Assembly: GCA_902547535.1 (NCBI GenBank) | Contig: CACCOB010000002.1 | Location: forward strand, 1 to 64,000 | DNA length: 64,000 nucleotides | Reading direction: 5' to 3' | Origin: an uncultured Pelagibacteraceae bacterium | GTDB taxonomy: Bacteria; Pseudomonadota; Alphaproteobacteria; Pelagibacterales; Pelagibacteraceae | Part shown: positions 1 through 64,000 of the stretch, piece by piece | How the letters are laid out: every line of letters begins with the position of its first letter | Position numbering within the stretch: position 1 is the first letter of the stretch | Made by a program: the position numbers and the translations under genes | The notes under the pieces: generated by a model | What the model saw: only the letters and a program-made list of their open reading frames with translations | Told to the model about the DNA's origin: nothing | Databases searched by the model: none

Positions 1-1
1 A

Positions 2-682
2 ATAAGAAATTTTTTACTTGATACCTATTTTTATACACCTGTTTTCAAAAATTTTAGTAAAATTAATTTCATTTATAATTTTTTCTATATTCCATTTTTA
101 GTAGAAATTAAAAAAAAGTCATATTTAAAAAAAAAAAATATCAAAATCTTATTTGTTGGTAAATTCATTCCTAGAAAAAATTTAATATTATTATTAAAAA
201 CGCTTTATAAATTGGATAATAAATATGACTTTCAACTTACAATAATTGGTGAGGCTTCAAAAAGAGAGCATTATAAATTTCTCAAGTACTCTAAAAAATT
301 TATAAATAATAAAAATTTTAATAATAAAATAATTATTAAAACAAATCTTAAATATCGTGAAACCGTCAAGTATTACAAAGAAAGCGATCTGTTTATATTA
401 CCATCTAAAGCAGAGCCAGCTTCAATTTCAGTTCTTGAAGCAATGGGTTATGGTACGCCGGTAATATGTAGCAAGGGTAATGGTGCAAGTTTTTATGTTA
501 AAAATTATTATAGTGGATTATTATTTGATGAGGATAATGAAAAGCAATTATTAGATAAGTTATTATATTTTTTTAAAAACACAAAAAAAATTAAAACTTT
601 TAGTAATAATTGTTATCTACATATGAAAAAAAATTTTTCACATATAATGTTTGATAAATATTTTAAAAAAATATTAAAATGA
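2..682 (+). CDS. Glycosyltransferase family 4 protein, 5'-truncated by window edge
   Basis: The reading frame is open from the first codon (base 2), so the gene begins left of the window and only its C-terminal 226 residues are visible. Around bases 149-185 it reads ILFVGKFIPRKNL, the typical start of the nucleotide-sugar-binding half of a GT-B enzyme. Further on, the E-x7-E signature of GT4 transferases is present (EPASISVLE, near base 415), followed by a GTPVI segment. The visible part is therefore the donor-binding domain; the acceptor-binding N-terminal domain is missing. Its stop overlaps the next start by 4 bp (ATGA). Sugar specificity cannot be read from the sequence. A TTG at 212 is inside the domain and is not the true start. 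Confidence 0.85.
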   Translation: MRNFLLDTYFYTPVFKNFSKINFIYNFFYIPFLVEIKKKSYLKKKNIKILFVGKFIPRKNLILLLKTLYKLDNKYDFQLTIIGEASKREHYKFLKYSKKFINNKNFNNKIIIKTNLKYRETVKYYKESDLFILPSKAEPASISVLEAMGYGTPVICSKGNGASFYVKNYYSGLLFDEDNEKQLLDKLLYFFKNTKKIKTFSNNCYLHMKKNFSHIMFDKYFKKILK

Positions 683-1782
683 AATTATATTATATAGCAG
701 AAGCTACGGTACCCTCGTATACAGCTTATAGTCAGCATGTTATGAAAATGTCTAATTATTTGTCTAAATTCTTTGATGTAAAATTAATTACATTAAATCA
801 AAAAAAAGGATTTATAAATAAATCAAAAGATGTATTTGAATTTTATGATGTGGAAAAATTTGATCTTAAAATTATTAATCCATCAAATTATAAATTTTAT
901 AATAAATTTAAGCTTTTCTTTTATATTTTATTTGAAATTAAATTTTTTAATAAAAAAATATTTCTCTCTAGGAGCCCATTTATATCATTACTACTAATTT
1001 TATTTAATTTTAAAGTTATAATGGAAATTCACCATCCTTTTGGGAATAAGTACTACACTAAATTATTTAATATTTTTATAAAAAAAAACAATCTTCTCAG
1101 AGTTATAGTTATTTCTAATAGCCTAAAGAAATATTTTACAAAAAATATAAACCACAATTTTCATGACAAATTTATAATGCTACCAGATTGCTCAAGTGTT
1201 AAAAATTATGAGCCTAAATCATCAAGATTAAAATTTTCAAAATTTAATGTAGGTTACGTAGGTTCTTTTTATCAAGGAAGAGGAATAGATCTTATAAAAA
1301 AAATTGCAATGAGATTAAAAAATTATAATTTTTATTTAATAGGAAATGAAAAAGATTTAATTAATAAAAAAAAATTTACAATGAATAATATTCATTTTTT
1401 AGGTTTTAAAGATCAAAAAAGTTTAAAAAAATATTATAAAATTTTTAATATTGTACTCGCTCCATATGAAGAGCAAGTCAAAGTATATGGAAATAAATTA
1501 AACACTAGTGAGTATATGTCTCCTTTAAAAATTTTTGAATATATGTCCTTTAAAAAAGCAATAATCTCATCAAACAACAGTGTATTGAAAGAAGTATTAA
1601 AAAATAACATAAACTGTTTAATCTGCGATTATAAAAATCCAAGTGATTGGATACAAAAAATTAAACTTTTATCAAAAAATAAAAAGTTGTTTACAAAATT
1701 ATCTTCTCAGGCCCATATTGATTTTAAAAGAAAATTTACTTGGAGCTTAAGAGCAGAAAAAATTAGGAGTCTAATAAAGTGA
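679..1782 (+). CDS. Glycosyltransferase family 4 (GT-B fold)
   Basis: This 367-residue protein has the two-domain length usual for GT4. The N-terminal half contains MEIHHPFG near residue 115, an acceptor-domain loop. The C-terminal half begins with the strand VGYVGSFYQGRG at about residue 191 and carries SPLKIFEYMSFKKAII near residue 277, matching the donor-site E-x7-E region. It probably transfers a sugar from a nucleotide donor to a growing lipid-linked glycan at the cytoplasmic face of the inner membrane. It overlaps both neighbours by 4 bp, indicating one transcript. Donor and acceptor are unknown. Confidence 0.85.
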   Translation: MKLYYIAEATVPSYTAYSQHVMKMSNYLSKFFDVKLITLNQKKGFINKSKDVFEFYDVEKFDLKIINPSNYKFYNKFKLFFYILFEIKFFNKKIFLSRSPFISLLLILFNFKVIMEIHHPFGNKYYTKLFNIFIKKNNLLRVIVISNSLKKYFTKNINHNFHDKFIMLPDCSSVKNYEPKSSRLKFSKFNVGYVGSFYQGRGIDLIKKIAMRLKNYNFYLIGNEKDLINKKKFTMNNIHFLGFKDQKSLKKYYKIFNIVLAPYEEQVKVYGNKLNTSEYMSPLKIFEYMSFKKAIISSNNSVLKEVLKNNINCLICDYKNPSDWIQKIKLLSKNKKLFTKLSSQAHIDFKRKFTWSLRAEKIRSLIK

Positions 1783-2546
1783 GGAGGGTTTGTTTAATTG
1801 GAAAAAATAGTTTTCTATATAACGCTTTTAATTTTGTTGAAAAACATAATACCTTTTCTCATAAACAAATAAATAAGATCAATTTTGACAAATATGATAA
1901 ACTAGTCTTATTAAGTTTTCCTAGAAAATATTTTTTAAAAAAAGAAAAAAAATTTTTATTTGAAAAAAAACTATTTAAAAAATTTAAAAATAAAGAAATA
2001 CATTATATATCAACCTCAAAATTGTATCCCATGAAAATAAAGTGTTCTGAAAAAATTAAAGATATAAATTTAAATATGCCTTATGTCTACAATAAATTTA
2101 TGATAGAAAACATTTTAAAGAAATATACAAGAAAATTTTATATATACAGAATTTCTAATGCTTTCTTAAAGAATAAATATGCTAAAAAAACGTTCTTTGA
2201 TATATTAGTAAATAATTGGAATAAAAATAAAACGATAAATTTTGATATCAATTTTAAAAGTCAAAAAGACTTTATTTCAATTAATACTCTAAAAATGATA
2301 TTTAAAAAAATGTTAAAAATTGAAAAAAATTTCGGTGTTTATAATCTTGGTGCAGAGAAGGGTATAAATATTCAAAAAGTTATTAAATTATTCATAAATA
2401 ATAATGCTTTCGAAGAAGCAAATCTATTAATTGAGGGCTCAAAAATTAGTTCACAAACGCTGGATATAACTAAATTAACAACTTTACTTAAATTAAAAAA
2501 AAAAGATATTATAAAAGAAACTCTCAAAGAAATGAAAAAGAAATGA
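1779..2546 (+). CDS. Divergent NAD-dependent epimerase/dehydratase-like (SDR) protein
   Basis: The protein has 255 residues with a GTG start that overlaps the previous stop. The N-terminus VCLIGKNSFLYNAF has only a degenerate Rossmann glycine motif. A serine in YISTSKLYP and the pair YVYNK (Y-x3-K) sit where the SDR catalytic Ser and Tyr-Lys would be, and GVYNLGAEKGINI near residue 186 resembles the substrate-domain strand of extended SDRs. It is shorter than typical members (about 310 residues). I infer a nucleotide-sugar reductase or epimerase, possibly of altered activity. Its place just before a dehydratase gene suggests that they share a sugar pathway. Confidence 0.6.
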   Translation: MRRVCLIGKNSFLYNAFNFVEKHNTFSHKQINKINFDKYDKLVLLSFPRKYFLKKEKKFLFEKKLFKKFKNKEIHYISTSKLYPMKIKCSEKIKDINLNMPYVYNKFMIENILKKYTRKFYIYRISNAFLKNKYAKKTFFDILVNNWNKNKTINFDINFKSQKDFISINTLKMIFKKMLKIEKNFGVYNLGAEKGINIQKVIKLFINNNAFEEANLLIEGSKISSQTLDITKLTTLLKLKKKDIIKETLKEMKKK

Positions 2547-3469
2547 AAAACAAATTAGTTATTACAGGTGGGCTTGGATTTGCTGGAAAAAACTTTTATT
2601 TGTTAAATAGACACAAGTGGAAGAATATAATTATTATTGATAAAAATACTTACGCTTCTGATTTAAAATATTTTAAAAAGATAAAACTTAAAAATCACAA
2701 ATTAGTTTTAGCTGATATTTGCAAGAAACATCTATATGAAAAATACATTGATAAAAATACAATACTAATTCATTTTGCTGCAGAATCACATGTTGATAAA
2801 TCCTTTAACTCATCGCTAAATTTTACAATAAACAATACTTTTGGATCACATGTTCTTTTGGAGATTTGTAGAAAAAAAAAACCAAAGAAGATTATTTTCA
2901 TTAGTACAGACGAAGTGTATGGTGAAACATTTAAATATAAAAATGAAAAGTCATTACTTGAACCTACTAATCCCTATTCTGCATCTAAGGCAGGTGCTGA
3001 TCTTTTAGCTCAAACATATATAAAAAGTTTTTCATTACCTATAATAATTATAAGATCAAATAATCTGTATGGAAACAGACAATTTTCTGAAAAAATAATT
3101 CCAGCAATAATTAAAGCATTGGTATCAAATAAAAAGGTATCTATTCATGGTAAAGGACAAACGTCTAGACATTTTTTACATATCAATGATTTCTGTAACG
3201 CAATAAATATAATTATTGCAAAATCAAAATTAAGAGAAATTTATAATATCAGAGGTAGAAAATGTTATAAAATTTTGGATTTAATGAAAAAAATGTCAAA
3301 AGTTGCAAATTTGGATTACAAAAAACATTTTACTTTCATTAAAGATAGACCTTTTAATGATAAAGTTTATAAAATTTCAGTCTCAAAATTAAAAAAACTA
3401 GGGTGGACTGAAAACAAAGTTTTTGACAAAGAGATATATAAATTGATTAGAGATAAATCTTTTTTATAA
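2543..3469 (+). CDS. dTDP-glucose 4,6-dehydratase-like protein
   Basis: This 308-residue extended SDR has TGGLGFAGKN at residues 8-17 (TGxxGxxG NAD-binding), AAESHVDKS near residue 78, STDEVYGE near residue 122 and YSASKAGAD near residue 145. The STDEVYG plus Y-x3-K combination is characteristic of RfbB-type dehydratases, which convert dTDP-glucose to the 4-keto-6-deoxy sugar. It is slightly shorter than RfbB (about 350). No rmlA, rmlC or rmlD neighbour is visible, so the substrate nucleotide is inferred from family resemblance only. It overlaps the preceding SDR-like gene by 4 bp. Confidence 0.8.
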   Translation: MKNKLVITGGLGFAGKNFYLLNRHKWKNIIIIDKNTYASDLKYFKKIKLKNHKLVLADICKKHLYEKYIDKNTILIHFAAESHVDKSFNSSLNFTINNTFGSHVLLEICRKKKPKKIIFISTDEVYGETFKYKNEKSLLEPTNPYSASKAGADLLAQTYIKSFSLPIIIIRSNNLYGNRQFSEKIIPAIIKALVSNKKVSIHGKGQTSRHFLHINDFCNAINIIIAKSKLREIYNIRGRKCYKILDLMKKMSKVANLDYKKHFTFIKDRPFNDKVYKISVSKLKKLGWTENKVFDKEIYKLIRDKSFL

Positions 3470-3474
3470 CTTTA

Positions 3475-5703
3475 ATGAAAATAATTCATATTATCTCAGG
3501 ACTTGGACCAGGTGGTGCTCAAGTAGTTTTAAAAAGAATTCTTGAGGCTGATAATAGTAATTCCCACACTGTTATTTCAATGATGGACAAGGGAATATAT
3601 GGGGAAAAAATCCAGAATTTAAATGTACCAATTTATGAACTCGGATTTCCAAAGGGAAAAATAAAGTTAAAGGGATTAATAAAACTTTATAAAATTTTAA
3701 AAAAAGAAAAGCCAGATGTTGTTCAAACTTGGATGTATCATGCTGACCTTGTGGGAGGAATAGTTGCAAGATTAGCTGGAATAAAAAATATATTTTGGAA
3801 TTTAAGAAATTCGTCCTTTACTATTAAGACTCAGTCTTTGAATACCATGATTGTTGCAAAATTGTGTGCGTTATTATCAAAAATTATACCAAAAAAAATA
3901 ATTATAAATTCTTATGAGGGAAAAAACTTTCACTATCAATTAGGCTATCAAAGTAAAATGTATGTCATAAATAATGGATATACTAACAAAGATTATATTG
4001 ATAAGAAAAAATCTTTATCAACTTTTTCTTTTGGAATGCTTGCTAGGTGGGACCCGCAGAAAGACTATAACAACTTATTAAGTTCAATAGCTTACTTTAA
4101 ATCGCTAGATGAATTTAAAGAAATAAGTAAAAAAATCAAAGTAAATTTTGTTTTAGCTGGTCACAGAATAAATGAAGATAACAGCAAATTGAGGAAAATT
4201 ATTAATGACCTTAAAATAAACGATTTGGTCAAATTAGTTGGTGATTATAATGAAGAGGATATAGATGATTTTTATAAATCTATTGATGCTCATGTTTTAT
4301 CAAGTAGAAGTGAAGGTTTTCCAAATGTAATAGCCGAGTCCATGAGAGCAGGTGTGCCAAATATATCAACAAAAGTTGGAGATGCTGAAAAAATAATTAA
4401 TGATACAGGCTGGATTGTAGAGCCAAGAAATAAAATAAAGTTAGCAAATGCATTTATTGAAGCTTTAGAAATGTATAAAAATAATGAAAGTGAATGGGAA
4501 AAATTAAAAATAAAGTCCAATAAAAGAATAAATCTGGAATACAATATTTCAAAGATGATTGATAGTTTCAATCAACTTTGGAATAGTTCAAATAAAAATA
4601 AAGGTTTTAAAATTTTTCATATTATTTCTGGACTAGGATCAGGAGGAGCACAAACTATATTAGCCAGATTAGTTAAAAATGAAAAAAAATTTTCACACAC
4701 AATTATATCTTTTATAGATTTTGGCGACTATGAAAAATTCTTTAAAAAAGAGGGTATAAAATTAATTAAATTAAATATGAAAAAAGGAAAGTTTTCATTA
4801 AAAGGTTTTTTAACTTTATGTAAAATTATAAAAGAGGAAAGACCTGATATAATTCAAACCTGGATGTATCATGCTGATTTTTTAGGAGGATTGGTAGGAA
4901 GATTTTATAAAATTGAAAAAATTTTTTGGAATATAAGAAATTCAAATTTAAAGAGAGAATGGGCATCAATCTCTACAATAGTTATATCTAGGATCTGCGC
5001 ATACCTATCTAATTCTATTCCTACTAAAATAATTAGTTGTTCAAAAAAATCAAAAGATGTTCATATTGAGTTTGGATATAAAGAGGAAAAGATAAGCATA
5101 ATTAATAATGGTTATGATACTTCTCAAATGATATTTAAAAATAAAAATCGTGATAAAATATTTAAAATAGGCATGTTAGCTAGGTGGGATCCTCAAAAAG
5201 ATTATTTAAATTTAGCTAAATCTTTAATTCATTTTAACAAATTAACAAAACGTAAATGGATAGTTTATCTAGCTGGTGATAAAATTGATAAAAATAATAA
5301 AAAATTATTAGAGATTTTTGAGCATAAAGAATTAAAAAATAATATAATCTATGATGGAATGATTTCTGATATAGCATCCTTTTTTGATAAAATAGATCTT
5401 CATATATTGTCCAGTGCTGGAAATGAAGGTTTCCCAAATGTTGTGGCTGAAGCAATGGGTTTTGGTGTACCATGTATATCAACAGATGTTGGAGACTCAA
5501 AATATATAATTGATAAGTATGGATGGCTAGTTCCAGTTAAATCACCAAAAGAACTAGCAAATAAAATTAATTTAGCCTCTGAAGAATATTTTTTGAATGA
5601 GTCTGAATGGGAAAATAGAAGATTTAATTCAAGAAACCACGTAACTTCTAAATTTACTTTAAATAACATGGTTAAAAAATATATAAATATTTGGGAAAGT
5701 TAA
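3475..5703 (+). CDS. Fused tandem GT4 glycosyltransferase (two complete GT-B units)
   Basis: The 742-residue protein is two GT4 enzymes in one frame. Residues 1 to about 370 and about 379 to 742 repeat the same landmarks in the same order: HIISGLG.GGAQ, QTWMYHAD, an N..RNS segment, NNGY, GMLARWDPQKDY, and EGFPNV in the donor-site E-x7-E region. The repeat unit is about 377 residues (about 1131 bp). Both halves keep these motifs, so neither looks dead by inspection. GT4 enzymes usually have 350-400 residues, so this is a real fusion rather than an oversized single enzyme. It may add two similar sugars successively. Its stop abuts the next gene directly. Confidence 0.9.
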   Translation: MKIIHIISGLGPGGAQVVLKRILEADNSNSHTVISMMDKGIYGEKIQNLNVPIYELGFPKGKIKLKGLIKLYKILKKEKPDVVQTWMYHADLVGGIVARLAGIKNIFWNLRNSSFTIKTQSLNTMIVAKLCALLSKIIPKKIIINSYEGKNFHYQLGYQSKMYVINNGYTNKDYIDKKKSLSTFSFGMLARWDPQKDYNNLLSSIAYFKSLDEFKEISKKIKVNFVLAGHRINEDNSKLRKIINDLKINDLVKLVGDYNEEDIDDFYKSIDAHVLSSRSEGFPNVIAESMRAGVPNISTKVGDAEKIINDTGWIVEPRNKIKLANAFIEALEMYKNNESEWEKLKIKSNKRINLEYNISKMIDSFNQLWNSSNKNKGFKIFHIISGLGSGGAQTILARLVKNEKKFSHTIISFIDFGDYEKFFKKEGIKLIKLNMKKGKFSLKGFLTLCKIIKEERPDIIQTWMYHADFLGGLVGRFYKIEKIFWNIRNSNLKREWASISTIVISRICAYLSNSIPTKIISCSKKSKDVHIEFGYKEEKISIINNGYDTSQMIFKNKNRDKIFKIGMLARWDPQKDYLNLAKSLIHFNKLTKRKWIVYLAGDKIDKNNKKLLEIFEHKELKNNIIYDGMISDIASFFDKIDLHILSSAGNEGFPNVVAEAMGFGVPCISTDVGDSKYIIDKYGWLVPVKSPKELANKINLASEEYFLNESEWENRRFNSRNHVTSKFTLNNMVKKYINIWES

Positions 5704-6789
5704 TTGTTTGTATATTTTTCACTTTATGGATTAATAGTTTTATTATCGATAGGTATCGACAAAAATATACATCAAAAGAAATTTTTTTTTCTTTTTATTT
5801 TATTTTCTATCTTAATTTTATTTTCAACATTTAGAGGTGATATTGGTACAGATATTGGAAGGTATAATAGAGATTATAATTATGTAAGAAATTTAGAAAT
5901 ATTTTCAATTAGTGAAAGCTTTAGATACTTGCCCTATGATTTTTTATACACGGGGCTTTATGTTTTATTAGGAAACATACTTCGTTTAGATTTCTGGTCA
6001 ATAAAATTTTTAGTTTCATTAATTTTTTGTTTTGGATTTTATCATTTTTCTGAAAAAATTAAAAACTACACAATTTCCTCAATAATATTCATACCCACAC
6101 TTTATTTAATTTTCTCATTTTCGTTAATAAGACAAGCTATTTCAATTTCTATTGGACTTTATATAATCACATTATTATTAAATAAAGATTATAAAAAATT
6201 AATTTTAGCTAGTTTAGTAGCAATGTTGTTTCATAAATATTCAATAATTTATTTAATAATATCTATATTAGTAATATTAATTGAAAAAATTGAGGAAAAT
6301 AAAAAAAAATTTATTTATGTAATATATGTATTAATTACATCAATTATATTTACTTTATTATATAAATTTACGTTATTAGGTCATTTTAATTGGTATGTAA
6401 TATCTACCCCAGCAAATCATGCATTACAATTTCCAATTGTCAAATTATTATTTTTAAACTATTCATATTTAGTAATTTTTTTTTTAGTTACATTAAGTGA
6501 AAGATCAACTCAAAAGAGGTCTGATAAAATTGTATTTATTGTAGCTATATTTAATATATTATTTCTAATAATTTATTTTATTAGTCCTATAGTCACCCTG
6601 AGGTTTATGATGTACCTAATAGTTATAAACCCATTTATAGTGATTAAATTTAAGCAATATTTTAATAATAAATTTGATGAAATTATCATGTTAATTTTAT
6701 TTCTAATTCACCTAAGTTATATGGCTATAATGTTTACTTATTCAGCACATAGTGGATCTTATATACCGTATAATTTCTACTTTTTTTGA
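5704..6789 (+). CDS. EpsG-like multi-pass membrane protein, probable polysaccharide polymerase
   Basis: The 361-residue protein is almost entirely hydrophobic with about ten membrane segments. Near residue 44 it has FRGDIGTDIGRYNRDY, which matches the R-x-x-x-GTD-x-x-x-Y region typical of the EpsG family, membrane proteins of exopolysaccharide loci thought to act as Wzy-like polymerases. The start is TTG placed directly after the stop of the fused glycosyltransferase, with no spacer, so translation is probably coupled. Function is inferred from the family and from the WecA-like gene that follows. Confidence 0.7.
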   Translation: MFVYFSLYGLIVLLSIGIDKNIHQKKFFFLFILFSILILFSTFRGDIGTDIGRYNRDYNYVRNLEIFSISESFRYLPYDFLYTGLYVLLGNILRLDFWSIKFLVSLIFCFGFYHFSEKIKNYTISSIIFIPTLYLIFSFSLIRQAISISIGLYIITLLLNKDYKKLILASLVAMLFHKYSIIYLIISILVILIEKIEENKKKFIYVIYVLITSIIFTLLYKFTLLGHFNWYVISTPANHALQFPIVKLLFLNYSYLVIFFLVTLSERSTQKRSDKIVFIVAIFNILFLIIYFISPIVTLRFMMYLIVINPFIVIKFKQYFNNKFDEIIMLILFLIHLSYMAIMFTYSAHSGSYIPYNFYFF

Positions 6790-6801
6790 TATGGTTCTTA
6801 A

Positions 6802-7842
6802 ATGATAAAAAATCAAATTTCTGAAAATTTTAATTTAATTGAGCCTCATATAATAATTTTAATCTTAATTCTTAATTTTATCATATTAGTTTATTTTAAA
6901 AAATTTGCTAATTTATTTAGTATTTATGACATGCCAAAAGAAAAGAGAAAAATTCATACTAAACCTATTCCGCTTATTGGTGGTATAATTATTTTATTAA
7001 ACATAATATTTTTTTATGCATTATTTTTTTCACTTGACTCAGGTGTCTTACTTAGTTTTGAAGGGGAAAGAAGTCTAATCAATCTGATCTTAATAGGAAC
7101 ATTAATATGTTTTTTTGGAGTTTATGACGATAAATATGGAATTTCACCTACTAATAAAATTCTGATTTTAACTTTATTAATTTATGTTTCTTTAGTTATT
7201 GATCCAAGCTTAATTATAAAATCGTTAAATTTTAACAACACATTTTTCATAAATATTGAACAATTTAGTATTTTCTTTACTATTTTGTGTTTCTTAATAT
7301 TTCTAAATACCTTTAATATGTTTGATGGTCTTAATGGTCAATCAGGATTTTATTCTATAGTAATTTTAATATTTATTTTAATAAAAAATTCAAATCTTTT
7401 TTCAATTTACCTTTTAATACCACTGGCTTTCTTTTTATATTTAAACTTAAGGAATAAAACATTCCTTGGGGATAATGGTTCTTATCTTTTATCTTATATT
7501 TTATCGTGTTTAATAATAAAGACTTATAACCATACGGGTACAGTTATGACAGTAGAAGAAATTTTTTTAATTTTATTTTATCCTGGTTTAGATTTAATCA
7601 GACTTTTTTTTTCTAGAACAACAAAAGGGAAGCATCCATTTTATCCAGACGACAATCATATTCATCATATTATCTTAAAAAAAACTAGGTCACAAAAAAA
7701 AGTACTATTAATTAATATTTTTTCAATAATACTACCAATTCTTTTGTATTTAATTATTGGAAATATTTATTTTGCTCTTTCAACTGTAACACTACTTTAT
7801 TTTATAAATATTATTTATTTTGGTAAAATAAAAAATGTATAA
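6802..7842 (+). CDS. WecA/MraY-family undecaprenyl-phosphate sugar-1-phosphate transferase
   Basis: This 346-residue polytopic protein carries the family landmarks in order: KIHTKPIPLIGG near residue 48, VYDDKYGISPTNK near residue 104 (DD motif), NTFNMFDGLNG near residue 168, FLGDNGSYLLSY near residue 222 and a histidine-rich DDNHIHHIIL near residue 282. Enzymes of this family transfer HexNAc-1-phosphate from UDP to undecaprenyl phosphate at the inner membrane, the first step of Wzy-dependent glycan synthesis. The gene is probably the initiating enzyme of the island's glycan. The sugar (GlcNAc or another HexNAc) cannot be assigned. Confidence 0.85.
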   Translation: MIKNQISENFNLIEPHIIILILILNFIILVYFKKFANLFSIYDMPKEKRKIHTKPIPLIGGIIILLNIIFFYALFFSLDSGVLLSFEGERSLINLILIGTLICFFGVYDDKYGISPTNKILILTLLIYVSLVIDPSLIIKSLNFNNTFFINIEQFSIFFTILCFLIFLNTFNMFDGLNGQSGFYSIVILIFILIKNSNLFSIYLLIPLAFFLYLNLRNKTFLGDNGSYLLSYILSCLIIKTYNHTGTVMTVEEIFLILFYPGLDLIRLFFSRTTKGKHPFYPDDNHIHHIILKKTRSQKKVLLINIFSIILPILLYLIIGNIYFALSTVTLLYFINIIYFGKIKNV

Positions 7843-8350
7843 AAAATTTGTTTTATTTTTAATATTACATGAGTTAATTTTTTTTATTTTATATTTAACA
7901 AAAAGAAATTTTTTTCCAGGCAATTATGTTTATTTAGAATTTTTAAATTTTTACTTAATATTGTTAATTCCTTTATTAGTAATTTTTATAATTTTGAAAA
8001 ATAAAAGAAAAAGAGAGGATTTACTTAATTTTTTTACCTCATCATTAATTGGTTTTTTATTAAATTATGCAATACTTATGACATTTGTAGTAAACGGTGA
8101 TAGATCTCCTTCAATGTATATTTTGACATCTATTAAAACAAGCAATGGCATTAGTTTTGAGGAAACAAGAGATAAAATGTACAATAATTTTTTTATTGAA
8201 AAAGAACAGTTCAAAAAAAGAATTGACGAGCAGTTACATTTAAAAAATGTAGAAAAAAAAAATAACAATTTATATATCACTAATAAAGGTGAAAGAGTTA
8301 TTAAAATATTTAAGTTTTTTAATTATTTTACAAATATAGAAAATTTTTAA
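7835..8350 (+). CDS. Membrane protein of unknown function with soluble C-terminal domain
   Basis: I do not recognise this 171-residue protein. About three hydrophobic segments span residues 1-95, followed by a charged segment with a possible winged-helix-like pattern: residues 125-160 read as a helix, a short NNLYITNKGERV turn and a hydrophobic helix, like the 'lT.kG..v' wing of small DNA-binding folds. It overlaps the WecA-like gene by 8 bp and precedes hisH by 17 bp, so it is probably in the same operon and works in glycan assembly. The wing resemblance is weak. Confidence 0.55.
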   Translation: MYKKFVLFLILHELIFFILYLTKRNFFPGNYVYLEFLNFYLILLIPLLVIFIILKNKRKREDLLNFFTSSLIGFLLNYAILMTFVVNGDRSPSMYILTSIKTSNGISFEETRDKMYNNFFIEKEQFKKRIDEQLHLKNVEKKNNNLYITNKGERVIKIFKFFNYFTNIENF

Positions 8351-8367
8351 TAATAATTTTAAATTTC

Positions 8368-8973
8368 ATGATTGGAATTATTGATACAGAAACAGGTAAT
8401 ATAAATTCAGTTTTCAATATTTTGAAAAGGACGAAAATAAAATCAATTATAACAAAAAAAATGGATGAACTTCTTGAGTGTGATAAAATTATACTACCTG
8501 GCGTTGGAAGATTTGATGCTTGCATGAGAAATTTGCAAAAGTATGAACTTGATAAAATAATTAAGCATTTAATAATTGAAAAAGAAAAAAAAATATTATG
8601 TATTTGTGTTGGTATGCAACTACTATTAAATTATAGTGAAGAAGGAGATTGTGAAGGATTAAAAATAATTGATGGTCATTGTACAAAGTTTTTAATAAGT
8701 CAGGTTAATAATATACCACATATTGGTTGGTCTCCTATTAAATCAAAAAATAGATTTTTAAATTATGACGGACATGAAAAATCAAGATTTTATTTTTGTC
8801 ATTCGTACTACCCTGTTATTAAAGAAAAAAATATTGATTTAATAAATACAAATTTCAATATTGAATTTTGTGCAGGTTTTATAAAAAAAAATATAGTAGG
8901 TGTACAATTCCATCCTGAGAAAAGTTTACAGAATGGTGCAGATTTTCTAAAAAATTTTGTTGAGAAATTCTGA
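8368..8973 (+). CDS. hisH: HisH-type glutamine amidotransferase for sugar amidation
   Basis: This 201-residue class I glutaminase has the nucleophile region CICVGMQLLL near residue 79 and the His-Glu pair in GVQFHPEKS near residue 178, completing a Cys-His-Glu triad. The N-terminal IIDTETGN matches the IDYGAGN-like start of HisH. In histidine synthesis HisH feeds ammonia to HisF. Here it is followed by a degenerate hisF and a WbpG-type amidotransferase, as in O-antigen loci of Pseudomonas aeruginosa (hisH2-hisF2-wbpG). I infer a role in making acetamidino or amide groups on a surface sugar, not in histidine synthesis. The stop overlaps the next start. Confidence 0.85.
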   Translation: MIGIIDTETGNINSVFNILKRTKIKSIITKKMDELLECDKIILPGVGRFDACMRNLQKYELDKIIKHLIIEKEKKILCICVGMQLLLNYSEEGDCEGLKIIDGHCTKFLISQVNNIPHIGWSPIKSKNRFLNYDGHEKSRFYFCHSYYPVIKEKNIDLINTNFNIEFCAGFIKKNIVGVQFHPEKSLQNGADFLKNFVEKF

Positions 8974-9746
8974 TGAAAAAAAAAAGAATTAGAGTAATTC
9001 CTTCTATATTAATTGAAAATAATATTATGATTAAAGGAAAAAATTTTAAAAATCACAAATATATTGGGGACATTTTTAATGCTGTAAGAATTTATAGTAA
9101 AAAAAACGCTCATGAGCTAATAATACTAGATAAATCAGCAAAAGAAAAAAATAATTATTTTGATGCAAATTTGCTCAAAAAAATATCTAGTGAAATATTC
9201 ATGCCCATTACAGTTGGTGGAAATATATCCACGGTAAAACAAGCAAAATTTCTCATAAATTCAGGTGCAGAAAAAATTTTTTTAAATTCAACAATAATAA
9301 ATAATTATGAGCTTATAAGGGATATATCAAATGAAATTGGAAGTCAGAGTGTGGTAGTTGGTGTTGATGTAATGAATAATGGTAAAGAATATGGGATTTT
9401 CTACGATAATGGAAAAAAAAAATATGAGAAACAATTAACTGATCATTTATATTCAATTGTATCAGCTGGTGCTGGAGAAATAGTATTAAATTCTATCTCA
9501 AGAGAAGGCACTAGGAGAGGATTTGATATAAACTTATATCAAAAAGTACATAATAAATTTGAGATACCCATAATTGCCAGTGGTGGAGCTAACTCATTTG
9601 ATAGTTTTTTAGAATTATTTGATCAGACATACATATCAGCTGCTGCATCATCAAGCATGTTTTGTTTGTTTGGTAATAATGATGCAGTTTTAATAAATTA
9701 TTTAAATCAAAATGAATTAATTGATTTAATCAATAGATATGAATAA
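8973..9746 (+). CDS. hisF: HisF-like partner for sugar amidation, lacking one cyclase catalytic Asp
   Basis: This 257-residue (beta-alpha)8 barrel begins RVIPSILIEN where true HisF has RIIPCLDV, so the first catalytic aspartate (Asp11 in Thermotoga HisF) is replaced. The second is kept in VVVGVDVMNNG near residue 130. Phosphate-binding loops are recognisable: TVGGNIST near residue 80 and IIASGGANS near residue 203. Loss of Asp11 is expected if the protein only channels ammonia from HisH to another acceptor. It is the HisF2 type associated with WbpG. It overlaps hisH by one base and the next gene by 8 bp. Confidence 0.85.
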   Translation: MKKKRIRVIPSILIENNIMIKGKNFKNHKYIGDIFNAVRIYSKKNAHELIILDKSAKEKNNYFDANLLKKISSEIFMPITVGGNISTVKQAKFLINSGAEKIFLNSTIINNYELIRDISNEIGSQSVVVGVDVMNNGKEYGIFYDNGKKKYEKQLTDHLYSIVSAGAGEIVLNSISREGTRRGFDINLYQKVHNKFEIPIIASGGANSFDSFLELFDQTYISAAASSSMFCLFGNNDAVLINYLNQNELIDLINRYE

Positions 9747-10677
9747 AAATTTAATCGTAAGATCTATTTTTTCTACATTACTACTAATAGTAATTTTAAT
9801 AGGAATTAAAAACTATATCACAAACCAAAATGAGACATTTAATTTTTTACTAAAAATCGATTTTAAATTTATAATATTTATACTTTTACTATCATTAAAT
9901 TATCTAATAATCGAAAGCTTTAATCAAAGAAAAATTATTCAGATATTTGCAAATCAAAAAGAAAAACTATTTATATGTTTTTTGATAATTAATTTTACAT
10001 ATTTGCTTAACACAATATTTAATTTTTTTGGAACATTTTTCAGATGCGTATATTTGAAAAAAAATTATAAAATAGATATCAAAGATTTTGTTTCTTTTAC
10101 ACTTTTACTTGCTTTACTTGAGTTGTTTGTTTTTATGGGATTAACTGTTATATTTAATATTGTATTTCAGGTTTTACAATTTAATGACTATCTTTTTATC
10201 TTAATGCTAATTTTATTTTTAATGTTATTTTTTTCACTATTGATAATTTATAATTTTAAAAAAATCACTATCGTACTTACTTTTTTAAATAAAAAAAATT
10301 TTTTATTTTTAAAAAACTTATTCATTAAGTATAATAAAAATCTTCCCTTTTTTTTTAAGCTTTTTTTTTATCAATATATTGTTCTTATGTGTATTTATTT
10401 TTCAGGATTTTATGAACTTAAGGGAATATTTAATATTGGATTTAGTAGTTTAGCATCGGCTATTACCTCGATTAGTTTTTTTTTTAATTTTACACCCTTA
10501 TCTATCGGAATTACAGAAACAATGTTGTACATCGGGACAAAATCTATGGAAATCAAATTTTCAGAAATAATTTTTCTTACTGGAATATTTAGAGTCTCAT
10601 TATTAATAATTTATTTAATTTTTGGAATTTTATCTATAATTATCCTTCAGAATAAAAAAAAGTATGATGAATTGTAA
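9739..10677 (+). CDS. Membrane protein of lysylphosphatidylglycerol-synthase TM / flippase-like family
   Basis: The 312-residue protein has about eight hydrophobic segments. Near residue 250 it has FTPLSIGITETML, which resembles the 'P.siGg.G..E' segment of the LPG_synthase_TM (UPF0104) family. A conserved-looking arginine in FGTFFRCVYLKKNY near residue 96 matches the family's G-E/x-x-R-x-x-x-L region. Some relatives of this fold move or modify isoprenoid- or phospholipid-linked molecules. It is embedded between hisF and the WbpG-like gene with overlaps of 8 and 14 bp, so it is part of that cassette. I infer a lipid-linked sugar transport or modification role; direct evidence is weak. Confidence 0.6.
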   Translation: MNKNLIVRSIFSTLLLIVILIGIKNYITNQNETFNFLLKIDFKFIIFILLLSLNYLIIESFNQRKIIQIFANQKEKLFICFLIINFTYLLNTIFNFFGTFFRCVYLKKNYKIDIKDFVSFTLLLALLELFVFMGLTVIFNIVFQVLQFNDYLFILMLILFLMLFFSLLIIYNFKKITIVLTFLNKKNFLFLKNLFIKYNKNLPFFFKLFFYQYIVLMCIYFSGFYELKGIFNIGFSSLASAITSISFFFNFTPLSIGITETMLYIGTKSMEIKFSEIIFLTGIFRVSLLIIYLIFGILSIIILQNKKKYDEL

Positions 10678-11794
10678 ATTTTGTTTAATGGATGAAACTG
10701 TTGGAAATCTAAAAATAGATAGTCAAGGTGAATGTAAGTATTGTAAGGCTCATAAAGAGATGGAAAAAGAATACCAATTAGGAGACAACTCTTTTGATAG
10801 ATTAAAAGAAATCGCTTCTAAAATAAAAAAAGAGGGAAAACACAAAAAATACGATTGTATATGTGGAGTAAGTGGAGGTAGAGATAGCTCTTATGCTTTA
10901 TATGTAACCAAAAAAATTTTAGGTTTAAGACCTTTAGCTGTACACTTTGATAATGGGTTTAATTCAGAAATATCAGTTAGCAATATTCACTCTATTTGCT
11001 CTAAAATGAATATCGATTTAGAAACTAAAGTAGCTGATTGGGAAACATTTAAAAATGTAACAAGATCGTTTTTCTTTGCTTCAGTACCAGACGTAGATAT
11101 AACAACCGATATTGGAATATTTAAAACTATGTACGAAATTGCCCATAGAGAAAAAATAAATTATGTATTTAATGGCCACTCTTTTAGAACAGAAGGTTTA
11201 GACCCCTTAGAGTGGACCTATATGGACGGTTTGTACATAAAAAGTATTTTCAGAAAGTATGGCAAAGGAAATTTGAAGAAATTTGATAATTTTACAATCA
11301 AAGATCTAATAAAGTATAAATTTTTAAGGAATATCAAAACTGTTTTACCACTAAACTTTATTGAATATGACAATGATAAAGTAATATCAACATTAAAAGA
11401 AAATTTTGACTGGAATTATTATGGATCCCATCATCATGAGTCTACTTTCACTAAGTTTTGTATCTCATATTATCTTCCAAAAAAATTTAATATAGATAGA
11501 AGAAAAACTGATTTATCTGCAATGATAAGATCAAAAAAAATAAAAATTGAAAAGGCGAGAGAATTGATAAGTAAAAAAGTTAAAATTGATGATGAGGAAA
11601 ATCTATTAGATTTTGTTTTAAATAAATTAGATATTTCCAAAAAAGAATTTGACGAAATATTAAAAAAAGAGAACAAAAATTTTAAAAATTTCTTTACTTA
11701 TTACGATATTTTAAAATACTTTAAATTTATCATTCATTTAATGACTAAAATAAAATTACTACCAAAGATATTATATTTAAAATATTTTTCATAA
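10664..11794 (+). CDS. WbpG/PseA-like N-acetyl sugar amidotransferase
   Basis: The 376-residue protein begins with CKFCLMDET and then CKYC, two Cys-x2-Cys pairs (residues 4-7 and about 25-28) that suggest a zinc knuckle. An ATP-pyrophosphatase P-loop follows: CGVSGGRDSSYALY near residue 66 (SGGxDS). This combination is typical of WbpG, PseA and related enzymes, which use ammonia to convert an N-acetyl group of a nucleotide sugar to an acetamidino group. NGHSFRTEGLDP near residue 170 is a further substrate-site segment. With the hisH and hisF genes just upstream, the full ammonia-relay set is present. The first codons overlap the upstream membrane gene by 14 bp. Confidence 0.88.
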   Translation: MMNCKFCLMDETVGNLKIDSQGECKYCKAHKEMEKEYQLGDNSFDRLKEIASKIKKEGKHKKYDCICGVSGGRDSSYALYVTKKILGLRPLAVHFDNGFNSEISVSNIHSICSKMNIDLETKVADWETFKNVTRSFFFASVPDVDITTDIGIFKTMYEIAHREKINYVFNGHSFRTEGLDPLEWTYMDGLYIKSIFRKYGKGNLKKFDNFTIKDLIKYKFLRNIKTVLPLNFIEYDNDKVISTLKENFDWNYYGSHHHESTFTKFCISYYLPKKFNIDRRKTDLSAMIRSKKIKIEKARELISKKVKIDDEENLLDFVLNKLDISKKEFDEILKKENKNFKNFFTYYDILKYFKFIIHLMTKIKLLPKILYLKYFS

Positions 11795-12912
11795 TGAAAT
11801 ATTTAAATAAAAATTTCATTTTTTATTATATTTTTCCAATTCTACTTCTTTTACTATTTTTTATTTTTACAGGTTATAAAACATCAACAGATACTCAAAG
11901 GTTTATAGAGTGGTCTAATGAAATTAATTTTTCAATAAAAAACAGTATTTTATATTTATACGATCAAAGAGGAATTGATGGAGTAATGTTTTATATATCT
12001 GTTATATATTTTAAAATTACTTTTCTTTTCAGAGAATACTGGAAGGAAATCTTTCTTTTTTTAAACATATTGTGTTTTATTTTTACTCTTTTTTTATTTA
12101 AAAAAAATTTTTCGCAAATAATAAAACTTTATCAATTTTTACCTTATTTTTTGCTCTTGAACTATGATTATTTAAATTGGTCAAATTATATTCTTACCGA
12201 TTTTTTTTTTAGTTTTTTAGTTTTTATCTTTATTACTAATTTAATATTTACGAAAAATAATATTATTACTTACGTTTTGTTGGTACTAGTAATACTTACG
12301 CGTCCACCAGGGATAGTACTTTTATTTATTACAATACAATACTTTTATTTAAATTCCTCAATAGATGAGTCAAAAAAATTTAGATATAGAATATTTTTAT
12401 TATTAATATTTTATATTTTGTTTATATTTTTATCTTCTTATTTAATAATTAATAATATTTTTTTTGAAACTTTAAGTGACACTTTCCAATATCATAGATC
12501 TTATTTTTTGGAAGGTGTAATAATTAACGATAGACCTCATACATATGTTGAAAAACCAAATGATATGCTAGATATTATAAAAATTATATTGTTAAGATTT
12601 TTAAATTTTTTTTTCTTCATTGATAAATTATTTAGTTTTAAACATAATTTTATAAATTTAATAATATTTATACCATTATATTCTCTTTCCTTGTTAGCAA
12701 TTTTTAATTTTAATACTTTCAACAAAACACAAAAAAAAATTATATTAGCTATGTTACTCTCCGTTATTTCTTTTTGTTTTTTTCATTCAATTTTATTAAT
12801 TGATTTTGATTGGAGATATAGGTTGCCATGTATTTTGCCAATTACAATCGTTATGTTAGTAAGTATTGAAAAATTACTATCAAGTTATAAATTATTAAAA
12901 ATATTTACTTAG
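11794..12912 (+). CDS. Polytopic membrane protein, GT-C-like glycosyltransferase candidate
   Basis: This 372-residue protein has about nine or ten hydrophobic segments. Three features fit a GT-C fold glycosyltransferase: the acidic first loop TSTDTQRF near residue 30, TRPPGIVLLF near residue 168 (compare the 'tRp.g' motif of PMT-like enzymes) and a positively charged RYRLP before the last segment. Such enzymes use polyprenyl-phosphate sugars on the periplasmic side. It could instead be a Wzy-type polymerase. It overlaps the amidotransferase gene by one base and the following minus-strand gene by 8 bp at its 3' end. Confidence 0.55.
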   Translation: MKYLNKNFIFYYIFPILLLLLFFIFTGYKTSTDTQRFIEWSNEINFSIKNSILYLYDQRGIDGVMFYISVIYFKITFLFREYWKEIFLFLNILCFIFTLFLFKKNFSQIIKLYQFLPYFLLLNYDYLNWSNYILTDFFFSFLVFIFITNLIFTKNNIITYVLLVLVILTRPPGIVLLFITIQYFYLNSSIDESKKFRYRIFLLLIFYILFIFLSSYLIINNIFFETLSDTFQYHRSYFLEGVIINDRPHTYVEKPNDMLDIIKIILLRFLNFFFFIDKLFSFKHNFINLIIFIPLYSLSLLAIFNFNTFNKTQKKIILAMLLSVISFCFFHSILLIDFDWRYRLPCILPITIVMLVSIEKLLSSYKLLKIFT

Positions 12913-14155
12913 GTAAATTTTTAACTCTTTCTTGCCAATTTCTTGAAGGCTGTTCATTTGGGTGTTTCCATGGAAGATTAATAAAGAAAATTGAGGAATA
13001 TGAAAACCAGACTATAAATATAAAAGTTACGTATCTTTTAAATAAATAATAATTATTCTGCAAAATAATACCAAATGTCCAAAAAATAATAAAAGCGTAA
13101 TCACCCACCATGTACGCTCTTGTGTGATATGTCATTTGATCAAATGTAAACCTACCAAATTTTTGCGCTGCATATCCTTGAATAAAAGTAAAAAATATTA
13201 ACAGAAATCCAAATAATATTTCTTTCCTAAATTTAATATATGAATTTTTGTTAGACAAAAATATTATAAAAGGTATTAAAAATATAAAATAATAATCAAA
13301 ATTATACTTAAGAAAAACAAAAATACTTCTAATAAATGCTAAAAAAATTGTGTTTAAATCACTGCTTAAAATCCATGAACCATAACTATGATCACTCTCA
13401 AATAAATGAAAATAAATTTCATAACCAAGATTATTTATATAAATTAAATAAAATAATGGAAATAAAGAAATTACAATTATGAATAAAAATGCTTCTTTAA
13501 TTTTTTTATATATTATAAAATAGCTAATAATTGCTAGTATTATTGCGATATTGTGTTTAACAGTTATCAAATACCCTATAAAAAAAACTAAAATTAAAGA
13601 TTTAATTATTCTTTCTTTATGAACATTAGTGATTAGATATGTAGCAATAATTGGGTAAAGAAATTGAAATTCACTCGTATTGATTTGTGAAATCATTCTT
13701 ATACTTTCCCAACTTAGAAATAATGCAAATGTTGATATTATTGCAATCTTTCTGTCAAAATATCTTTCATAAATACCTATACACATCATCATAGATATTA
13801 AATAAAAAATAATTTTAGTTATTAAATATCCTGCAGTCCCAAAATATAAGTCAGATAATTCTACGTTTAATAAATTAAAAATATTTTTTAAAAATTCAGA
13901 AAAAAAAAACGATGGAATAAGATATCCAGGTCTCTCTAGTCTTGTATTATTTTTTTCAAAATATTCTGGAAAATATAGAGATGACAATACTTCTCCCGGA
14001 GTATCAGAGTCATACTGCCAAAAAAAAATTAAATCATTAAATGGTTTATAAACTTCATGCTCAGGATAAGGATTAGTCCATGGAAGAAAATTCGATACTA
14101 TAAAAATTACTATAATAAAAGAAGCACAATATATAAAATTTTTATATTTATCCAT
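12905..14155 (-). CDS. Polytopic membrane protein, GT-C-like candidate, inverted
   Basis: The 416-residue protein has an N-terminal hydrophobic segment followed by a long periplasmic-looking loop (residues 28-75) containing FFWQYDSDTPGEVLSS and an RPGYL segment. About ten more membrane helices follow. The acidic DSD in the first loop is where GT-C enzymes place catalytic or metal-binding acids. No closer family is recognised. The gene runs against its neighbours and its 3' end overlaps the + strand gene by 8 bp, suggesting insertion as a unit. It may be a glycosyltransferase or a glucosyl-modification protein similar to phage Gtr proteins. Confidence 0.55.
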   Translation of the reverse strand: MDKYKNFIYCASFIIVIFIVSNFLPWTNPYPEHEVYKPFNDLIFFWQYDSDTPGEVLSSLYFPEYFEKNNTRLERPGYLIPSFFFSEFLKNIFNLLNVELSDLYFGTAGYLITKIIFYLISMMMCIGIYERYFDRKIAIISTFALFLSWESIRMISQINTSEFQFLYPIIATYLITNVHKERIIKSLILVFFIGYLITVKHNIAIILAIISYFIIYKKIKEAFLFIIVISLFPLFYLIYINNLGYEIYFHLFESDHSYGSWILSSDLNTIFLAFIRSIFVFLKYNFDYYFIFLIPFIIFLSNKNSYIKFRKEILFGFLLIFFTFIQGYAAQKFGRFTFDQMTYHTRAYMVGDYAFIIFWTFGIILQNNYYLFKRYVTFIFIVWFSYSSIFFINLPWKHPNEQPSRNWQERVKNLPK

Positions 14156-14222
14156 CCAAAGTTTGAATATAACAATAACACTTTAATTTAAATAAAAAAA
14201 ATATTATATGTAATTTTTCTCT

Positions 14223-15317
14223 ATGAAAATATTAATCATATCAAATACTTTTTGGAGTATTTATAATTTTAGATCAAGTTTTATTAAAAAATTTATAGAA
14301 AGTAAGAATGAAGTTTTGGTTGCCTCTTTAAAAGATAAAAATGTAAAGAAATTAAAAAAAATTGGTTCGAAAATTCATTTTATTGATATTTTTTCTAAAA
14401 ATACAAATCCCTGGAAGGAAATTATTTTGTTATTTCAACTAAAAAATTTATTTAATGAGTATAAACCTGATGTAGTAATAAATTTTACTATCAAACCTAT
14501 TATTTATAGTAGTTTATTACTGAAAACAAAAAAAGTTAAAGTAATAAATACACTAGATGGTTTTGGACTTAGTCTAACAAAAAATTTTTTCTTTAAAAAA
14601 ATGATATTTTTTTTATTTAGAATATCTCAATCAAAAATTTTTAAATTTTATGCTGTGACAAATAATGATTATGAACTATTAAAAAAAAAAAATTTGATTC
14701 CTAGAAAAAAATTATCTTTAATTAATGGGACAGGAATAAATCTTAAACATTATAACTATTCAAAACCAAATAATAAAAAAAATACAGTATTTATATTTAT
14801 TGGACGCTTTTTACTCTTAAAGGGTATAAAGCTTTTTGTGGAAGCCTCAGGAATAGTTAAAAAAAAATTCAGAAATACAAGTTTTATTGCCATAGGTGAT
14901 TTTAAAGAGGATAATTATTCTATTTCTAAAAAGGAATTGGATTTATGGAAAAAAAATAAAGTAGTAAAATTTATTAAACCTAAAGATGATATAAGAAATT
15001 TAATAAATAAATCTGACTGCATGGTCCTTCCAACTACATATCCAGAGGGTATAAATAGATCTCTTTTAGAGAGTTTATCAATGGGAAGACCAGCTATTAC
15101 AAATAAGGTAGGTGGATGCAAGCAGATTATTAAGAATAATTTTAATGGTTATATTAAATTAATTAAGAATGAGAATGATCTAGCAAATATGATGATAAAA
15201 TTTCATAATTTAAACTATAAAAAAAAATTAAGGTTTTCTATAAACGGCAGAGAATTTGTTGAAAAAAATTTCAATGAAGTAAATATTATTAATAAATATT
15301 TGAAAGATTTTAGATGA
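14223..15317 (+). CDS. PglA-like GT4 glycosyltransferase
   Basis: The 364-residue enzyme starts ILIISNTFWSIYNFR and has INFTIKPIIYSS near residue 94 and INTLDGFG near residue 115. These match the 'fT.KP.iYg..a' and 'NtitGLG' motifs of PglA/WbpU-type enzymes that add HexNAc to undecaprenyl-diphosphate sugars. The donor site is present: VFIFIGRFLLLKGI near residue 193 and PEGINRSLLESLSMGRPAI near residue 275 (E-x7-E). It probably adds the second sugar after the WecA-like step. It is the first + strand gene after a divergent 67-bp gap, so a promoter is likely at 14156-14222. It overlaps the next gene by 4 bp. Confidence 0.85.
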   Translation: MKILIISNTFWSIYNFRSSFIKKFIESKNEVLVASLKDKNVKKLKKIGSKIHFIDIFSKNTNPWKEIILLFQLKNLFNEYKPDVVINFTIKPIIYSSLLLKTKKVKVINTLDGFGLSLTKNFFFKKMIFFLFRISQSKIFKFYAVTNNDYELLKKKNLIPRKKLSLINGTGINLKHYNYSKPNNKKNTVFIFIGRFLLLKGIKLFVEASGIVKKKFRNTSFIAIGDFKEDNYSISKKELDLWKKNKVVKFIKPKDDIRNLINKSDCMVLPTTYPEGINRSLLESLSMGRPAITNKVGGCKQIIKNNFNGYIKLIKNENDLANMMIKFHNLNYKKKLRFSINGREFVEKNFNEVNIINKYLKDFR

Positions 15318-16633
15318 GGCTTAAAAAAATAAAAATAGGAGTAATTGGTCTTGGATATGTTGGGTTACCACTGTTTGTAAAATTTGCACAAAAATATGAC
15401 ACTTTAGGTTTTGATATAAACAAAAAAAAAATTTTAGATTTAAAAAAAAATAAAGATATAACTTTACAATTAAAAAAGAAAGAATTTAGATATATATCAA
15501 ATAAAATTACTTTTAATATTGAAAATCTAAAAGATTGCAATATTTTAATCGTAACAGTCCCTACACCAGTTAATAAAAATAAAGATCCTGATTTAAATCC
15601 ACTAAAAAATGCTTGTTTGTTAATTTCAAAAATTATCAAACATAAAGATATCGTAATTTTTGAATCAACAAGTTTTCCTGGCACCACAGAGGAAATATGC
15701 GCTAAAATAATTGAGAAAAAATCTTTAATTAATTATGTAAAAAATGATGTTTACGAAAAAGTACTTAAAAAAAAAAATAAAGAATACTTTTATTGTGGTT
15801 ACTCCCCAGAAAGAATTAATCCAGGAGATGGAACTCACACATTAGAAAATATAGTAAAAGTTGTTTCAGCTAGTACTAAAAAAACTTTAAATTTTGTTAA
15901 TAATTTATATTTATCAATCATAAGAGCAGGTACCTACAAAGCTGAAAGTATTAAAGTTGCAGAAGCAGCCAAGATAATTGAAAATACACAAAGAGATATA
16001 AATATAGCTTTATTTAATGAACTATCGATAATATTTAACAAACTTAATTTAAATACAAAGTCAATTATTGATGCTGCATCAACTAAATGGAATTTTCATA
16101 AGTATGAGCCAGGACTCGTAGGTGGTCACTGCATTAGTACAGATCCTTACTATTTAACATATATTTCTAAAAAAAATAAATATTCTCCAAAAATAATTTT
16201 GTCTGGAAGAAAATTAAATGATGGTATGTCAAAGTGGGTGCTAAAAAATATTTTAAGGATTTTAAATAAAAAAACACCTAAAAAAAAAATAAAGGTATTG
16301 ATGTTAGGTTTAACATTTAAAGAAAATTGTCCCGACACACGAAACTCACAATTAATTCAACTCTCAGAAATGTTAATAAAAAAAAACATGAATATTTCTG
16401 TATTTGATCCATATATTAAGACTAAATCTGATGGTGAAATTAATAAAAAAATTGTCTTACTTAGAAATCTTCCCAAACAAAAAGGGAAATTTGATATTAT
16501 AATTATTGGAATAAAGCATAATTTATTCAAAAAAATTAAAGTAAATTATTTAAATAAAATTAAAAAAAAAGATGGTTTCATTATTGATTTAAAAAATCTT
16601 ATACCTAAAAGATTTTCAGATTTTCAACTATGA
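15314..16633 (+). CDS. UDP-N-acetylhexosamine 6-dehydrogenase (TviB/WbpA family)
   Basis: This 439-residue UDP-sugar dehydrogenase has IGVIGLGYVGLPL near residue 8 (NAD-binding GxGxxG), VPTPVN near residue 84, STSFPGTTEE near residue 117 and the catalytic-cysteine segment GGHCISTDPYYL near residue 271. The Q-like DITLQL segment and overall form resemble the TviB/VipA subgroup, which oxidises UDP-HexNAc to the uronic acid. It would supply a HexNAc-uronic acid, the kind of sugar that WbpG systems further amidate in P. aeruginosa. GLTFKENCPDTRNS near residue 334 marks the C-terminal UDP-binding domain. Confidence 0.88.
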   Translation: MRLKKIKIGVIGLGYVGLPLFVKFAQKYDTLGFDINKKKILDLKKNKDITLQLKKKEFRYISNKITFNIENLKDCNILIVTVPTPVNKNKDPDLNPLKNACLLISKIIKHKDIVIFESTSFPGTTEEICAKIIEKKSLINYVKNDVYEKVLKKKNKEYFYCGYSPERINPGDGTHTLENIVKVVSASTKKTLNFVNNLYLSIIRAGTYKAESIKVAEAAKIIENTQRDINIALFNELSIIFNKLNLNTKSIIDAASTKWNFHKYEPGLVGGHCISTDPYYLTYISKKNKYSPKIILSGRKLNDGMSKWVLKNILRILNKKTPKKKIKVLMLGLTFKENCPDTRNSQLIQLSEMLIKKNMNISVFDPYIKTKSDGEINKKIVLLRNLPKQKGKFDIIIIGIKHNLFKKIKVNYLNKIKKKDGFIIDLKNLIPKRFSDFQL

Positions 16634-17862
16634 GTAATGATCCTTACATTTTAAAAAAAAATATTCTTAATATTATTTTTTTACTTATACCTATTTCATT
16701 AACAATAGGTCCACTAATTGCTGAAATTACTTTTAATATATTTACTATAATAATATTACATGAAATTTTTAAGTATAAAAAAATAGAAATATTTAAAGAA
16801 AAAATCTTTATTTTTTTTTATATTTTTTATTCTATCACTCTTTTATCTGCCATCCTTTATCAAAATTCTTTTCTAATAGTTAAATTTTTTTTTTATTTTA
16901 GATTAATTTTATTTTTAATTTGTGCAAAATACTTTTTTGATCAAAAATATTTTAACTATAAATATATAAACTTTTTATTTATATTTTTTTTAATTATTAT
17001 TATTGATGCAATTGCTCAGATTATTTCTGGAACTAGTCTATTAGGCAACTCAGGACAATACTCTGAGGGATTTACTTTTAATATATCAGGCATTTTTTTT
17101 AGTGAAGAAATATTGGGTAGTTACTTATCTAGATTATTACCAGTAATAAGCTTCTTTTCTTATATTAAATACAAAAATTATTTAGCTAATAATTTTAATG
17201 TTATTTTTTACATATTGTGTTTTTTCATAATATTATTTACAGGTGAAAGAGTAGCAATTATTATTATGTTATTAAATATTTTATTAATACTTGCGATAGG
17301 AAAAAATTTTAGAAATGTAACAATATTATTATTACTTTTACCAATAGTTTTATTTGGATCATTTAAATACGAGAGTAAAATATTTAATAGATTAATTGAT
17401 ACTACATACACACAAATTTTTGAGAATAATAAATTTAATTGGATTTCCGAAGCACATTCAAAACATTTGATAAGCTCTTACCACATATTTAAAGATAATA
17501 AATTTTTAGGTGCAGGGCCTAGATCTTTCAGAATTGAATGCAAAAAATATAATCATATAGTAAAAGGATGCTCAACTCATCCTCACAACAATTATGCTCA
17601 AATTTTAGCTGAGACTGGTATATTGGGATTTTCAATTTTTATATTTGGTATTTATTTTATATATAAGTCTTTTATTAAATACTTTTATTATTATTTTAAA
17701 AAAAAGCGTTTCGAATATATATATTTGGTACTACCTCTGGGAGCTTTAGTTTTTCAATTTATACCAATCCTACCAACAGGAAACTTTTTTAATAACTGGC
17801 TATCAATAATTTATTTTTATACATTATCTCTAATTTTTTTCAAAAGAGAAAAAATTAACTAA
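16630..17862 (+). CDS. O-antigen ligase / Wzy-family polymerase-like membrane protein
   Basis: The 410-residue protein has about ten to twelve membrane segments with one long loop late in the chain (about residues 250-325). In that loop are HLISSYHIFKDNKFLGAGPRSF and HPHNNYAQILAETG, the H-x-H-N-x-x-x-x-x-x-x-E-x-G pattern typical of the O-antigen ligase (WaaL) and Wzy family. It either joins the finished glycan to lipid A-core or polymerises repeat units. Sequence alone does not separate the two. It overlaps the dehydrogenase gene by 4 bp and the following inverted gene by 8 bp. Confidence 0.8.
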   Translation: MSNDPYILKKNILNIIFLLIPISLTIGPLIAEITFNIFTIIILHEIFKYKKIEIFKEKIFIFFYIFYSITLLSAILYQNSFLIVKFFFYFRLILFLICAKYFFDQKYFNYKYINFLFIFFLIIIIDAIAQIISGTSLLGNSGQYSEGFTFNISGIFFSEEILGSYLSRLLPVISFFSYIKYKNYLANNFNVIFYILCFFIILFTGERVAIIIMLLNILLILAIGKNFRNVTILLLLLPIVLFGSFKYESKIFNRLIDTTYTQIFENNKFNWISEAHSKHLISSYHIFKDNKFLGAGPRSFRIECKKYNHIVKGCSTHPHNNYAQILAETGILGFSIFIFGIYFIYKSFIKYFYYYFKKKRFEYIYLVLPLGALVFQFIPILPTGNFFNNWLSIIYFYTLSLIFFKREKIN

Positions 17863-18619
17863 CTTTCTTTGATTTTATTGTTAGTCTGAAAAAATAATAA
17901 GAGAAATAAATAAAATATGTAAGAAGTATTAATACCTCAGGATGAAAAAATAACTTATCACTTAGCTTTAGAGTATTAGGAATTCCTGATTGAATAAGAT
18001 CTGGTTGATAGTTTGGATCTTTTTGCATTATTTTAATATCGTAATTTTTTCTTGTTAAGTATTGAACTCTTTTTATTTTTTTAAAATATAATTCAAGTTC
18101 ATTTAAAAGAAATAGATCATATTCCTTTTTATTTACAAATTCGCTACCTCCTTTTTGCAATATAAACTTATCTAAGAGTTTTCTTTGTTTGGATATAAAT
18201 TGAACTCTTTTTTCTTCAAACTTTTTTTTAATGTCATTAACATCTATGTCTTTATTATGAAAAAAAGCATAATAATAATAATTATTCGAACTTTTTCTTC
18301 CTGGAACATATCTGTTTTCAAATTCAAAGAATCTTTCAATGAGTAATTCCTCAAAAACATCACCCAAAATTATGCTTGTTTGAAAGCCAGGATAAATTTT
18401 TTCAAACCATATATAGTATTGATAATCAGTGTACTTTTCATAAGCCTGATCGAATTCAAATAAATTTGCATCCGGACTAAGTTTTTTGATTTCTTCAACT
18501 TTCGATCTTTCATAATATTGAATAGAGTATGAAGTTGATAAAGAAATTAAAAGAATTAGAAATAGTACGTATTTTTTTTTATTTAAAAACTCTAAAAGAT
18601 TAAAATTTTCTTGTTTCAT
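17855..18619 (-). CDS. Two-TM protein with periplasmic domain, possible Wzz-like chain-length regulator
   Basis: The 254-residue protein has one hydrophobic segment at residues 16-30, a charged central region with long helices (about 35-220) and a second hydrophobic segment at about 226-245. This topology, next to a Wzy/WaaL-like gene, is that of Wzz/PCP chain-length regulators. The proline-glycine motif usually found near the second membrane segment of Wzz is not evident (there is only FFHPEVLILLTYF), so the assignment rests on topology and context. The gene is inverted relative to its neighbours and diverges from gmd across a 70-bp gap. Confidence 0.45.
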   Translation of the reverse strand: MKQENFNLLEFLNKKKYVLFLILLISLSTSYSIQYYERSKVEEIKKLSPDANLFEFDQAYEKYTDYQYYIWFEKIYPGFQTSIILGDVFEELLIERFFEFENRYVPGRKSSNNYYYYAFFHNKDIDVNDIKKKFEEKRVQFISKQRKLLDKFILQKGGSEFVNKKEYDLFLLNELELYFKKIKRVQYLTRKNYDIKIMQKDPNYQPDLIQSGIPNTLKLSDKLFFHPEVLILLTYFIYFSYYFFRLTIKSKKVS

Positions 18620-18689
18620 TTTGAATTTAATCTTAATAAATCTCTATTAATTATTTTTTAATTTTATTAATGATGTATAAATCATATAT

Positions 18690-19688
18690 ATGAAAAGTAA
18701 AGTCGCACTAATCTTTGGTGTAACAGGTCAAGATGGCTCATATTTATCTGAGTTGTTGCTAAAAAATAAATATAAAGTTCATGGAGTTAAAAGAAGGTCT
18801 TCTTTAATAAACACTAAAAGAGTTGATCACTTATTCTACGATAACAAAAATTTTCACTTACATTATGGTGACGTTACCGATACTTTAAGTATAATTAATT
18901 TAATTAAAAAAATTAAACCAGATGAAATTTATAATCTTGCAGCTCAAAGTCATGTAAAAGTTTCATTTGAAATACCACTATATACTGCAGATGTTGATGC
19001 TTTAGGATCATTAAGAATATTAGAAGCAATTAAGTTAATTGATAAAAAAATTAAATATTATCAAGCATCGAGCTCAGAAATGTTTGGTAATACCGATAAA
19101 AAAATACAGGATGAAAAAACAAAATTTAATCCTCAATCAGTTTATGGAATATCAAAAGTTTTCTCTTTTTATGCAACTAAAAATTATAGAGATGCACATG
19201 ATATTTTTGCTTGTAATGGTATCTTATTTAATCATGAGTCTTCAAGAAGAGGTGAGACTTTTGTAACAAAAAAAATAGTGGATGGGTTAAAAAAAATTAA
19301 AAGTGGAAAAAGTAAAAAATTAGTATTAGGAAATTTGTACTCAATTAGGGATTGGGGTCATGCTAAAGACTTTGTTTATGCAATGTGGAAAATAATGCAA
19401 ATGAAAAAATCTGACGATTATGTAATTTCAACAAACAAACAAATTTCAGTAAAAAAATTTGTAGAATTAGTTGCTAAAAAACTTGATATAGACATTAAGT
19501 GGAGAGGAAAGGGTTTAAATGAAAAGGGTTACTATAAAGGAAGGCCCATTATTGAAGTTAGTAAAAAATATTTTAGGCCAACAGATGTGAATTATTTACG
19601 GGGAAGTTATAAAAAAGCAAAAAAATTAATTGGATGGAAGCCTAAACTAGATATTAATTATTTAATTGATGAAATGTTAAATAATTAA
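18690..19688 (+). CDS. gmd: GDP-mannose 4,6-dehydratase
   Basis: This 332-residue extended SDR starts ALIFGVTGQDGSYLSE (TGxxGxxx NAD site) followed by VHGVKRRSS. SSSEMFG near residue 125, YGISKVF near residue 151 (Y-x3-K) and NHESSRRGETFVTKKI near residue 186 are diagnostic of Gmd rather than other SDRs. It converts GDP-mannose to GDP-4-keto-6-deoxymannose, precursor of fucose, rhamnose, perosamine and colitose. RDWGHAKDFV near residue 222 is the conserved substrate loop. No fcl, rmd or per gene is directly adjacent; the two SDR genes at 20575 and 21596 could act downstream. Confidence 0.93.
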   Translation: MKSKVALIFGVTGQDGSYLSELLLKNKYKVHGVKRRSSLINTKRVDHLFYDNKNFHLHYGDVTDTLSIINLIKKIKPDEIYNLAAQSHVKVSFEIPLYTADVDALGSLRILEAIKLIDKKIKYYQASSSEMFGNTDKKIQDEKTKFNPQSVYGISKVFSFYATKNYRDAHDIFACNGILFNHESSRRGETFVTKKIVDGLKKIKSGKSKKLVLGNLYSIRDWGHAKDFVYAMWKIMQMKKSDDYVISTNKQISVKKFVELVAKKLDIDIKWRGKGLNEKGYYKGRPIIEVSKKYFRPTDVNYLRGSYKKAKKLIGWKPKLDINYLIDEMLNN

Positions 19689-19727
19689 TATTTTTAACTA
19701 TTATTTTTAAAAAAAAATTCATGCACT

Positions 19728-20471
19728 TCATAAATGATTTAAATTTTCTTTATTTATTTTTTTTTTTGATAAGAGATGTTTTTCAATGAAGCAATAGATT
19801 AAGGTAAAAATATATTTTGAGCTTAATTCTTTTATTTTAAATTTTGCTTCCCCATCTTTTCTGTTTGTCCAATTAATAGGCGTTATTTTATACTCATAAT
19901 TTCTACTTATTACTTTTAGCGGCATTTCTAAAAAAATATTAAAATTTTCTGATACTAACGGTTTTAAATCTTTTAAGCATTCCAATTTATAAATTTTGAA
20001 AGCATTTGTAAAATCATTATAATTAGAGAAAAAAATTATTTTAACAAAATAATTGAAAACTCTATTTAATATTAATTTTGATTTTGGATAATCAAATACT
20101 TTTGAACCCGAAATAAATCTTGATCCAAGAACAGCATCTAAATTATCTTTTATTAATATTTCATAATACTTATTTAAATCATTAACATCATCAGACATAT
20201 CTGCCATAAAGAAACAAATATTTTTTTTTGATGCTTCATTAATTCCTTTATTTATGGCCCCACCAAGTCCTTTTGAATTGTTTTTAAAATATTTCAAATT
20301 ATTTATTTTTTCAGATAATCTTTTTGTAATTTCTGGAGTTAAATCACTACTAAAGTCATCAATTATAAGTATTTCATATTCATTTACTTTAATATTTTTT
20401 ATAATTTCATTAACAGTCTTTTCTAAACCATTTTCTTCATTTCTACATGGGATTATTATTGAAAGTGACAT
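19728..20471 (-). CDS. Glycosyltransferase family 2 (DPM1-like), inverted
   Basis: The 247-residue GT-A enzyme begins LSIIIPCRNEENGLEKTVNEI, then IIDDFSSD near residue 36 and FMADMSDD near residue 93 as the metal-binding DxD-like site. NNSKGLGGAINKG near residue 64 is the usual donor-loop. It lacks the C-terminal membrane helices found in some polyprenyl-phosphate hexose synthases. DPM1-like enzymes make dolichyl- or undecaprenyl-phosphate sugars, which would fit donors for the GT-C-like proteins nearby. It is on the minus strand and diverges from the gene at 20575. Confidence 0.8.
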   Translation of the reverse strand: MSLSIIIPCRNEENGLEKTVNEIIKNIKVNEYEILIIDDFSSDLTPEITKRLSEKINNLKYFKNNSKGLGGAINKGINEASKKNICFFMADMSDDVNDLNKYYEILIKDNLDAVLGSRFISGSKVFDYPKSKLILNRVFNYFVKIIFFSNYNDFTNAFKIYKLECLKDLKPLVSENFNIFLEMPLKVISRNYEYKITPINWTNRKDGEAKFKIKELSSKYIFTLIYCFIEKHLLSKKKINKENLNHL

Positions 20472-20495
20472 AAACTTAAAAAATAAACAAAATAT

Positions 20496-20512
20496 TATAC
20501 ATATTATGTATA
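20496..20512. repeat. Inverted repeat in divergent intergenic gap
   Basis: Arms TATACAT and ATGTATA (7 bp each, perfect) are separated by 3 bp in the 103-bp gap between the divergent GT2 and epimerase genes. A run of eight T follows one base after. It could be an operator or a weak hairpin. In such A+T-rich DNA short palindromes also arise by chance. Confidence 0.3.
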
Positions 20513-20574
20513 CTTTTTTTTTAAATTACTTAAAAGATTTATAATTTTTTAAATAATAATTAACATTAAATAAA

Positions 20575-21594
20575 ATGAAAATATTAATAACAGGAGGCTG
20601 TGGATTTGTTGGATCAAATCTAGCAATTTTTTTAAAAAAAAAAGGTTTTAATGTATTTTCTCTCGATAATCTTTTTAGAAAAGGCTCAAAATTTAATCTA
20701 TCAAGAATTAAAAAACTAAAAATTAAAAATTTTAAAATTGATGTCTCAAATCACATTTCAGTAAAGAAACTACCTAAATTTGATTTAATAATAGATTGTT
20801 GCGCAGAAGCATCTGTTGAGTCATCTCATAAAGAGATTTCAAGGGTTTTTGATACAAATTTAATAGGAACAAAAAATTTATTAATAAAATGTTCTTCTGA
20901 TAAGAGTAATATAATTTTTATATCTTCGAGTAGAGTGTATTCACTCAAAGATTTAAATAATTTAACAAATAGAGAAATAAAATATCCATTAAAATTAAAA
21001 AAAGAAATTGACCATAATGTTAATACCTTGTCCCCCAAAACTCTTTATGGCTTTACTAAATATGCTTCAGAAGAATTAATAAAAGAATTTTCGTATTTAT
21101 ATAATTTTAAATATCTTATAAACAGATGTGGTGTAATTTCTGGTCCTTGGCAATTTGGAAAAGTTGACCAAGGTTTTTTTAGTTTATTCATTTGGAGAGC
21201 TTTAAATAAAAAAATTATTAAACTTATAGGATTTGGAGGAAATGGACATCAGGTTAGAGATGTTTTACATATTTATGATCTATGTGATTTAATTTATTCA
21301 CAAATAAGAAAAATGAGCAAAATCAACAATCAATTATTTACTGTGGGGGGAGGACTCAAAAATTCGATAAGTCTTACTCAATTAGTAAAAATGTGTGAAG
21401 ATAAATTTAATATAAAAATAAAAATTAAAAAAATAAAACAGACTTCAAAATATGATATTCCTTATTTTGTAACTTCAAATAAAAAAGTAAATAAATTCTA
21501 CAGTTGGAAACCAAAAAGAAATTTGGAAATTATTTTTGATGATATATACATTTGGATGAATAAATACAAAATAAAACTAAAAAAATATTTATAA
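20575..21594 (+). CDS. CDP-paratose 2-epimerase-like SDR (first of tandem pair)
   Basis: The 339-residue extended SDR starts ILITGGCGFVGSN (TGxxGxxG), then FSLDNLFRKGS near residue 28. AEASVESS near residue 82, SSSRVYS near residue 117 and LYGFTKYASE near residue 154 (Y-x3-K) give the catalytic set. NRCGVISGPWQFGKVDQGFF near residue 183 and GGNGHQVRDVLHIYDL near residue 221 closely follow the pattern of CDP-tyvelose/paratose 2-epimerases (RfbE-like). The true substrate is uncertain because no CDP-glucose pathway genes are seen. The next gene, a related SDR, starts 2 bp after its stop. Confidence 0.75.
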   Translation: MKILITGGCGFVGSNLAIFLKKKGFNVFSLDNLFRKGSKFNLSRIKKLKIKNFKIDVSNHISVKKLPKFDLIIDCCAEASVESSHKEISRVFDTNLIGTKNLLIKCSSDKSNIIFISSSRVYSLKDLNNLTNREIKYPLKLKKEIDHNVNTLSPKTLYGFTKYASEELIKEFSYLYNFKYLINRCGVISGPWQFGKVDQGFFSLFIWRALNKKIIKLIGFGGNGHQVRDVLHIYDLCDLIYSQIRKMSKINNQLFTVGGGLKNSISLTQLVKMCEDKFNIKIKIKKIKQTSKYDIPYFVTSNKKVNKFYSWKPKRNLEIIFDDIYIWMNKYKIKLKKYL

Positions 21595-21595
21595 T

Positions 21596-22645
21596 ATGTC
21601 TATTGTTTTAATTACTGGTTCGTGTGGCTTGGTAGGATCTGAAGCAGTTAAATTTTTTATTGAAAAAGGATTTGATGTGTATGGAATCGATAATAATAGT
21701 AGGAAATATTTTTTTGGTGAGGATGGTAATATCGTTAGTACAAAAAAAAATTTAAAAAAATTTAAAAAATATAAGCATTTTAATTTAGATATTAATTCTT
21801 CAAAAGTTTTAAATATATTTAAAAAATATAATAGAAATATTAAACTAATAATTCATTGTGCTGCACAACCCTCTCATGATTGGGCATATAAAGAACCTTT
21901 AAAAGATTTTTTTGTTAATTCTCTTGCTACTTTGAAATTATTGGAAAATACAAAAAACTTTTGCAAAGATTCAAATTTTATTTTTTTATCTACAAATAAA
22001 GTATATGGCGACAGTCCAAATAGGCTTAAGATAATTGAAAAAAGCCTACGATATGACCTTAAGATAAATGATAAATTATATAAAGGTATTAAAGAATATT
22101 TTCCTATTGATAATTCAACACATAGCCTTTTTGGTTGTTCAAAAGCCTATGCCGATTTAATAACTCAAGAATATGGAAAAAATTTAGGGATTAAAACCAC
22201 AATATTCAGGGCTGGTTGTATTACAGGTGTAAATCATAAAGGTGCAAAACTTCATGGCTTTTTGTCTTACTTAGTTAAATCTTGTATAAGTAACAAATCT
22301 TATGATTGTATTGGTTATAAAGGTAAGCAGGTTAGAGATAATATTCATAGCTATGATCTAGTTAATGCGTTCTGGGAAGTTTTTAAAAAGCCAAATTATG
22401 GGGAAGTTTTTAATATTGGAGGTAGTAGATATTCAAATTGCTCAATTCTAGAAGCTATTAAAATATTAGAAAAAAAAACGAATCTAAAGATAAAACTGAA
22501 ATTTATTAAATCACCAAGGGTAGGAGATCATCAATGGTATATATCTGACATTGGTAAATTTAAAAAAACATACCCCAAGTGGAAATTAAAATATAATTCA
22601 GAAAAAATAATTGATGAACTTATTGAAATCAATTCTTCCATTTAA
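21596..22645 (+). CDS. CDP-paratose 2-epimerase-like SDR (second of tandem pair)
   Basis: The 349-residue extended SDR begins VLITGSCGLVGSE and has AAQPSHDWAYKEPLKDF near residue 91, FLSTNKVYGD near residue 126 and FGCSKAYAD near residue 181. The Tyr of the Y-x3-K pair appears replaced by Phe in FGCSK, which would alter or abolish the usual proton transfer. FRAGCITGVNHKGAKLHGF near residue 204 and GKQVRDNIHSYDL near residue 244 again follow the CDP-tyvelose epimerase pattern. It is paralogous to the preceding gene by motif order but clearly diverged. Its 3' end overlaps the inverted downstream gene by 17 bp. Confidence 0.72.
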   Translation: MSIVLITGSCGLVGSEAVKFFIEKGFDVYGIDNNSRKYFFGEDGNIVSTKKNLKKFKKYKHFNLDINSSKVLNIFKKYNRNIKLIIHCAAQPSHDWAYKEPLKDFFVNSLATLKLLENTKNFCKDSNFIFLSTNKVYGDSPNRLKIIEKSLRYDLKINDKLYKGIKEYFPIDNSTHSLFGCSKAYADLITQEYGKNLGIKTTIFRAGCITGVNHKGAKLHGFLSYLVKSCISNKSYDCIGYKGKQVRDNIHSYDLVNAFWEVFKKPNYGEVFNIGGSRYSNCSILEAIKILEKKTNLKIKLKFIKSPRVGDHQWYISDIGKFKKTYPKWKLKYNSEKIIDELIEINSSI

Positions 22646-23771
22646 AATATTTATTTAAAAATACATAAAATCCAATACCAGCTATTGGAGTAATAAATAT
22701 ATATGCATGAGTAACAAATCTTTGATTACCATCAAGTATATACGGAAGTACTAGAAGAAAAGGTGCAATAAAGTTTAAAATATAAATTAAATTGTTTATA
22801 TTTTTTTTAAATCCATAGATTAAAAATACATAGTAAAATACAAGCATTGTTTTTGACAATATTTGATACTGTATCGACCAATTAGGAGATATCCAAAAAA
22901 TTCCATATAAAAATCTTTTGCTGTATAATTCTAACGAATAATCTAAGTCGCTAAAAATCATACATAAATGATTTTTAATTGAATTCATTTCTGTATAACT
23001 GCATTTCAAAAGAACTTCATTACTTAATGTGCTTAATACAGCTCCTTGTCTAACTATATCGTAACCCATTGCGGATTCTTTAAATAAAATAAATCCTGAG
23101 GATGTGCTTTCATTTAGTAAAGACAAATGATTAATTGTCAAAAGGATTGTTGAAAATATTATTAAAATCAATATCAATTTATTTGATCTTTTGTAAATTT
23201 TAAAAATAAAAAAAGAACTAAGTATTAGATAATTTAAAATTAACTTTGCATCATTCTTAAGAAGTAATATTAAAACTATAAATGTGAAAATTATTTTGTT
23301 ATCCTTAGAAATTAATAAACTTAAACTTAATAAACTTAAAGCAATAGTAATAATTAAAGGGTTTGCAGCATGACACCATTTAAAAAAAATTGGGTTTAAA
23401 ATAATCAAAAACCAGCAAATATATGCAATTTTTATGTTATAGGTTTTTGATAAAATTTTGAAAAAGTAAATACTTATTATATGCAACATTAAAAATTGGA
23501 CGATTGGAAGAAGGTATATAATATTGAGTTTCTTAAAAAGCCCAACAAAGAAATAATATAATGGAAATGAATTAAAGTACTGGCTATTAATCATTTCTAA
23601 TAAGTTATTTGGTCTTAAGTATCTATCACCATCCCATGGCATAAGAGGACCATTTATTGCTTCTGGGAATTTATATAAATTGTATTTATATGTTAGAAAT
23701 AATATTATTGAACTTAATAAAATAATAAAAAAGTTTGTGTTGGAGTATTTTTCAATTAATTTAATTTGCAT
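22629..23771 (-). CDS. Polytopic membrane protein, GT-C-like candidate, inverted
   Basis: This 380-residue protein has an N-terminal membrane segment (residues 13-30), a short loop with MPWDGDRYLRP near residue 43 and about nine further membrane segments. The acidic WDGDRY loop after the first helix is where GT-C glycosyltransferases carry catalytic acids. No specific family can be named. It is one of four inverted single genes in the island, and its end overlaps the epimerase gene by 17 bp. It probably uses a polyprenyl-phosphate sugar made by one of the GT2 enzymes. Confidence 0.5.
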   Translation of the reverse strand: MQIKLIEKYSNTNFFIILLSSIILFLTYKYNLYKFPEAINGPLMPWDGDRYLRPNNLLEMINSQYFNSFPLYYFFVGLFKKLNIIYLLPIVQFLMLHIISIYFFKILSKTYNIKIAYICWFLIILNPIFFKWCHAANPLIITIALSLLSLSLLISKDNKIIFTFIVLILLLKNDAKLILNYLILSSFFIFKIYKRSNKLILILIIFSTILLTINHLSLLNESTSSGFILFKESAMGYDIVRQGAVLSTLSNEVLLKCSYTEMNSIKNHLCMIFSDLDYSLELYSKRFLYGIFWISPNWSIQYQILSKTMLVFYYVFLIYGFKKNINNLIYILNFIAPFLLVLPYILDGNQRFVTHAYIFITPIAGIGFYVFLNKYFKWKN

Positions 23772-23789
23772 AGTTAAATAAAATTTCTC

Positions 23790-24524
23790 ATGAGCAAAAT
23801 ATTAATTTTTATACCTTGTTACAATGTAGAAAGAAAAATTAAAAAAGTTTTTCATAAATTACCAAGTAAAGTTTTGAAAAATGATAAAATTAAGCTTTTA
23901 TTCATAGATGATAATTCAAAAGATAATACACTTAAAATAATAAAAAAAATCAAAAAAAATTATAAAAAAAAAATCCAAATATTGTCTAATTCAAAAAATT
24001 ATGGTTATGGATACGTACAAAAAACTGCATTTCAATATTCTATAAAAAATAATTTTGATATTGTATTAATGTTACATGGTGATAATCAATATCCTGCAGA
24101 TAAAGTTATAAAAATTTTAGATCAATTTAGAATAAAAAAAAATAATGCAGTATTTGGAACAAGAATGCATAGTATAACATCTGCTTTCAAGGGTGGTATG
24201 CCTATGTATAAGATTATAGGCAATAAACTTTTAACATTTCTTCAAAATTTTATATTAGGATCAAAAATGAGTGAATTTCACTCAGGTTTTAGAGCATACA
24301 GAGTAAATAGCTTAAAAAAAATAAAATTTCAAAATAATTCTAATAAATTCCATTTCGATACAGAAATAATTATTCAATTTATAAAAAAAGGTTACCAAAT
24401 TAAAGAGGTTCCAATGCCAACTTATTATGGAGATGAAGTTTCACATTTAAAATCGATACCATATGGCCTAAATATTATTAAGAGCACTCTAAAGTATAAG
24501 TTTTCAAAAAAATCGTATGATTAA
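23790..24524 (+). CDS. Glycosyltransferase family 2 (DPM1-like)
   Basis: The 244-residue GT-A enzyme has ILIFIPCYNVERKI at its start, LFIDDNSKDNT near residue 37, LMLHGDNQYPAD near residue 93 (the D-N acid pair) and VFGTRMHS near residue 121. This is the pattern of dolichyl-phosphate-mannose-synthase-like enzymes and of glycosyltransferases found with sugar epimerases. Its stop overlaps the next start by 8 bp, linking it to the kinase-like/methyltransferase gene. The sugar is not known. Confidence 0.82.
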   Translation: MSKILIFIPCYNVERKIKKVFHKLPSKVLKNDKIKLLFIDDNSKDNTLKIIKKIKKNYKKKIQILSNSKNYGYGYVQKTAFQYSIKNNFDIVLMLHGDNQYPADKVIKILDQFRIKKNNAVFGTRMHSITSAFKGGMPMYKIIGNKLLTFLQNFILGSKMSEFHSGFRAYRVNSLKKIKFQNNSNKFHFDTEIIIQFIKKGYQIKEVPMPTYYGDEVSHLKSIPYGLNIIKSTLKYKFSKKSYD

Positions 24525-25908
24525 TAAAATTAGATTACAGCCTTGTCCTGGTTCATTTAGAGATCCAAGTAATCAAGTTTATATTTTAAAAGATAGAGTC
24601 TTAAGAAAAATTATTGAAAAAGATAAAAAAAAATATTTAGATTTTTTTAATTCTAATTTTTATAAAAAAATAAGTGAAAGAATTGTCTATACTGAAATTG
24701 ATAATTCAATTTCTAATAAATATATATTACAAAACAACAATGATTTATTTTTTTCTCACGAGAAAATTAATTTTATCTCTTATCCATTTGAGTGGCCTTT
24801 TTTCCTCTATAAAAAAGCAGCTATTTTTCATTTAGAGCTACTTATAGATTGTTTAGAAAATAATTACATTTTAAGTGATAGTTCCCCATACAATATACAA
24901 TTCAACAAAGGTTTGGAACCAAAGTTTATTGATTTTGGATCTTTCATTCCATATGAGTTAAACAGTCCATGGCTAGGATATAAACAGTTTTGTGAACAAT
25001 TTTTGTCACCTCTATTAATTGAAAATTATTCAAAATTAAATTTCCAAAAATTAATAAGAAATAATTTAGAGGGAATTGATCTTATTTCTACTTCAAAAAT
25101 TTTGCCAAAAAAAACATTTTTAAACTATAAAATTTTTGCAAATATTCATTTTCATTCTTATCTTATAAATAAAATTGATTCTAAATCTGATCAAAAAAAT
25201 AAAAATCTTAAGTTCAAAAAGGAAAATATTATTTCATTATTGAAATCGCTTAAAGATTTAATAAGTAGTTTGAAATCGTTCAAAAAAAGCTATTGGGGAG
25301 GTTATAAAAGTGAAGATAGTTATTCAAATGAAGGTCAAAGTGAAAAAGAAAACATTTTAGCCAATTATATTCAGAATTCGAAGCCTAATAATATACTAGA
25401 TTTAGGCTGTAATAATGGAAAATTTTCTGAAATAGCGCTTAAAAATGGGGCAAATTTTGTTGTTGGAACAGACAACGATTTTGGTAGTTTAGAAAAGTCT
25501 TGCTTATTAGCACAGCAAAAAAATCTAAACTTTTTGCCATTATATATGGATTTAACTGAACCTACGCCAAATATAGGTTTTCAAAATTTAGAAAGAGAGT
25601 CATTTTTAAAAAGGTCAGAAATATTTGATGGACTTATCGCTTTTGCACTTATTCACCATCTTTGTTTGTCCAAAAATATACCTTTAAAAAAAGTAATTTT
25701 GTTTATTTTGTCACTTGCAAATTCAGGTATTATAGAATTTGTCCCTATCGAGGATCCTCAATGTAATAATCTAATGTTTAATAAAAAAGTTAAACATGAA
25801 GATTATAATTTAGAAAATTTTGAATTAATTTTAAAAAATAATACAAAGACTTTTAAAAAGCTCGAATTGCCAAATAGTTTGAGAGTATTGTATATCTATG
25901 AAATATAA
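24517..25908 (+). CDS. Kinase-like / SAM-dependent methyltransferase fusion protein
   Basis: The 463-residue protein has two parts. Residues 1-250 contain ILSDSSPYNIQF near residue 123 and PKFIDFGSFIPYE near residue 138. These resemble the catalytic loop (HxDxxxxN-like) and the metal-binding IDFG of protein-kinase-like folds, although the usual catalytic residues are altered. Residues about 285-400 hold a class I methyltransferase: NNILDLGCNNGKFSE near residue 291, VGTDND near residue 315 and ALIHHL near residue 370. Similar two-part proteins occur in surface-polysaccharide and nodulation (NoeA-like) loci. I infer methylation of a sugar or lipid-linked glycan. It overlaps both neighbours. Confidence 0.7.
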   Translation: MINKIRLQPCPGSFRDPSNQVYILKDRVLRKIIEKDKKKYLDFFNSNFYKKISERIVYTEIDNSISNKYILQNNNDLFFSHEKINFISYPFEWPFFLYKKAAIFHLELLIDCLENNYILSDSSPYNIQFNKGLEPKFIDFGSFIPYELNSPWLGYKQFCEQFLSPLLIENYSKLNFQKLIRNNLEGIDLISTSKILPKKTFLNYKIFANIHFHSYLINKIDSKSDQKNKNLKFKKENIISLLKSLKDLISSLKSFKKSYWGGYKSEDSYSNEGQSEKENILANYIQNSKPNNILDLGCNNGKFSEIALKNGANFVVGTDNDFGSLEKSCLLAQQKNLNFLPLYMDLTEPTPNIGFQNLERESFLKRSEIFDGLIAFALIHHLCLSKNIPLKKVILFILSLANSGIIEFVPIEDPQCNNLMFNKKVKHEDYNLENFELILKNNTKTFKKLELPNSLRVLYIYEI

Positions 25909-27259
25909 AATATTAGATTACTTGCCCCTTTTATTGCTATTTATCGCACCTGTAATATTTTTAACAATAAAAAACTTTAATAATTCTTATCCTTTAAATT
26001 TTATATCAACATTAATAGCCCTAATTATTGTAAGTATTTTAATTTTCTTTTTCTTTAAAATATTATTAAAAAAAAAAAAATATATAAAGGTCCTTTATTT
26101 TTTATATCTTTTCTGGTTTTTTCAATTTTATATTAATACGACTAATTTAAATTTTTTAAGTTTATCTGATTTTAGTCAAAAAATAATAATATTAATCATA
26201 ATAATAATTATTTCATCTTTATTAAGTTTTTTCTTAAATCAATATATAAAAAATTTTATAATTATTTTTATATTTTTAAATTTCATTTATCTATTAAGTG
26301 ATTTACTTATACCAAAGAACTTTGAAAAAAGTGATTATTTAAATTCTTCTGAAATTCTAGATTTAAAATTTAAAAATAAAGAAAATATTTATTTTATAAT
26401 TTTAGATCAGATGACCTCTAAAAAATTATATTTAGAAAAATATGCATTAGATATCTCAACAAATTTAAATAATTTTCAAAAAAAAGGTTACAAATATATT
26501 GATAATACTCAAACTGATAATTTAGAGTCCACAAAAGTTATTTCTAGTATTTTTAACTTAAATAAAGATGTTTCATCAAAAGAAAGAAATTTATTTTTGA
26601 GTGAAAATTCAAATAGTCATGAATTACTATTTTTATTAAAGAATAATGGTTATAAAATATGGTACCTTGATAACGATATGGTCAAATGTCCAGTACATGA
26701 GTTAATAAACTGTATAAACAAGGGCTCATCTAGCCTCATCAATTCTCCAATTTATCATTTATTCTCAGTTTCAATATTTAATAAAGTGTATAAGTACCTC
26801 ATCCATGAGTATTTCGTTTCATTCAAAAAAGATAAATTGTATGCACATACTGAAATTGATAAATTTTTAAAATTCTTAAAGAACAATCAAAAATTAATAA
26901 TCAATAAAAAAAACTTTATTTTTATTCATAATCTAGGACCTCATCACCCTTATAGAGATAGAAATTGTAAACTGATTTCGTTCGATTATAAAATGAGTGA
27001 TGACGAAATTAATGATTATAGATCTTCAACATTATGTGTTTTAAAAAAGGTTGAAAAATTTGTTAGTCACATTGAGAAATATGATAATGATGCAACAATA
27101 ATTATTCAAGGGGATCATGGATTTAGTATAGATAACAATATTAAAAAGCGTGATAAGGATATTTTTAACTTGGTAAAAATTCCTAATAATTGTAATTTGA
27201 GTTTAAAACCTATAACAAATAATATAAATATTTTTAAAAATATACTTAACTGTATTTAA
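25898..27259 (+). CDS. Membrane-anchored sulfatase-like (alkaline phosphatase superfamily) protein
   Basis: The 453-residue protein has four or five N-terminal membrane helices (residues 8-150) and a periplasmic C-terminal domain. The domain starts IYFIILDQMTS near residue 165, has TDNLESTKVISSIF near residue 206 where the nucleophilic Thr of this superfamily sits, HNLGPHHPYRDR near residue 347, and IIQGDHGFS near residue 404 with the metal-binding Asp-His. This layout is that of LtaS/EptA-like transferases and related sulfatase-like proteins that add phospho-groups to surface glycans. No Cys-x-Pro-x-Arg sulfatase signature is seen. It precedes a tiny membrane protein by 4 bp. Confidence 0.75.
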   Translation: MKYKILDYLPLLLLFIAPVIFLTIKNFNNSYPLNFISTLIALIIVSILIFFFFKILLKKKKYIKVLYFLYLFWFFQFYINTTNLNFLSLSDFSQKIIILIIIIIISSLLSFFLNQYIKNFIIIFIFLNFIYLLSDLLIPKNFEKSDYLNSSEILDLKFKNKENIYFIILDQMTSKKLYLEKYALDISTNLNNFQKKGYKYIDNTQTDNLESTKVISSIFNLNKDVSSKERNLFLSENSNSHELLFLLKNNGYKIWYLDNDMVKCPVHELINCINKGSSSLINSPIYHLFSVSIFNKVYKYLIHEYFVSFKKDKLYAHTEIDKFLKFLKNNQKLIINKKNFIFIHNLGPHHPYRDRNCKLISFDYKMSDDEINDYRSSTLCVLKKVEKFVSHIEKYDNDATIIIQGDHGFSIDNNIKKRDKDIFNLVKIPNNCNLSLKPITNNINIFKNILNCI

Positions 27260-27263
27260 AACA

Positions 27264-27452
27264 ATGAAATTCTTACTTTTATTTATTATATTTTTTTCAT
27301 TTACTACTTATAGCCAAGCTTATGTAGATCCTGGATCAGCTAGTATAATTATACAGGCTATAATAGGATTTATTGCAGGAGCGTTAGCAACAATAAAATT
27401 ATGGTGGAAAAAATTTATTAGTTTGTTTTCAAAAAAAACCAAAAAAAATTGA
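27264..27452 (+). CDS. Small membrane protein with YVDPGSAS motif
   Basis: This 62-residue protein has a signal-peptide-like N-terminus (residues 1-19, ending SQA), then YVDPGSASIIIQ, a second hydrophobic segment (about 27-43) and a basic tail with WWKKF and many lysines. I recall similar short proteins with an AYxDPGtgS segment beside membrane sulfatase-like genes in polysaccharide loci, but their function is not known to me. The placement just after the sulfatase-like gene, with its stop overlapping the next start, argues that it is a translated gene and a partner of that enzyme. Confidence 0.75.
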   Translation: MKFLLLFIIFFSFTTYSQAYVDPGSASIIIQAIIGFIAGALATIKLWWKKFISLFSKKTKKN

Positions 27453-28453
27453 TGCATATATTCATAACAGGCATAGCTGGTTTTTTAGGTTCTAATTTAG
27501 CGAATTTTTATTTAAACAAAAAATTTAAAGTCTCAGGTTGTGATAATTTAGTCGGTGGTGATAGAGAATTTGTAAATCCTAAAGCTATATTTTATCAAGG
27601 TGATTGTGAAGATTTGGACTTTATGACTAGAGCAACTGCAGGTGCTGATATAATATGCCATGCCGCTGCTTATGCTCATGAAGGTCTTTCAAGTGTCTCT
27701 CCAACCCTCATCTGTAATAATAATGTTACAGGTAGTGTTTCTGTATTTACTGCAGGAATAAGAAATAACGTAAAAAGAATTGTATTTTGCTCGTCAATGG
27801 CTAGGTATGGTGACATAAAAATTCCATTTCATGAAAATGATAAAGTGAATCCAGTAGATCCTTATGGAGTATCAAAAGTTGCAGCCGAAAATATACTTAA
27901 AATTTTATGTAGAACACACAAGGTCGAATACAATATAGCAGTACCTCATAATATTATAGGACCTAATCAAAAGTATGACGACCCATTTAGAAATGTAGCC
28001 TCAATTATGATAAATTTAATGCTTCAAAAAAGAAGACCAATTATTTATGGTGATGGAGAACAAAAAAGATGTTTTTCAGATATCGATGATTGTATTTATT
28101 GTTTAGACAAATTGATTACTGATCCAAAAATAATTTCTCAAACAGTAAATATTGGACCTGATGAGGAGTATATTTCAATTAATGATTTATATAAAATACT
28201 TTCAAACAAACTGCAATTTAATGAGCCACCTATATATACAAATGATAGGCCCAATGAAGTAAAACATGCGACTTGTTCGTCCGAAAAGGCAAGAGAAATC
28301 CTTAAGTATAAAACTACAGTAGATTTATCCAGCTCACTAGATAAATTAATTAAATTTATTAAAAAAGGGGGTATTAAGGAATTTAAATATAATTATATGC
28401 TTGAAATAGAAAATGAAAATACTCCTTTGACTTGGAAGAAAAGACTATTTTAA
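27452..28453 (+). CDS. NAD-dependent UDP-sugar epimerase-like (GalE-type SDR) protein
   Basis: The 333-residue extended SDR starts HIFITGIAGFLGSNLA (TGxxGxxG). CHAAAYAHEG near residue 68, SSMARYGD near residue 111 and YGVSKVAAEN near residue 133 (Y-x3-K) complete the active site. NIIGPNQKYDDPFRNV near residue 168 and GDGEQKRCFSDIDD near residue 203 are the substrate-side segments of GalE/WbpP-type epimerases. I chose ATG 27452, which overlaps the previous stop as TGATG, over a TTG one codon earlier. It is the last gene of the polysaccharide island before the 5S rRNA. Confidence 0.82.
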   Translation: MHIFITGIAGFLGSNLANFYLNKKFKVSGCDNLVGGDREFVNPKAIFYQGDCEDLDFMTRATAGADIICHAAAYAHEGLSSVSPTLICNNNVTGSVSVFTAGIRNNVKRIVFCSSMARYGDIKIPFHENDKVNPVDPYGVSKVAAENILKILCRTHKVEYNIAVPHNIIGPNQKYDDPFRNVASIMINLMLQKRRPIIYGDGEQKRCFSDIDDCIYCLDKLITDPKIISQTVNIGPDEEYISINDLYKILSNKLQFNEPPIYTNDRPNEVKHATCSSEKAREILKYKTTVDLSSSLDKLIKFIKKGGIKEFKYNYMLEIENENTPLTWKKRLF

Positions 28454-28467
28454 AAAGAAAAAAACTC

Positions 28468-28494
28468 TTTACCAAAAATATAAAATGTTATAAA
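28468..28494 (+). promoter_or_regulatory. Possible sigma-70 promoter for 5S rRNA
   Basis: TTTACC at 28468-28473 and TATAAA at 28489-28494 are separated by 15 bp and would start transcription close to the 5S gene at 28503. The spacing is short and the surrounding DNA is A+T-rich, so the match could be accidental. A second TATAAA lies at 28479-28484. A local promoter is plausible because the 5S gene is at least 28 kb from any 23S gene. Confidence 0.3.
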
Positions 28495-28502
28495 AGTCTT
28501 TC

Positions 28503-28618
28503 GCCTGGTGATTATTGCGAAAGGGTAATACCCGATCCCATTCCGAACTCGGAAGTCAAGCCTTTCTGCGCCGATGGTACTTTGTCTTAAGACATGGAAG
28601 AGTAGGACGTTGCCAGGC
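28503..28618 (+). rRNA. rrf: 5S ribosomal RNA
   Basis: The 116-nt segment starts GCCTGGTG and ends TTGCCAGGC, so its ends pair to form helix I. Inside are CCCGATCCCATTCCGAACTCGG (loop B/helix III region at 28531-28552) and GCGCCGATGGTACT (28569-28582), which are conserved in bacterial 5S rRNA. GAGTAGGACGTTGCC at the 3' side is also standard. No 16S or 23S sequence is found anywhere in the window, so this 5S gene is detached from the rest of the rRNA operon. rpmJ follows after 8 nt. End points are set from the terminal helix and may be off by one or two bases. Confidence 0.95.
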
Positions 28619-28626
28619 TATAAATT

Positions 28627-28752
28627 ATGAAAATAGCAAGCTCACTAAAATCCTTAAAAAAAAGAGATCTAAATTCTAAATTAGTTCGTAGAAGAGGAAG
28701 AGTTTATATAATTAATAAAAAAAATCCGAAATTTAAAGCAAGACAAAAATAA
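28627..28752 (+). CDS. rpmJ: 50S ribosomal protein L36
   Basis: This 41-residue gene encodes [18 protein letters not shown], then [23 protein letters not shown]. The 'K.V.RRGR.yvI.kknPrfKaRQ' pattern is that of L36. It is the longer variant without the zinc-binding cysteines and histidine, common in proteobacteria. L36 is a small protein of the large subunit. The gene begins 8 nt after the 5S rRNA and has no Shine-Dalgarno sequence, so it may be expressed from the 5S transcript. pntAA begins 13 nt downstream. Confidence 0.93.
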
Positions 28753-28765
28753 AAATTTAATACTT

Positions 28766-29854
28766 ATGAAAATTGGATCAATTTCAGAGGATAAAAATAT
28801 TGAAAAAAGAGTTTCAATAACTCCAGATATAGCAAAAAAATATATAGATCTTGGTATAGATGTGCAAATTACTGAAAATTATGGAGAACACTTAGGTTAC
28901 TCAAACTCAAATTATGAAAAACAAGGTGCCACGATAATTAAAAGTAAAAAGGAATTAATTGAAAAATCAGATATAATTGTCCAGATGGGTCTGATTGAAG
29001 ATGATGATTTATCACTTTTAAATTCAAAACATACTTATATTGGAGTTTTAAATTCGCACAAAAATAAAGAGAGACTTTCTTCATTGATAGAAAAAAAAGT
29101 AAATTTTTTTTCTTTAGATCTTCTTCCCAGGATAACAAGAGCCCAGTCAATGGATATACTATCATCCCAAGCTAATTTGGCAGGTTATAAAGCTGTAGTT
29201 GAATCTTTTTCAATATTTGAAAAAGCTATACCAATGATGATGACAGCAGCTGGAACAGTTCCAGCAGCAAAAGTATTAGTTGTTGGAGCAGGTGTTGCAG
29301 GCCTGCAGGCTATAGCAACGGCGAAAAGAATGGGTGCTATCGTATTTGCAACTGATGTCAGAGTTGCCTCAAAAGAACAAGTTGAAAGTTTGGGTGGTAA
29401 ATTTCTAGTAGTTGAAGGATCTGAAAATTTAGAAACTGAGGGTGGTTATGCCAAAGAAGCCTCAGAGGAATTTAAAAAGCAACAAGAAGAACTTCTTGCA
29501 GAAACATTAAAAAAAATTGATATTGTAATTTGTACAGCATTGATACCTGGAAAAACAGCACCATTAATTATATCTGAGAAAATGATTAATAATATGCAAT
29601 CTGGGTCAATAATTTATGACTTAGCTGCAGTTCAAGGAGGGAATGCAGCTTTTACAGAAGTTGACAAAATAATCGATAAAAATGGCGTAAAAATTGTAGG
29701 TGAGAAAAATATTTTAAATAAATTACCTTCATCTTCTTCAGGTCTTTATTCAAAAAATATTTTTAATTTTGTAACTAATTTATATGATAAAAAAAATAAA
29801 AAATTAAATATCAACCTAGAAGATGAAATAATTGCTAAAACAATAATTAAGTAA
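28766..29854 (+). CDS. pntAA: NAD(P) transhydrogenase subunit alpha part 1
   Basis: This 362-residue protein is the soluble NAD(H)-binding domain I of proton-translocating transhydrogenase. The N-terminal alanine-dehydrogenase/PNT fold starts KIGSISEDKNIEKRVSITP. The Rossmann segment VLVVGAGVAGLQAIATAKRMGA lies near residue 170 (positions 29273-29338), followed by ATDVR and the mobile loop around AKEASEEF near residue 230. With the next two genes it forms the three-subunit type first described in Rhodospirillum rubrum, moving hydride between NADH and NADP+ at the expense of the proton gradient. It probably supplies NADPH in this lean genome. Confidence 0.95.
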   Translation: MKIGSISEDKNIEKRVSITPDIAKKYIDLGIDVQITENYGEHLGYSNSNYEKQGATIIKSKKELIEKSDIIVQMGLIEDDDLSLLNSKHTYIGVLNSHKNKERLSSLIEKKVNFFSLDLLPRITRAQSMDILSSQANLAGYKAVVESFSIFEKAIPMMMTAAGTVPAAKVLVVGAGVAGLQAIATAKRMGAIVFATDVRVASKEQVESLGGKFLVVEGSENLETEGGYAKEASEEFKKQQEELLAETLKKIDIVICTALIPGKTAPLIISEKMINNMQSGSIIYDLAAVQGGNAAFTEVDKIIDKNGVKIVGEKNILNKLPSSSSGLYSKNIFNFVTNLYDKKNKKLNINLEDEIIAKTIIK

Positions 29855-29858
29855 ATTT

Positions 29859-30170
29859 ATGGAAATTGATCCTTTTATATTTAGATTAAGTATTTTTATA
29901 CTTTCAATATTTATCGGATATTATGTAGTTTGGAGTGTAACTCCATCACTACATACACCGTTAATGTCAGTAACTAATGCAATATCTTCTGTAATTATTG
30001 TTGGTGCAATAATTGCTTCATTATCAGGTGGATCTTCAAATAAATTTGATACCTCAAACATATTTGGTTATTTAGCAATAATATTGGCAGCAATAAACAT
30101 TTTTGGTGGTTTCTTAGTTACCCATCGTATGTTGGCAATGTATAAAAAAAAAACAAAAGATAAAAAATGA
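29859..30170 (+). CDS. pntAB: NAD(P) transhydrogenase subunit alpha part 2
   Basis: The 103-residue membrane protein has three or four hydrophobic segments and matches the first part of the proton-channel domain II. WSVTPSLHTPLMSVTNAISS near residue 25 is the conserved segment of this subunit; further hydrophobic segments cover residues 42-58 and 66-90. It starts 4 bp after pntAA and overlaps pntB by 4 bp, so the three subunits are translationally linked. Confidence 0.95.
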   Translation: MEIDPFIFRLSIFILSIFIGYYVVWSVTPSLHTPLMSVTNAISSVIIVGAIIASLSGGSSNKFDTSNIFGYLAIILAAINIFGGFLVTHRMLAMYKKKTKDKK

Positions 30171-31567
30171 TTTCAGTTAATTTCCTAGCAATATTTTATC
30201 TAATTTCAGGTGTATTATTTATACTTGCTTTGAGGGGTCTATCTTCCCCAGAAACTTCTAGGAGAGGTAATGTATTTGGAATTATAGGGATGGCTCTAGC
30301 TATTGTTGTAACAATATTATCAGTCGATAATTTTTCATCAGGCTTAATATATCTAATTATTTTTTTAGCAATAGGGGGCTCTATAGGTGCTTTTATAGCA
30401 TTTAAAATACCGATGACGGCAATGCCAGAATTAGTTGCTGGTTTTCATAGTTTGGTAGGTTTAGCCGCTGTATTTGTTGCAATATCAGCATTTTTAAATC
30501 CTCAAGTTTTTAATTTAGGTTTTCCTGGAGAAATAAAAATTGCAAGTCTCATAGAAATGTCTTTAGGTGTATCAATTGGAGCTATCACTTTTACTGGATC
30601 CATAATCGCATTTTTAAAATTAAGAGGAATAATGTCCGGCTCGCCAATAACTTTTACAGGCCAACACTATTTAAATCTATTTTTTGGACTTTCTTTGATA
30701 GGACTGATCTTTTACTTGTGTATAACCCAGGGAAATATTTGGTTTTGGACTATTATCATTATTTCTCTATTGGTTGGTGTGTTACTTATTATTCCAATTG
30801 GAGGAGCTGATATGCCAGTTGTGATATCGATGTTAAATTCGTATTCAGGATGGGCAGCTGCTGGAATAGGATTTACACTTGAAAATACAGCTTTAATTAT
30901 AACTGGAGCATTAGTCGGTTCATCTGGGGCTATTTTATCATACATTATGTGCAAAGGAATGAATCGATCATTTTTTAATGTAATATTAGGTGGATGGGGA
31001 GCTTCAGAAACAGATTCCTCATCAAGATCATTAAAAGAGCAAAAGCCTGTAAAAAATGGAAATGCAGATGATGCTGCATTTCTTATGAAGAATGCTTCCT
31101 CTGTTATAATAGTACCTGGATATGGAATGGCAGTGGCCCAAGCCCAGCATGCATTGAGAGAGATGGTAGATGCTTTAAAAAAAAATGGGGTAAAAGTTTC
31201 GTATGCAATCCACCCAGTAGCCGGAAGAATGCCAGGACATATGAATGTTTTACTTGCTGAGGCAAATGTTCCATATGATGAGGTTTTTGAATTAGAAGAA
31301 ATTAATAATGATTTTTCAAATTGTGATGTTGCCTACGTAATTGGAGCAAATGATGTAACTAATCCAGTTGCAAAATCAGATCCGCAAAGTCCAATTTATG
31401 GAATGCCAGTTCTAGACGTTGAAAAAAGTAAATCAGTTTTATTTGTAAAGAGAAGTCTTTCACCCGGATATGCAGGGATAGACAACGATTTATTTTATAG
31501 AGATAATACTTTAATGTTATTTGCAGATGCAAAAAAAATGACTGAAGAAATAGTAAAAAGTTTATAA
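30167..31567 (+). CDS. pntB: NAD(P) transhydrogenase subunit beta
   Basis: This 466-residue protein has about eight or nine membrane helices (residues 1-270, rest of domain II) and a soluble NADP(H)-binding domain III. Key segments are AMPELVAGFHSLVGLAAV near residue 84, MPVVISMLNSYSGWAAA near residue 215 and IIVPGYGMAVAQAQHA near residue 314, the domain III nucleotide loop. AIHPVAGRMPGHMNVLLAEA near residue 345 and VIGANDVTNP near residue 390 complete the NADP site. All catalytic segments look intact and the length is normal. Confidence 0.96.
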   Translation: MISVNFLAIFYLISGVLFILALRGLSSPETSRRGNVFGIIGMALAIVVTILSVDNFSSGLIYLIIFLAIGGSIGAFIAFKIPMTAMPELVAGFHSLVGLAAVFVAISAFLNPQVFNLGFPGEIKIASLIEMSLGVSIGAITFTGSIIAFLKLRGIMSGSPITFTGQHYLNLFFGLSLIGLIFYLCITQGNIWFWTIIIISLLVGVLLIIPIGGADMPVVISMLNSYSGWAAAGIGFTLENTALIITGALVGSSGAILSYIMCKGMNRSFFNVILGGWGASETDSSSRSLKEQKPVKNGNADDAAFLMKNASSVIIVPGYGMAVAQAQHALREMVDALKKNGVKVSYAIHPVAGRMPGHMNVLLAEANVPYDEVFELEEINNDFSNCDVAYVIGANDVTNPVAKSDPQSPIYGMPVLDVEKSKSVLFVKRSLSPGYAGIDNDLFYRDNTLMLFADAKKMTEEIVKSL

Positions 31568-31568
31568 C

Positions 31569-32261
31569 TTGACTAAAATATTTTGTGATATTGCAGATAA
31601 AATTTTAGTAAAGTCTTTTAATAAAAAAACTATTGTTAAAGGATTTACAACAAATCCAAGTCTAATTAGAAAAGCTGGAGCAAAAAACTATAAATCTTAT
31701 TGCTTAGAGCTCCTTAAAATAACAAATAAACCCATCTCTTTTGAGGTTTTTGCAGATAATGAAAAAGATATGATTTCACAAGGCTTAAAAATCAGTAGCT
31801 GGGGAAATAACGTTTTTGTGAAAGTTCCTGTATTAAATACAAAAGGAAAATTTATGGGAAAAGTAATTAAAAAACTAAATAAAAAAAATATAAAATTAAA
31901 TATTACTGCAGTATATACATCAAAACAAACCAGACAGATTTTAAAAGAAATAAATAAAACAACAAAAGTAATTATTTCTATTTTTGCTGGAAGAATGGCA
32001 GATGCAGGAAGAGATCCTATTCCAGAATTTTACAAAAGTATAAAGCTTTCAAAAAAATTTAAAAATGTAGAAATATTATGGGCCAGTACAAGAGAACCAT
32101 ATAATTATATTCAGGCAAAAAGATTAAAATGTCATATCATAACTATGCCACCTTCGATTATTCAAAAAATTGAGAATTTTGGAAAGACAACACAAATGTT
32201 AACAAAAGATACTGTAAAAGCATTTTTAAATGATAGCAAAAAATCTAAATTTAGAATTTAG
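31569..32261 (+). CDS. Transaldolase-family protein (fructose-6-phosphate aldolase-like)
   Basis: The 230-residue enzyme begins IFCDIADK and has KGFTTNPSL near residue 24. NNVFVKVPV near residue 80 carries the Schiff-base lysine, and LNITAVYTSKQ near residue 109 and IFAGRMADAGRDP near residue 136 are further active-site segments. The short single-barrel form is the TalC/FSA subgroup. It probably acts in the non-oxidative pentose phosphate pathway, linking to the tkt, fba and gap genes at 36-41 kb. The start is TTG right after the pntB stop; I see no better start. Confidence 0.85.
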   Translation: MTKIFCDIADKILVKSFNKKTIVKGFTTNPSLIRKAGAKNYKSYCLELLKITNKPISFEVFADNEKDMISQGLKISSWGNNVFVKVPVLNTKGKFMGKVIKKLNKKNIKLNITAVYTSKQTRQILKEINKTTKVIISIFAGRMADAGRDPIPEFYKSIKLSKKFKNVEILWASTREPYNYIQAKRLKCHIITMPPSIIQKIENFGKTTQMLTKDTVKAFLNDSKKSKFRI

Positions 32262-32283
32262 TTAAAATTTATAATATTAATAT

Positions 32284-33003
32284 TTAATCATCATATTTTG
32301 AAAACCTTGTTCTTCTTAAAATTTTTTTTATTAAAAAAAGTTTTAATTTTTTAAAGGGTCCATAAATCCATCTTGAGTTAAAAAGTAAACTTGGATTTTT
32401 AATAAATTTTTCATCAAATTTAATTTTTTCTATATATTCATTTTTGACAAAAATGCAGTTACCAGTATGACTGATGATTGTATAGTTTTTATTATTTGCA
32501 ACTTCTAAAGCAGAGGAGAAACTACAGCCTGGATTATTACTTTCGTGTCTCTTGAAAACTCCAGGCTTGTAAGTACTATTTATTTCTATCACAACTATTT
32601 TAGGATCATAAGCTTCAAAATTTTCCCAAATTTCGAGGTCGTAAGAGTCAATATCTATTGAGAGAACATCAAATTTTTTATTGAGTGAGGTTGATTTTAA
32701 AACATTTTTTAATGATTTTGTAGAATTAGGATCTGCCTCTATATTAACATTTATAGGAGTTATATTTTCATAATCTAAACAAGTTTTTTTTAAGTCCAAA
32801 AATCTTCCTTTATCACCTTCAATATATACTGCTTTAGCATTGAAGTTTTTTACTAAATTAAATGTATTTGAGTATAATTTACCATCCCAAGCTCCAAATT
32901 CACAAACCTCTAAATTTTTAATTTCCAACCTTTTAATCAGCTCCTCTATTATTCCGTCCTCTCCAAATTGGCTAAAAACATTTTTTTTAAATTTATCAAA
33001 CAT
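32284..33003 (-). CDS. FkbM-like SAM-dependent methyltransferase
   Basis: This 239-residue protein has SQFGEDGIIEEL near residue 11 and LEVCEFGAWDGKLYSNT near residue 31, the SAM-binding glycine loop. AVYIEGDKGRF near residue 58 and FDVLSIDIDSYDLEIW near residue 110 match the acidic segments of FkbM-type methyltransferases. Substrates of this family are mostly O-methylated sugars or secondary metabolites, so it may act on surface glycan. It starts 16 nt downstream of tRNA-fMet on the same strand. Its product type is unlike the housekeeping genes around it, so it may be accessory. Confidence 0.7.
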   Translation of the reverse strand: MFDKFKKNVFSQFGEDGIIEELIKRLEIKNLEVCEFGAWDGKLYSNTFNLVKNFNAKAVYIEGDKGRFLDLKKTCLDYENITPINVNIEADPNSTKSLKNVLKSTSLNKKFDVLSIDIDSYDLEIWENFEAYDPKIVVIEINSTYKPGVFKRHESNNPGCSFSSALEVANNKNYTIISHTGNCIFVKNEYIEKIKFDEKFIKNPSLLFNSRWIYGPFKKLKLFLIKKILRRTRFSKYDD

Positions 33004-33019
33004 AAACTTTAAATTAATT

Positions 33020-33096
33020 TGGTTGCGGGGGACGGATTTGAACCGCCGACCTCAAGGTTATGAGCCTTGCGAGCTACCAGGCTGCTCCACCCCGCG
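33020..33096 (-). tRNA. Initiator tRNA-fMet (CAU)
   Basis: The 77-nt cloverleaf on the minus strand starts CGCGGGG and ends CCCCGCA followed by encoded ACCA. Base 1 is C and base 72 is A, the unpaired C1-A72 end that marks bacterial initiator tRNA. The D stem has A11-U24, and the anticodon loop is CTCATAA. The anticodon stem is CAAGG/CCTTG, so pair 29-41 is A-U in place of the usual G-C of the three-G-C initiator motif. It lies 4 bp after the rpsU stop, so it is probably cut from an rpsU transcript. Confidence 0.96.
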
Positions 33097-33100
33097 GTAA

Positions 33101-33307
33101 TTAGATTCTATTTTTGAGCTTATTAAGTTTTTTAACTCTTTTAATGTTTTCCTGAAGAATTCTTTTTTTCTTTTCAGAGGGTTTTTCATATGTATTTTTT
33201 AATTTTATAATTTTAAAAAAACCATCCCTTTGAAGTTTTCTCTTTAAAACTCTTAAAGCTTGCTCAATATTATTATCTTTAACTTCTATTTTAATAACTA
33301 CCTCCAA
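33101..33307 (-). CDS. rpsU: 30S ribosomal protein S21
   Basis: The protein (68 residues from TTG 33307) contains VKDNNIEQALRVLKRKLQRDG, split here as VKDNNIEQAL and RVLKRKLQRDG, and YEKPSEKKKR, all diagnostic of S21, a small-subunit protein involved in initiation. The start is uncertain. TTG 33307 has no Shine-Dalgarno sequence and overlaps a strong GGAGG (33305-33301). An ATT at 33295, 5 nt after that GGAGG, would give a 64-residue protein beginning KIEVKDNN, aligned with normal S21 starts. I keep the TTG coordinate as the conservative choice. Confidence 0.9.
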   Translation of the reverse strand: MEVVIKIEVKDNNIEQALRVLKRKLQRDGFFKIIKLKNTYEKPSEKKKRILQENIKRVKKLNKLKNRI

Positions 33308-33344
33308 AAAATGGCATCATTAACACTTTATGTTTTATTTGTCT

Positions 33345-33350
33345 ATTATA
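33345..33350 (-). promoter_or_regulatory. Candidate -10 element for rpsU-tRNA-fMet
   Basis: The minus strand reads TATAAT, a perfect sigma-70 -10 hexamer, about 40 nt upstream of the rpsU start. The best -35 at 17-bp spacing is TTACCT (33373-33368), a poor match inside the end of the trcR gene. It would drive rpsU, tRNA-fMet and perhaps the fkbM-like gene. Confidence 0.35.
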
Positions 33351-33355
33351 TTTCA

Positions 33356-33931
33356 TTAATTTTGTTTAGGTAATAATGCTTTCTCTTTTTCTTTCTTTTC
33401 TCTTTTAATTCTTCTATCTGCTTTTTCTAAAGCAACTATAAGATCTTTTTGAGTAAAAAGTCCCATTGCAACAGGATCTTTAGAATTTAGATTATTGTAG
33501 TTCCAATAACTTTTATTTCTTATCGCTGTTACAGAGTTTTTTGTAATACCTACTAATTTTGCAATCTGGGTATCCTTCAAATTTGAATGGTGTTTGATTA
33601 ACCATAATGCAGAATCTGGTTTATCCTGGCGTTTTGATAAAGGTACATATGTTTTTGATTTTTTTTCTTCATTTTCTATCTCAACATTATTCTCTTGCAA
33701 AATTAAATCTCTGTTTGGATCTTCTGAAGAAAGATTTATCTCGTCTTTAGTAAGTTGCCCGGCTATTATTGGATTATAACCAACTATACCTTTTGCAACC
33801 TCTCCATCTGCAATTCCTTGAATTTCTACTTCATGTAATTTGCAAAAGTTTGCAATTTGCTTAAAGGTCAAAGAAGTATTTTCTACAAGCCAAACAGCTG
33901 TTGCCATTGGCATTAATGGCGCGTTAGTCAT
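33356..33931 (-). CDS. TrcR-like cell-cycle transcriptional regulator (DUF1013)
   Basis: The 191-residue protein starts with APLMPMATAVWLVENTSLTF and has FCKLHEVEIQGIADGEVAKGI near residues 28-48, then, after a charged linker, KPDSALWLIKHHSNLKDTQIAKLVG near residue 102 and a helix-turn-helix-like TKNSVTAIRNKSYWN near residue 129. This two-part layout matches the alphaproteobacterial DUF1013 family, named TrcR in Caulobacter. It is thought to bind DNA and influence cell-cycle gene expression. It overlaps the rpmE stop by one base, so both are probably one transcript. Confidence 0.85.
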   Translation of the reverse strand: MTNAPLMPMATAVWLVENTSLTFKQIANFCKLHEVEIQGIADGEVAKGIVGYNPIIAGQLTKDEINLSSEDPNRDLILQENNVEIENEEKKSKTYVPLSKRQDKPDSALWLIKHHSNLKDTQIAKLVGITKNSVTAIRNKSYWNYNNLNSKDPVAMGLFTQKDLIVALEKADRRIKREKKEKEKALLPKQN

Positions 33932-34158
33932 TATTTATTTTCAGCTCTAAAGTTTTGAAATTTTTTGTTAAATTTACTTACTCTTCCTTTATCTAATATT
34001 TTTTGTTTACCCCCAGTCCAAGCTGAGTGAGATTTAGGATCAATTTCAAGTTTGAGTATTTCTCCTTCGGAACCCCATGTTGATTTGGTTTCAAACTGAC
34101 TGCCATCAGTCATTTCAACAACTATTTTGTGATACTTTGGATGTAAGTTTTTTTTCAT
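33931..34158 (-). CDS. rpmE: 50S ribosomal protein L31
   Basis: The 75-residue protein begins [19 protein letters not shown] and has [19 protein letters not shown] and [10 protein letters not shown], all typical of L31. The CxxC-type zinc cysteines of some L31 proteins are absent, so it is the zinc-independent form, usual in alphaproteobacteria. It is followed directly by the TrcR-like gene. Confidence 0.95.
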
Positions 34159-34193
34159 AGGCGGTCTTATAACAAAAAGATTATTAAAAACAA

Positions 34194-34940
34194 TTAAAAG
34201 TTATCAAGTGTTTTCATCATTTTTGAATATATACTGCTACTTGCGGCTCTAATATCTATGCTATCATCTTTATATTTGCTGAAATCATTTGTAATTCCTC
34301 CAGCTTCTTTAACAATAAGTATGCCTGCAGCAATATCCCATAAATTAATATTATTATGAAAAAAACCATCTAATCTTCCAGATCCTACATACGCTAAATC
34401 CAGAGCTGCACATCCTGTATTTCTTATATTTAAATTGGGAAAAATGCTTTTCAATCCAATCTGATCAGATGAAAATAAACAATCTTCAATATCATTTTTG
34501 TTAGATACTCTTATTCTATGATTATTAAAAAAAGCTCCATTATTTTTTTCAGCAAAAAACATTTCATTTTTAATAGGATCATGTATCAGGGCAGATATTA
34601 AATCATTATCAATTTTAAGTGCAACTGAAATTGCAAAATGTGGTATTCCGTGTAAAAAATTAGTTGTTCCATCGATAGGATCAATTATCCAAACTTTGTC
34701 TTTGTCATAATTTTCAATTTTTCCATTTTCCTCTGTCAAAAAAGAATAATTTTTCTTTGCTTTAGAAAACTCCTCAATAAGAATTTTCTCAACTTTTTTA
34801 TCAGTCTTAGTTACAAAATCTCTTGGCCCTTTTTTTGCAACTTGTAAATTTTCTACCTCGCCAAAGTCTCTAATAATTATTTTTGATGCTTTTTCGCACG
34901 CTTTGATCATTATATTTAAATTTGGAGATATAGAGTTCAT
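34194..34940 (-). CDS. suhB: Inositol monophosphatase family protein
   Basis: This 248-residue phosphatase has the lithium-sensitive family motifs: FLTEENG near residue 63, [15 protein letters not shown] near residue 79 (DPxDGT metal site) and [17 protein letters not shown] near residue 199 (WD...G second metal site). Members hydrolyse inositol phosphates or related sugar phosphates; in bacteria SuhB also affects rRNA transcription. The natural substrate here is unknown. It lies 3 bp downstream of efp on the same strand. Confidence 0.9.
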
Positions 34941-34943
34941 TTA

Positions 34944-35504
34944 TTAAATTTTTTTTACGTATTCAAATGTTCTTGTATCTAATATTATCTCATCATTAGC
35001 CTCCACGAATGGTGGTACTTGTATTTTAACTCCATTATCAAGAATAGCAGGTTTATAAGAGGAGGAGACTGTCTGCCCTTTAAGTGCAACATCAGTAGAA
35101 GCGATTTTACAACTAACTTGATTTGGCAGCTCAACTTCAATTGGACTCTCATTATAAAAACTAACTGTTACCTCAAGGTTTTCAGTCAATAATTTACCTT
35201 TTTCACCAACTATGTTTTTTCTTATTTCAATCTGCTCAAATGTTTTAAGATTCATAAAATAATAATTATTTTCATCTGCATAAAGAAAACTAAAACTAAT
35301 TTCCTCTACTGAAGCTTTCTCGACTGACTCACTTGATCTAAATCTCTCATTTAATTTGGTATTTTTCCTAACACTTTTCATTTCTATTTGAGCAAAAGCA
35401 CCACCTTTTCCTGGCTTTACATGTTGTGTCTTAAGAACTTGCCATAAATCATTTTTATGTTCTAAAAGCATTCCTACTCTAATTTCTCCAGCATTAATTT
35501 TCAT
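34944..35504 (-). CDS. efp: Translation elongation factor P
   Basis: The 186-residue protein has three beta-rich domains. It starts KINAGEIRVGMLLEHKNDLW and has the modification loop HVKPGKGGAFAQIEMKS near residue 29, where the lysine in PGKGG is the usual lysylation site. IELPNQV-like VELPNQVSCK near residue 124 and GVKIQVPPFVEANDEIILDT near residue 157 are C-terminal landmarks. EF-P relieves ribosome stalling at proline runs. It overlaps thiE by 4 bp and is followed by suhB. No epmA or epmB gene is in the window. Confidence 0.95.
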   Translation of the reverse strand: MKINAGEIRVGMLLEHKNDLWQVLKTQHVKPGKGGAFAQIEMKSVRKNTKLNERFRSSESVEKASVEEISFSFLYADENNYYFMNLKTFEQIEIRKNIVGEKGKLLTENLEVTVSFYNESPIEVELPNQVSCKIASTDVALKGQTVSSSYKPAILDNGVKIQVPPFVEANDEIILDTRTFEYVKKI

Positions 35505-36115
35505 TTTAACATTTCCACAGCTTTTTTTGGGTTATATTTTTTATTATTCCAAATGTAACCTGAAATAGCTAAAAAATTAGCATTATTCAATAACAGATTT
35601 TTATAATTTTTTGAGTTGATACCACCAATTGCAACTAAAGGGATATTGGTCAATATTTTTATTTTATTTAGAACTTTCGTAGATGCTCTAAACTTTACTT
35701 TTTTAGTTTTTGTTTTACTAAAAGCACCAAAAGCTAAATAGCTTGCTTTTTTTTTAATAGCTTGTTGTGCAAGTTTAATAGAATTATGACAAGTTATTCC
35801 TATTATTTTATTCCCTATTATTTTACGGGCATCTTTTATATTCATATCTTTTTGTCCCAAATGACAACCATCAGCATCAAGTTTTTTTGCTAACCAAGGG
35901 TCATCATTTACTATAAACTTTACTTTCTTATCTTTACATAATTTCTGAATTTTTTTTCCAATTAAAATTTTTTTATCTAAATTATATTTTTTAAATCTCA
36001 TTTGAAAAAAACTTATTTTGTTTGTACTTAGAACTAATTTTAGATCCTTAAAGAAATAATTGTTTATTCTATTTGGGGAAATAAGATAAATAAATTTTTT
36101 TTTACTTATTTTCAA
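35501..36115 (-). CDS. thiE: Thiamine-phosphate synthase
   Basis: This 204-residue TIM barrel has FQMRFKKYN near residue 37 (Q.R pyrophosphate segment), VNDDPWLAKKLDADGCHLGQ near residue 67, GITCHNS near residue 97, AFGAFSKTKTK near residue 118 and VAIGGIN near residue 155. These match ThiE, which joins HMP diphosphate and the thiazole phosphate to give thiamine phosphate. The second gene of this pathway, thiD, lies at 55322. Neither thiC nor thiG is in the window. The start is TTG overlapping the fba stop by 14 bp; it is therefore in the fba operon. Confidence 0.85.
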   Translation of the reverse strand: MKISKKKFIYLISPNRINNYFFKDLKLVLSTNKISFFQMRFKKYNLDKKILIGKKIQKLCKDKKVKFIVNDDPWLAKKLDADGCHLGQKDMNIKDARKIIGNKIIGITCHNSIKLAQQAIKKKASYLAFGAFSKTKTKKVKFRASTKVLNKIKILTNIPLVAIGGINSKNYKNLLLNNANFLAISGYIWNNKKYNPKKAVEMLK

Positions 36116-37112
36116 GTTCTTTTGACCATTTTCCTATAGCAGCTAGGGAACACATTTTAGCTCTATGATTAAAAGTATTTTGAGTTAATTCTTTATCTTT
36201 GTTATTTTTTGACCATATTTTCAGTGCACTTTGTTGCAAAGCTCTTCCAAAGGAATAAGTCATAATAAATTTAGTTTTATTATTTTTATTTATTAAATTT
36301 AAATTTTCAGTACTCTCTATTTCTAATTGACCTCCAGATAAAAAAGCAATCCCAGGCACCTCACTTGGCACTGAATTTTCAAGGCATTGAAGTGTTTTTT
36401 GAGCAACTTCCTCACCAAAAATTTTATCTTTTGACTGGTTACCAGCTAATATCATATTGGGTTTTAAAATTATTCCTGAAAGATCAACTTTATGTAATAT
36501 TAATTCCTCAAAACATTTTTTAATAACTTCTGATGTTTTTTTTAGGCAAATATCAGCAGAATGATCACCATCCATTAATACTTCTGGTTCAACTATTGGA
36601 ACCATTCTACTTTCTTGGACTATAGCAGAATACCTCGCAAGTGCATGTGCGTTAGAATGAATTGCTAGTTTACTCGGGTATTCCTTGCTTACACTATAAA
36701 CACCCCTCCATTTTGAAAATCGAGCACCAAGCTCATAGTATTTTTTTAATCTTTCTCTAAGTCCGTCCAAACCTTCAGTTATTTTTTCCTCAGTGGAGTT
36801 TGCTAAATCTTTTGTGCCTGTATCAACTTTAATTCCAGGTATAGCTCCTGAAGAAGAAATTAAATCAGGAATCGAAACTCCAAAACTTGTCTTTTGTTTT
36901 ATTGTTTCATCATAAAGAATTACACCACCAATATATTCCCCCATACTTTTAGATGAAAAGAGTGTTTCTCTGAATGAAAGTCTATTTTCTGGAGTTGAAG
37001 GAACATTTACTGCTTCAAGTCTTTTTGTCATTGTTCCATTACTTTCATCTGCTGCAAGGATACCTTTGCCATTAGAAATTATTTTAAGTACAATTTTATT
37101 AAGTTCAGACAT
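36102..37112 (-). CDS. fba: Fructose-bisphosphate aldolase class I
   Basis: The 336-residue protein starts with GKGILAADESNGTMTKRL near residue 13 and has IVPIVEPEVLMDGDH near residue 180. SGIILKPNMILAG near residue 216 carries the Schiff-base lysine, and GIAFLSGGQ near residue 255 is the phosphate loop. This is the class I type also found in eukaryotes, not the zinc-dependent class II. It cleaves or forms fructose 1,6-bisphosphate. It follows pgk by 1 bp within the tkt-gap-pgk-fba order and may serve mainly gluconeogenesis, as no phosphofructokinase gene is seen. Confidence 0.95.
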   Translation of the reverse strand: MSELNKIVLKIISNGKGILAADESNGTMTKRLEAVNVPSTPENRLSFRETLFSSKSMGEYIGGVILYDETIKQKTSFGVSIPDLISSSGAIPGIKVDTGTKDLANSTEEKITEGLDGLRERLKKYYELGARFSKWRGVYSVSKEYPSKLAIHSNAHALARYSAIVQESRMVPIVEPEVLMDGDHSADICLKKTSEVIKKCFEELILHKVDLSGIILKPNMILAGNQSKDKIFGEEVAQKTLQCLENSVPSEVPGIAFLSGGQLEIESTENLNLINKNNKTKFIMTYSFGRALQQSALKIWSKNNKDKELTQNTFNHRAKMCSLAAIGKWSKELENK

Positions 37113-37113
37113 A

Positions 37114-38292
37114 TTAATTTAAAGCGGTTATACCAGGTAGCTTTTTGCCTTCAAGATATTCTAAAAAAGCTCCACCTGCAGTTGAAACAAAATTAAAATT
37201 ACCAACAACTTTTAAGTTATTTAATAATGAAACAGTATCTCCACCACCTACAACAGAAAAAATTTTGTTTAATTTTTTATTTTCAATTATTTTTTTTGCT
37301 ATTTTAATGCTTCCATTAGCAAAATTTGGGTTTTCAAAATATCCAGCTGGTCCATTCCACAATATTGTCTTACTATTATCAATTATGTTTATTATTTTAT
37401 TAACTGTTTTTGGACCAATATCTAAAATCATCTCATCAGGCAAAACTTGATTTAATTCTTTATTTTTAGAAAGCCCATTTAAATCTTTGGCTACAAGAAC
37501 GTCATCAGGATAAATTATTTTACATTCTTTTTTTTTTGAAAGTGATAAAATTTCTTCAACTATTTCGTTACAATTTTTTTCTTTTATTGATTTTCCAATA
37601 TTATTTCCAAAATATTCAATAAAATTATTAGCCATACCTCCAACAATCACAATATTATCAAGCTTTGGTATTAAATTTTTAATAATATCTATTTTAGTAG
37701 AAATTTTAGATCCTCCAATTATGCATGTTATTGGTTTCGTTATTTCTGCTGTAATTTTATTAAGAGCACCCACTTCTAAATCTAGTTGGAGTCCAGAGAA
37801 AGATGGTAAATACTTAGAAATTTGTTGAATTGATGCATGAGCTCGATGAGAGCAGGAAAAAGCATCATTTACATAAATATCCCCAAAACTTGCAAGATGT
37901 TTTGCAAATTTACTATCATTTTTTTCCTCCTCAGCATAAAACCTTATATTTTCTAAAATAAAAATCTCTTCATCAAATTTTTCAAAAAAGTCTTTATTTT
38001 TAATTTCATAAATATTTTCTGTGATTAATTTTATACTTTTATTCAATTTTTTTCTTAAGTCTTCACATATTGGTTTTAAGGATAGCTCTTTTACTGTTTT
38101 ACCTTTTGGCCTTCCCACATGTGATAGAATTATTATTTTAGTTTTTTGTTGTATTAAAAAATTTAAAGTAGGTAGTATTTTGTCAATTCTGGTTGTGTCA
38201 CTTATTTTTCCATCTTCTAAAGGGACATTTAAGTCTAATCTTAATAATATTTTTTTACTTTCAAGATTTTTTTCATTTGAAATACTTTTCAT
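37114..38292 (-). CDS. pgk: Phosphoglycerate kinase
   Basis: This 392-residue enzyme has LLRLDLNVPLEDGKISD near residue 16, ILSHVGRPKG near residue 55, NDAFSCSHRAHASI near residue 140 and the C-terminal nucleotide loop NGPAGYFENPNFANGS near residue 313 and VVGGGDTVS near residue 345. Length and domains are normal. It interconverts 1,3-bisphosphoglycerate and 3-phosphoglycerate. Its start shares one base with the gap stop, indicating coupled expression with gap and fba. Confidence 0.97.
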   Translation of the reverse strand: MKSISNEKNLESKKILLRLDLNVPLEDGKISDTTRIDKILPTLNFLIQQKTKIIILSHVGRPKGKTVKELSLKPICEDLRKKLNKSIKLITENIYEIKNKDFFEKFDEEIFILENIRFYAEEEKNDSKFAKHLASFGDIYVNDAFSCSHRAHASIQQISKYLPSFSGLQLDLEVGALNKITAEITKPITCIIGGSKISTKIDIIKNLIPKLDNIVIVGGMANNFIEYFGNNIGKSIKEKNCNEIVEEILSLSKKKECKIIYPDDVLVAKDLNGLSKNKELNQVLPDEMILDIGPKTVNKIINIIDNSKTILWNGPAGYFENPNFANGSIKIAKKIIENKKLNKIFSVVGGGDTVSLLNNLKVVGNFNFVSTAGGAFLEYLEGKKLPGITALN

Positions 38293-39299
38293 TAAGAGAT
38301 TTTATTCAAATTCTCTGCTATATCGCACATTCTGTTTGAAAAACCCCACTCATTATCATACCAAGCTGAAATTTTACCCATGTTAGTTCCAACCACATTT
38401 GTTAAAGAGGCATCAATAATTGCAGATGCAGAACGATGATTAAAATCAATAGAAACCAATTTTTCATGAGTTACCTCTAAAATTTTATTTAATTCATTTT
38501 TAGAAGCAGTCACAAATACATCGTTGATTTTTTTTATATCAATTTCTTTTTTTGTACAGAATACTAGTTCAACAAGCGACACATTGGGTGTAGGGACTCT
38601 CATTGCAACTCCTTCTAATTTCCCTTTTAGGCTGGGAATTATTTCTCCTATAGCTTTTGATGCCCCTGTTGAAGTTGGGATTATTGATTGGCTCGCAGCT
38701 CTTGCTCTTCTTGGATCTTTATGGGAATTGTCCAAAATTCTTTGATCACTGGTAAATGCATGAATAGTGGTCATAAAGCCCTTTTCAATGCCAAAATGAT
38801 TATGAAGAACATTTACAACTGGAGCTAAGCAATTAGTTGTACATGAAGCAGCAGAAATTATTTTATCATCCTTTGATATAATTTTTTCATTAACACCAAA
38901 CACTATTGTTTTATCGGCATTTTTACATGGAGCAGAAACAATTACCTTTTTTGCTCCATTTTTGATATGTGAAAGTAACTTTTCCTTTGAATTAAATTTA
39001 CCAGTACACTCAAAAACATAATCAACATTGTATTTTTTCCAATTAATATTTTCTATTTTACTTTCTTGCGAAAATGTAATTTTATTTTCATTAATTATTA
39101 TTTCACTTTCATCAAATTTTAATTCTGCATCAAATTTTCCATGAATAGAGTCGTATTTTATTAGTTCAGAGGTAGTTTCAGCACTAGATCTGTTATTTAT
39201 GTGTTGAATTTTTAAATTTTCGTTTTGGGTTTCGAAAATTGATCTAACGATCATACGACCAATTCTGCCCATCCCATTAATTCCAATTTTAATAATCAT
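38292..39299 (-). CDS. gap: Glyceraldehyde-3-phosphate dehydrogenase
   Basis: The 335-residue protein begins KIGINGMGRIGRMIVRS (NAD(P)-binding GxGxxG) and has the active-site SAASCTTNCLAPV near residue 152 with the catalytic Cys, TIHAFTSDQRILD near residue 180 and the C-terminal SAWYDNEWGFSNRM near residue 312. The residue after the second beta strand is N in HINNRSSAETT, so NAD versus NADP preference is not clear from inspection. It sits between tkt and pgk with 1-2 bp gaps. Confidence 0.97.
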   Translation of the reverse strand: MIIKIGINGMGRIGRMIVRSIFETQNENLKIQHINNRSSAETTSELIKYDSIHGKFDAELKFDESEIIINENKITFSQESKIENINWKKYNVDYVFECTGKFNSKEKLLSHIKNGAKKVIVSAPCKNADKTIVFGVNEKIISKDDKIISAASCTTNCLAPVVNVLHNHFGIEKGFMTTIHAFTSDQRILDNSHKDPRRARAASQSIIPTSTGASKAIGEIIPSLKGKLEGVAMRVPTPNVSLVELVFCTKKEIDIKKINDVFVTASKNELNKILEVTHEKLVSIDFNHRSASAIIDASLTNVVGTNMGKISAWYDNEWGFSNRMCDIAENLNKIS

Positions 39300-39301
39300 T
39301 T

Positions 39302-41260
39302 CTAGTTTTTTAATAATTTCTTTGATTTATTTGCAATATTTGATGATATTAAACCAAAATATTTATAAATATCTTTATATGGAGCACTCTTCCCAAATTC
39401 ATCAATTCCAAAAGTTATTCCATAATCACCTACATATTTTTTCCAACAATCACTTGATCCAGCTTCAATTGAAATTCTCAATTTAGTTTCCTTTAAAATT
39501 TTATCTTTATATTTATTTGATTGTGATTCAAAAAGCTCCATGCATGGCACTGATATAACTTTTGAATATATCTTATCTTTGGCCAATTTGTGGCTGGTCT
39601 CTATAGCTAAGTTTACCTCAGAGCCACTGGCTAAAATCGTTAGTTTAATTTTTTTGTGAGTTCTTAAAATTTCATAAGCGCCTAATGAGCATTTGTTAGT
39701 TTTTGAGTATTTATTTCTAATGGGATTTAGGTTTTGTCTAGTTAAGGATAGAATGCTTGGTGTTTTAAAACTCTCTAAAGCATGTTGCCAACATTCAATA
39801 GTTTCTAATCTATCTGCAGGTCTAAAAATATTAAGGTTGGGTATTAATCTTAATCCAGATAATTGTTCAATAGGTTGGTGTGTTGGCCCATCTTCTCCGA
39901 GTCCGATAGAGTCATGAGTCATCACATATATAACTTGTCGTTTCATCATAGCTGCCAATCTAATTGATGGCTTGCAATAATCTGAAAAAATTAAAAAAGT
40001 TCCTCCGTAAGGAATTATTTTACTATGCAAGGCTAATCCATTCATAATTCCACACATTGCATGTTCTCTTACTCCATAATGGATATAATTTCCGTTAAAA
40101 TTTCCGGGTGTAATTATTTCATGATTTTTAGTCTTAGTGTTATTTGATCCTGCAAGGTCTGCTGATCCACCAATAAGTGTATTACTTTTTTTAATAAGAG
40201 ATCTAATGATTGATTCTGAGGATTTTCTTGAAGCGATAATCTTATCTTCTTTTAAAGCTATTTTTTTTTCTTTTAAAATTGACTTTACAAAATCATTTTT
40301 GAAAAATTTATTTATTTTACTTTTTTTCTTTTTATAGATTTTGTTCCATTTGAATTCAATTTTTTCTCCCTTTTTTCCAATCTCTCTCCAAATCTCTAAT
40401 ATATTTTTTGGTATTTGAAATGGTTTATGCTTCCATCCTAATTCTCCACGCACCAATTCAATCTCCTCAACGCCTAGCGGGCTTCCATGCGAGGAAGCTT
40501 TTCCAGACTTATTAGGTGATCCATAACCAATTTTAGTCTTACAGGATATAACAGTTGGTTTTTTTGCATTTTGAACTTGTTTGAGAGCTTTAAATATTTC
40601 ATTTTCTTTATGACCGTTAATTTCTATGTAATCCCAGCCATAACTTTCAAATCTTTTTTTAAAATTATCCGAAACTGTTAAATTTGTTGGTCCATCAATA
40701 GAAATAGAATTATTATCAAACAACATTATTAAATTTTTAAGTTTTAGATGGCCTGCTAAACTCATAGACTCATGACTAATTCCCTCCATTAGACAGCCAT
40801 CACCTGCGATCACATAAGTTTTATGATTAATAATATCTTTACCAATTTTTTTTTTCAAAATTTCCTCTGCTATTGCAAAACCAACCGCATTAGAAATTCC
40901 TTGACCCAAAGGACCTGTAGTTGTTTCAATCCCTGAGTTTTCAACATACTCAGGATGACCTGCGCAAATAGAGTCTATCTGTCTAAAATTCTTAATATCT
41001 TTTAGTTTAACACTTTTATAACCAGTTAAATAGAGCAAAGAGTAAAGCAACATTGATCCGTGACCAGCTGATAAAACGAATCTATCTCTATTTATCCAGC
41101 TTGGGTTTTTTGGATTAAATTTTAGAAAATATTTGAAAAGAATTGTAGAAACGTCAGCCATTCCCATGGGCATACCGGGGTGTCCAGAATTAGCTTTTTG
41201 TACAGCATCCATCGAAAGAGCACGTATTGAGTTAGACAAGGTTTTATTAAGTTCTCTCAA
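39302..41260 (-). CDS. tkt: Transketolase
   Basis: This 652-residue thiamine-diphosphate enzyme has SGHPGMPMGMA near residue 24, GPLGQGISNAVG near residue 117, AGDGCLMEGISHE near residue 154 (ThDP-Mg loop GDG...), YGGTFLIFSDYCKP near residue 406 and HDSIGLGEDGPTHQP near residue 441. The full length and all three domains are present. It moves two-carbon units in the pentose phosphate pathway. The start is TTG preceded by AAAGGA 9 nt upstream. It is the first gene of tkt-gap-pgk-fba-thiE-efp-suhB, all on the minus strand with little spacing. Confidence 0.97.
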   Translation of the reverse strand: MRELNKTLSNSIRALSMDAVQKANSGHPGMPMGMADVSTILFKYFLKFNPKNPSWINRDRFVLSAGHGSMLLYSLLYLTGYKSVKLKDIKNFRQIDSICAGHPEYVENSGIETTTGPLGQGISNAVGFAIAEEILKKKIGKDIINHKTYVIAGDGCLMEGISHESMSLAGHLKLKNLIMLFDNNSISIDGPTNLTVSDNFKKRFESYGWDYIEINGHKENEIFKALKQVQNAKKPTVISCKTKIGYGSPNKSGKASSHGSPLGVEEIELVRGELGWKHKPFQIPKNILEIWREIGKKGEKIEFKWNKIYKKKKSKINKFFKNDFVKSILKEKKIALKEDKIIASRKSSESIIRSLIKKSNTLIGGSADLAGSNNTKTKNHEIITPGNFNGNYIHYGVREHAMCGIMNGLALHSKIIPYGGTFLIFSDYCKPSIRLAAMMKRQVIYVMTHDSIGLGEDGPTHQPIEQLSGLRLIPNLNIFRPADRLETIECWQHALESFKTPSILSLTRQNLNPIRNKYSKTNKCSLGAYEILRTHKKIKLTILASGSEVNLAIETSHKLAKDKIYSKVISVPCMELFESQSNKYKDKILKETKLRISIEAGSSDCWKKYVGDYGITFGIDEFGKSAPYKDIYKYFGLISSNIANKSKKLLKN

Positions 41261-41298
41261 AAATTTATCCTTTGTAGACTTAGGTGAATCAATTTATT

Positions 41299-41304
41299 AT
41301 TATA
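41299..41304 (-). promoter_or_regulatory. Candidate -10 element for the tkt operon
   Basis: The minus strand reads TATAAT in the 53-bp gap between the divergent tkt gene and the coiled-coil gene at 41314. It would start transcription about 32 nt before the tkt TTG. I see no good -35 at 16-18 bp, so the call rests on the hexamer and position. Confidence 0.35.
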
Positions 41305-41313
41305 GATATATAT

Positions 41314-41637
41314 ATGAATTCAATTAGTGAAAAAGAAAAAAAACTATTAGAAACTTTAGATAAATTAAAAAATTTAGAAAATATTAAACCAGATAAAATT
41401 TTGGCGTTAGAAAATCTACAAAACCAAAAAAATCAATTAGAAATTGAAAAAAAAGAAATAGAACAAAAATACTATTCACTTCAACAAGAAAACGAGACAC
41501 TTAAGCAAAAATTTGATGAATTTAAAAAAAAGGAGATTGAAGAAAAAAAAAAAGAAGACCAATTCTCACAAAAAATTGATGAATTAAACCAAGAAACAGA
41601 TAATTTGATGGAAGAAATTGATAAATGGCAAATGTAA
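41314..41637 (+). CDS. Coiled-coil protein upstream of zapA (DUF4164-like)
   Basis: The 107-residue protein is nearly all charged heptad-like helix rich in Lys, Glu and Gln (for example LENLQNQKNQLEIEKKEIEQ), with no membrane segment. Small coiled-coil proteins of this sort commonly precede zapA in alphaproteobacteria. I chose ATG 41314 over an in-frame GTG at 41284, which would extend into the tkt promoter region. It overlaps zapA by 13 bp, so the products are probably made together and may interact. A cell-division role is inferred only from context. Confidence 0.7.
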   Translation: MNSISEKEKKLLETLDKLKNLENIKPDKILALENLQNQKNQLEIEKKEIEQKYYSLQQENETLKQKFDEFKKKEIEEKKKEDQFSQKIDELNQETDNLMEEIDKWQM

Positions 41638-42071
41638 ATATTAAATTTAATGGTAAAGAATTTTTATTATCCTGTGAAGACGGCCAAGAAGAACACTTAG
41701 AGGAATTAGCTTTATATTTAAACGAAAAGTTTAGTAATCTTAAAAATTCTTTAGGAAACATAGGAGAAAGTAAGCTTTTACTTATAACATCTATTTCTGT
41801 GCTAGATGAATATTATGAGACAAAAAAAAAAATAGATAACCAAAAAAAAGAAATCAATAAAATTACCGAAAAATTTAAAGAACTTAAATCATTAGTTTAT
41901 AATTATAGAGATTTAAAAGAAAAAGAAATTTCTGAATTAAGTAAAAATCAAGACAATCTGAAGAATGAAATCGAAATCACTCAAAATAATTATGAAACTT
42001 TAGTTGATAAGACCACTCTTGAATTAGAAAATTTTATTAAAAGAAACGATCCAGACTTCAAGATCCAATAA
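41625..42071 (+). CDS. zapA: Cell division protein ZapA
   Basis: The 148-residue protein starts VNIKFNGKEFLLSCEDGQEEHLEELA, positions 41631-41708, the typical globular ZapA domain with the 'G...i.c.dgqE..l..la' pattern. After SKLLLITSISVLDEYYE near residue 46 a long coiled coil runs to about residue 138. ZapA binds and bundles FtsZ filaments at the division site. It is a little longer than the roughly 110-residue Escherichia coli protein because of the extended coil. The 5-FCL gene follows after only 5 bp, leaving no room for a 6S RNA gene. Confidence 0.87.
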   Translation: MANVNIKFNGKEFLLSCEDGQEEHLEELALYLNEKFSNLKNSLGNIGESKLLLITSISVLDEYYETKKKIDNQKKEINKITEKFKELKSLVYNYRDLKEKEISELSKNQDNLKNEIEITQNNYETLVDKTTLELENFIKRNDPDFKIQ

Positions 42072-42076
42072 TAAAA

Positions 42077-42622
42077 GTGTCTAAGAAAATTTTAAGAAAA
42101 AAATTAATTAATATTAGAAGAAGTAATTTTGTAAATCATACTATATCTTTTGTTCGTTTTAAAAAAATATTAAAAAAATATTATTTAAAAAAGAATATTA
42201 ATATTGGTGGTTATTATCCTGTAAATAGTGAGATTAGTTGTTTAGATATTTTAGAAATTTTAGAAAAGAATAATTTTAAAATATCTTTACCCATTACTAA
42301 GAAAAATAATAAAATGGATTTTTACGAATGGTCTTTTCAAGACCCACTTAGAGTAGGTCAGCAAGGTATTCCTGAGCCAAATACTAAAAAAAAAGTTATT
42401 CCAGATGTCTTGATTGTACCCCTCGTTGGATTTGATAGATATAAATTTAGATTAGGATATGGAGGTGGATTTTATGATAGGTATATTAGCAAAACTCTTA
42501 AGTTAAAAAAAATTTTAACAGTTGGTTTTGCTTTTTCTTTTCAAGAAATTTCAAAAATCCCTATAAATAAATTTGATCAAAAGTTAAATTTTATTTTAAC
42601 AGATAAAAAAATTATTAGATGA
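42077..42622 (+). CDS. 5-formyltetrahydrofolate cyclo-ligase
   Basis: This 181-residue protein has ILRKKLINIRR at its start, YYPVNSEISCLDIL near residue 46, PLRVGQQGIPEP near residue 92 and VIPDVLIVPLVGFDRYKFRLGYGGGFYDRY in pieces (LIVPLVGFD, FRLGYGGGFYDR) near residues 113-136. The GxGxGxYDR motif is the ATP/folate site. It converts 5-formyl-THF to methenyl-THF. The start is GTG. It overlaps the next gene by 4 bp. Confidence 0.93.
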   Translation: MSKKILRKKLINIRRSNFVNHTISFVRFKKILKKYYLKKNINIGGYYPVNSEISCLDILEILEKNNFKISLPITKKNNKMDFYEWSFQDPLRVGQQGIPEPNTKKKVIPDVLIVPLVGFDRYKFRLGYGGGFYDRYISKTLKLKKILTVGFAFSFQEISKIPINKFDQKLNFILTDKKIIR

Positions 42623-43425
42623 AAATTTTATTTTTAGGAGATATAGTTGGGAACAGTGGCTGTAGTGCAGTAAAAAAATTTTTACCTAATATTATTAAAT
42701 CAAAAAAAATTAACTTTGTTATTGTAAATGGTGAGAATGCCGCTAAAGAAGGTGTTGGCATAACGGAAAATATTGTTGACGAATTATTAAGTTGTGGAGT
42801 TGATGTTATTACTACTGGTAATCATGTTTGGGATCAAAAAGAAACATTCGATTTTATTAAAAAACAAAAAAGGCTGCTACGACCATTAAATTTATCAAAC
42901 GATGCTCCAGGTAATGGATTTGGTATTTATGAATCTATTGGTGGCTATAAAGTTGGTGTATTAAATTTAATGGGAAATGTTTTTATGAAAAAATGTGATG
43001 ATGTCTTTAAAAAAAGTAAAGAATTTTTAGATCAAAATATAAAAAAAGAAAAATATGATTTTCTAATAGTTGACTTTCATGGTGAAATTACAAGCGAAAA
43101 AATGGCTATTGGTCGTGTATTTGATGGTCATGCCACGTTTGTTGTAGGTACTCATACCCACGTGCCCACAAACGATGGAAGAATTTTAAGCAAAGGAACT
43201 GCATATCTAACAGATGCAGGAATGTGTGGTGATTATAATTCCGTAATTGGCATGAATGCTGAAAATTCAATTAATAGGTTTTTCAAAAGAGACTCAATAA
43301 AACATTTTCCTGCAGAAGGTGAAGCTTCACTTTGTGGGGCAATAATTGAAGCTAATCCGAAAAATGGTTTGGCATCAAGTATTAGTCAGTTTATATTGGG
43401 TGGTCAACTTCAGAAAGACAATTAA
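42619..43425 (+). CDS. YmdB-family metallophosphoesterase
   Basis: This 268-residue enzyme has ILFLGDIVGNSG at its start, VNGENAAKEGVGIT near residue 36, TTGNHVWDQKE near residue 66, LNLMGNVFM near residue 117, DFHGEITSEK near residue 153 and VGTHTHVPTND near residue 177. These metal-binding Asp, Asn and His positions are those of the YmdB/TIGR00282 family, which hydrolyses 2',3'-cyclic nucleotides in other bacteria. It would act on cyclic nucleotide or RNA-end products in the cytoplasm. It is placed between 5-FCL and yebC. Confidence 0.9.
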   Translation: MKILFLGDIVGNSGCSAVKKFLPNIIKSKKINFVIVNGENAAKEGVGITENIVDELLSCGVDVITTGNHVWDQKETFDFIKKQKRLLRPLNLSNDAPGNGFGIYESIGGYKVGVLNLMGNVFMKKCDDVFKKSKEFLDQNIKKEKYDFLIVDFHGEITSEKMAIGRVFDGHATFVVGTHTHVPTNDGRILSKGTAYLTDAGMCGDYNSVIGMNAENSINRFFKRDSIKHFPAEGEASLCGAIIEANPKNGLASSISQFILGGQLQKDN

Positions 43426-43428
43426 ATT

Positions 43429-44142
43429 ATGGCAGGTCATTCTCATTGGGCAGGTATAAAACATAAAAAAGGAAAGGCAGACAAACGGAGATCTGCTGTA
43501 TTTTCAAAACTATCTAGAGAAATTACAGTAGCCGCAAAACTTGGAGATAAAAATCCAGACATGAATTCAAGGTTAAGATCCGCAATCCAAGCTGCCAGGT
43601 CAGCAAACATGCCAAAAGACAATATTGAGAGAGCTATTGATAAATCATCAATTGCGGCTGATTCTAATTTTGAAAACATCAGATATGAGGGGTTTGGACC
43701 AGCAAAAACTGCAATAGTAGTTATTACTCTAACAGATAATAAAAATAGAAGTGCGTCAAATATCAGAACAATTTTTCAAAAATATGGTGGAGGGCTTGGT
43801 ACCCAAGGTTCTGCATCACATAATTTTCTTCAACTAGGTGTTATAAAAATTAATAAAGAAGAAATTGAAGAAGAAAAAATTTTTAATCTAGTAACCGATG
43901 CTGGAGCTAATGATTGTATATTTCATGATGATTACTATGAAATTCACACAAATAAAGATGAAATATACGATGTAAAAAATATATTAGAAAAAGAAATTTC
44001 TAATTTTATATCTACAGAAATAGAGTGGGTTCCTATAAATAAAATTAAACTAAATGATGAAGACAAAGAAAAAATGATTAAGTTTTTGGAAATTTTGGAA
44101 GATGATGATGATGTTCAACATGTTTTTACAAATGCAATTTAA
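43429..44142 (+). CDS. yebC: YebC/PmpR-family transcriptional or translational regulator
   Basis: The 237-residue protein begins AGHSHWAGIKHKKGKADKRR and has FSKLSREITVAAKLGD near residue 25, SANMPKDNIERAI near residue 59 and RYEGFGPAKTAIVVITLTDN near residue 84. These are the three-domain landmarks of YebC. Members bind DNA or ribosomes; recent work links them to translation of difficult proline stretches. It commonly precedes ruvC, as here (9 bp gap). Confidence 0.95.
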   Translation: MAGHSHWAGIKHKKGKADKRRSAVFSKLSREITVAAKLGDKNPDMNSRLRSAIQAARSANMPKDNIERAIDKSSIAADSNFENIRYEGFGPAKTAIVVITLTDNKNRSASNIRTIFQKYGGGLGTQGSASHNFLQLGVIKINKEEIEEEKIFNLVTDAGANDCIFHDDYYEIHTNKDEIYDVKNILEKEISNFISTEIEWVPINKIKLNDEDKEKMIKFLEILEDDDDVQHVFTNAI

Positions 44143-44151
44143 CTTGATTTT

Positions 44152-44637
44152 ATGTTAATAATCGGAATAGATCCTGGAATTACTGGTGCAATTTGTTTTT
44201 TTGAAGATGGAGAATTAAAGGATGTTATTGATATGCCTACTATGGCATCAGGCAATAAAAATAAAAAGCAAATTAACGGTAGCCAAATATTCAACGAAAT
44301 ATCTTTAAGGATACAAAACCACAAATCTGAGAATATAAATGTAGTGGTAGAGCAAGTTTCAGCAATGCCCGGACAAGGTGTTACTAGTATGTTTAATTTT
44401 GGACAATCATTTGGAGTTTTGAAAGGAGTTTGTGCTGCAATGCAACTACCAATTTATTTTGTGAGACCAGCCAAATGGAAAAAGTATTATGATTTATTAA
44501 ATTCTCAAAAAGATTCGAGTAGAGTAAAAGCAATTGAAATGTTTCCTAAGTTTTCGTCAATGTTATCTCGAAAAAAAGATACCAACAAAGCAGATGCAAT
44601 ATTAATTGCCAATTATCATCTAAATTCACAAGAATAA
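44152..44637 (+). CDS. ruvC: RuvC-like Holliday junction endonuclease, divergent phage-like type
   Basis: The 161-residue RNase H-fold nuclease has LIIGIDPGITG with catalytic Asp7, VVVEQVSAMPGQG with Glu67, and DTNKADAILIA near residue 143 with the C-terminal acidic residues. The middle segment TSMFNFGQSFGVLKGV and VRPAKWKK are more like phage and poxvirus-type RuvC homologues than like E. coli RuvC. Its position after yebC is that of ordinary ruvC. The expected ruvA, ruvB and ybgC do not follow; tolQ starts 59 bp downstream. The activity, resolving recombination junctions, is inferred from the fold. Confidence 0.8.
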   Translation: MLIIGIDPGITGAICFFEDGELKDVIDMPTMASGNKNKKQINGSQIFNEISLRIQNHKSENINVVVEQVSAMPGQGVTSMFNFGQSFGVLKGVCAAMQLPIYFVRPAKWKKYYDLLNSQKDSSRVKAIEMFPKFSSMLSRKKDTNKADAILIANYHLNSQE

Positions 44638-44696
44638 TAGATTAAGCTTACTTTTATAGACAAATTCATGACACATTTTAGTGTGAAATCAATTAA

Positions 44697-45371
44697 ATGG
44701 ACGCAGATATAACTTCTCAAGCAGTAGGATTAGCAAGCAATACAGATTTTTCAATTTTAAGTTTATTTTTGAGAGCTGACTTTATCGTAAAATCTGTGAT
44801 TATCATTCTAATCGCTAGCTCAGTTTATTCTTGGGCGATAATTTTTGATAAAATTATAATGTTTAGAAAAATTAATAGAGACTCTGAGGAGTTTGAAGAA
44901 AGATTTTGGAAGTCTAAGTCTGCAGAAACATTTTACAATAGTCTGCCAACATCATTAGATAATCCAATGGCTCAACTATTTAAAGATTCGATGCAAGCTG
45001 TTATGAAATCAAGATCAAAAACAAATATAAGCCAAAGACTTGAAAATATTTTAGAAGTAAATATCGAAAAACAAATGAATGTTGTAAACAACAAATTTAC
45101 TTTTCTAGCAACAGTAGGATCTACAGCACCATTTATTGGATTATTTGGAACGGTCTGGGGAATAATGAATTCTTTTCAATCAATTGCTATATCAAGGAAT
45201 ACCAGTCTGGCTATTGTGGCCCCTGGAATTGCTGAGGCTTTATTTGCAACTGCCCTAGGTTTGTTAGCAGCAATACCAGCAGTAATCGCTTATAATAAAT
45301 TTGGAAATGATTCAAAAAAATATTTACAAAAATTAGAAAATTTTTCAAAAAGATTTATTTCAATAATTTAA
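44697..45371 (+). CDS. tolQ: Tol-Pal system protein TolQ
   Basis: The 224-residue inner-membrane protein has three membrane segments, at about residues 25-45, 128-150 and 165-190. FLATVGSTAPFIGLFGTVWG near residue 136 and APGIAEALFATALGLLAAIPA near residue 177 are the proton-channel helices shared by TolQ, ExbB and MotA. With TolR it converts the proton gradient into motion of TolA at the division site. It starts the tolQ-R-A-B-pal-cpoB cluster. Confidence 0.95.
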   Translation: MDADITSQAVGLASNTDFSILSLFLRADFIVKSVIIILIASSVYSWAIIFDKIIMFRKINRDSEEFEERFWKSKSAETFYNSLPTSLDNPMAQLFKDSMQAVMKSRSKTNISQRLENILEVNIEKQMNVVNNKFTFLATVGSTAPFIGLFGTVWGIMNSFQSIAISRNTSLAIVAPGIAEALFATALGLLAAIPAVIAYNKFGNDSKKYLQKLENFSKRFISII

Positions 45372-45372
45372 T

Positions 45373-45789
45373 ATGGCATTTAACTTAAAGCGCTCAGCAA
45401 GAGAACCTATGAGTGAAATAAATGTAACTCCTTTTGTTGATGTGATGCTTGTTCTTTTAATTATTTTTATGGTTACGGCACCTTTGCTTACTGTTGGTGT
45501 TCAAGTTGATCTCCCAGAAACATCTGCTGATACTTTACCGGAAGAAAATGAGCCACTTACATTAACTATAAACTCAAAAGGTGAAGTTTTTATTCAGGAG
45601 ACAAAAATTGAATTTAATAATTTAATTAAAAAAATTCTAGCTGTTTCTAACAATAGAACTGACACAAGAATTTACGTTAGAGGTGACAAGACAATTAATT
45701 ACGGGAGAGTATTAGAAGTAATGGGTATACTTTCAGGTTCAGGCTTTACTAAAGTTGCCTTAATCTCTGAACCATATAAAGAGAGATAA
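45373..45789 (+). CDS. tolR: Tol-Pal system protein TolR
   Basis: The 138-residue protein has MSEINVTPFVDVMLVLLIIFMV near residue 13 (45406-45474): a single membrane helix with the essential proton-carrying aspartate in FVDVMLVL. The periplasmic domain contains YVRGDKTINYGRVLEVMGIL near residue 95. This is the TolR/ExbD type; TolR is chosen because of the tolQ and tolA neighbours. It begins 1 bp after tolQ ends. Confidence 0.95.
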   Translation: MAFNLKRSAREPMSEINVTPFVDVMLVLLIIFMVTAPLLTVGVQVDLPETSADTLPEENEPLTLTINSKGEVFIQETKIEFNNLIKKILAVSNNRTDTRIYVRGDKTINYGRVLEVMGILSGSGFTKVALISEPYKER

Positions 45790-45791
45790 AC

Positions 45792-46859
45792 TTGTTTAGT
45801 AAAATTGCATTAAGTGGTGTTCCAAAAGGATTTAATAATTTTTCTTTTGGTATGTTATTTTCAGTTATTTTTCATGGATCGATATTTGTCGCAACAATTT
45901 TTGCTCTTCCTTTCGTTGTAAAAAAACCAATTGAGTTACTCCCAAGTATATCAGTTGAATTAATTCAAATTTCTGAGCAGATGAATATTCCGTATGCCCC
46001 GAAAGCAGCTAAAATTATTGAAAAAGCAAAAACCGAAAATAAAAAATTACTTTCTGAGCAGGCTCCACCAAAAGAGATAAAAAAAGATATAAAAAAGCAA
46101 GTAAAATTTGATAATCAAAAAGATGAGATAGACCTATCAAAATCAAAAAAAATACCAGTTCCAGAAAAAAAACAGGAAAAAGTTAAATTAGAAAAATCTG
46201 AAGCTGTCCCGTTACCTGATAAAAAGTTAGAAAAAATAGAAACTAAGCAAGAAACAGAGCAACAACCATCTAAAGAAAAAAAAAAAACATTAGTCGAAAA
46301 AGAAAAAAGAAAAAAAATTAAAAAACAGGTAGAAAAAGACTTAGTTATTAAAGAATTTGTTAAAAAAACTAAACCAATCAAAGATGATAAAGCAGTCCAA
46401 GCTTCTGAATATGAAAAAAAAGAATTAGATGTTGATTTAATTAAAGGCTTGATTGCGAAGCAATACGAAAATGTTGGAGAAGTAAAAAAAAAATCTGATG
46501 GAACCACTCAATCTGAGGATAAATCAATGAGATTAACAAAATTATCTGTCACAACAGAATTTTCTATCCAGATGCAGTATAAAGATTGTTGGTCACCCCC
46601 TATTGGTGGTGAATATAAAAAAAATGATTATTTAGTTACAGTCAAACTTAGTTTAGAAAAAAATGGAAGAGTTAAAAGTAGAGAGATTTTAGAGAGAAAT
46701 AGAATGGGTACAGACACTAAATACAGAATTTTTGCTGAGTCTGTTGATCGCGCGGTATTAAAGTGTAACCCTCTTAGAAATTTACCACTTAAAAACTATG
46801 AAGATTGGAGTACTATGATATTAAAGTTTAATCCAGAAGGTATGATGGTTGGGCAATGA
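45792..46859 (+). CDS. tolA: Tol-Pal system protein TolA
   Basis: The 355-residue protein has one N-terminal membrane helix (residues 23-42), a long Lys/Glu-rich helical region (about 75-210), and a compact C-terminal domain (about 250-355) with QYKDCWSPPIGG near residue 258 and VKLSLEKNGRVKS near residue 283, which match the TolA/TonB C-terminal fold. It spans the periplasm and links TolQR to TolB and Pal. The start is TTG and the stop overlaps tolB by 4 bp. The poly-Lys coding yields several long A tracts. Confidence 0.88.
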   Translation: MFSKIALSGVPKGFNNFSFGMLFSVIFHGSIFVATIFALPFVVKKPIELLPSISVELIQISEQMNIPYAPKAAKIIEKAKTENKKLLSEQAPPKEIKKDIKKQVKFDNQKDEIDLSKSKKIPVPEKKQEKVKLEKSEAVPLPDKKLEKIETKQETEQQPSKEKKKTLVEKEKRKKIKKQVEKDLVIKEFVKKTKPIKDDKAVQASEYEKKELDVDLIKGLIAKQYENVGEVKKKSDGTTQSEDKSMRLTKLSVTTEFSIQMQYKDCWSPPIGGEYKKNDYLVTVKLSLEKNGRVKSREILERNRMGTDTKYRIFAESVDRAVLKCNPLRNLPLKNYEDWSTMILKFNPEGMMVGQ

Positions 46860-48220
46860 AAAAAAATTTATTTTTGATAATTATTTTTTACGTTATTTTA
46901 AAACCAAGTATAAGTTTTTCACTTGTAGAAATTGATATTACCAGAGGTAATCTTGATCCGATGCCTATTTCGGTGTCACCATTTTTTTCTGATAAAATTA
47001 CTGACGAAAATATTAAAAAAAACTTAAATATTGAAAACCTAGGTCAAGAAATATCAAAGGTAATTGAGAACAATCTGGAAAAAACTGGTTTGTTTGATGC
47101 AATTGAAAAAGAGGCATTTTTGCAAAAACCAGATATTGCTCATTTAAAACCAAGGTTTGAAGATTGGGCCTTAATTAAATCACAAGTTTTGATCACTGGC
47201 AAAGTAACATCCAAAAAAATAAATGAGAAAGATTATATAAATATAGAATTCAAACTTTGGGATGTTCTAGGTGCAAAAATGGTCGATGGTTTTTCTTTAA
47301 CAACAACACCACGTTCTTGGAGAAGAGTTGGTCATAAAATTTCTGACAAGGTTTATGAACGCTTAACAGGTGAAAGTGGTTATTTTGATACTAGAATAAT
47401 ATATGTAGCGGAGGAAGGACCTAAAACTCAAAGAATAAAAAAATTAGCTTTGATGGACCAAGATGGTTTTAACACGAAGTATATAACATTAGGAAGTGAA
47501 TTAGTGTTAACTCCAAGATTTAATCCAGCTAACGATAAAGAAATAACTTATATGTCTTACTTTAGAAATATGCCCAGGGTTTATATTGTAAACCTTCAAA
47601 CTGGTGAGCAGAAAGTAGTAGGTGATTTTAGAGGCATGACATTTGCTCCAAGATTTTCGCCTGATGGAAAAAAACTCATAATGAGTCTCGCAAAAGATGG
47701 TAATTCGGAGATATGGGTCAGAAATTTGGAGACAAACATACAAGAAAAATTAACTGATCATCCATCTATTGATACTTCACCATCTTACTCACCTGATGGC
47801 AAATATATTACATTTAATTCTGATAGAAGTGGTTATCAGCAAATCTATGTAATGAGAAGCGATGGATCCAAAGTTAAAAGGATCTCATTTGGAAAAGGAA
47901 TTTATGGTACACCAGTTTGGTCACCAAGAGGAGACTTAATTGCCTTTACAAAGTTACACAAAGGTAAATTTTTTATTGGAGTTATGAGAACAGATGGGTC
48001 AGGAGAGAGATTACTTACAGAAAATTATTACCAAGAGGCTCCCTCGTGGTCTCCAAATGGAAGAATTATCATATTTTATAGAGAAACAAAAACTGATGAT
48101 AAAGGCCAGGGATTTTCAGCCAAGTTATGGTCAATTGATTTAACCGGATACAACGAGAGGTTGGTAAATACAGAGACTGATGCTTCAGACCCATCATGGT
48201 CTTCTTTATTAGGAAATTAG
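46856..48220 (+). CDS. tolB: Tol-Pal system protein TolB
   Basis: The 454-residue periplasmic protein has a signal peptide (residues 1-22), the N-terminal TolB domain with VEIDITRGNLDPMPISVSPF near residue 23, and a C-terminal six-bladed beta-propeller with repeated 'SPDGK...F.SDRSG..QIY.M..DG' units: APRFSPDGKKLIMSL, PSYSPDGKYITFNSDRSGYQ, PVWSPRGDLIAFT and PSWSPNGRIIIFYRE. The propeller binds Pal. Length and repeats are normal. Confidence 0.96.
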   Translation: MKKNLFLIIIFYVILKPSISFSLVEIDITRGNLDPMPISVSPFFSDKITDENIKKNLNIENLGQEISKVIENNLEKTGLFDAIEKEAFLQKPDIAHLKPRFEDWALIKSQVLITGKVTSKKINEKDYINIEFKLWDVLGAKMVDGFSLTTTPRSWRRVGHKISDKVYERLTGESGYFDTRIIYVAEEGPKTQRIKKLALMDQDGFNTKYITLGSELVLTPRFNPANDKEITYMSYFRNMPRVYIVNLQTGEQKVVGDFRGMTFAPRFSPDGKKLIMSLAKDGNSEIWVRNLETNIQEKLTDHPSIDTSPSYSPDGKYITFNSDRSGYQQIYVMRSDGSKVKRISFGKGIYGTPVWSPRGDLIAFTKLHKGKFFIGVMRTDGSGERLLTENYYQEAPSWSPNGRIIIFYRETKTDDKGQGFSAKLWSIDLTGYNERLVNTETDASDPSWSSLLGN

Positions 48221-48305
48221 AAGAAAATATAAGATTCTGTTAAATTTGGTTGATTTTTCTAGACAAAACATCTAATTAAATGATTAAGTTCATAATATTC
48301 TATTG

Positions 48306-48311
48306 AAGGAG
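48306..48311 (+). promoter_or_regulatory. Strong Shine-Dalgarno sequence of pal
   Basis: AAGGAG lies 5 nt before the pal ATG. It is one of the few clear ribosome-binding sites in a window where most genes rely on overlaps or have none, in keeping with the high amount of Pal that cells make. Confidence 0.75.
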
Positions 48312-48316
48312 CAAAA

Positions 48317-48868
48317 ATGAATATAAGCAAAATTTTAAAAAATGCATTTCTTATTGTAATATTTGGTTTACTTGTTACTGCATGTGCAACTAAGAAATCT
48401 GTAAAAACTACAACGGAGTCGACATCTACTACTAAAGCAGAAGAGACTCAAAAAGCAGATCCGATTGAGAAATTGGATGCGTTAATGCAGGGTGACGTTT
48501 ATATAGGCTCTGATACTGTAGGTGAGCTCGCAAGTGGGGTTCCTGACAGAGTATTCTTTGCAACAAACGAGACAATATTAACAACAGCTTCTAGAGAAAC
48601 TTTAAGAAAGCAAGCTGCTTGGTTAAGACAGAACTCAAATGTAACAGTAGTGGTTGAAGGACATGCAGATGAGAGAGGTACAAGAGAATATAACTTGGCA
48701 TTAGGTGAGAGAAGAGCAAATGCAGCAAAAGACTATTTGATGACTTATGGTGTTTCATCTGATCGGATTAAAGTTTTAAGTTATGGAAAAGAGAGACCTG
48801 TGGACTCAGGATCTAACCCACTTTCATGGTCAAAAAATAGAAGATCTGTTACAGTAAAAGCAAATTAA
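48317..48868 (+). CDS. pal: Peptidoglycan-associated lipoprotein Pal
   Basis: The 183-residue protein has a lipoprotein signal ending LVTAC with Cys23 as the lipid site and Ala next, which favours outer-membrane sorting. The C-terminal OmpA-like domain has DRVFFATNETIL near residue 76 and VVVEGHADERGTREYNLALGERR in pieces (VEGHADERG, YNLALGERRA) near residues 115-133, the peptidoglycan-binding loop. It joins outer membrane to cell wall and to TolB. A strong palindromic terminator follows 12 bp after the stop. Confidence 0.96.
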   Translation: MNISKILKNAFLIVIFGLLVTACATKKSVKTTTESTSTTKAEETQKADPIEKLDALMQGDVYIGSDTVGELASGVPDRVFFATNETILTTASRETLRKQAAWLRQNSNVTVVVEGHADERGTREYNLALGERRANAAKDYLMTYGVSSDRIKVLSYGKERPVDSGSNPLSWSKNRRSVTVKAN

Positions 48869-48880
48869 ATACTAATTAAT

Positions 48881-48908
48881 AAAGACCCTTACTTTAAAGT
48901 AAGGGTCT
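48881..48908 (+). terminator. Palindromic terminator after pal
   Basis: A perfect 28-bp palindrome, with arms AAGACCCTTACTTT and the exact complement, lies between pal and cpoB and is followed by CATTTTG. The stem includes a GGGTC/GACCC block, so it is the most stable hairpin seen in an intergenic gap here. It would reduce read-through from the abundant pal transcript into cpoB. The T tract is short. Confidence 0.75.
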
Positions 48909-48942
48909 TCATTTTGCCATTATTATAACTACAAATGTATTT

Positions 48943-49962
48943 ATGAGATCATTAACTAAGTTAATCTTTGTTACCTTTGTTTCATTTCTATTTTTTTCAA
49001 CAAGCATTTCATTTTCTCAAGATCAAGGAGTGCGAGAAATTTTAGAAAATATTCAAAAAGATCTTAGAACTCTAGAAAGAGCAGTTTACTCGCAGTCATT
49101 TTCGGAAAATTCAGACACAAATACAATTCAAAAGGCATCGACAAAGGAATCCGAGCAGGCGTTGACAAAACATTTATTGAAATTAAGTGAAATTGAGACA
49201 CAATTCCAAGAATTAACAAATAAATTTGAGGAAATAAATTTTAAATTAGACAAACTTTCTAATAAACTTTCTAAAGTTGAGCAAGATAATCAATTAAGAT
49301 TTGAGCAAATTGAGAAAACTTCAATTTCGAATACAAACAATAATTCTCTTACTTCTTTGCCGAAAACTGAACAAACATTTGTAAATGAAGAGATAAATCA
49401 AAAAAAAATACTTCCTGGATCTTCAGAACCACAATCACTAGGTGAAATATCTTATAAAGATATGACTACCAGTAATGATACGCAAGTCATAGAAACTGTA
49501 GAACAAACTGAAGCAATAATTTCAGAAGTTTTTAACGCAGAGGAAAAAATATTGCCTGATACTAGTCCAAAAGAGCAATATCAATTTGCAAGAAATTTTT
49601 TAAAAGTAGGAGATTATGCTAATGCTGAAAAAGCATTTAGAGAATTTGTATTAATTAATCCTGATAATGAATTATCAGGTAATGCACAATATTGGTATGC
49701 AGAAACATATAGAATAAGACAAATGTACACCGATGCAGCCACTGCATATTTGGAAGGTTATCAAAAGTATCCAAAAAGTAAGATTGCTCCAGAAAATTTA
49801 TTAAAACTAGGGGTATCACTAGTTCAGATGGGAGAAAAAGATCAAGGATGCTTGATGATTGCTGGAGTAAAAAAACAATATCCTGATGCAACTCAATCTG
49901 TGCTTCAAAAAGCAAAGTATTATGAAGAAAAAGAATTTGAGTGTAAAAAAGAAAAGTCATAA
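48943..49962 (+). CDS. cpoB: Tol-Pal-associated periplasmic TPR protein CpoB (YbgF)
   Basis: The 339-residue protein has a signal peptide (residues 1-24, ending SFSQ), an N-terminal coiled coil (about 65-115) that trimerises the E. coli protein, a variable linker, and C-terminal TPR units: EQYQFARNFLKVGDYANAEKAF near residue 209 (49569-49634), NAQYWYAETYRIRQMYTDAA near residue 247 and a third at about 285. CpoB coordinates peptidoglycan synthesis with Tol-Pal during division. It is at its usual position after pal. Confidence 0.88.
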   Translation: MRSLTKLIFVTFVSFLFFSTSISFSQDQGVREILENIQKDLRTLERAVYSQSFSENSDTNTIQKASTKESEQALTKHLLKLSEIETQFQELTNKFEEINFKLDKLSNKLSKVEQDNQLRFEQIEKTSISNTNNNSLTSLPKTEQTFVNEEINQKKILPGSSEPQSLGEISYKDMTTSNDTQVIETVEQTEAIISEVFNAEEKILPDTSPKEQYQFARNFLKVGDYANAEKAFREFVLINPDNELSGNAQYWYAETYRIRQMYTDAATAYLEGYQKYPKSKIAPENLLKLGVSLVQMGEKDQGCLMIAGVKKQYPDATQSVLQKAKYYEEKEFECKKEKS

Positions 49963-50971
49963 TTTTTATTACAAAAAGTTAGAAGATCCAAAAATAAAAA
50001 GTATTTACTTAAAATTTAAAGAAAAAATATCTAGCTATATTACTAAAGACTTTAGTGTAGCTGTTTCAGGAGGTGAGGACAGCATGGCATTATCATTCTT
50101 AGCCAAATGTTATTCTATAGAAAATAAAAAAAAGTGTTACTTTTTTATTGTAGACCATAACCTAAGAAAAAATTCTTCAAACGAGGCTCATTATGTGAAA
50201 AAAAAACTTAAATTGTTTAAAATTTCCAGCAAAATACTTACTATTAAAAAAGAAAATATATCAAAAAATATTCAATCTTTTGCAAGAGATAATAGATATA
50301 AATTAATTATCAAACAAAGCTTATTAAAAGGGATTGATGTGATTTTGACAGCACATCATAGAGATGATTTGATTGAAAACTTTTTTATAAGATTATTAAG
50401 AGGCTCAGGATTAAAAGGTTTAATTTCATTTAGCAATATTAAATCTAAAATAAAGTTTGATGATAAAATTTATATTCTAAGACCACTAATTGATTTAACT
50501 AAGAAGGATTTAGCATACATTTCAAAGAATACTTTTAATTTTAATGTTAATGATCCTTCTAATTTTGATGAAAAGTTTTTAAGAGTAAAAGTAAGAAAAT
50601 TAATTTCAAATTTAGAGAAAGATGGATTAACTTTTAATAAAATTAAATTATCTCTAAATAATCTAAGCAAAAGTAATTATGCTGTAGATTATTATGTTAA
50701 AAAAAATATTAATGAAAATTCAAATTACTTGAATTTTACCAAAACAATTATTTTAAAGGATGATTTTCTTAAACAACCAGATGAGATAGTCTTTAGATCC
50801 TTTTCAGAAGTGATTCAAAAGGTAGGAAAAAAAGAGACCCTTGCAAGAGGTACAAAAGTTGAGAACTTACTTAAATATTTAAAATCTGTTAACAATCATT
50901 CAAAAAAGACACTTGCAGGATGTATAATTCAAAAAATTGAGAATTCAGTCATTATTTCTCGAGAAAAATGA
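49922..50971 (+). CDS. tilS: tRNA(Ile)-lysidine synthase
   Basis: The N-type ATP pyrophosphatase has FSVAVSGGEDSMALSFLA near residue 45 (SGGxDS loop), FIVDHNLRKNSSNEA near residue 79, LTAHHRDDLIENFFIRLLRGSG near residue 144 (50343-50408) and NFDEKFLRVKVRKL near residue 202. It modifies C34 of the AUA-reading tRNA-Ile to lysidine. I chose ATG 49922; it overlaps the end of cpoB by 41 bp. A longer in-frame start at 49886 and a TTG at 49937 are alternatives. The C-terminal domain is shorter than in E. coli. Confidence 0.87.
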   Translation: MKKKNLSVKKKSHNFYYKKLEDPKIKSIYLKFKEKISSYITKDFSVAVSGGEDSMALSFLAKCYSIENKKKCYFFIVDHNLRKNSSNEAHYVKKKLKLFKISSKILTIKKENISKNIQSFARDNRYKLIIKQSLLKGIDVILTAHHRDDLIENFFIRLLRGSGLKGLISFSNIKSKIKFDDKIYILRPLIDLTKKDLAYISKNTFNFNVNDPSNFDEKFLRVKVRKLISNLEKDGLTFNKIKLSLNNLSKSNYAVDYYVKKNINENSNYLNFTKTIILKDDFLKQPDEIVFRSFSEVIQKVGKKETLARGTKVENLLKYLKSVNNHSKKTLAGCIIQKIENSVIISREK

Positions 50972-51002
50972 TAGAATACTTACAAATTGGAACAAATTGA
51001 CA

Positions 51003-51030
51003 CTTGTTAAATTGATAATAATTCTTAGTT
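51003..51030 (+). promoter_or_regulatory. Candidate RpoH-type promoter of ftsH
   Basis: CTTG at 51003-51006, a 17-bp spacer and CTTAGTT at 51024-51030 resemble the alphaproteobacterial heat-shock promoter pattern as I remember it (CTTG, 17-18 bp, CYTATNT), with one mismatch in the -10. ftsH is a classic heat-shock gene and rpoH is present at 57420. The predicted start would fall almost at the ftsH ATG (51038), implying a leaderless mRNA. Confidence 0.35.
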
Positions 51031-51037
51031 TATATAC

Positions 51038-52930
51038 ATGAATTTCAAAAATCTAGTTATGTGGGCTGTTATAGTAATCCTAACTATTGGACTATATAAT
51101 ATGTTTAAGAATCCACAGGGATCAGTTAATCAAAAAAATAATATAATATTTTCAGAGTTTTTAACACAAGTTGATAATGGAAGAGTTGTGCAAGTAGAAA
51201 TTCAAGGAAAAAACATTAAAGGTGTAATGTCTAATGGAGAAATATTTAGTACTTACGCTCCTGATGATCCAAATTTAATCCAAAAATTAAGTGACAAAGG
51301 AGTTAGCATATCAGCAAGTCCATTAGAGGAAAAAATGCCATCATTGTTTGGGGTACTTTTATCATGGTTTCCGATGCTACTTTTAATTGCAGTTTGGATA
51401 TTTTTTATGAGACAGATGCAAGGTGGCAAAGGTGGAGCGATGGGATTTGGAAAATCTAAAGCCAAAATGATGAACGAAATAAAAGGCAAAGTTACGTTTA
51501 ATGATGTAGCTGGAGTAGAAGAAGCTAAAGAAGAAGTTGAAGAAGTAGTAGAATTCTTAAAAGATCCTAAAAAGTTTAGTAGACTAGGGGGAAAAATACC
51601 AAGAGGATGTCTTTTGGTTGGACCTCCAGGAACTGGTAAAACTTTATTAGCTAGAGCAATAGCAGGTGAGGCTGGCGTTCCCTTCTTTACAATATCGGGC
51701 TCAGACTTTGTTGAAATGTTTGTTGGTGTAGGAGCTTCAAGAGTTAGAGATATGTTTGAGCAAGGAAAAAAACATTCACCATGTATTATATTTATTGATG
51801 AAATTGATGCTGTGGGAAGAAGTAGAGGTGCAGGTTTAGGTGGCGGTAACGATGAAAGAGAACAAACACTCAACCAATTACTTGTGGAGATGGATGGCTT
51901 CGATACAAATGAAGGTGTAATAATAATTGCAGCAACTAACAGACCGGATGTGCTTGATCCAGCTTTATTAAGACCTGGAAGATTTGATAGACAAGTAGTA
52001 GTTTCTAATCCTGACTTAATAGGAAGAGAAAAGATATTAAAAGTACATGCTAAGAAAATATCAATGGCCCCAGATGTAAATTTAAGAACAATAGCTCGAG
52101 GAACTCCTGGGTTTTCTGGTGCAGATCTTGCAAATTTAGTTAATGAAGCTGCGTTACTGGCAGCGCGAAAAAATAAAAGAATAGTTACTTATATGGAATT
52201 CGAGGAAGCTAAAGATAAAGTAATGATGGGGTCCGAGAGAAGATCAATGGTGATGAGCGAGGAAGAGAAAAAACTAACTGCTTATCATGAGGCTGGCCAT
52301 GCAATTGTTACTATAAATGAAAAGGCAGCATATCCTATACATAAAGCAACAATAATTCCAAGAGGTAGAGCATTGGGAATGGTAATGCAACTACCGGAGA
52401 GAGATGAAGTATCTCAAACAAGGGAACAACTACATGCACAAATGGCTATTGCAATGGGAGGTAGAGTTGCAGAAGAAATTATATTTGGTGATGATAAAGT
52501 CACTACTGGTGCAGCTAGTGACATAGAGCAGGCCACAAAAAGAGCAAGAGCTATGGTGATGAGAGCAGGTTTAAGTAAAGAACTTGGTCCAGTTGCCTAC
52601 GGTGAAAATGAGGAAGAAGTTTTCCTTGGAAGATCGGTTGCAAGACAACAAAATATGTCTGAGGAAACTGCAAGAAAAGTAGATACGGAGATAAGAAAAT
52701 TTGTTGATCAAGGTTATGATAGAGCAAAAAAAGTTTTGACTGATAAAATTGACGACTTGCATAAATTAGCTAAAGCATTACTTACTTACGAAACATTGAC
52801 GGGCCAGGAAATTGAGGACATAGTGAATAAAAATTTATATCCAAAAAATAAAGAAGATTTAAAAGTAGAGGAAGATGATCAAAGCTCTGCGTTAGGCTCA
52901 ATGGGATTAAAACCAAAGATTGTCCACTAG
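51038..52930 (+). CDS. ftsH: ATP-dependent zinc metalloprotease FtsH
   Basis: The 630-residue protein has two membrane helices (about residues 5-22 and 103-122) flanking a periplasmic domain, then an AAA module with GPPGTGKT near residue 198 (Walker A), [12 protein letters not shown] near residue 250 (Walker B) and [20 protein letters not shown] in the SRH near residue 306 (51934-51993). The zinc site is HEAGH near residue 418. It degrades damaged membrane proteins and regulatory proteins such as sigma-32. Start and length are normal; no Shine-Dalgarno is visible. Confidence 0.97.
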
Positions 52931-52936
52931 AATTTA

Positions 52937-53989
52937 ATGCAGAAATATTACACAAGAGCGTGTAATTTTTATTATAACAAAACATCCAGAGAAAAAGTTA
53001 AAAAAAAAATTTCACTTCCAGTTAGTGGTAACAAATCACTCTCGTTTGATACAATTGAAATCATTACCAGGACCAACAAAAAAAAAATAAATATTAGAAG
53101 TATTAAAAATCTTCCATCAAAAATTAAAAAAAAAGTTTTAATTGATATAAATAATATTTTAAGAGCTAAAAAAATTCCTAAATTGAAATTTAATAATATA
53201 CCAATATTCATGGGTGTTTTAAATATTACGCCTGATAGTTTTTCTGATGGTGGAAAATTTAATAATAAAAATTCTGCAAGAAAACAGATAAATAAACTAA
53301 TTGACGATGGAGCAATGATAATTGATGTAGGTGGAGAGTCTACTAGACCAGGCTCCAAAGGAGTTTCTCAAACAGAGGAGTGGCTGAGAGTAAATAAAGT
53401 CATGAGTTATTTAAAATCTAAAAAATTTTTTGTCTCGTTAGATACTAGAAAAAGTTTTGTAATGAAAAAAGCTTCAAAATATAAACTAGACCTAATTAAT
53501 GATATATCCGGCCTAAGCTATGACAAGGAGACAATTAATTTTTTAAAAAAAAGTAAATTACCATTTGTTCTTCATCATATGAAAGGAGATACAAAGACTA
53601 TGCAAAGAAATCCTGATTACAATAACGTTTTATTAGATATATACGATTTTTTTGAGGATAGGTTGAAGCTCATTAGAAAAAGTGGAATTAAACATAATCA
53701 TATCATTTTAGATCCTGGAATAGGATTTGGTAAAAATGTGAAACATAATATTACTCTAATTAATAACGTTTCTATTTTTCATTCTTTAGGATTACCAGTA
53801 ATGTTAGGAATTTCCAGAAAGAGGTTTATAAAAGATATATCTGGAAATAATGATAGCAAAGAAAGATTAGGTGGGACTGTGTCCTCAAGTATTTTTAGCA
53901 TGTTACAAGGAGTACAGATACTTAGGGTCCATGATGTAAATGAAGTCAACCAAGGAATAAAAGTTTTTAAAAAATTGAATTTTAACTAA
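52937..53989 (+). CDS. folP: Dihydropteroate synthase
   Basis: The 350-residue protein has the TIM-barrel core from about residue 90: FMGVLNITPDSFSDGG near residue 91, IIDVGGESTRPGS near residue 124, SLDTRKSFV near residue 161, LINDISGL near residue 179, FVLHHMKGDTKTMQ near residue 205 and LDPGIGFGKN near residue 252. It joins pteridine diphosphate and p-aminobenzoate in folate synthesis. About 85 extra N-terminal residues precede the core, as in some alphaproteobacterial forms. It starts 6 bp after ftsH and abuts glmM. Confidence 0.93.
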   Translation: MQKYYTRACNFYYNKTSREKVKKKISLPVSGNKSLSFDTIEIITRTNKKKINIRSIKNLPSKIKKKVLIDINNILRAKKIPKLKFNNIPIFMGVLNITPDSFSDGGKFNNKNSARKQINKLIDDGAMIIDVGGESTRPGSKGVSQTEEWLRVNKVMSYLKSKKFFVSLDTRKSFVMKKASKYKLDLINDISGLSYDKETINFLKKSKLPFVLHHMKGDTKTMQRNPDYNNVLLDIYDFFEDRLKLIRKSGIKHNHIILDPGIGFGKNVKHNITLINNVSIFHSLGLPVMLGISRKRFIKDISGNNDSKERLGGTVSSSIFSMLQGVQILRVHDVNEVNQGIKVFKKLNFN

Positions 53990-55338
53990 TGATAAAAAAA
54001 TATTTTGGAACAGATGGAATAAGAGGAAAGGTAAATGGAGACAAAATAAATGGTTACATGTTTTTTAAGTTTGGTTTAGCTGCTGGTACATATTTTAAAA
54101 ATCAAAAAAAAAATAAACAGATAGCAATTATTGCAAAAGATACAAGGTTATCAGGATATACACTTGAGCCAGCATTGGTATCTGGTTTAACATCAGCAGG
54201 AATGCATGTTTTTACTTTTGGACCACTGCCAACAAATGGGTTAGCGATGCTTACAAAAAAAATGAAAGCTAATATGGGCATCATGATCACAGCATCCCAT
54301 AATCCTTATTATGACAATGGTTTAAAATTATTTGGACCTGATGGACTAAAATTATCTGATAAAATAGAAAAAAAAATAGAAAAGCTAATTGACTCTAAAA
54401 TATCAAAAAAATTATCAAATCCTAAAATATTAGGTAGGGTTAAAAGATTAGAGAATGGCTCAAATAAATATATCGAAATATTAAAAACAAATTTTCCTAA
54501 ACAATTTAATTTAAGAGGTTTAAAAATAACAATAGATTGTGCTAATGGAGCTGCATATAAAGTAGGGCCTCAATTGCTAAGATCATTGGGTGCTATAGTT
54601 TATGAAATTGGAACTTCCCCAAATGGATTTAATATAAATAAGAGATGTGGCTCTACATTTCCAAATAAAATTAAATATCATACAAAAAAAAATAAATCCC
54701 ATATTGGTGTTTCTTTAGATGGTGATGCAGATAGAATTATTATTTGTGATGAAAAGGGAAACATTATTGATGGAGATAAAATAATAGCTATGCTAGCATC
54801 AAGATGGAAAAGAAAAAAAATTCTAAAAGGTGGTGTTGTAGGTACCCTTATGTCAAACTATGGATTACAAAAATATTTTTCTAAAAATAAGATAAAGTTT
54901 ATAAGATCTAAAGTTGGTGATCGATATGTAAAAGAAGCAATGCAGAAAAGTAAATTTAACTTAGGAGGAGAGCAATCTGGACATATTATCCTTGGCAAAT
55001 TTGCGACTACAGGCGATGGTTTATTGGTAGCATTAGAAATTCTATTTTCTATGAGAAAAGGCAAAAAGGCGAGTGAGGTATTTGAGAATTTTATACCTAC
55101 TCCTCAATTATTAGAAAATGTTGAGGTAAAAGATAAATCCATAATAAATAATGTAAAGTGCAAAAATGCAATTAAAAAAGCAAATAGTTTAATAAAAGGA
55201 AAAGGTAGAATGTTAGTAAGAAAGTCTGGAACAGAACCGGTAGTAAGAATAATGTGTGAAAGTGAAGATACAACTATGCTTTCAAAATGTGTTAATACTG
55301 TAAAAAAATCAATTATCAAACTTGAAAATAAAATCTAA
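53989..55338 (+). CDS. glmM: Phosphoglucosamine mutase
   Basis: This 449-residue enzyme starts YFGTDGIRGKVNG and has MITASHNPYYDNGLKLFG near residue 98, whose Ser is the phosphorylated residue, SLDGDADRIII near residue 243 (metal loop), GGEQSGHIILG near residue 326 and VRKSGTEPVVRIM near residue 406. It makes glucosamine-1-phosphate for UDP-GlcNAc, needed for cell wall and for the island's glycans. Its stop overlaps thiD by 17 bp. Confidence 0.96.
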   Translation: MIKKYFGTDGIRGKVNGDKINGYMFFKFGLAAGTYFKNQKKNKQIAIIAKDTRLSGYTLEPALVSGLTSAGMHVFTFGPLPTNGLAMLTKKMKANMGIMITASHNPYYDNGLKLFGPDGLKLSDKIEKKIEKLIDSKISKKLSNPKILGRVKRLENGSNKYIEILKTNFPKQFNLRGLKITIDCANGAAYKVGPQLLRSLGAIVYEIGTSPNGFNINKRCGSTFPNKIKYHTKKNKSHIGVSLDGDADRIIICDEKGNIIDGDKIIAMLASRWKRKKILKGGVVGTLMSNYGLQKYFSKNKIKFIRSKVGDRYVKEAMQKSKFNLGGEQSGHIILGKFATTGDGLLVALEILFSMRKGKKASEVFENFIPTPQLLENVEVKDKSIINNVKCKNAIKKANSLIKGKGRMLVRKSGTEPVVRIMCESEDTTMLSKCVNTVKKSIIKLENKI

Positions 55339-56134
55339 AATTTTGATTATTGCTGGTTCAGACTCTTCTGGAGGTGCAGGTATACAAGCAGACATTAAAA
55401 CTGTTACATCGCTTGGCTCGTATGCAATGACTGCTATAACTGCTGTAACATCACAAAATACTACAGGTGTTAAGTCAATAATACCAGTGAATAGTAAAGA
55501 AATTTCTAACCAAATTGAATTTACTGCAAATGATATAAAACCAGACGCTTTTAAAATTGGAATGCTTCATTCAAAAGAAGTTATAAATTCAGTAATAAAA
55601 TCCTTAAAAAGGATAAAAGCAAAAAAAATAATATTAGATCCTGTGATGGTTGCAAAGGGTGGAAAAAAATTAATAAACGACTCAGCTATTAAAGTTTTAA
55701 AAAATAAACTCTTATCTGAAGTAGATTTAATTACTCCAAATATACCTGAAGCTGAAATTTTAACTAATTCAAAAATATCAACTACTCAGGACGTAATTTT
55801 AGCTGGTAAGTATCTAATTGAATTAGGTGCAAAAAATGTTCTTATTAAAGGTGGTCATTTAAATTATAAAGATATTCAAGACATATTTATTAATAAAAAA
55901 GAAATCTCAATCTTCAAAAATAAGAAAATAAATACAAAAAATAGCCATGGCACTGGGTGTACTCTTTCTAGCGCTATAGCTACCTACTTTTCATGTGGAA
56001 AAACTTTAAAGAAATCTTGTGAAATGGCAATTAAATATGTAAATCATTCATTAAGAACTCAACCAAACTTAGGGAAAGGCCACGGTCCTGTGAATCATTT
56101 AAATAGTATACAAATAAAAAAATATTTTAGATGA
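55322..56134 (+). CDS. thiD: Hydroxymethylpyrimidine/phosphomethylpyrimidine kinase
   Basis: The 270-residue ribokinase-fold enzyme has [21 protein letters not shown] near residue 7 (55340-55402), [18 protein letters not shown] near residue 30, [10 protein letters not shown] near residue 105, [10 protein letters not shown] near residue 136 and [16 protein letters not shown] near residue 207 (anion hole and base). It phosphorylates HMP for thiamine synthesis. Known SAR11 isolates need the pyrimidine precursor HMP from seawater, and a salvage ThiD fits that. The start is TTG within the end of glmM. Confidence 0.93.
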
Positions 56135-57423
56135 AAAATGTAGTTGTAGTTGGTTCGCAGTGGGGAGATGAAGGAAAGGGTAAAATTGTTGATTGGCTCT
56201 CTAGTGAGGCTGATGTAATAGTAAGATTTCAAGGTGGACATAACGCTGGTCATACTCTTGTTATAGACGGTGTAATTTATAAATTAAGACTCTTACCATC
56301 AGGAATTGTAAGAAAAAATAAAATATCTATAATTGGAAATGGAGTAGTGGTTGATCCATGGGCACTGCTATATGAAATTGACGAAATTAAATCTAAAAGT
56401 GTAGAAGTTAACTCTGATAATTTAATTTTGTCTGAGGCAGCAACTCTTATCTTGCCATTTCATAAAGAAATGGACGAGATTAGAGAAGACGCAGCAGGAA
56501 AATCCAAAATAGGTACAACAAGAAGAGGAATAGGACCAGCATATGAAGATAAGATTGGGAGAAGATCAATAAGAGTGATGGATCTTGCATCAGAAAGTAA
56601 TTTAGATAAAAGATTAGACGCAGTATTAAGTCATCATAATGCCATAAGAAAAGGTTTAGGAAAAACAGAATTTAAAAAAGAGCAATTAAAAAAAGATTTG
56701 TTGAATATTGCGCCGCAAATACTTAAATTTTCACAGCCAGTATGGAAAAAAATAGATGAATTTAAATCTCAAAACAAAAAAATATTATTTGAAGGTGCGC
56801 AGGGAGTTCTTTTGGACGTTGACCATGGTACTTATCCATTTGTAACCTCTTCTAATACTGTCGCTTCGTCTGCGGCAACTGGCTCAGGATGTGGTATAAA
56901 CTCTATTAACTATGTTTTAGGGATTACAAAAGCATATACAACAAGAGTTGGAGAAGGTCCTTTTCCAACAGAACTTAAAGATGATATAGGTGACTTACTC
57001 GGAACAAGAGGAAAAGAATTTGGAACCGTCACAAGTCGAAAAAGAAGATGTGGTTGGTTTGATGGGGTCCTTGTAAGACAAACTCTTAAAATTTCAGGAA
57101 TTAATGGAATTGCCTTAACTAAACTGGATGTGCTAGACGAGCTAGATGAAATTAAAATATGTATTGCTTACGAGATAAATGGAAAAAAATATGATTACCT
57201 CCCAGCTTCAGTGGATGATCAATTTGCAGCTAAACCAATATATAAATCATTTCAAGGTTGGAAATCTTCAACTGTGGGTATAAAAAAATTTGAAGAACTA
57301 CCGGAAAATGCAAAAAATTATATAAAAGAGTTGGAAAAGTTTGTAGAGACCAGAATTTCAAGTATTTCCACTAGTCCAGAGAGAAATGATACGATCTTAA
57401 TTCAAGATCCTTTTAATCTTTAA
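56131..57423 (+). CDS. purA: Adenylosuccinate synthetase
   Basis: The 430-residue GTPase-like enzyme begins [20 protein letters not shown] (P-loop-like GDEGKGK), then [10 protein letters not shown] near residue 34, [14 protein letters not shown] near residue 128, [15 protein letters not shown] near residue 223, [12 protein letters not shown] near residue 271 and [12 protein letters not shown] near residue 303. It converts IMP and aspartate to adenylosuccinate. Its stop overlaps thiD at the start (4 bp) and the convergent rpoH by 4 bp at the end. Confidence 0.97.
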
Positions 57424-58310
57424 TTTGCTGGCAATAAGTTTTTTGATTTAGCTGAGTTAAGCATGTGCTTTTGAAGCTTTTCAAAAGCTTTATTTTCTAT
57501 TTGTCTTACTCTTTCTCTACTTATCTTATACTTTTTACTTAGCTCGTCTAAAGTTATAGGATCATCAGTTAATCTTCTTGAGTATAAAATTTTTTTTTCT
57601 CTTTCATTTAAAATTTTAATTGAATCTTGAAGTAAATCTTTTCTTTGTTCCATTTCTTCATTTTGAGCAATTTTTAATTCATGATCCATATTATTATCAA
57701 CTACCCAGTCTTGCCACTCATCTCCATCTTCACCTATTGGTGCATTTAAGGATTGTTCTTTTCCTGAAAGTCTTCTATTCATTGAAACAACTTCACTCTC
57801 ACTTACTGAAAGTCTTTTAGCTATATCCTGCACTTGTTCTTTTCTGAGATCCCCTTCTGATCGAGGAGCAATTTGATTTTTAATTTTTTTTAGATTAAAA
57901 AAAAGTTTTTTCTGCGCTGTCGTTGTTCCTATTTTCACTAAACTCCATGACCTTAATATATATTCTTGTATCGAAGCTTTGATCCACCACATTGCATAAG
58001 TTGCAAGTCTAAAACCCTTCTCTGGTTCAAATTTTTTTACTGCTTGCATTAATCCTACATTACCTTCAGATATCATCTCATTAAGAGGTAAACCGTAACC
58101 TTTGTAGCCCATTGCTATCTTTGCAACTAATCTCAAATGGCTCGTTACAAGTTTTTCTGCTGATTTTACATTTCCAGTTGATTGCCAATTTTTAGCCAAC
58201 ATATACTCCTCTTCAGCTGCAAGCATTGGAAATTTCTTAATCTGATCCAGGTATGCAGCTAATCCACCTTCATTTGAAAGTGTCGGCAAGTTATAAGTAT
58301 TTTTATTCAT
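57420..58310 (-). CDS. rpoH: RNA polymerase sigma factor RpoH (sigma-32)
   Basis: The 296-residue sigma factor has region 2 with [19 protein letters not shown] near residue 63, [38 protein letters not shown] in pieces ([22 protein letters not shown]) near residues 87-113, and the RpoH-box [14 protein letters not shown] near residue 130. Region 4 is at about 230-285, with [19 protein letters not shown] as the -35-binding helix-turn-helix. It directs heat-shock transcription. The convergent overlap with purA leaves no room for a terminator between them. Confidence 0.95.
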
Positions 58311-58353
58311 CAGAAGTATTTATTTAATAAATAAAAAATTTTTTACAATGTTT

Positions 58354-59334
58354 TTATTGCTTGATTTTTCTTAGTTTTTTTAAAATCTGTTCTAAATCTA
58401 ATGGTAATTTTGATGTAAATTTAAGCCTTGTATTATTTTTGGGATGATTAAAGTCAATAGTTTTCGCATGTAAAAATTGTCTATTTAATCTAGTTATACT
58501 ATCGTCAAGTTCACTATCAATATTAATAAATTTTTTGAATTTTTTTTTGTATTTTTTGTCACCTAAAATATTATTACCTTTGTAAGACAAATGAACTCTT
58601 ATTTGGTGTGTTCTTCCTGTTTCTAGTTTGCATTCAACAAGGCTAAATGTCGGAATTTTTTCATTCTCAAATATTTCTAAAGTTTTATAATTTGTTATAG
58701 CTTTTTTCCCTTTCTTGGTTGAAACTTCCATCATTTGTCTGTTTCTTGAACTTCGCGTTATCAAAGTTTCAATTTTCCCATTTTGAGGTCTTATTTTACC
58801 CCAGACCAAAGCTTGGTAAACCCTTGAAATAGAATGGTCTGAAAATTGTTTTGATAAATTCTCGTGTGAGGCATTATTTTTGGCGACAACTATTAATCCA
58901 GATGTATCTTTATCTATCCTGTGAACAATTCCTGGCCTTAGTTCTTTTCCAATATTTGATAAATTTTTACTATCATAGTTAATCAATGCATTTACAATTG
59001 TGTTGTTATAGTTTCCTGGTCCAGGATGCATAGAAATTCCAGCAGATTTATTGATAACTATTAAATCTTTATCTTCATAAACAATATCTAAAAGATATTT
59101 ATATGGTTCAAGTGTCTCTTTTTTTGGCTCTGAAATCTCGAAATAAATTTCATCATTCAATTTTATTTTCTTTGAAGGATCTTTAACAATAATATTATTA
59201 ATTTTTAATTTATTTTCTAAAATTAAACTTTTTACTCTTGATCTACTTAATTTTCTATCCTGATTGGATAATAGAATATCTACTCTTAAATTATCTTCTT
59301 TATTTTTGACTTTTATATTTATAAAACTTTTCAT
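58354..59334 (-). CDS. rluD: RluD-family 23S rRNA pseudouridine synthase
   Basis: The 326-residue protein has an S4 domain at residues 6-75 (RVDILLSNQDRKLSRSRVKS, 59260-59201) and the catalytic domain with LIVINKSAGISMHPG near residue 90 and GIVHRIDKDTSGLIVVAKN near residue 130, where HRIDKDTSG carries the catalytic Asp. GRTHQIRVHLSYKG near residue 247 is the second motif. I start at ATG 59334, because a start 12 codons further up would run into tRNA-Arg. It modifies helix 69 of 23S rRNA in relatives. Confidence 0.92.
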   Translation of the reverse strand: MKSFINIKVKNKEDNLRVDILLSNQDRKLSRSRVKSLILENKLKINNIIVKDPSKKIKLNDEIYFEISEPKKETLEPYKYLLDIVYEDKDLIVINKSAGISMHPGPGNYNNTIVNALINYDSKNLSNIGKELRPGIVHRIDKDTSGLIVVAKNNASHENLSKQFSDHSISRVYQALVWGKIRPQNGKIETLITRSSRNRQMMEVSTKKGKKAITNYKTLEIFENEKIPTFSLVECKLETGRTHQIRVHLSYKGNNILGDKKYKKKFKKFINIDSELDDSITRLNRQFLHAKTIDFNHPKNNTRLKFTSKLPLDLEQILKKLRKIKQ

Positions 59335-59355
59335 TTTGATATAAATATACAATAT

Positions 59356-59432
59356 GCGCTTGTAGCTCAACTGGATAGAGCGCCAGATTTCGGCTCTGGA
59401 GGTTCAGGGTTCGACTCCTTGCGGGCGCACCA
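59356..59432 (+). tRNA. tRNA-Arg (UCG)
   Basis: The 77-nt cloverleaf has acceptor arms GCGCTTG and CGGGCGC (with two G-U pairs), D stem GCTC/GAGC, anticodon stem CCAGA/TCTGG with loop TTTCGGC, and T stem CAGGG/CCTTG (one G-U) with TTCGACT loop, followed by ACCA with the CCA encoded. The anticodon at 34-36 is TCG, so it reads CGA and probably other CGN arginine codons. It is on the + strand between two minus-strand genes, 21 bp from the rluD start and touching the stop codon of the ABC permease gene. Confidence 0.95.
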
Positions 59433-60224
59433 TTATTCACCCATATTAATTAAAGTTCCCTTATTTTTTGCAGCATTGAAAGAATAGTAAAACAAAGCTA
59501 TTGAAAGAGAAAAATAAAAAGCATTCCACATAAAAGCATAGTAAACATTTTGAATATTAACTGTTTGGTTAATCAAAATATTTCTAGCTTCTTCAAATAT
59601 ATAAACTAATGGGAGAACATATGCTATTTTTTGAAATATTTCTGGAAGAGTTTCTATTGGATAATAAATACATCCAAAGGGTGCGAGTAAAAACATTGTT
59701 GACCATGCAATATTTTCAAATGAAGGACCAAATCTAAGCAAACCAGAGGAAACTAAAATACCAAGTGTAATTCCAAAAATATAAAGACTTAAGAAAAGAA
59801 AAAATAAAAATATGCCTAAATCTAAAATTGAAATTCCAAACAATGGGGATGTTAGTAAAATTGCTGGAACCAGACCAATTAGTGATCTAATTAAAGCAGT
59901 TATAACAAGTGAAGTTAAAATCTCACCAATTCTCATCGGTGCTATGAAAAGATTAGTAAAATTTCTACTCCAAATTTCTTCTAAAAAAAGCATATTGAAA
60001 CCAATACTTGTTCTAAACAGAAAATCATAAAGTATTGCGCAGGTGAGAATTACTCCAACTGCATTATTGTAATAAGTTGTATGAGTAGCAAAAAAATTAG
60101 ATATAAATCCCCATAATGTTATTTGAATAGATGGCCAGTAAACTAAATCTAATATTCTAGGAAATGATCTAGTGATTAGATAAAAATGTCTTAAAAATAA
60201 ACCATATATTCTAGTTAAACTCAC
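59433..60224 (-). CDS. ABC-2 type transporter permease
   Basis: The 263-residue membrane protein has six hydrophobic segments and the ABC-2 (DrrB/NodJ-like) layout, with LFLEEIWSRNFTNLFIAPMRIGEI near residue 80 (59985-59914) as the conserved cytoplasmic loop and FGCIYYPIETLPEIFQKIAYVLPLVYIFE near residue 187 as the ABC-2 signature region. It pairs with the ATPase gene upstream (14-bp overlap) to form an exporter of polysaccharide, lipid or drug type. The substrate is unknown. The stop codon abuts tRNA-Arg. Confidence 0.88.
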   Translation of the reverse strand: MSLTRIYGLFLRHFYLITRSFPRILDLVYWPSIQITLWGFISNFFATHTTYYNNAVGVILTCAILYDFLFRTSIGFNMLFLEEIWSRNFTNLFIAPMRIGEILTSLVITALIRSLIGLVPAILLTSPLFGISILDLGIFLFFLFLSLYIFGITLGILVSSGLLRFGPSFENIAWSTMFLLAPFGCIYYPIETLPEIFQKIAYVLPLVYIFEEARNILINQTVNIQNVYYAFMWNAFYFSLSIALFYYSFNAAKNKGTLINMGE

Positions 60225-60948
60225 TTTTGCTCCTTGATAACTTTAAAAAAACTTCCTCTAAATTTGTTCTTCCATGTTTTGTAATTAAATCATTAGGTTT
60301 ACCTTGGTCTATTATTTCACCATTTTTCATCATTAAAACAGATTTGCATAAACGTGTGACTTCATTCATATTATGAGAAGCTAATAGTATTGAAATTTTT
60401 TTTTCTTTTTTATATTCCTCCAAAAATGTTCTAACAAAATCACCTACCTCAGGGTCTAAAGATGCAGTTGGTTCGTCTAGCAGCAGTACTTTTGGTTCAT
60501 TAACTAGGGCTTTGGCTAAACTTACTCTGTTTTTTTGACCTGATGAAAGCTCCCCAGTAATACTGTTTAATAATTCAGCTATTCTAAGTTTTTCAGATAA
60601 ATACTCAATTCGTTCCTTGATATTTTGAACTTTATAAAGTTTTGAGTATACATATAAATTTTGTTTTACTGTAAGTTTTTTAGGAAGCTCAATATAAGGG
60701 GATATAAAATTAATAATTTCAAGAATTTCAATTCTATTTTCTTCAAGTTTAAGATTATTTATAAATATTTGACCACTTGTAGGCTTAAGCAAGCCTAGCA
60801 ACATTCCAATAGTTGTTGTTTTTCCAGATCCATTGGGACCAAGCAAGCCTAAAATTTCATCTTCATTCACATTAAATGATAAACCTTTTACAGCTTCTTT
60901 TTTTCCATAATTTTTTTTTATGTTTTTAACTTCAATTAATTTTTTCAT
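60211..60948 (-). CDS. ABC transporter ATP-binding protein
   Basis: The 245-residue ATPase has LLGPNGSGKTTTIGMLLG near residue 34 (Walker A), ELSSGQKNRVSLAKAL near residue 133 (signature, with LSSGQ) and PKVLLLDEPTASLDPEVG near residue 153 (Walker B and D-loop), then LASHNMNEVTRLC with the switch His. It belongs to the CcmA/DrrA-type ATPases of ABC-2 exporters. It overlaps both the permease gene (14 bp) and the Sua5 gene (4 bp). Confidence 0.95.
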   Translation of the reverse strand: MKKLIEVKNIKKNYGKKEAVKGLSFNVNEDEILGLLGPNGSGKTTTIGMLLGLLKPTSGQIFINNLKLEENRIEILEIINFISPYIELPKKLTVKQNLYVYSKLYKVQNIKERIEYLSEKLRIAELLNSITGELSSGQKNRVSLAKALVNEPKVLLLDEPTASLDPEVGDFVRTFLEEYKKEKKISILLASHNMNEVTRLCKSVLMMKNGEIIDQGKPNDLITKHGRTNLEEVFLKLSRSKSEFN

Positions 60949-61877
60949 TTTTTTGATGCTCTTAAAATTCTATCATTAATAGCTTCACCAATATTCTTAT
61001 TTGGTATTTTTTCAATAGCAATTTTTTTATACCCATATTTTTTTATTTTTCTTAAAGTTTTGTATAAATTTTTTGCTGCTTCTTTCAAATTTTTTGTTTT
61101 ACTTAAATAAAAATAATTTTTATTTTTTTTTTTCCTTTTTTTTATCAAAATAAAAGCTTCTCCATCATTATTTTTTTTGGCATTTAGTCTCATAGGGATA
61201 CCAGGAGAATAATGCAATTTACTGCTACCTGGCATTTTTACATTTACTTCTCTTTTTTGACTATTTTTTGATGATTTGATAAATTCATAAATTGTTTTAC
61301 TGCCTATACCCCCCAATCTAAGAATATTAGGCTTACCGACAAGATTTATTATAGTTGACTCCAAACCTACCTCTGAAGAGCCTCCTTCTAAAACAAATTT
61401 AATTTTATTCCCAAATTCATCAATTACGTCTTGTTTTGAAACTGGACTAATACTTGATGAAATATTTGCACTCGGAGCTGCGAGTGGATAATCAATTTTT
61501 TTTAACAATTTTCTTGTCAAATGATGACTTGGAAATCTTACTGCTACCAAATTTGATTTATTTGTGACTATTTTTGAAATTTTACTCGTCTTTTTAAGTT
61601 TCAAAACAAACGAAATTGCTCCTGGGCAAAATTTTTTGTAAAGTCTCCTGAAAACACTATTTAATTCACAATCCTTTTTTAATTGATTGATATTATGATA
61701 GTGAACAATTAGAGGATTACTACTAGGCCTTTTTTTTAATTTAAATATTTTTGAAACAGCCTTTTTCGAGTAGGCATTTGCAGCCAACCCATATACAGTT
61801 TCGGTGGGAATTGCTACACATTCATCATTATTCAAATATTTTATTGTTTTTTTGATATTTGAATCGTCAATTTTCAT
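60945..61877 (-). CDS. Threonylcarbamoyl-AMP synthase (Sua5/TsaC)
   Basis: The 310-residue protein has the YrdC domain at residues 10-195, with CVAIPTETVYGLAANAYS near residue 20, IFKLKKRPSSNPLIVHY near residue 42 and PLAAPSANISSSISPV near residue 132. A C-terminal Sua5-type domain (about 220-310) follows, after the linker MPGSSKLHYSPGIPM. It makes threonylcarbamoyl-AMP for t6A37 modification of ANN-reading tRNAs. The two-domain (Sua5) rather than one-domain (TsaC) form is seen. The C-terminal part is very Lys-rich. Confidence 0.93.
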   Translation of the reverse strand: MKIDDSNIKKTIKYLNNDECVAIPTETVYGLAANAYSKKAVSKIFKLKKRPSSNPLIVHYHNINQLKKDCELNSVFRRLYKKFCPGAISFVLKLKKTSKISKIVTNKSNLVAVRFPSHHLTRKLLKKIDYPLAAPSANISSSISPVSKQDVIDEFGNKIKFVLEGGSSEVGLESTIINLVGKPNILRLGGIGSKTIYEFIKSSKNSQKREVNVKMPGSSKLHYSPGIPMRLNAKKNNDGEAFILIKKRKKKNKNYFYLSKTKNLKEAAKNLYKTLRKIKKYGYKKIAIEKIPNKNIGEAINDRILRASKK

Positions 61878-61897
61878 ATAATATTACCAACTAATAT

Positions 61898-62152
61898 ATG
61901 AATGAAAAAAATTTGCTAGATGATATTACATCAAAATCTTTAAATGAGCTTACAGATTTAGCTGATAAAATTATTAAAAATTTGGAAAATGAAATAAATT
62001 TAGAAAACAAATCAGAGGATTATGCAAATTTAATTAAAATAAATAAACTTATAGAAAAAAAATTTCAAAAAAATTTTACAGAAATATCAAAAAAAACATA
62101 TTTTAAAATCAAAGAGATAAAATCAAAGAAAGATGGAAAAAAAACTAAATAG
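61898..62152 (+). CDS. xseB: Exodeoxyribonuclease VII small subunit (probable)
   Basis: The 84-residue, helical, charged protein has the pattern 'L..L..l..kIi..LEneinLe...e.Y..li' that XseB shows, followed by a second helix. Its place directly before ispA and dxs is the usual alphaproteobacterial xseB-ispA-dxs order. It would bind XseA and help degrade single-stranded DNA; xseA is not in the window. Similarity is modest, so the order of genes carries most of the weight. It overlaps ispA by 20 bp. Confidence 0.75.
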   Translation: MNEKNLLDDITSKSLNELTDLADKIIKNLENEINLENKSEDYANLIKINKLIEKKFQKNFTEISKKTYFKIKEIKSKKDGKKTK

Positions 62153-63002
62153 AATTGTTAAAAAAACTAATAATTATCTCTATAGATATTTTTCAAAAGA
62201 AAAAAAAACAGATTTAATCAAGCCAATGTTATATGGGCTTCTTCCTGGAGGAAAAAAGGTAAGATCAAAAATATTATTTGATGTTGGTTTAATATTTGAT
62301 CTAGATAAAAAAACTATCTTGCAAGTAGCTGCTGCAGTAGAATGTATTCATGCTTACTCACTCATTCATGATGATTTACCCTGTATGGATAATGATAATT
62401 TAAGGAGAGGTAAGTTGACAACCCATAAAAAATATAGTGAGTCGACAGCAATACTCGCCGGTAATTCTTTACTTACAATAGCTTTCCAAATTTTGAGTCA
62501 CAAAAACTTAAATCTAAGTGGAAAGAAGAAAATAAAATTAATAAACTTACTATCAGAGAGTTCTGGTCATGCAGGTATAGCTGGGGGTCAATTTCTAGAT
62601 TTAAGTTATGAGAAAATAAAAAAAAATAAAAGACAAATTATTGATATGCAAATTAAGAAAACTGGTAAACTTTTTAGTTTTTGTTGCGTGGCACCAATTA
62701 TTATGTCAGGTAAAATAAAATATGCAAACAAGTTTAATAAAATTGGAAATCAAATAGGCTTACTGTTCCAAATTGCTGATGATTTAATAGATTTAAAGGG
62801 AAAAACATCAAGTGTTGGAAAAAAAACTAGAAAAGATTTAAAAATGGGAAAAGCTACTTTAATAAGTTTACTAGGTACTAAAAATACTATTAAATACGCA
62901 AATAACCTGAAATTAAATATATTTAAAAGTTTAAATAAATTTGGAAAAAAAAGTAGAGATCTAAAAGAAACCATAAATTATATTTTAAGTAGAACAAAAT
63001 GA
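62133..63002 (+). CDS. ispA: Polyprenyl (farnesyl/geranyl) diphosphate synthase
   Basis: The 289-residue enzyme has [14 protein letters not shown] near residue 34, [26 protein letters not shown] in pieces ([24 protein letters not shown]) near residues 73-97 as the first Asp-rich motif DDLPCMDND, and [13 protein letters not shown] near residue 210 as the second (DDxxD). This is the FPP/GPP synthase type of bacteria. It supplies isoprenoid precursors for quinones and for undecaprenyl phosphate, the lipid carrier that the surface-glycan genes need. Confidence 0.95.
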
Positions 63003-64000
63003 GCAATAATTACAAATTTTTAAACAATGTCAATTTTCCAGGCGATATCAGAAAATTATCTCAATCTGAGATAAAAGTTTTGGCTGACGAGGTAAGACAT
63101 GAATTAATTGAAGTTGTTTCAGAAACTGGTGGGCACCTAGGAGCTGGTCTTGGAGTTGTAGAGCTCACTGTGGTTTTGCATTATATATTTAATACTCCAC
63201 ATGATAAATTAATTTGGGATGTTGGGCACCAAACCTATCCTCATAAAATATTAACTGGTAGAAAAAATAAAATTAGAACACTAAGAAAAGGGAAGGGATT
63301 ATCTGGTTTTACAAAAAGATCAGAAAGTGAGTATGATCCTTTCGGCGCTGCTCATAGTTCAACTTCTATATCTTCAGCATTAGGAATGGCTGTTGCTAAT
63401 AAATTGTCAAATAAATCTGATAATGTAATTGCGGTCATAGGTGATGGAGCGATAAGTGCTGGTATGGCATATGAGGCAATGAACAACGCAGGAGAAAGTA
63501 AGACTAAAATGATAGTCGTTTTAAACGATAATGACATGTCAATTGCAAAACCTGTTGGAGCAATGAGAAAGTATCTTGCAAAAATTCTGTCTGGTAAAAT
63601 TTATTTTAGTTTTAGAGAGACATTAAAATTAATCATATCTGCCTTCTCAAAAAGATTTAAAAACAAAGCAGGAAAAGCTGAGGATTTTTTAAGATCTGCA
63701 GTTACTGGTGGTACTTTATTTAATTCCATGGGATTTTATTACATTGGGCCAATAGATGGACATGATATTGATACAATGGTTTCTGTATTTAAAAATGCAA
63801 AAGAAATTAATTATGATGGTCCAATTTTAGTTCATGTAAAAACTAAAAAAGGAAAAGGTTATAAATTCGCTGAAAAATCAGAAGATAAATTCCATGGAGT
63901 TTCAAAATTTAATGTAAAAACAGGAGAACAGATAAAGTCTTCATCTAATGCACCATCATATACAAAAGTATTTGCTAACACTTTAATCAAGCATGCTGAA
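62999..64000 (+). CDS. dxs: 1-deoxy-D-xylulose-5-phosphate synthase, 3'-truncated by window edge
   Basis: The first 334 residues are visible; the gene continues past the window. It has [23 protein letters not shown] near residue 40 (63116-63184), [17 protein letters not shown] near residue 71, [15 protein letters not shown] near residue 117, [20 protein letters not shown] near residue 145 (ThDP-Mg site GDG...N) and YIGPIDGHD near residue 248. It condenses pyruvate and glyceraldehyde-3-phosphate, starting the MEP isoprenoid route. The ATG overlaps the ispA stop as ATGA. Confidence 0.96.

Follow-up and report, generated by a model that had tools for sequence, protein, structure and literature searches.

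A probable glycan-amidation cassette in a SAR11 bacterium, with a HisF homologue that has lost a cyclase aspartate

Introduction

Previously, HisH and HisF homologues have been described beside N-acetyl sugar amidotransferases in several sugar loci. Escherichia coli O145 carries WbuX, WbuY (HisH) and WbuZ (HisF2) for FucNAm. AglX-AglY-AglZ of Methanococcus maripaludis belongs to an archaeal N-glycan. PseA-HisH-HisF sets are found at nonulosonate loci, and Pseudomonas aeruginosa O5 has WbpG-HisH2-HisF2 for ManNAc3NAmA (PMC10607449). In a Sphingomonas transposon screen for altered colony morphology, wbuX, hisF2 and hisH received 12, 10 and 9 insertions, respectively, and aminotransferase, acetyltransferase and dehydrogenase genes were also struck (PMC11340318). 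The role of HisH and HisF in sugar amidation is an unsettled question, since enzymes of the WbuX type might draw on free ammonium. In the cyclase reaction of HisF itself, D11 is the acid and D130 the base (PMC11350729). Within the literature collection covered, searches on SAR11 N-acetyl sugar amidotransferases and on AglX/Y/Z found nothing, and one on WbuZ/WbuY found nothing on their residues. Here, we describe a cassette of this known type in a window of 64,000 nucleotides (the whole stretch of DNA analysed) from a SAR11 genome.

Results

Cassette layout and surroundings

Four tightly packed plus-strand genes form one operon, encoding HisH, the HisF homologue, an MprF-flippase-like protein and WbuX (Table 1). 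The HisH frame ends at 8973, where the HisF frame starts; the HisF frame ends at 9746, past the start of the membrane-protein frame at 9739, whose end at 10677 overlaps the WbuX start at 10664. The initial annotation had placed HisH, the HisF homologue and a WbpG-type amidotransferase in one operon, and their open reading frames lie exactly at the positions it gave. It had missed the fourth gene between HisF and WbuX.

Table 1. Features of the cassette and its surroundings in the window
Feature	Position	Strand	Evidence
WecA-like polyprenyl-phosphate HexNAc-1-phosphate transferase	6802..7842	+	PF00953, 63 bits
Small protein directly upstream of HisH	7835..8350	+	no Pfam match
HisH-type glutaminase (WbuY/AglY role)	8368..8973	+	TIGR01855, residue table
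HisF homologue, AglZ/HisF2/WbuZ clade	8973..9746	+	profile scores, alignment, tree
Leu13 codon, replacing HisF D11	9009..9011	+	alignment; coordinate counted from ORF start
Glu100 codon, replacing HisF D98	9270..9272	+	alignment
Asp132 codon, equivalent of HisF D130, kept	9366..9368	+	alignment
Membrane-integral protein similar to the flippase region of MprF	9739..10677	+	PF03706, AlphaFold model
WbuX/WbpG/AglX-type N-acetyl sugar amidotransferase	10664..11794	+	TIGR03573, predicted structure
TviB-like nucleotide-sugar dehydrogenase	15314..16633	+	PRK15182, TIGR03026
5S rRNA, bounding the glycan island (SAR11 HVR2) on the right	28504..28618	+	Rfam RF00001, 93 bits

The same three proteins occur in E. 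coli O145, but in the order WbuX-HisH-HisF and without an MprF-like gene between them. The functional trio is also shared with P. aeruginosa O5. Unlike the M. maripaludis set, the window cassette has an extra membrane protein and lies in a locus for a bacterial surface polysaccharide rather than an archaeal N-glycan. Homologues of the WecA-like gene are found near the cassette in the siblings with flanks examined, and the small upstream protein has a homologue at the same position in the nearest relative (L044/L146). At the 5S rRNA border, GC content is 22% to the left and 30% to the right.

The membrane protein is tentatively assigned as MprF-flippase-like. Against PF03706 (gathering cut-off 33.4), the window protein scores 32.7 bits and that of the nearest relative 31.3, and four of five sibling proteins exceed the cut-off (34.8-50.1). 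Its AlphaFold model (pLDDT 72) matches MprF weakly (TM 0.56-0.62, E 0.28). Five other SAR11 cassettes have the gene in the corresponding position, and among the loci examined it occurs only in SAR11 cassette loci.

HisH and WbuX pass curated models

HisH scores 194 bits against the TIGR01855 curated cut-off of 105.4, and the Cys-His-Glu triad, the oxyanion-strand PGVG and the equivalents of N12 and K181 are all present. Among the HisH partners of amidation HisF proteins, Cys84 is found in 106/106 and His178/Glu180 in every row except one that is gapped. WbuX also exceeds its curated cut-off (TIGR03573, 235.3 bits versus 203.2), with zinc-ribbon cysteines at 4, 7, 24 and 27 (CxxC...CxxC) and the PP-loop SGGRDS at 70-75. 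The best PDB match of its predicted structure (pLDDT 93) is LpNASAT (8WEX; E 6e-13). The two proteins have the fold (TM 0.63), tetracysteine and PP-loop in common, although they are only 17% identical and LpNASAT belongs to another host and sugar. WbuX presumably transfers ammonia to the N-acetyl group of a sugar.

The HisF homologue and one-aspartate loss

For the window HisF, the top-scoring model is AglZ/HisF2 (NF038364, 254; cut-off 310), followed by WbuZ (TIGR03572, 236; cut-off 299.7) and histidine-pathway hisF (TIGR00735, 179; cut-off 294.6), all three scores being below the equivalog cut-offs. Sibling SAR11 HisF proteins are also under the cut-offs, at 283-286 (NF038364) and 247-251 (TIGR03572). 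In the tree, the window HisF falls in a 40-row clade (support 100) including L143, annotated AglZ/HisF2, with a sister SAR11 set (99); this clade matches that of the window WbuX. The gene context is that of AglZ/HisF2/WbuZ proteins, namely adjacent HisH and WbuX, a sugar locus and a true HisF elsewhere.

Alignment with solved HisF confirms that the first cyclase aspartate is lost and the second kept, as had been read from the sequence initially. RVIPSILI aligns on RIIPCLDV, replacing D11 by Leu, and VVVGVD aligns on VVVAID, retaining D130; the protein therefore has only one of the two aspartates expected of a histidine-pathway HisF. In fold, gate residues and HisH triad, the window pair agrees with imidazole glycerol phosphate synthase, whereas D11 is missing, D98 is Glu and a true copy is encoded separately. 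The ammonia gate is kept as R7, E48, K101 and E169. E. coli O145 WbuZ has the same combination of D11L, D98E and a retained D130.

Loss of one aspartate, which the initial annotation did not see as a rule for HisF beside WbuX, is general. Among HisF proteins encoded near WbuX, both cyclase aspartates are kept in 0/115 scorable cases, compared with 39/39 true HisF. There are two modes of loss: one lineage has lost D11 (mostly to Leu) and the other D130 (to Glu or Gln). R5, E46 and E167 of the gate are invariant in 113 amidation HisF proteins, and K99 is kept (Arg in three). D98E occurs in 60/63 HisF proteins of WbuX clade II, the lineage that includes the window HisF and E. coli O145 WbuZ, but in 0/25 D11-lost HisF of clade I, 0/25 D130-lost HisF and 0/39 true HisF. 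It probably arose as a single event on a single branch, so these 60 are not 60 independent observations. In Thermotoga HisFH, fD98E produced a full shift to the active conformation and raised glutamine turnover (PMC8115485).

A claim of separate origins of D11-lost and D130-lost HisF from histidine HisF was dropped after a tree test: in a quick tree the D130-lost set grouped next to true HisF, but constraining true HisF as one clade gave a better likelihood (p-AU 0.93). By parsimony, only the two residue losses, not the origins, appear independent.

The kept aspartate, together with the phosphate-binding glycines, could mean that the HisF homologue still catalyses a reaction itself, for instance on the sugar; indeed, D130 is kept in 84/88 D11-lost HisF, and G177 and G203 are invariant. 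However, the opposite aspartate is missing from the other HisF lineage, which performs the same function; this implies that neither is needed, and some members (e.g. L045, L058, L064 and L074) have neither. We consider such retained chemistry unlikely. That the cassette HisH and HisF are the cell's histidine-pathway pair, mis-scored after divergence, is next to impossible. Of the two, only HisH exceeds the cut-off of its histidine-pathway model; the window HisF lacks the essential cyclase acid, and a complete hisB-hisH-hisA-hisF cluster with both aspartates lies elsewhere in the genome (C3:59.5-62.2 kb), which refutes this explanation and indicates that the cassette pair does not serve histidine synthesis. 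The absence of such a second hisHF had been named initially as grounds for rejecting an amidation role.

Sugar substrate and precursor genes

A UDP-HexNAc is the likeliest substrate, and it may be a 3-acetamido sugar. Sibling cassettes adjoin UDP-GlcNAc 3-dehydrogenase-, DegT- and acetyltransferase-like genes, a 3-acetamido-sugar set of which the first is a homologue of the archaeal enzyme; this set was not found in the window's own genome, which is 88% complete, with the HVR2 glycan locus broken between C3:289613 and C2:1. The own-genome search comprised single stretches and family searches. In this incomplete assembly, whose contig ends inside the locus, we found no PF02350 and hence no WbpI-type epimerase; the FnlC/WecB/WbpI route is absent, as are fnlA-wbjC-wecB, which adjoin the E. 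coli O145 set. No close WbpB or WbpD homologue was detected there either, Gfo/Idh matches being only distant and acetyltransferase matches weak, with the strongest of them falling in a GlmU-side stretch. The P. aeruginosa O5 genes wbpI, wbpB and wbpD thus have no equivalent found, and homologues of wbpB, wbpD, wbpE and wbpI of the ManNAc3NAmA pathway (WbpA-B-E-D-I plus WbpG) were not recovered from this genome, incomplete and broken at the locus. A full-length DegT gene at C3:274 kb was considered as a precursor gene and rejected as PseC-like. Missing precursor genes had been named beforehand as an argument against amidation; they are missing in part, from an assembly with 88% completeness and a contig end in the locus.

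The initial annotation had proposed a HexNAc-uronic acid made through the dehydrogenase at 15314. The best model for this protein is PRK15182 (TviB; 404 bits, cut-off 592), and it exceeds the TIGR03026 cut-off with 335. A product of the ManNAc3NAmA type, in which UDP-GlcNAc is oxidised by this enzyme, 3-aminated and acetylated by WbpB/E/D-type enzymes and amidinated as in P. aeruginosa O5, is possible but rather doubtful. Both here and in the nearest relative (L044/L146), the dehydrogenase gene shares the island with the cassette, and WbpB/E/D-like genes adjoin sibling cassettes. However, it accompanies the cassette only in that relative: three siblings with the same four genes (G293, G288 and G694) have no match, carrying the 3-acetamido-sugar set next to the cassette instead, and in a fourth (G695) the match is weak (75 bits); to this are added the epimerase and close WbpB/WbpD homologues not found in the incomplete genome itself. 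The link to a HexNAc-uronic acid is therefore weak and the proposal is not supported in that form. The initial annotation had also suggested a positively charged surface; a uronic acid bearing an amidine would be zwitterionic, not net positive.

A nonulosonic acid of the pseudaminic or legionaminic type, with WbuX acting like PseA, is an improbable substrate. The island's other half does contain, at C3:270-276 kb, a cluster resembling PseC, PseG and NeuB. The window WbuX, however, falls within clade II, well apart (support 100) from clade I, where nearly all nonulosonate loci are found (27/31 labelled rows). Of the loci in its own 34-row set (97), 12 are UDP-HexNAc loci and none is a nonulosonate locus, and the window HisF falls in the matching clade. 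Sets at nonulosonate loci share HisH, HisF and a WbuX relative with the window, yet their WbuX belongs to the other clade and their HisF has lost D130 instead of D11, or has lost D11 with D98 kept.

Discussion

We regard it as quite probable that this is a glycan-amidation cassette in which HisH and a cyclase-dead HisF supply ammonia and WbuX makes an acetamidino sugar for a surface polysaccharide of the HVR2 locus. The ammonia-fed amidation proposed at the outset is supported by the curated-model scores of WbuX and HisH, the general loss of one aspartate and the separate his cluster. In this scheme, HisH would hydrolyse glutamine, and the HisF homologue, having lost the cyclase reaction but kept the barrel gate and its interface with HisH, would hand the ammonia on. 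WbuX would use ATP to activate the carbonyl of the N-acetyl group on a HexNAc linked to a nucleotide or lipid, then add the ammonia, and the acetamidino sugar would enter the surface polysaccharide built by the locus. HisF and WbuX may not be in contact, with ammonia diffusing instead.

Comparison of about 100 relatives suggests that the old cyclase was switched off in two different ways. One aspartate always lost, the gate and the glutaminase always kept, and D98E in one lineage together point to a dedicated ammonia supply, a pattern testable by single mutants of a well-studied enzyme pair. In the window's lineage, D98E would ease HisH activation, replacing control by the lost histidine substrate. 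Chances seem about even that amidation-locus HisF proteins are generally cyclase-dead ammonia conduits and glutaminase activators through D11 or D130 knockout, and that the UDP-sugar lineage fixed the laboratory hyperactivator D98E, freeing glutamine hydrolysis from the histidine substrate. For annotators, residues 11, 98 and 130 separate amidation HisF from true HisF, a separation at which curated models fail for divergent SAR11 copies.

A search for a phage homologue of WbuX found none. SAR11 bacteria are among the most abundant cells in the sea, and WbuX homologues over the curated cut-off occur in 82/297 sampled genomes of the order Pelagibacterales, which suggests that acetamidino sugars may be widespread on some of these cells.

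Loss of one cyclase aspartate in HisF homologues beside WbuX

In the cyclase reaction of HisF, D11 acts as the general acid and D130 as the general base (PMC11350729). We gathered HisF homologues encoded near WbuX, the WbuX/WbpG-type N-acetyl-sugar amidotransferase, from 40 SAR11 stretches, 38 other Pseudomonadota stretches, named plasmids, and 80 genome-collection loci. Among the 116 with WbuX within 7 kb, one truncated row (SAR11 locus L150) was unscorable, and none of the remaining 115 kept both D11 and D130. Both aspartates were present in all 39 true HisF, a sample leaning toward canonical proteins because 30 were chosen for scoring highest with the HisF model. Class A HisF has lost D11 (mostly replaced by Leu) and nearly always retains D130; class B retains D11 (as Asp, rarely Glu) and carries Glu or Gln at position 130. 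The HisF in the window, which the initial annotation had described as lacking the first cyclase aspartate but keeping the second, fits class A, with Leu13 and Asp132 at these positions. Loss of a cyclase aspartate in HisF beside WbuX is the rule, in two versions. Numbering was taken from Thermotoga HisF and HisH sequences, checked by length or landmark residues, and aligning the window HisF to solved HisF sequences agreed with it.

In a 92-row HisF tree built with columns 11 and 130 left out, class A occupied one side of a branch (support 98), and class B formed a clade (support 100) together with one D/D row, L144, which has no WbuX. The window HisF fell within a 40-row class A clade (support 100), grouped with its SAR11 siblings (support 99). 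By parsimony, D11 and D130 were lost separately because interconversion between L/D and D/E would need the regain of an aspartate. A tree test did not reject true HisF as a single clade, and one or two departures of classes A and B from the histidine HisF both fit. At L144 (Azospirillum lipoferum plasmid AZO_p6), this both-aspartate HisF of the D130-lost clade (7992-8768) adjoins HisH and an acylneuraminate cytidylyltransferase, with no WbuX nearby. At L113, L105, L064, and L062, two complete amidation sets of differing classes lie side by side, which suggests two amidinated sugars in one glycan.

The cassette and its genomic setting

Features of the cassette and the border of the glycan island (window coordinates)
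Feature	Position	Remark
HisH	8368-8973	passes curated model
HisF homologue	8973-9746	closest model AglZ/HisF2, score under its cut-off
Membrane protein	9739-10677	PF03706 similarity
WbuX	10664-11794	passes curated model
5S rRNA	28504-28618	right border of glycan island

Neighbouring genes of the four-gene operon all overlap or abut. The AlphaFold model of WbuX (pLDDT 93) has 8WEX, the one solved N-acetyl sugar amidotransferase, as its first structural match (E 6e-13). The PF03706 score of the membrane protein is slightly below the cut-off in the window, and four sister loci exceed it. The model of this protein is of lower confidence and is similar to the MprF flippase region (TM 0.56-0.62), yet with E 0.28. 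In SAR11 loci L044/L146, L041/L147, L037/L148, L149, and L150 (HisH cut off in L150), these four genes recur in unchanged order with varying flanking genes, and the remaining WbuX loci compared yielded no homologue of the membrane protein. The cassette belongs to a known kind, as a divergent member that carries an additional membrane protein. Its closest relatives among named records are from uncultured Pelagibacteraceae, which bears out the SAR11 assignment. In the nearest relative, L044/L146 (AG-899-N21), an A-rich stretch at ~2650-2760 holds a frameshift in the N-terminal zinc-ribbon part of WbuX, due either to misassembly or to decay of the gene. Where true HisF has I52 and S55, which touch the substrate analogue, the window HisF has Lys54 and Lys57. 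Its former ligand pocket is therefore altered further; Lys at position 52 is rare elsewhere (2 of 88 class A).

The window takes up bases 1-64000 of contig C2 (354,850 bases), part of a 1.28 Mb genome in 10 contigs rated 88% complete. The glycan island spans window bases 1 to ~28.4 kb, with a GC content of 22% vs 30% rightward, and its second half lies at the end of another contig, C3, past the 16S gene (5 kb masked there). Between the 5S and 23S genes, SAR11 has its largest hypervariable region, HVR2, which codes for surface properties (PMC2217521); the contig break immediately left of the window falls within HVR2. The island also encodes a 742-residue protein (3475-5703) of two tandem GT4-type glycosyltransferase units.

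Ammonia machinery and the HisH interface

Histidine synthesis was ruled out as the role of the cassette because hisB, hisH, hisA, and hisF stand in a row at 59.5-62.2 kb of C3, with both aspartates in that HisF; this second, true hisHF bears out the initial annotation, which had set the cassette pair apart from histidine synthesis. The ammonia gate residues R5, E46, K99, and E167 (Thermotoga numbering) were uniform in 113 class A and B HisF, save for Arg at 99 in three, and glycines G177 and G203 were invariant. Among 106 HisH partners, C84 was invariant, H178 and E180 were present except in one gapped row, N12 was kept with one exception, and K181 in the majority. Retention of gate and glutaminase residues with loss of a cyclase aspartate indicates that the parts making and passing ammonia were kept and the cyclase broken. 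The value of the analysis lies in this residue pattern, which opens the part played by HisF in amidation to testing.

HisF position 98 is located at the HisH interface, and with the engineered fD98E mutant the Thermotoga complex shifts entirely into its active conformation and turns glutamine over faster (PMC8115485). The WbuX tree is deeply split (support 100) into clades I and II. Among the 63 class A HisF paired with clade II WbuX, 60 naturally carry Glu at position 98, including that of the window (Glu100), as does E. coli O145 WbuZ; this Glu was found in 0/25 class A HisF paired with clade I WbuX, 0/25 class B, and 0/39 true HisF. D98E probably arose once on the branch to the clade, as a clade signature and not as 60 independent events, and by analogy with the Thermotoga mutant we infer that it could have a similar functional effect. 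Clade II WbuX stands without HisH or HisF in the stretches examined at L168, L172-L175, L184 (Larkinella), and at several Omnitrophota loci; at all of these the amidotransferase may act alone or with a HisH-HisF pair encoded far away.

Which sugar may be amidinated

By crude labels from neighbour genes within 10 kb, with the window and siblings labelled by the same rule, clade I WbuX lies mainly at nonulosonate loci (27 labels, 4 UDP-HexNAc) and clade II, including the window, mainly at UDP-HexNAc loci (17 vs 3); among the 34 rows of the set around the window, 12 carry a UDP-HexNAc label and none a nonulosonate label. A Gfo/Idh protein and a DegT aminotransferase are encoded next to the cassette at L041/L147, and these plus a hexapeptide acetyltransferase at L037/L148 and L149; the best model for the L147 Gfo/Idh protein is UDP-GlcNAc 3-dehydrogenase, below cut-off. 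Such neighbours would follow the logic of a 3-acetamido sugar. This gene set was not found in the window's own genome, 88% complete and broken within HVR2, so genes not found may sit in the gap. A UDP-HexNAc type is the likely sugar of the window. A uronic acid is possible; the initial annotation had tied the cassette to it through the TviB-like dehydrogenase (15314-16633), a tie that is weak, because this enzyme has no match in sibling genomes G293, G288, and G694 and only a weak one in G695, making the cassette independent of it. A nonulosonate is less likely. The other half of the island carries a PseC/PseG/NeuB-like nonulosonate cluster (C3, 270-276 kb, L102), its proteins below curated cut-offs.

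Role in other bacteria

When transposon mutants of a freshwater Sphingomonas were screened for changes in colony morphology, hits fell in the genes of WbuX (12), HisF2 (10), and HisH (9), and also in genes of the same cluster for a sugar dehydrogenase, an aminotransferase, an acetyltransferase, and an MviM-type (Gfo/Idh) dehydrogenase (PMC11340318). WbuX, HisF2, and HisH therefore all matter in that alphaproteobacterium. According to the family description of WbuZ, HisH and HisF homologues help under scarce ammonium, which would fit the open ocean.
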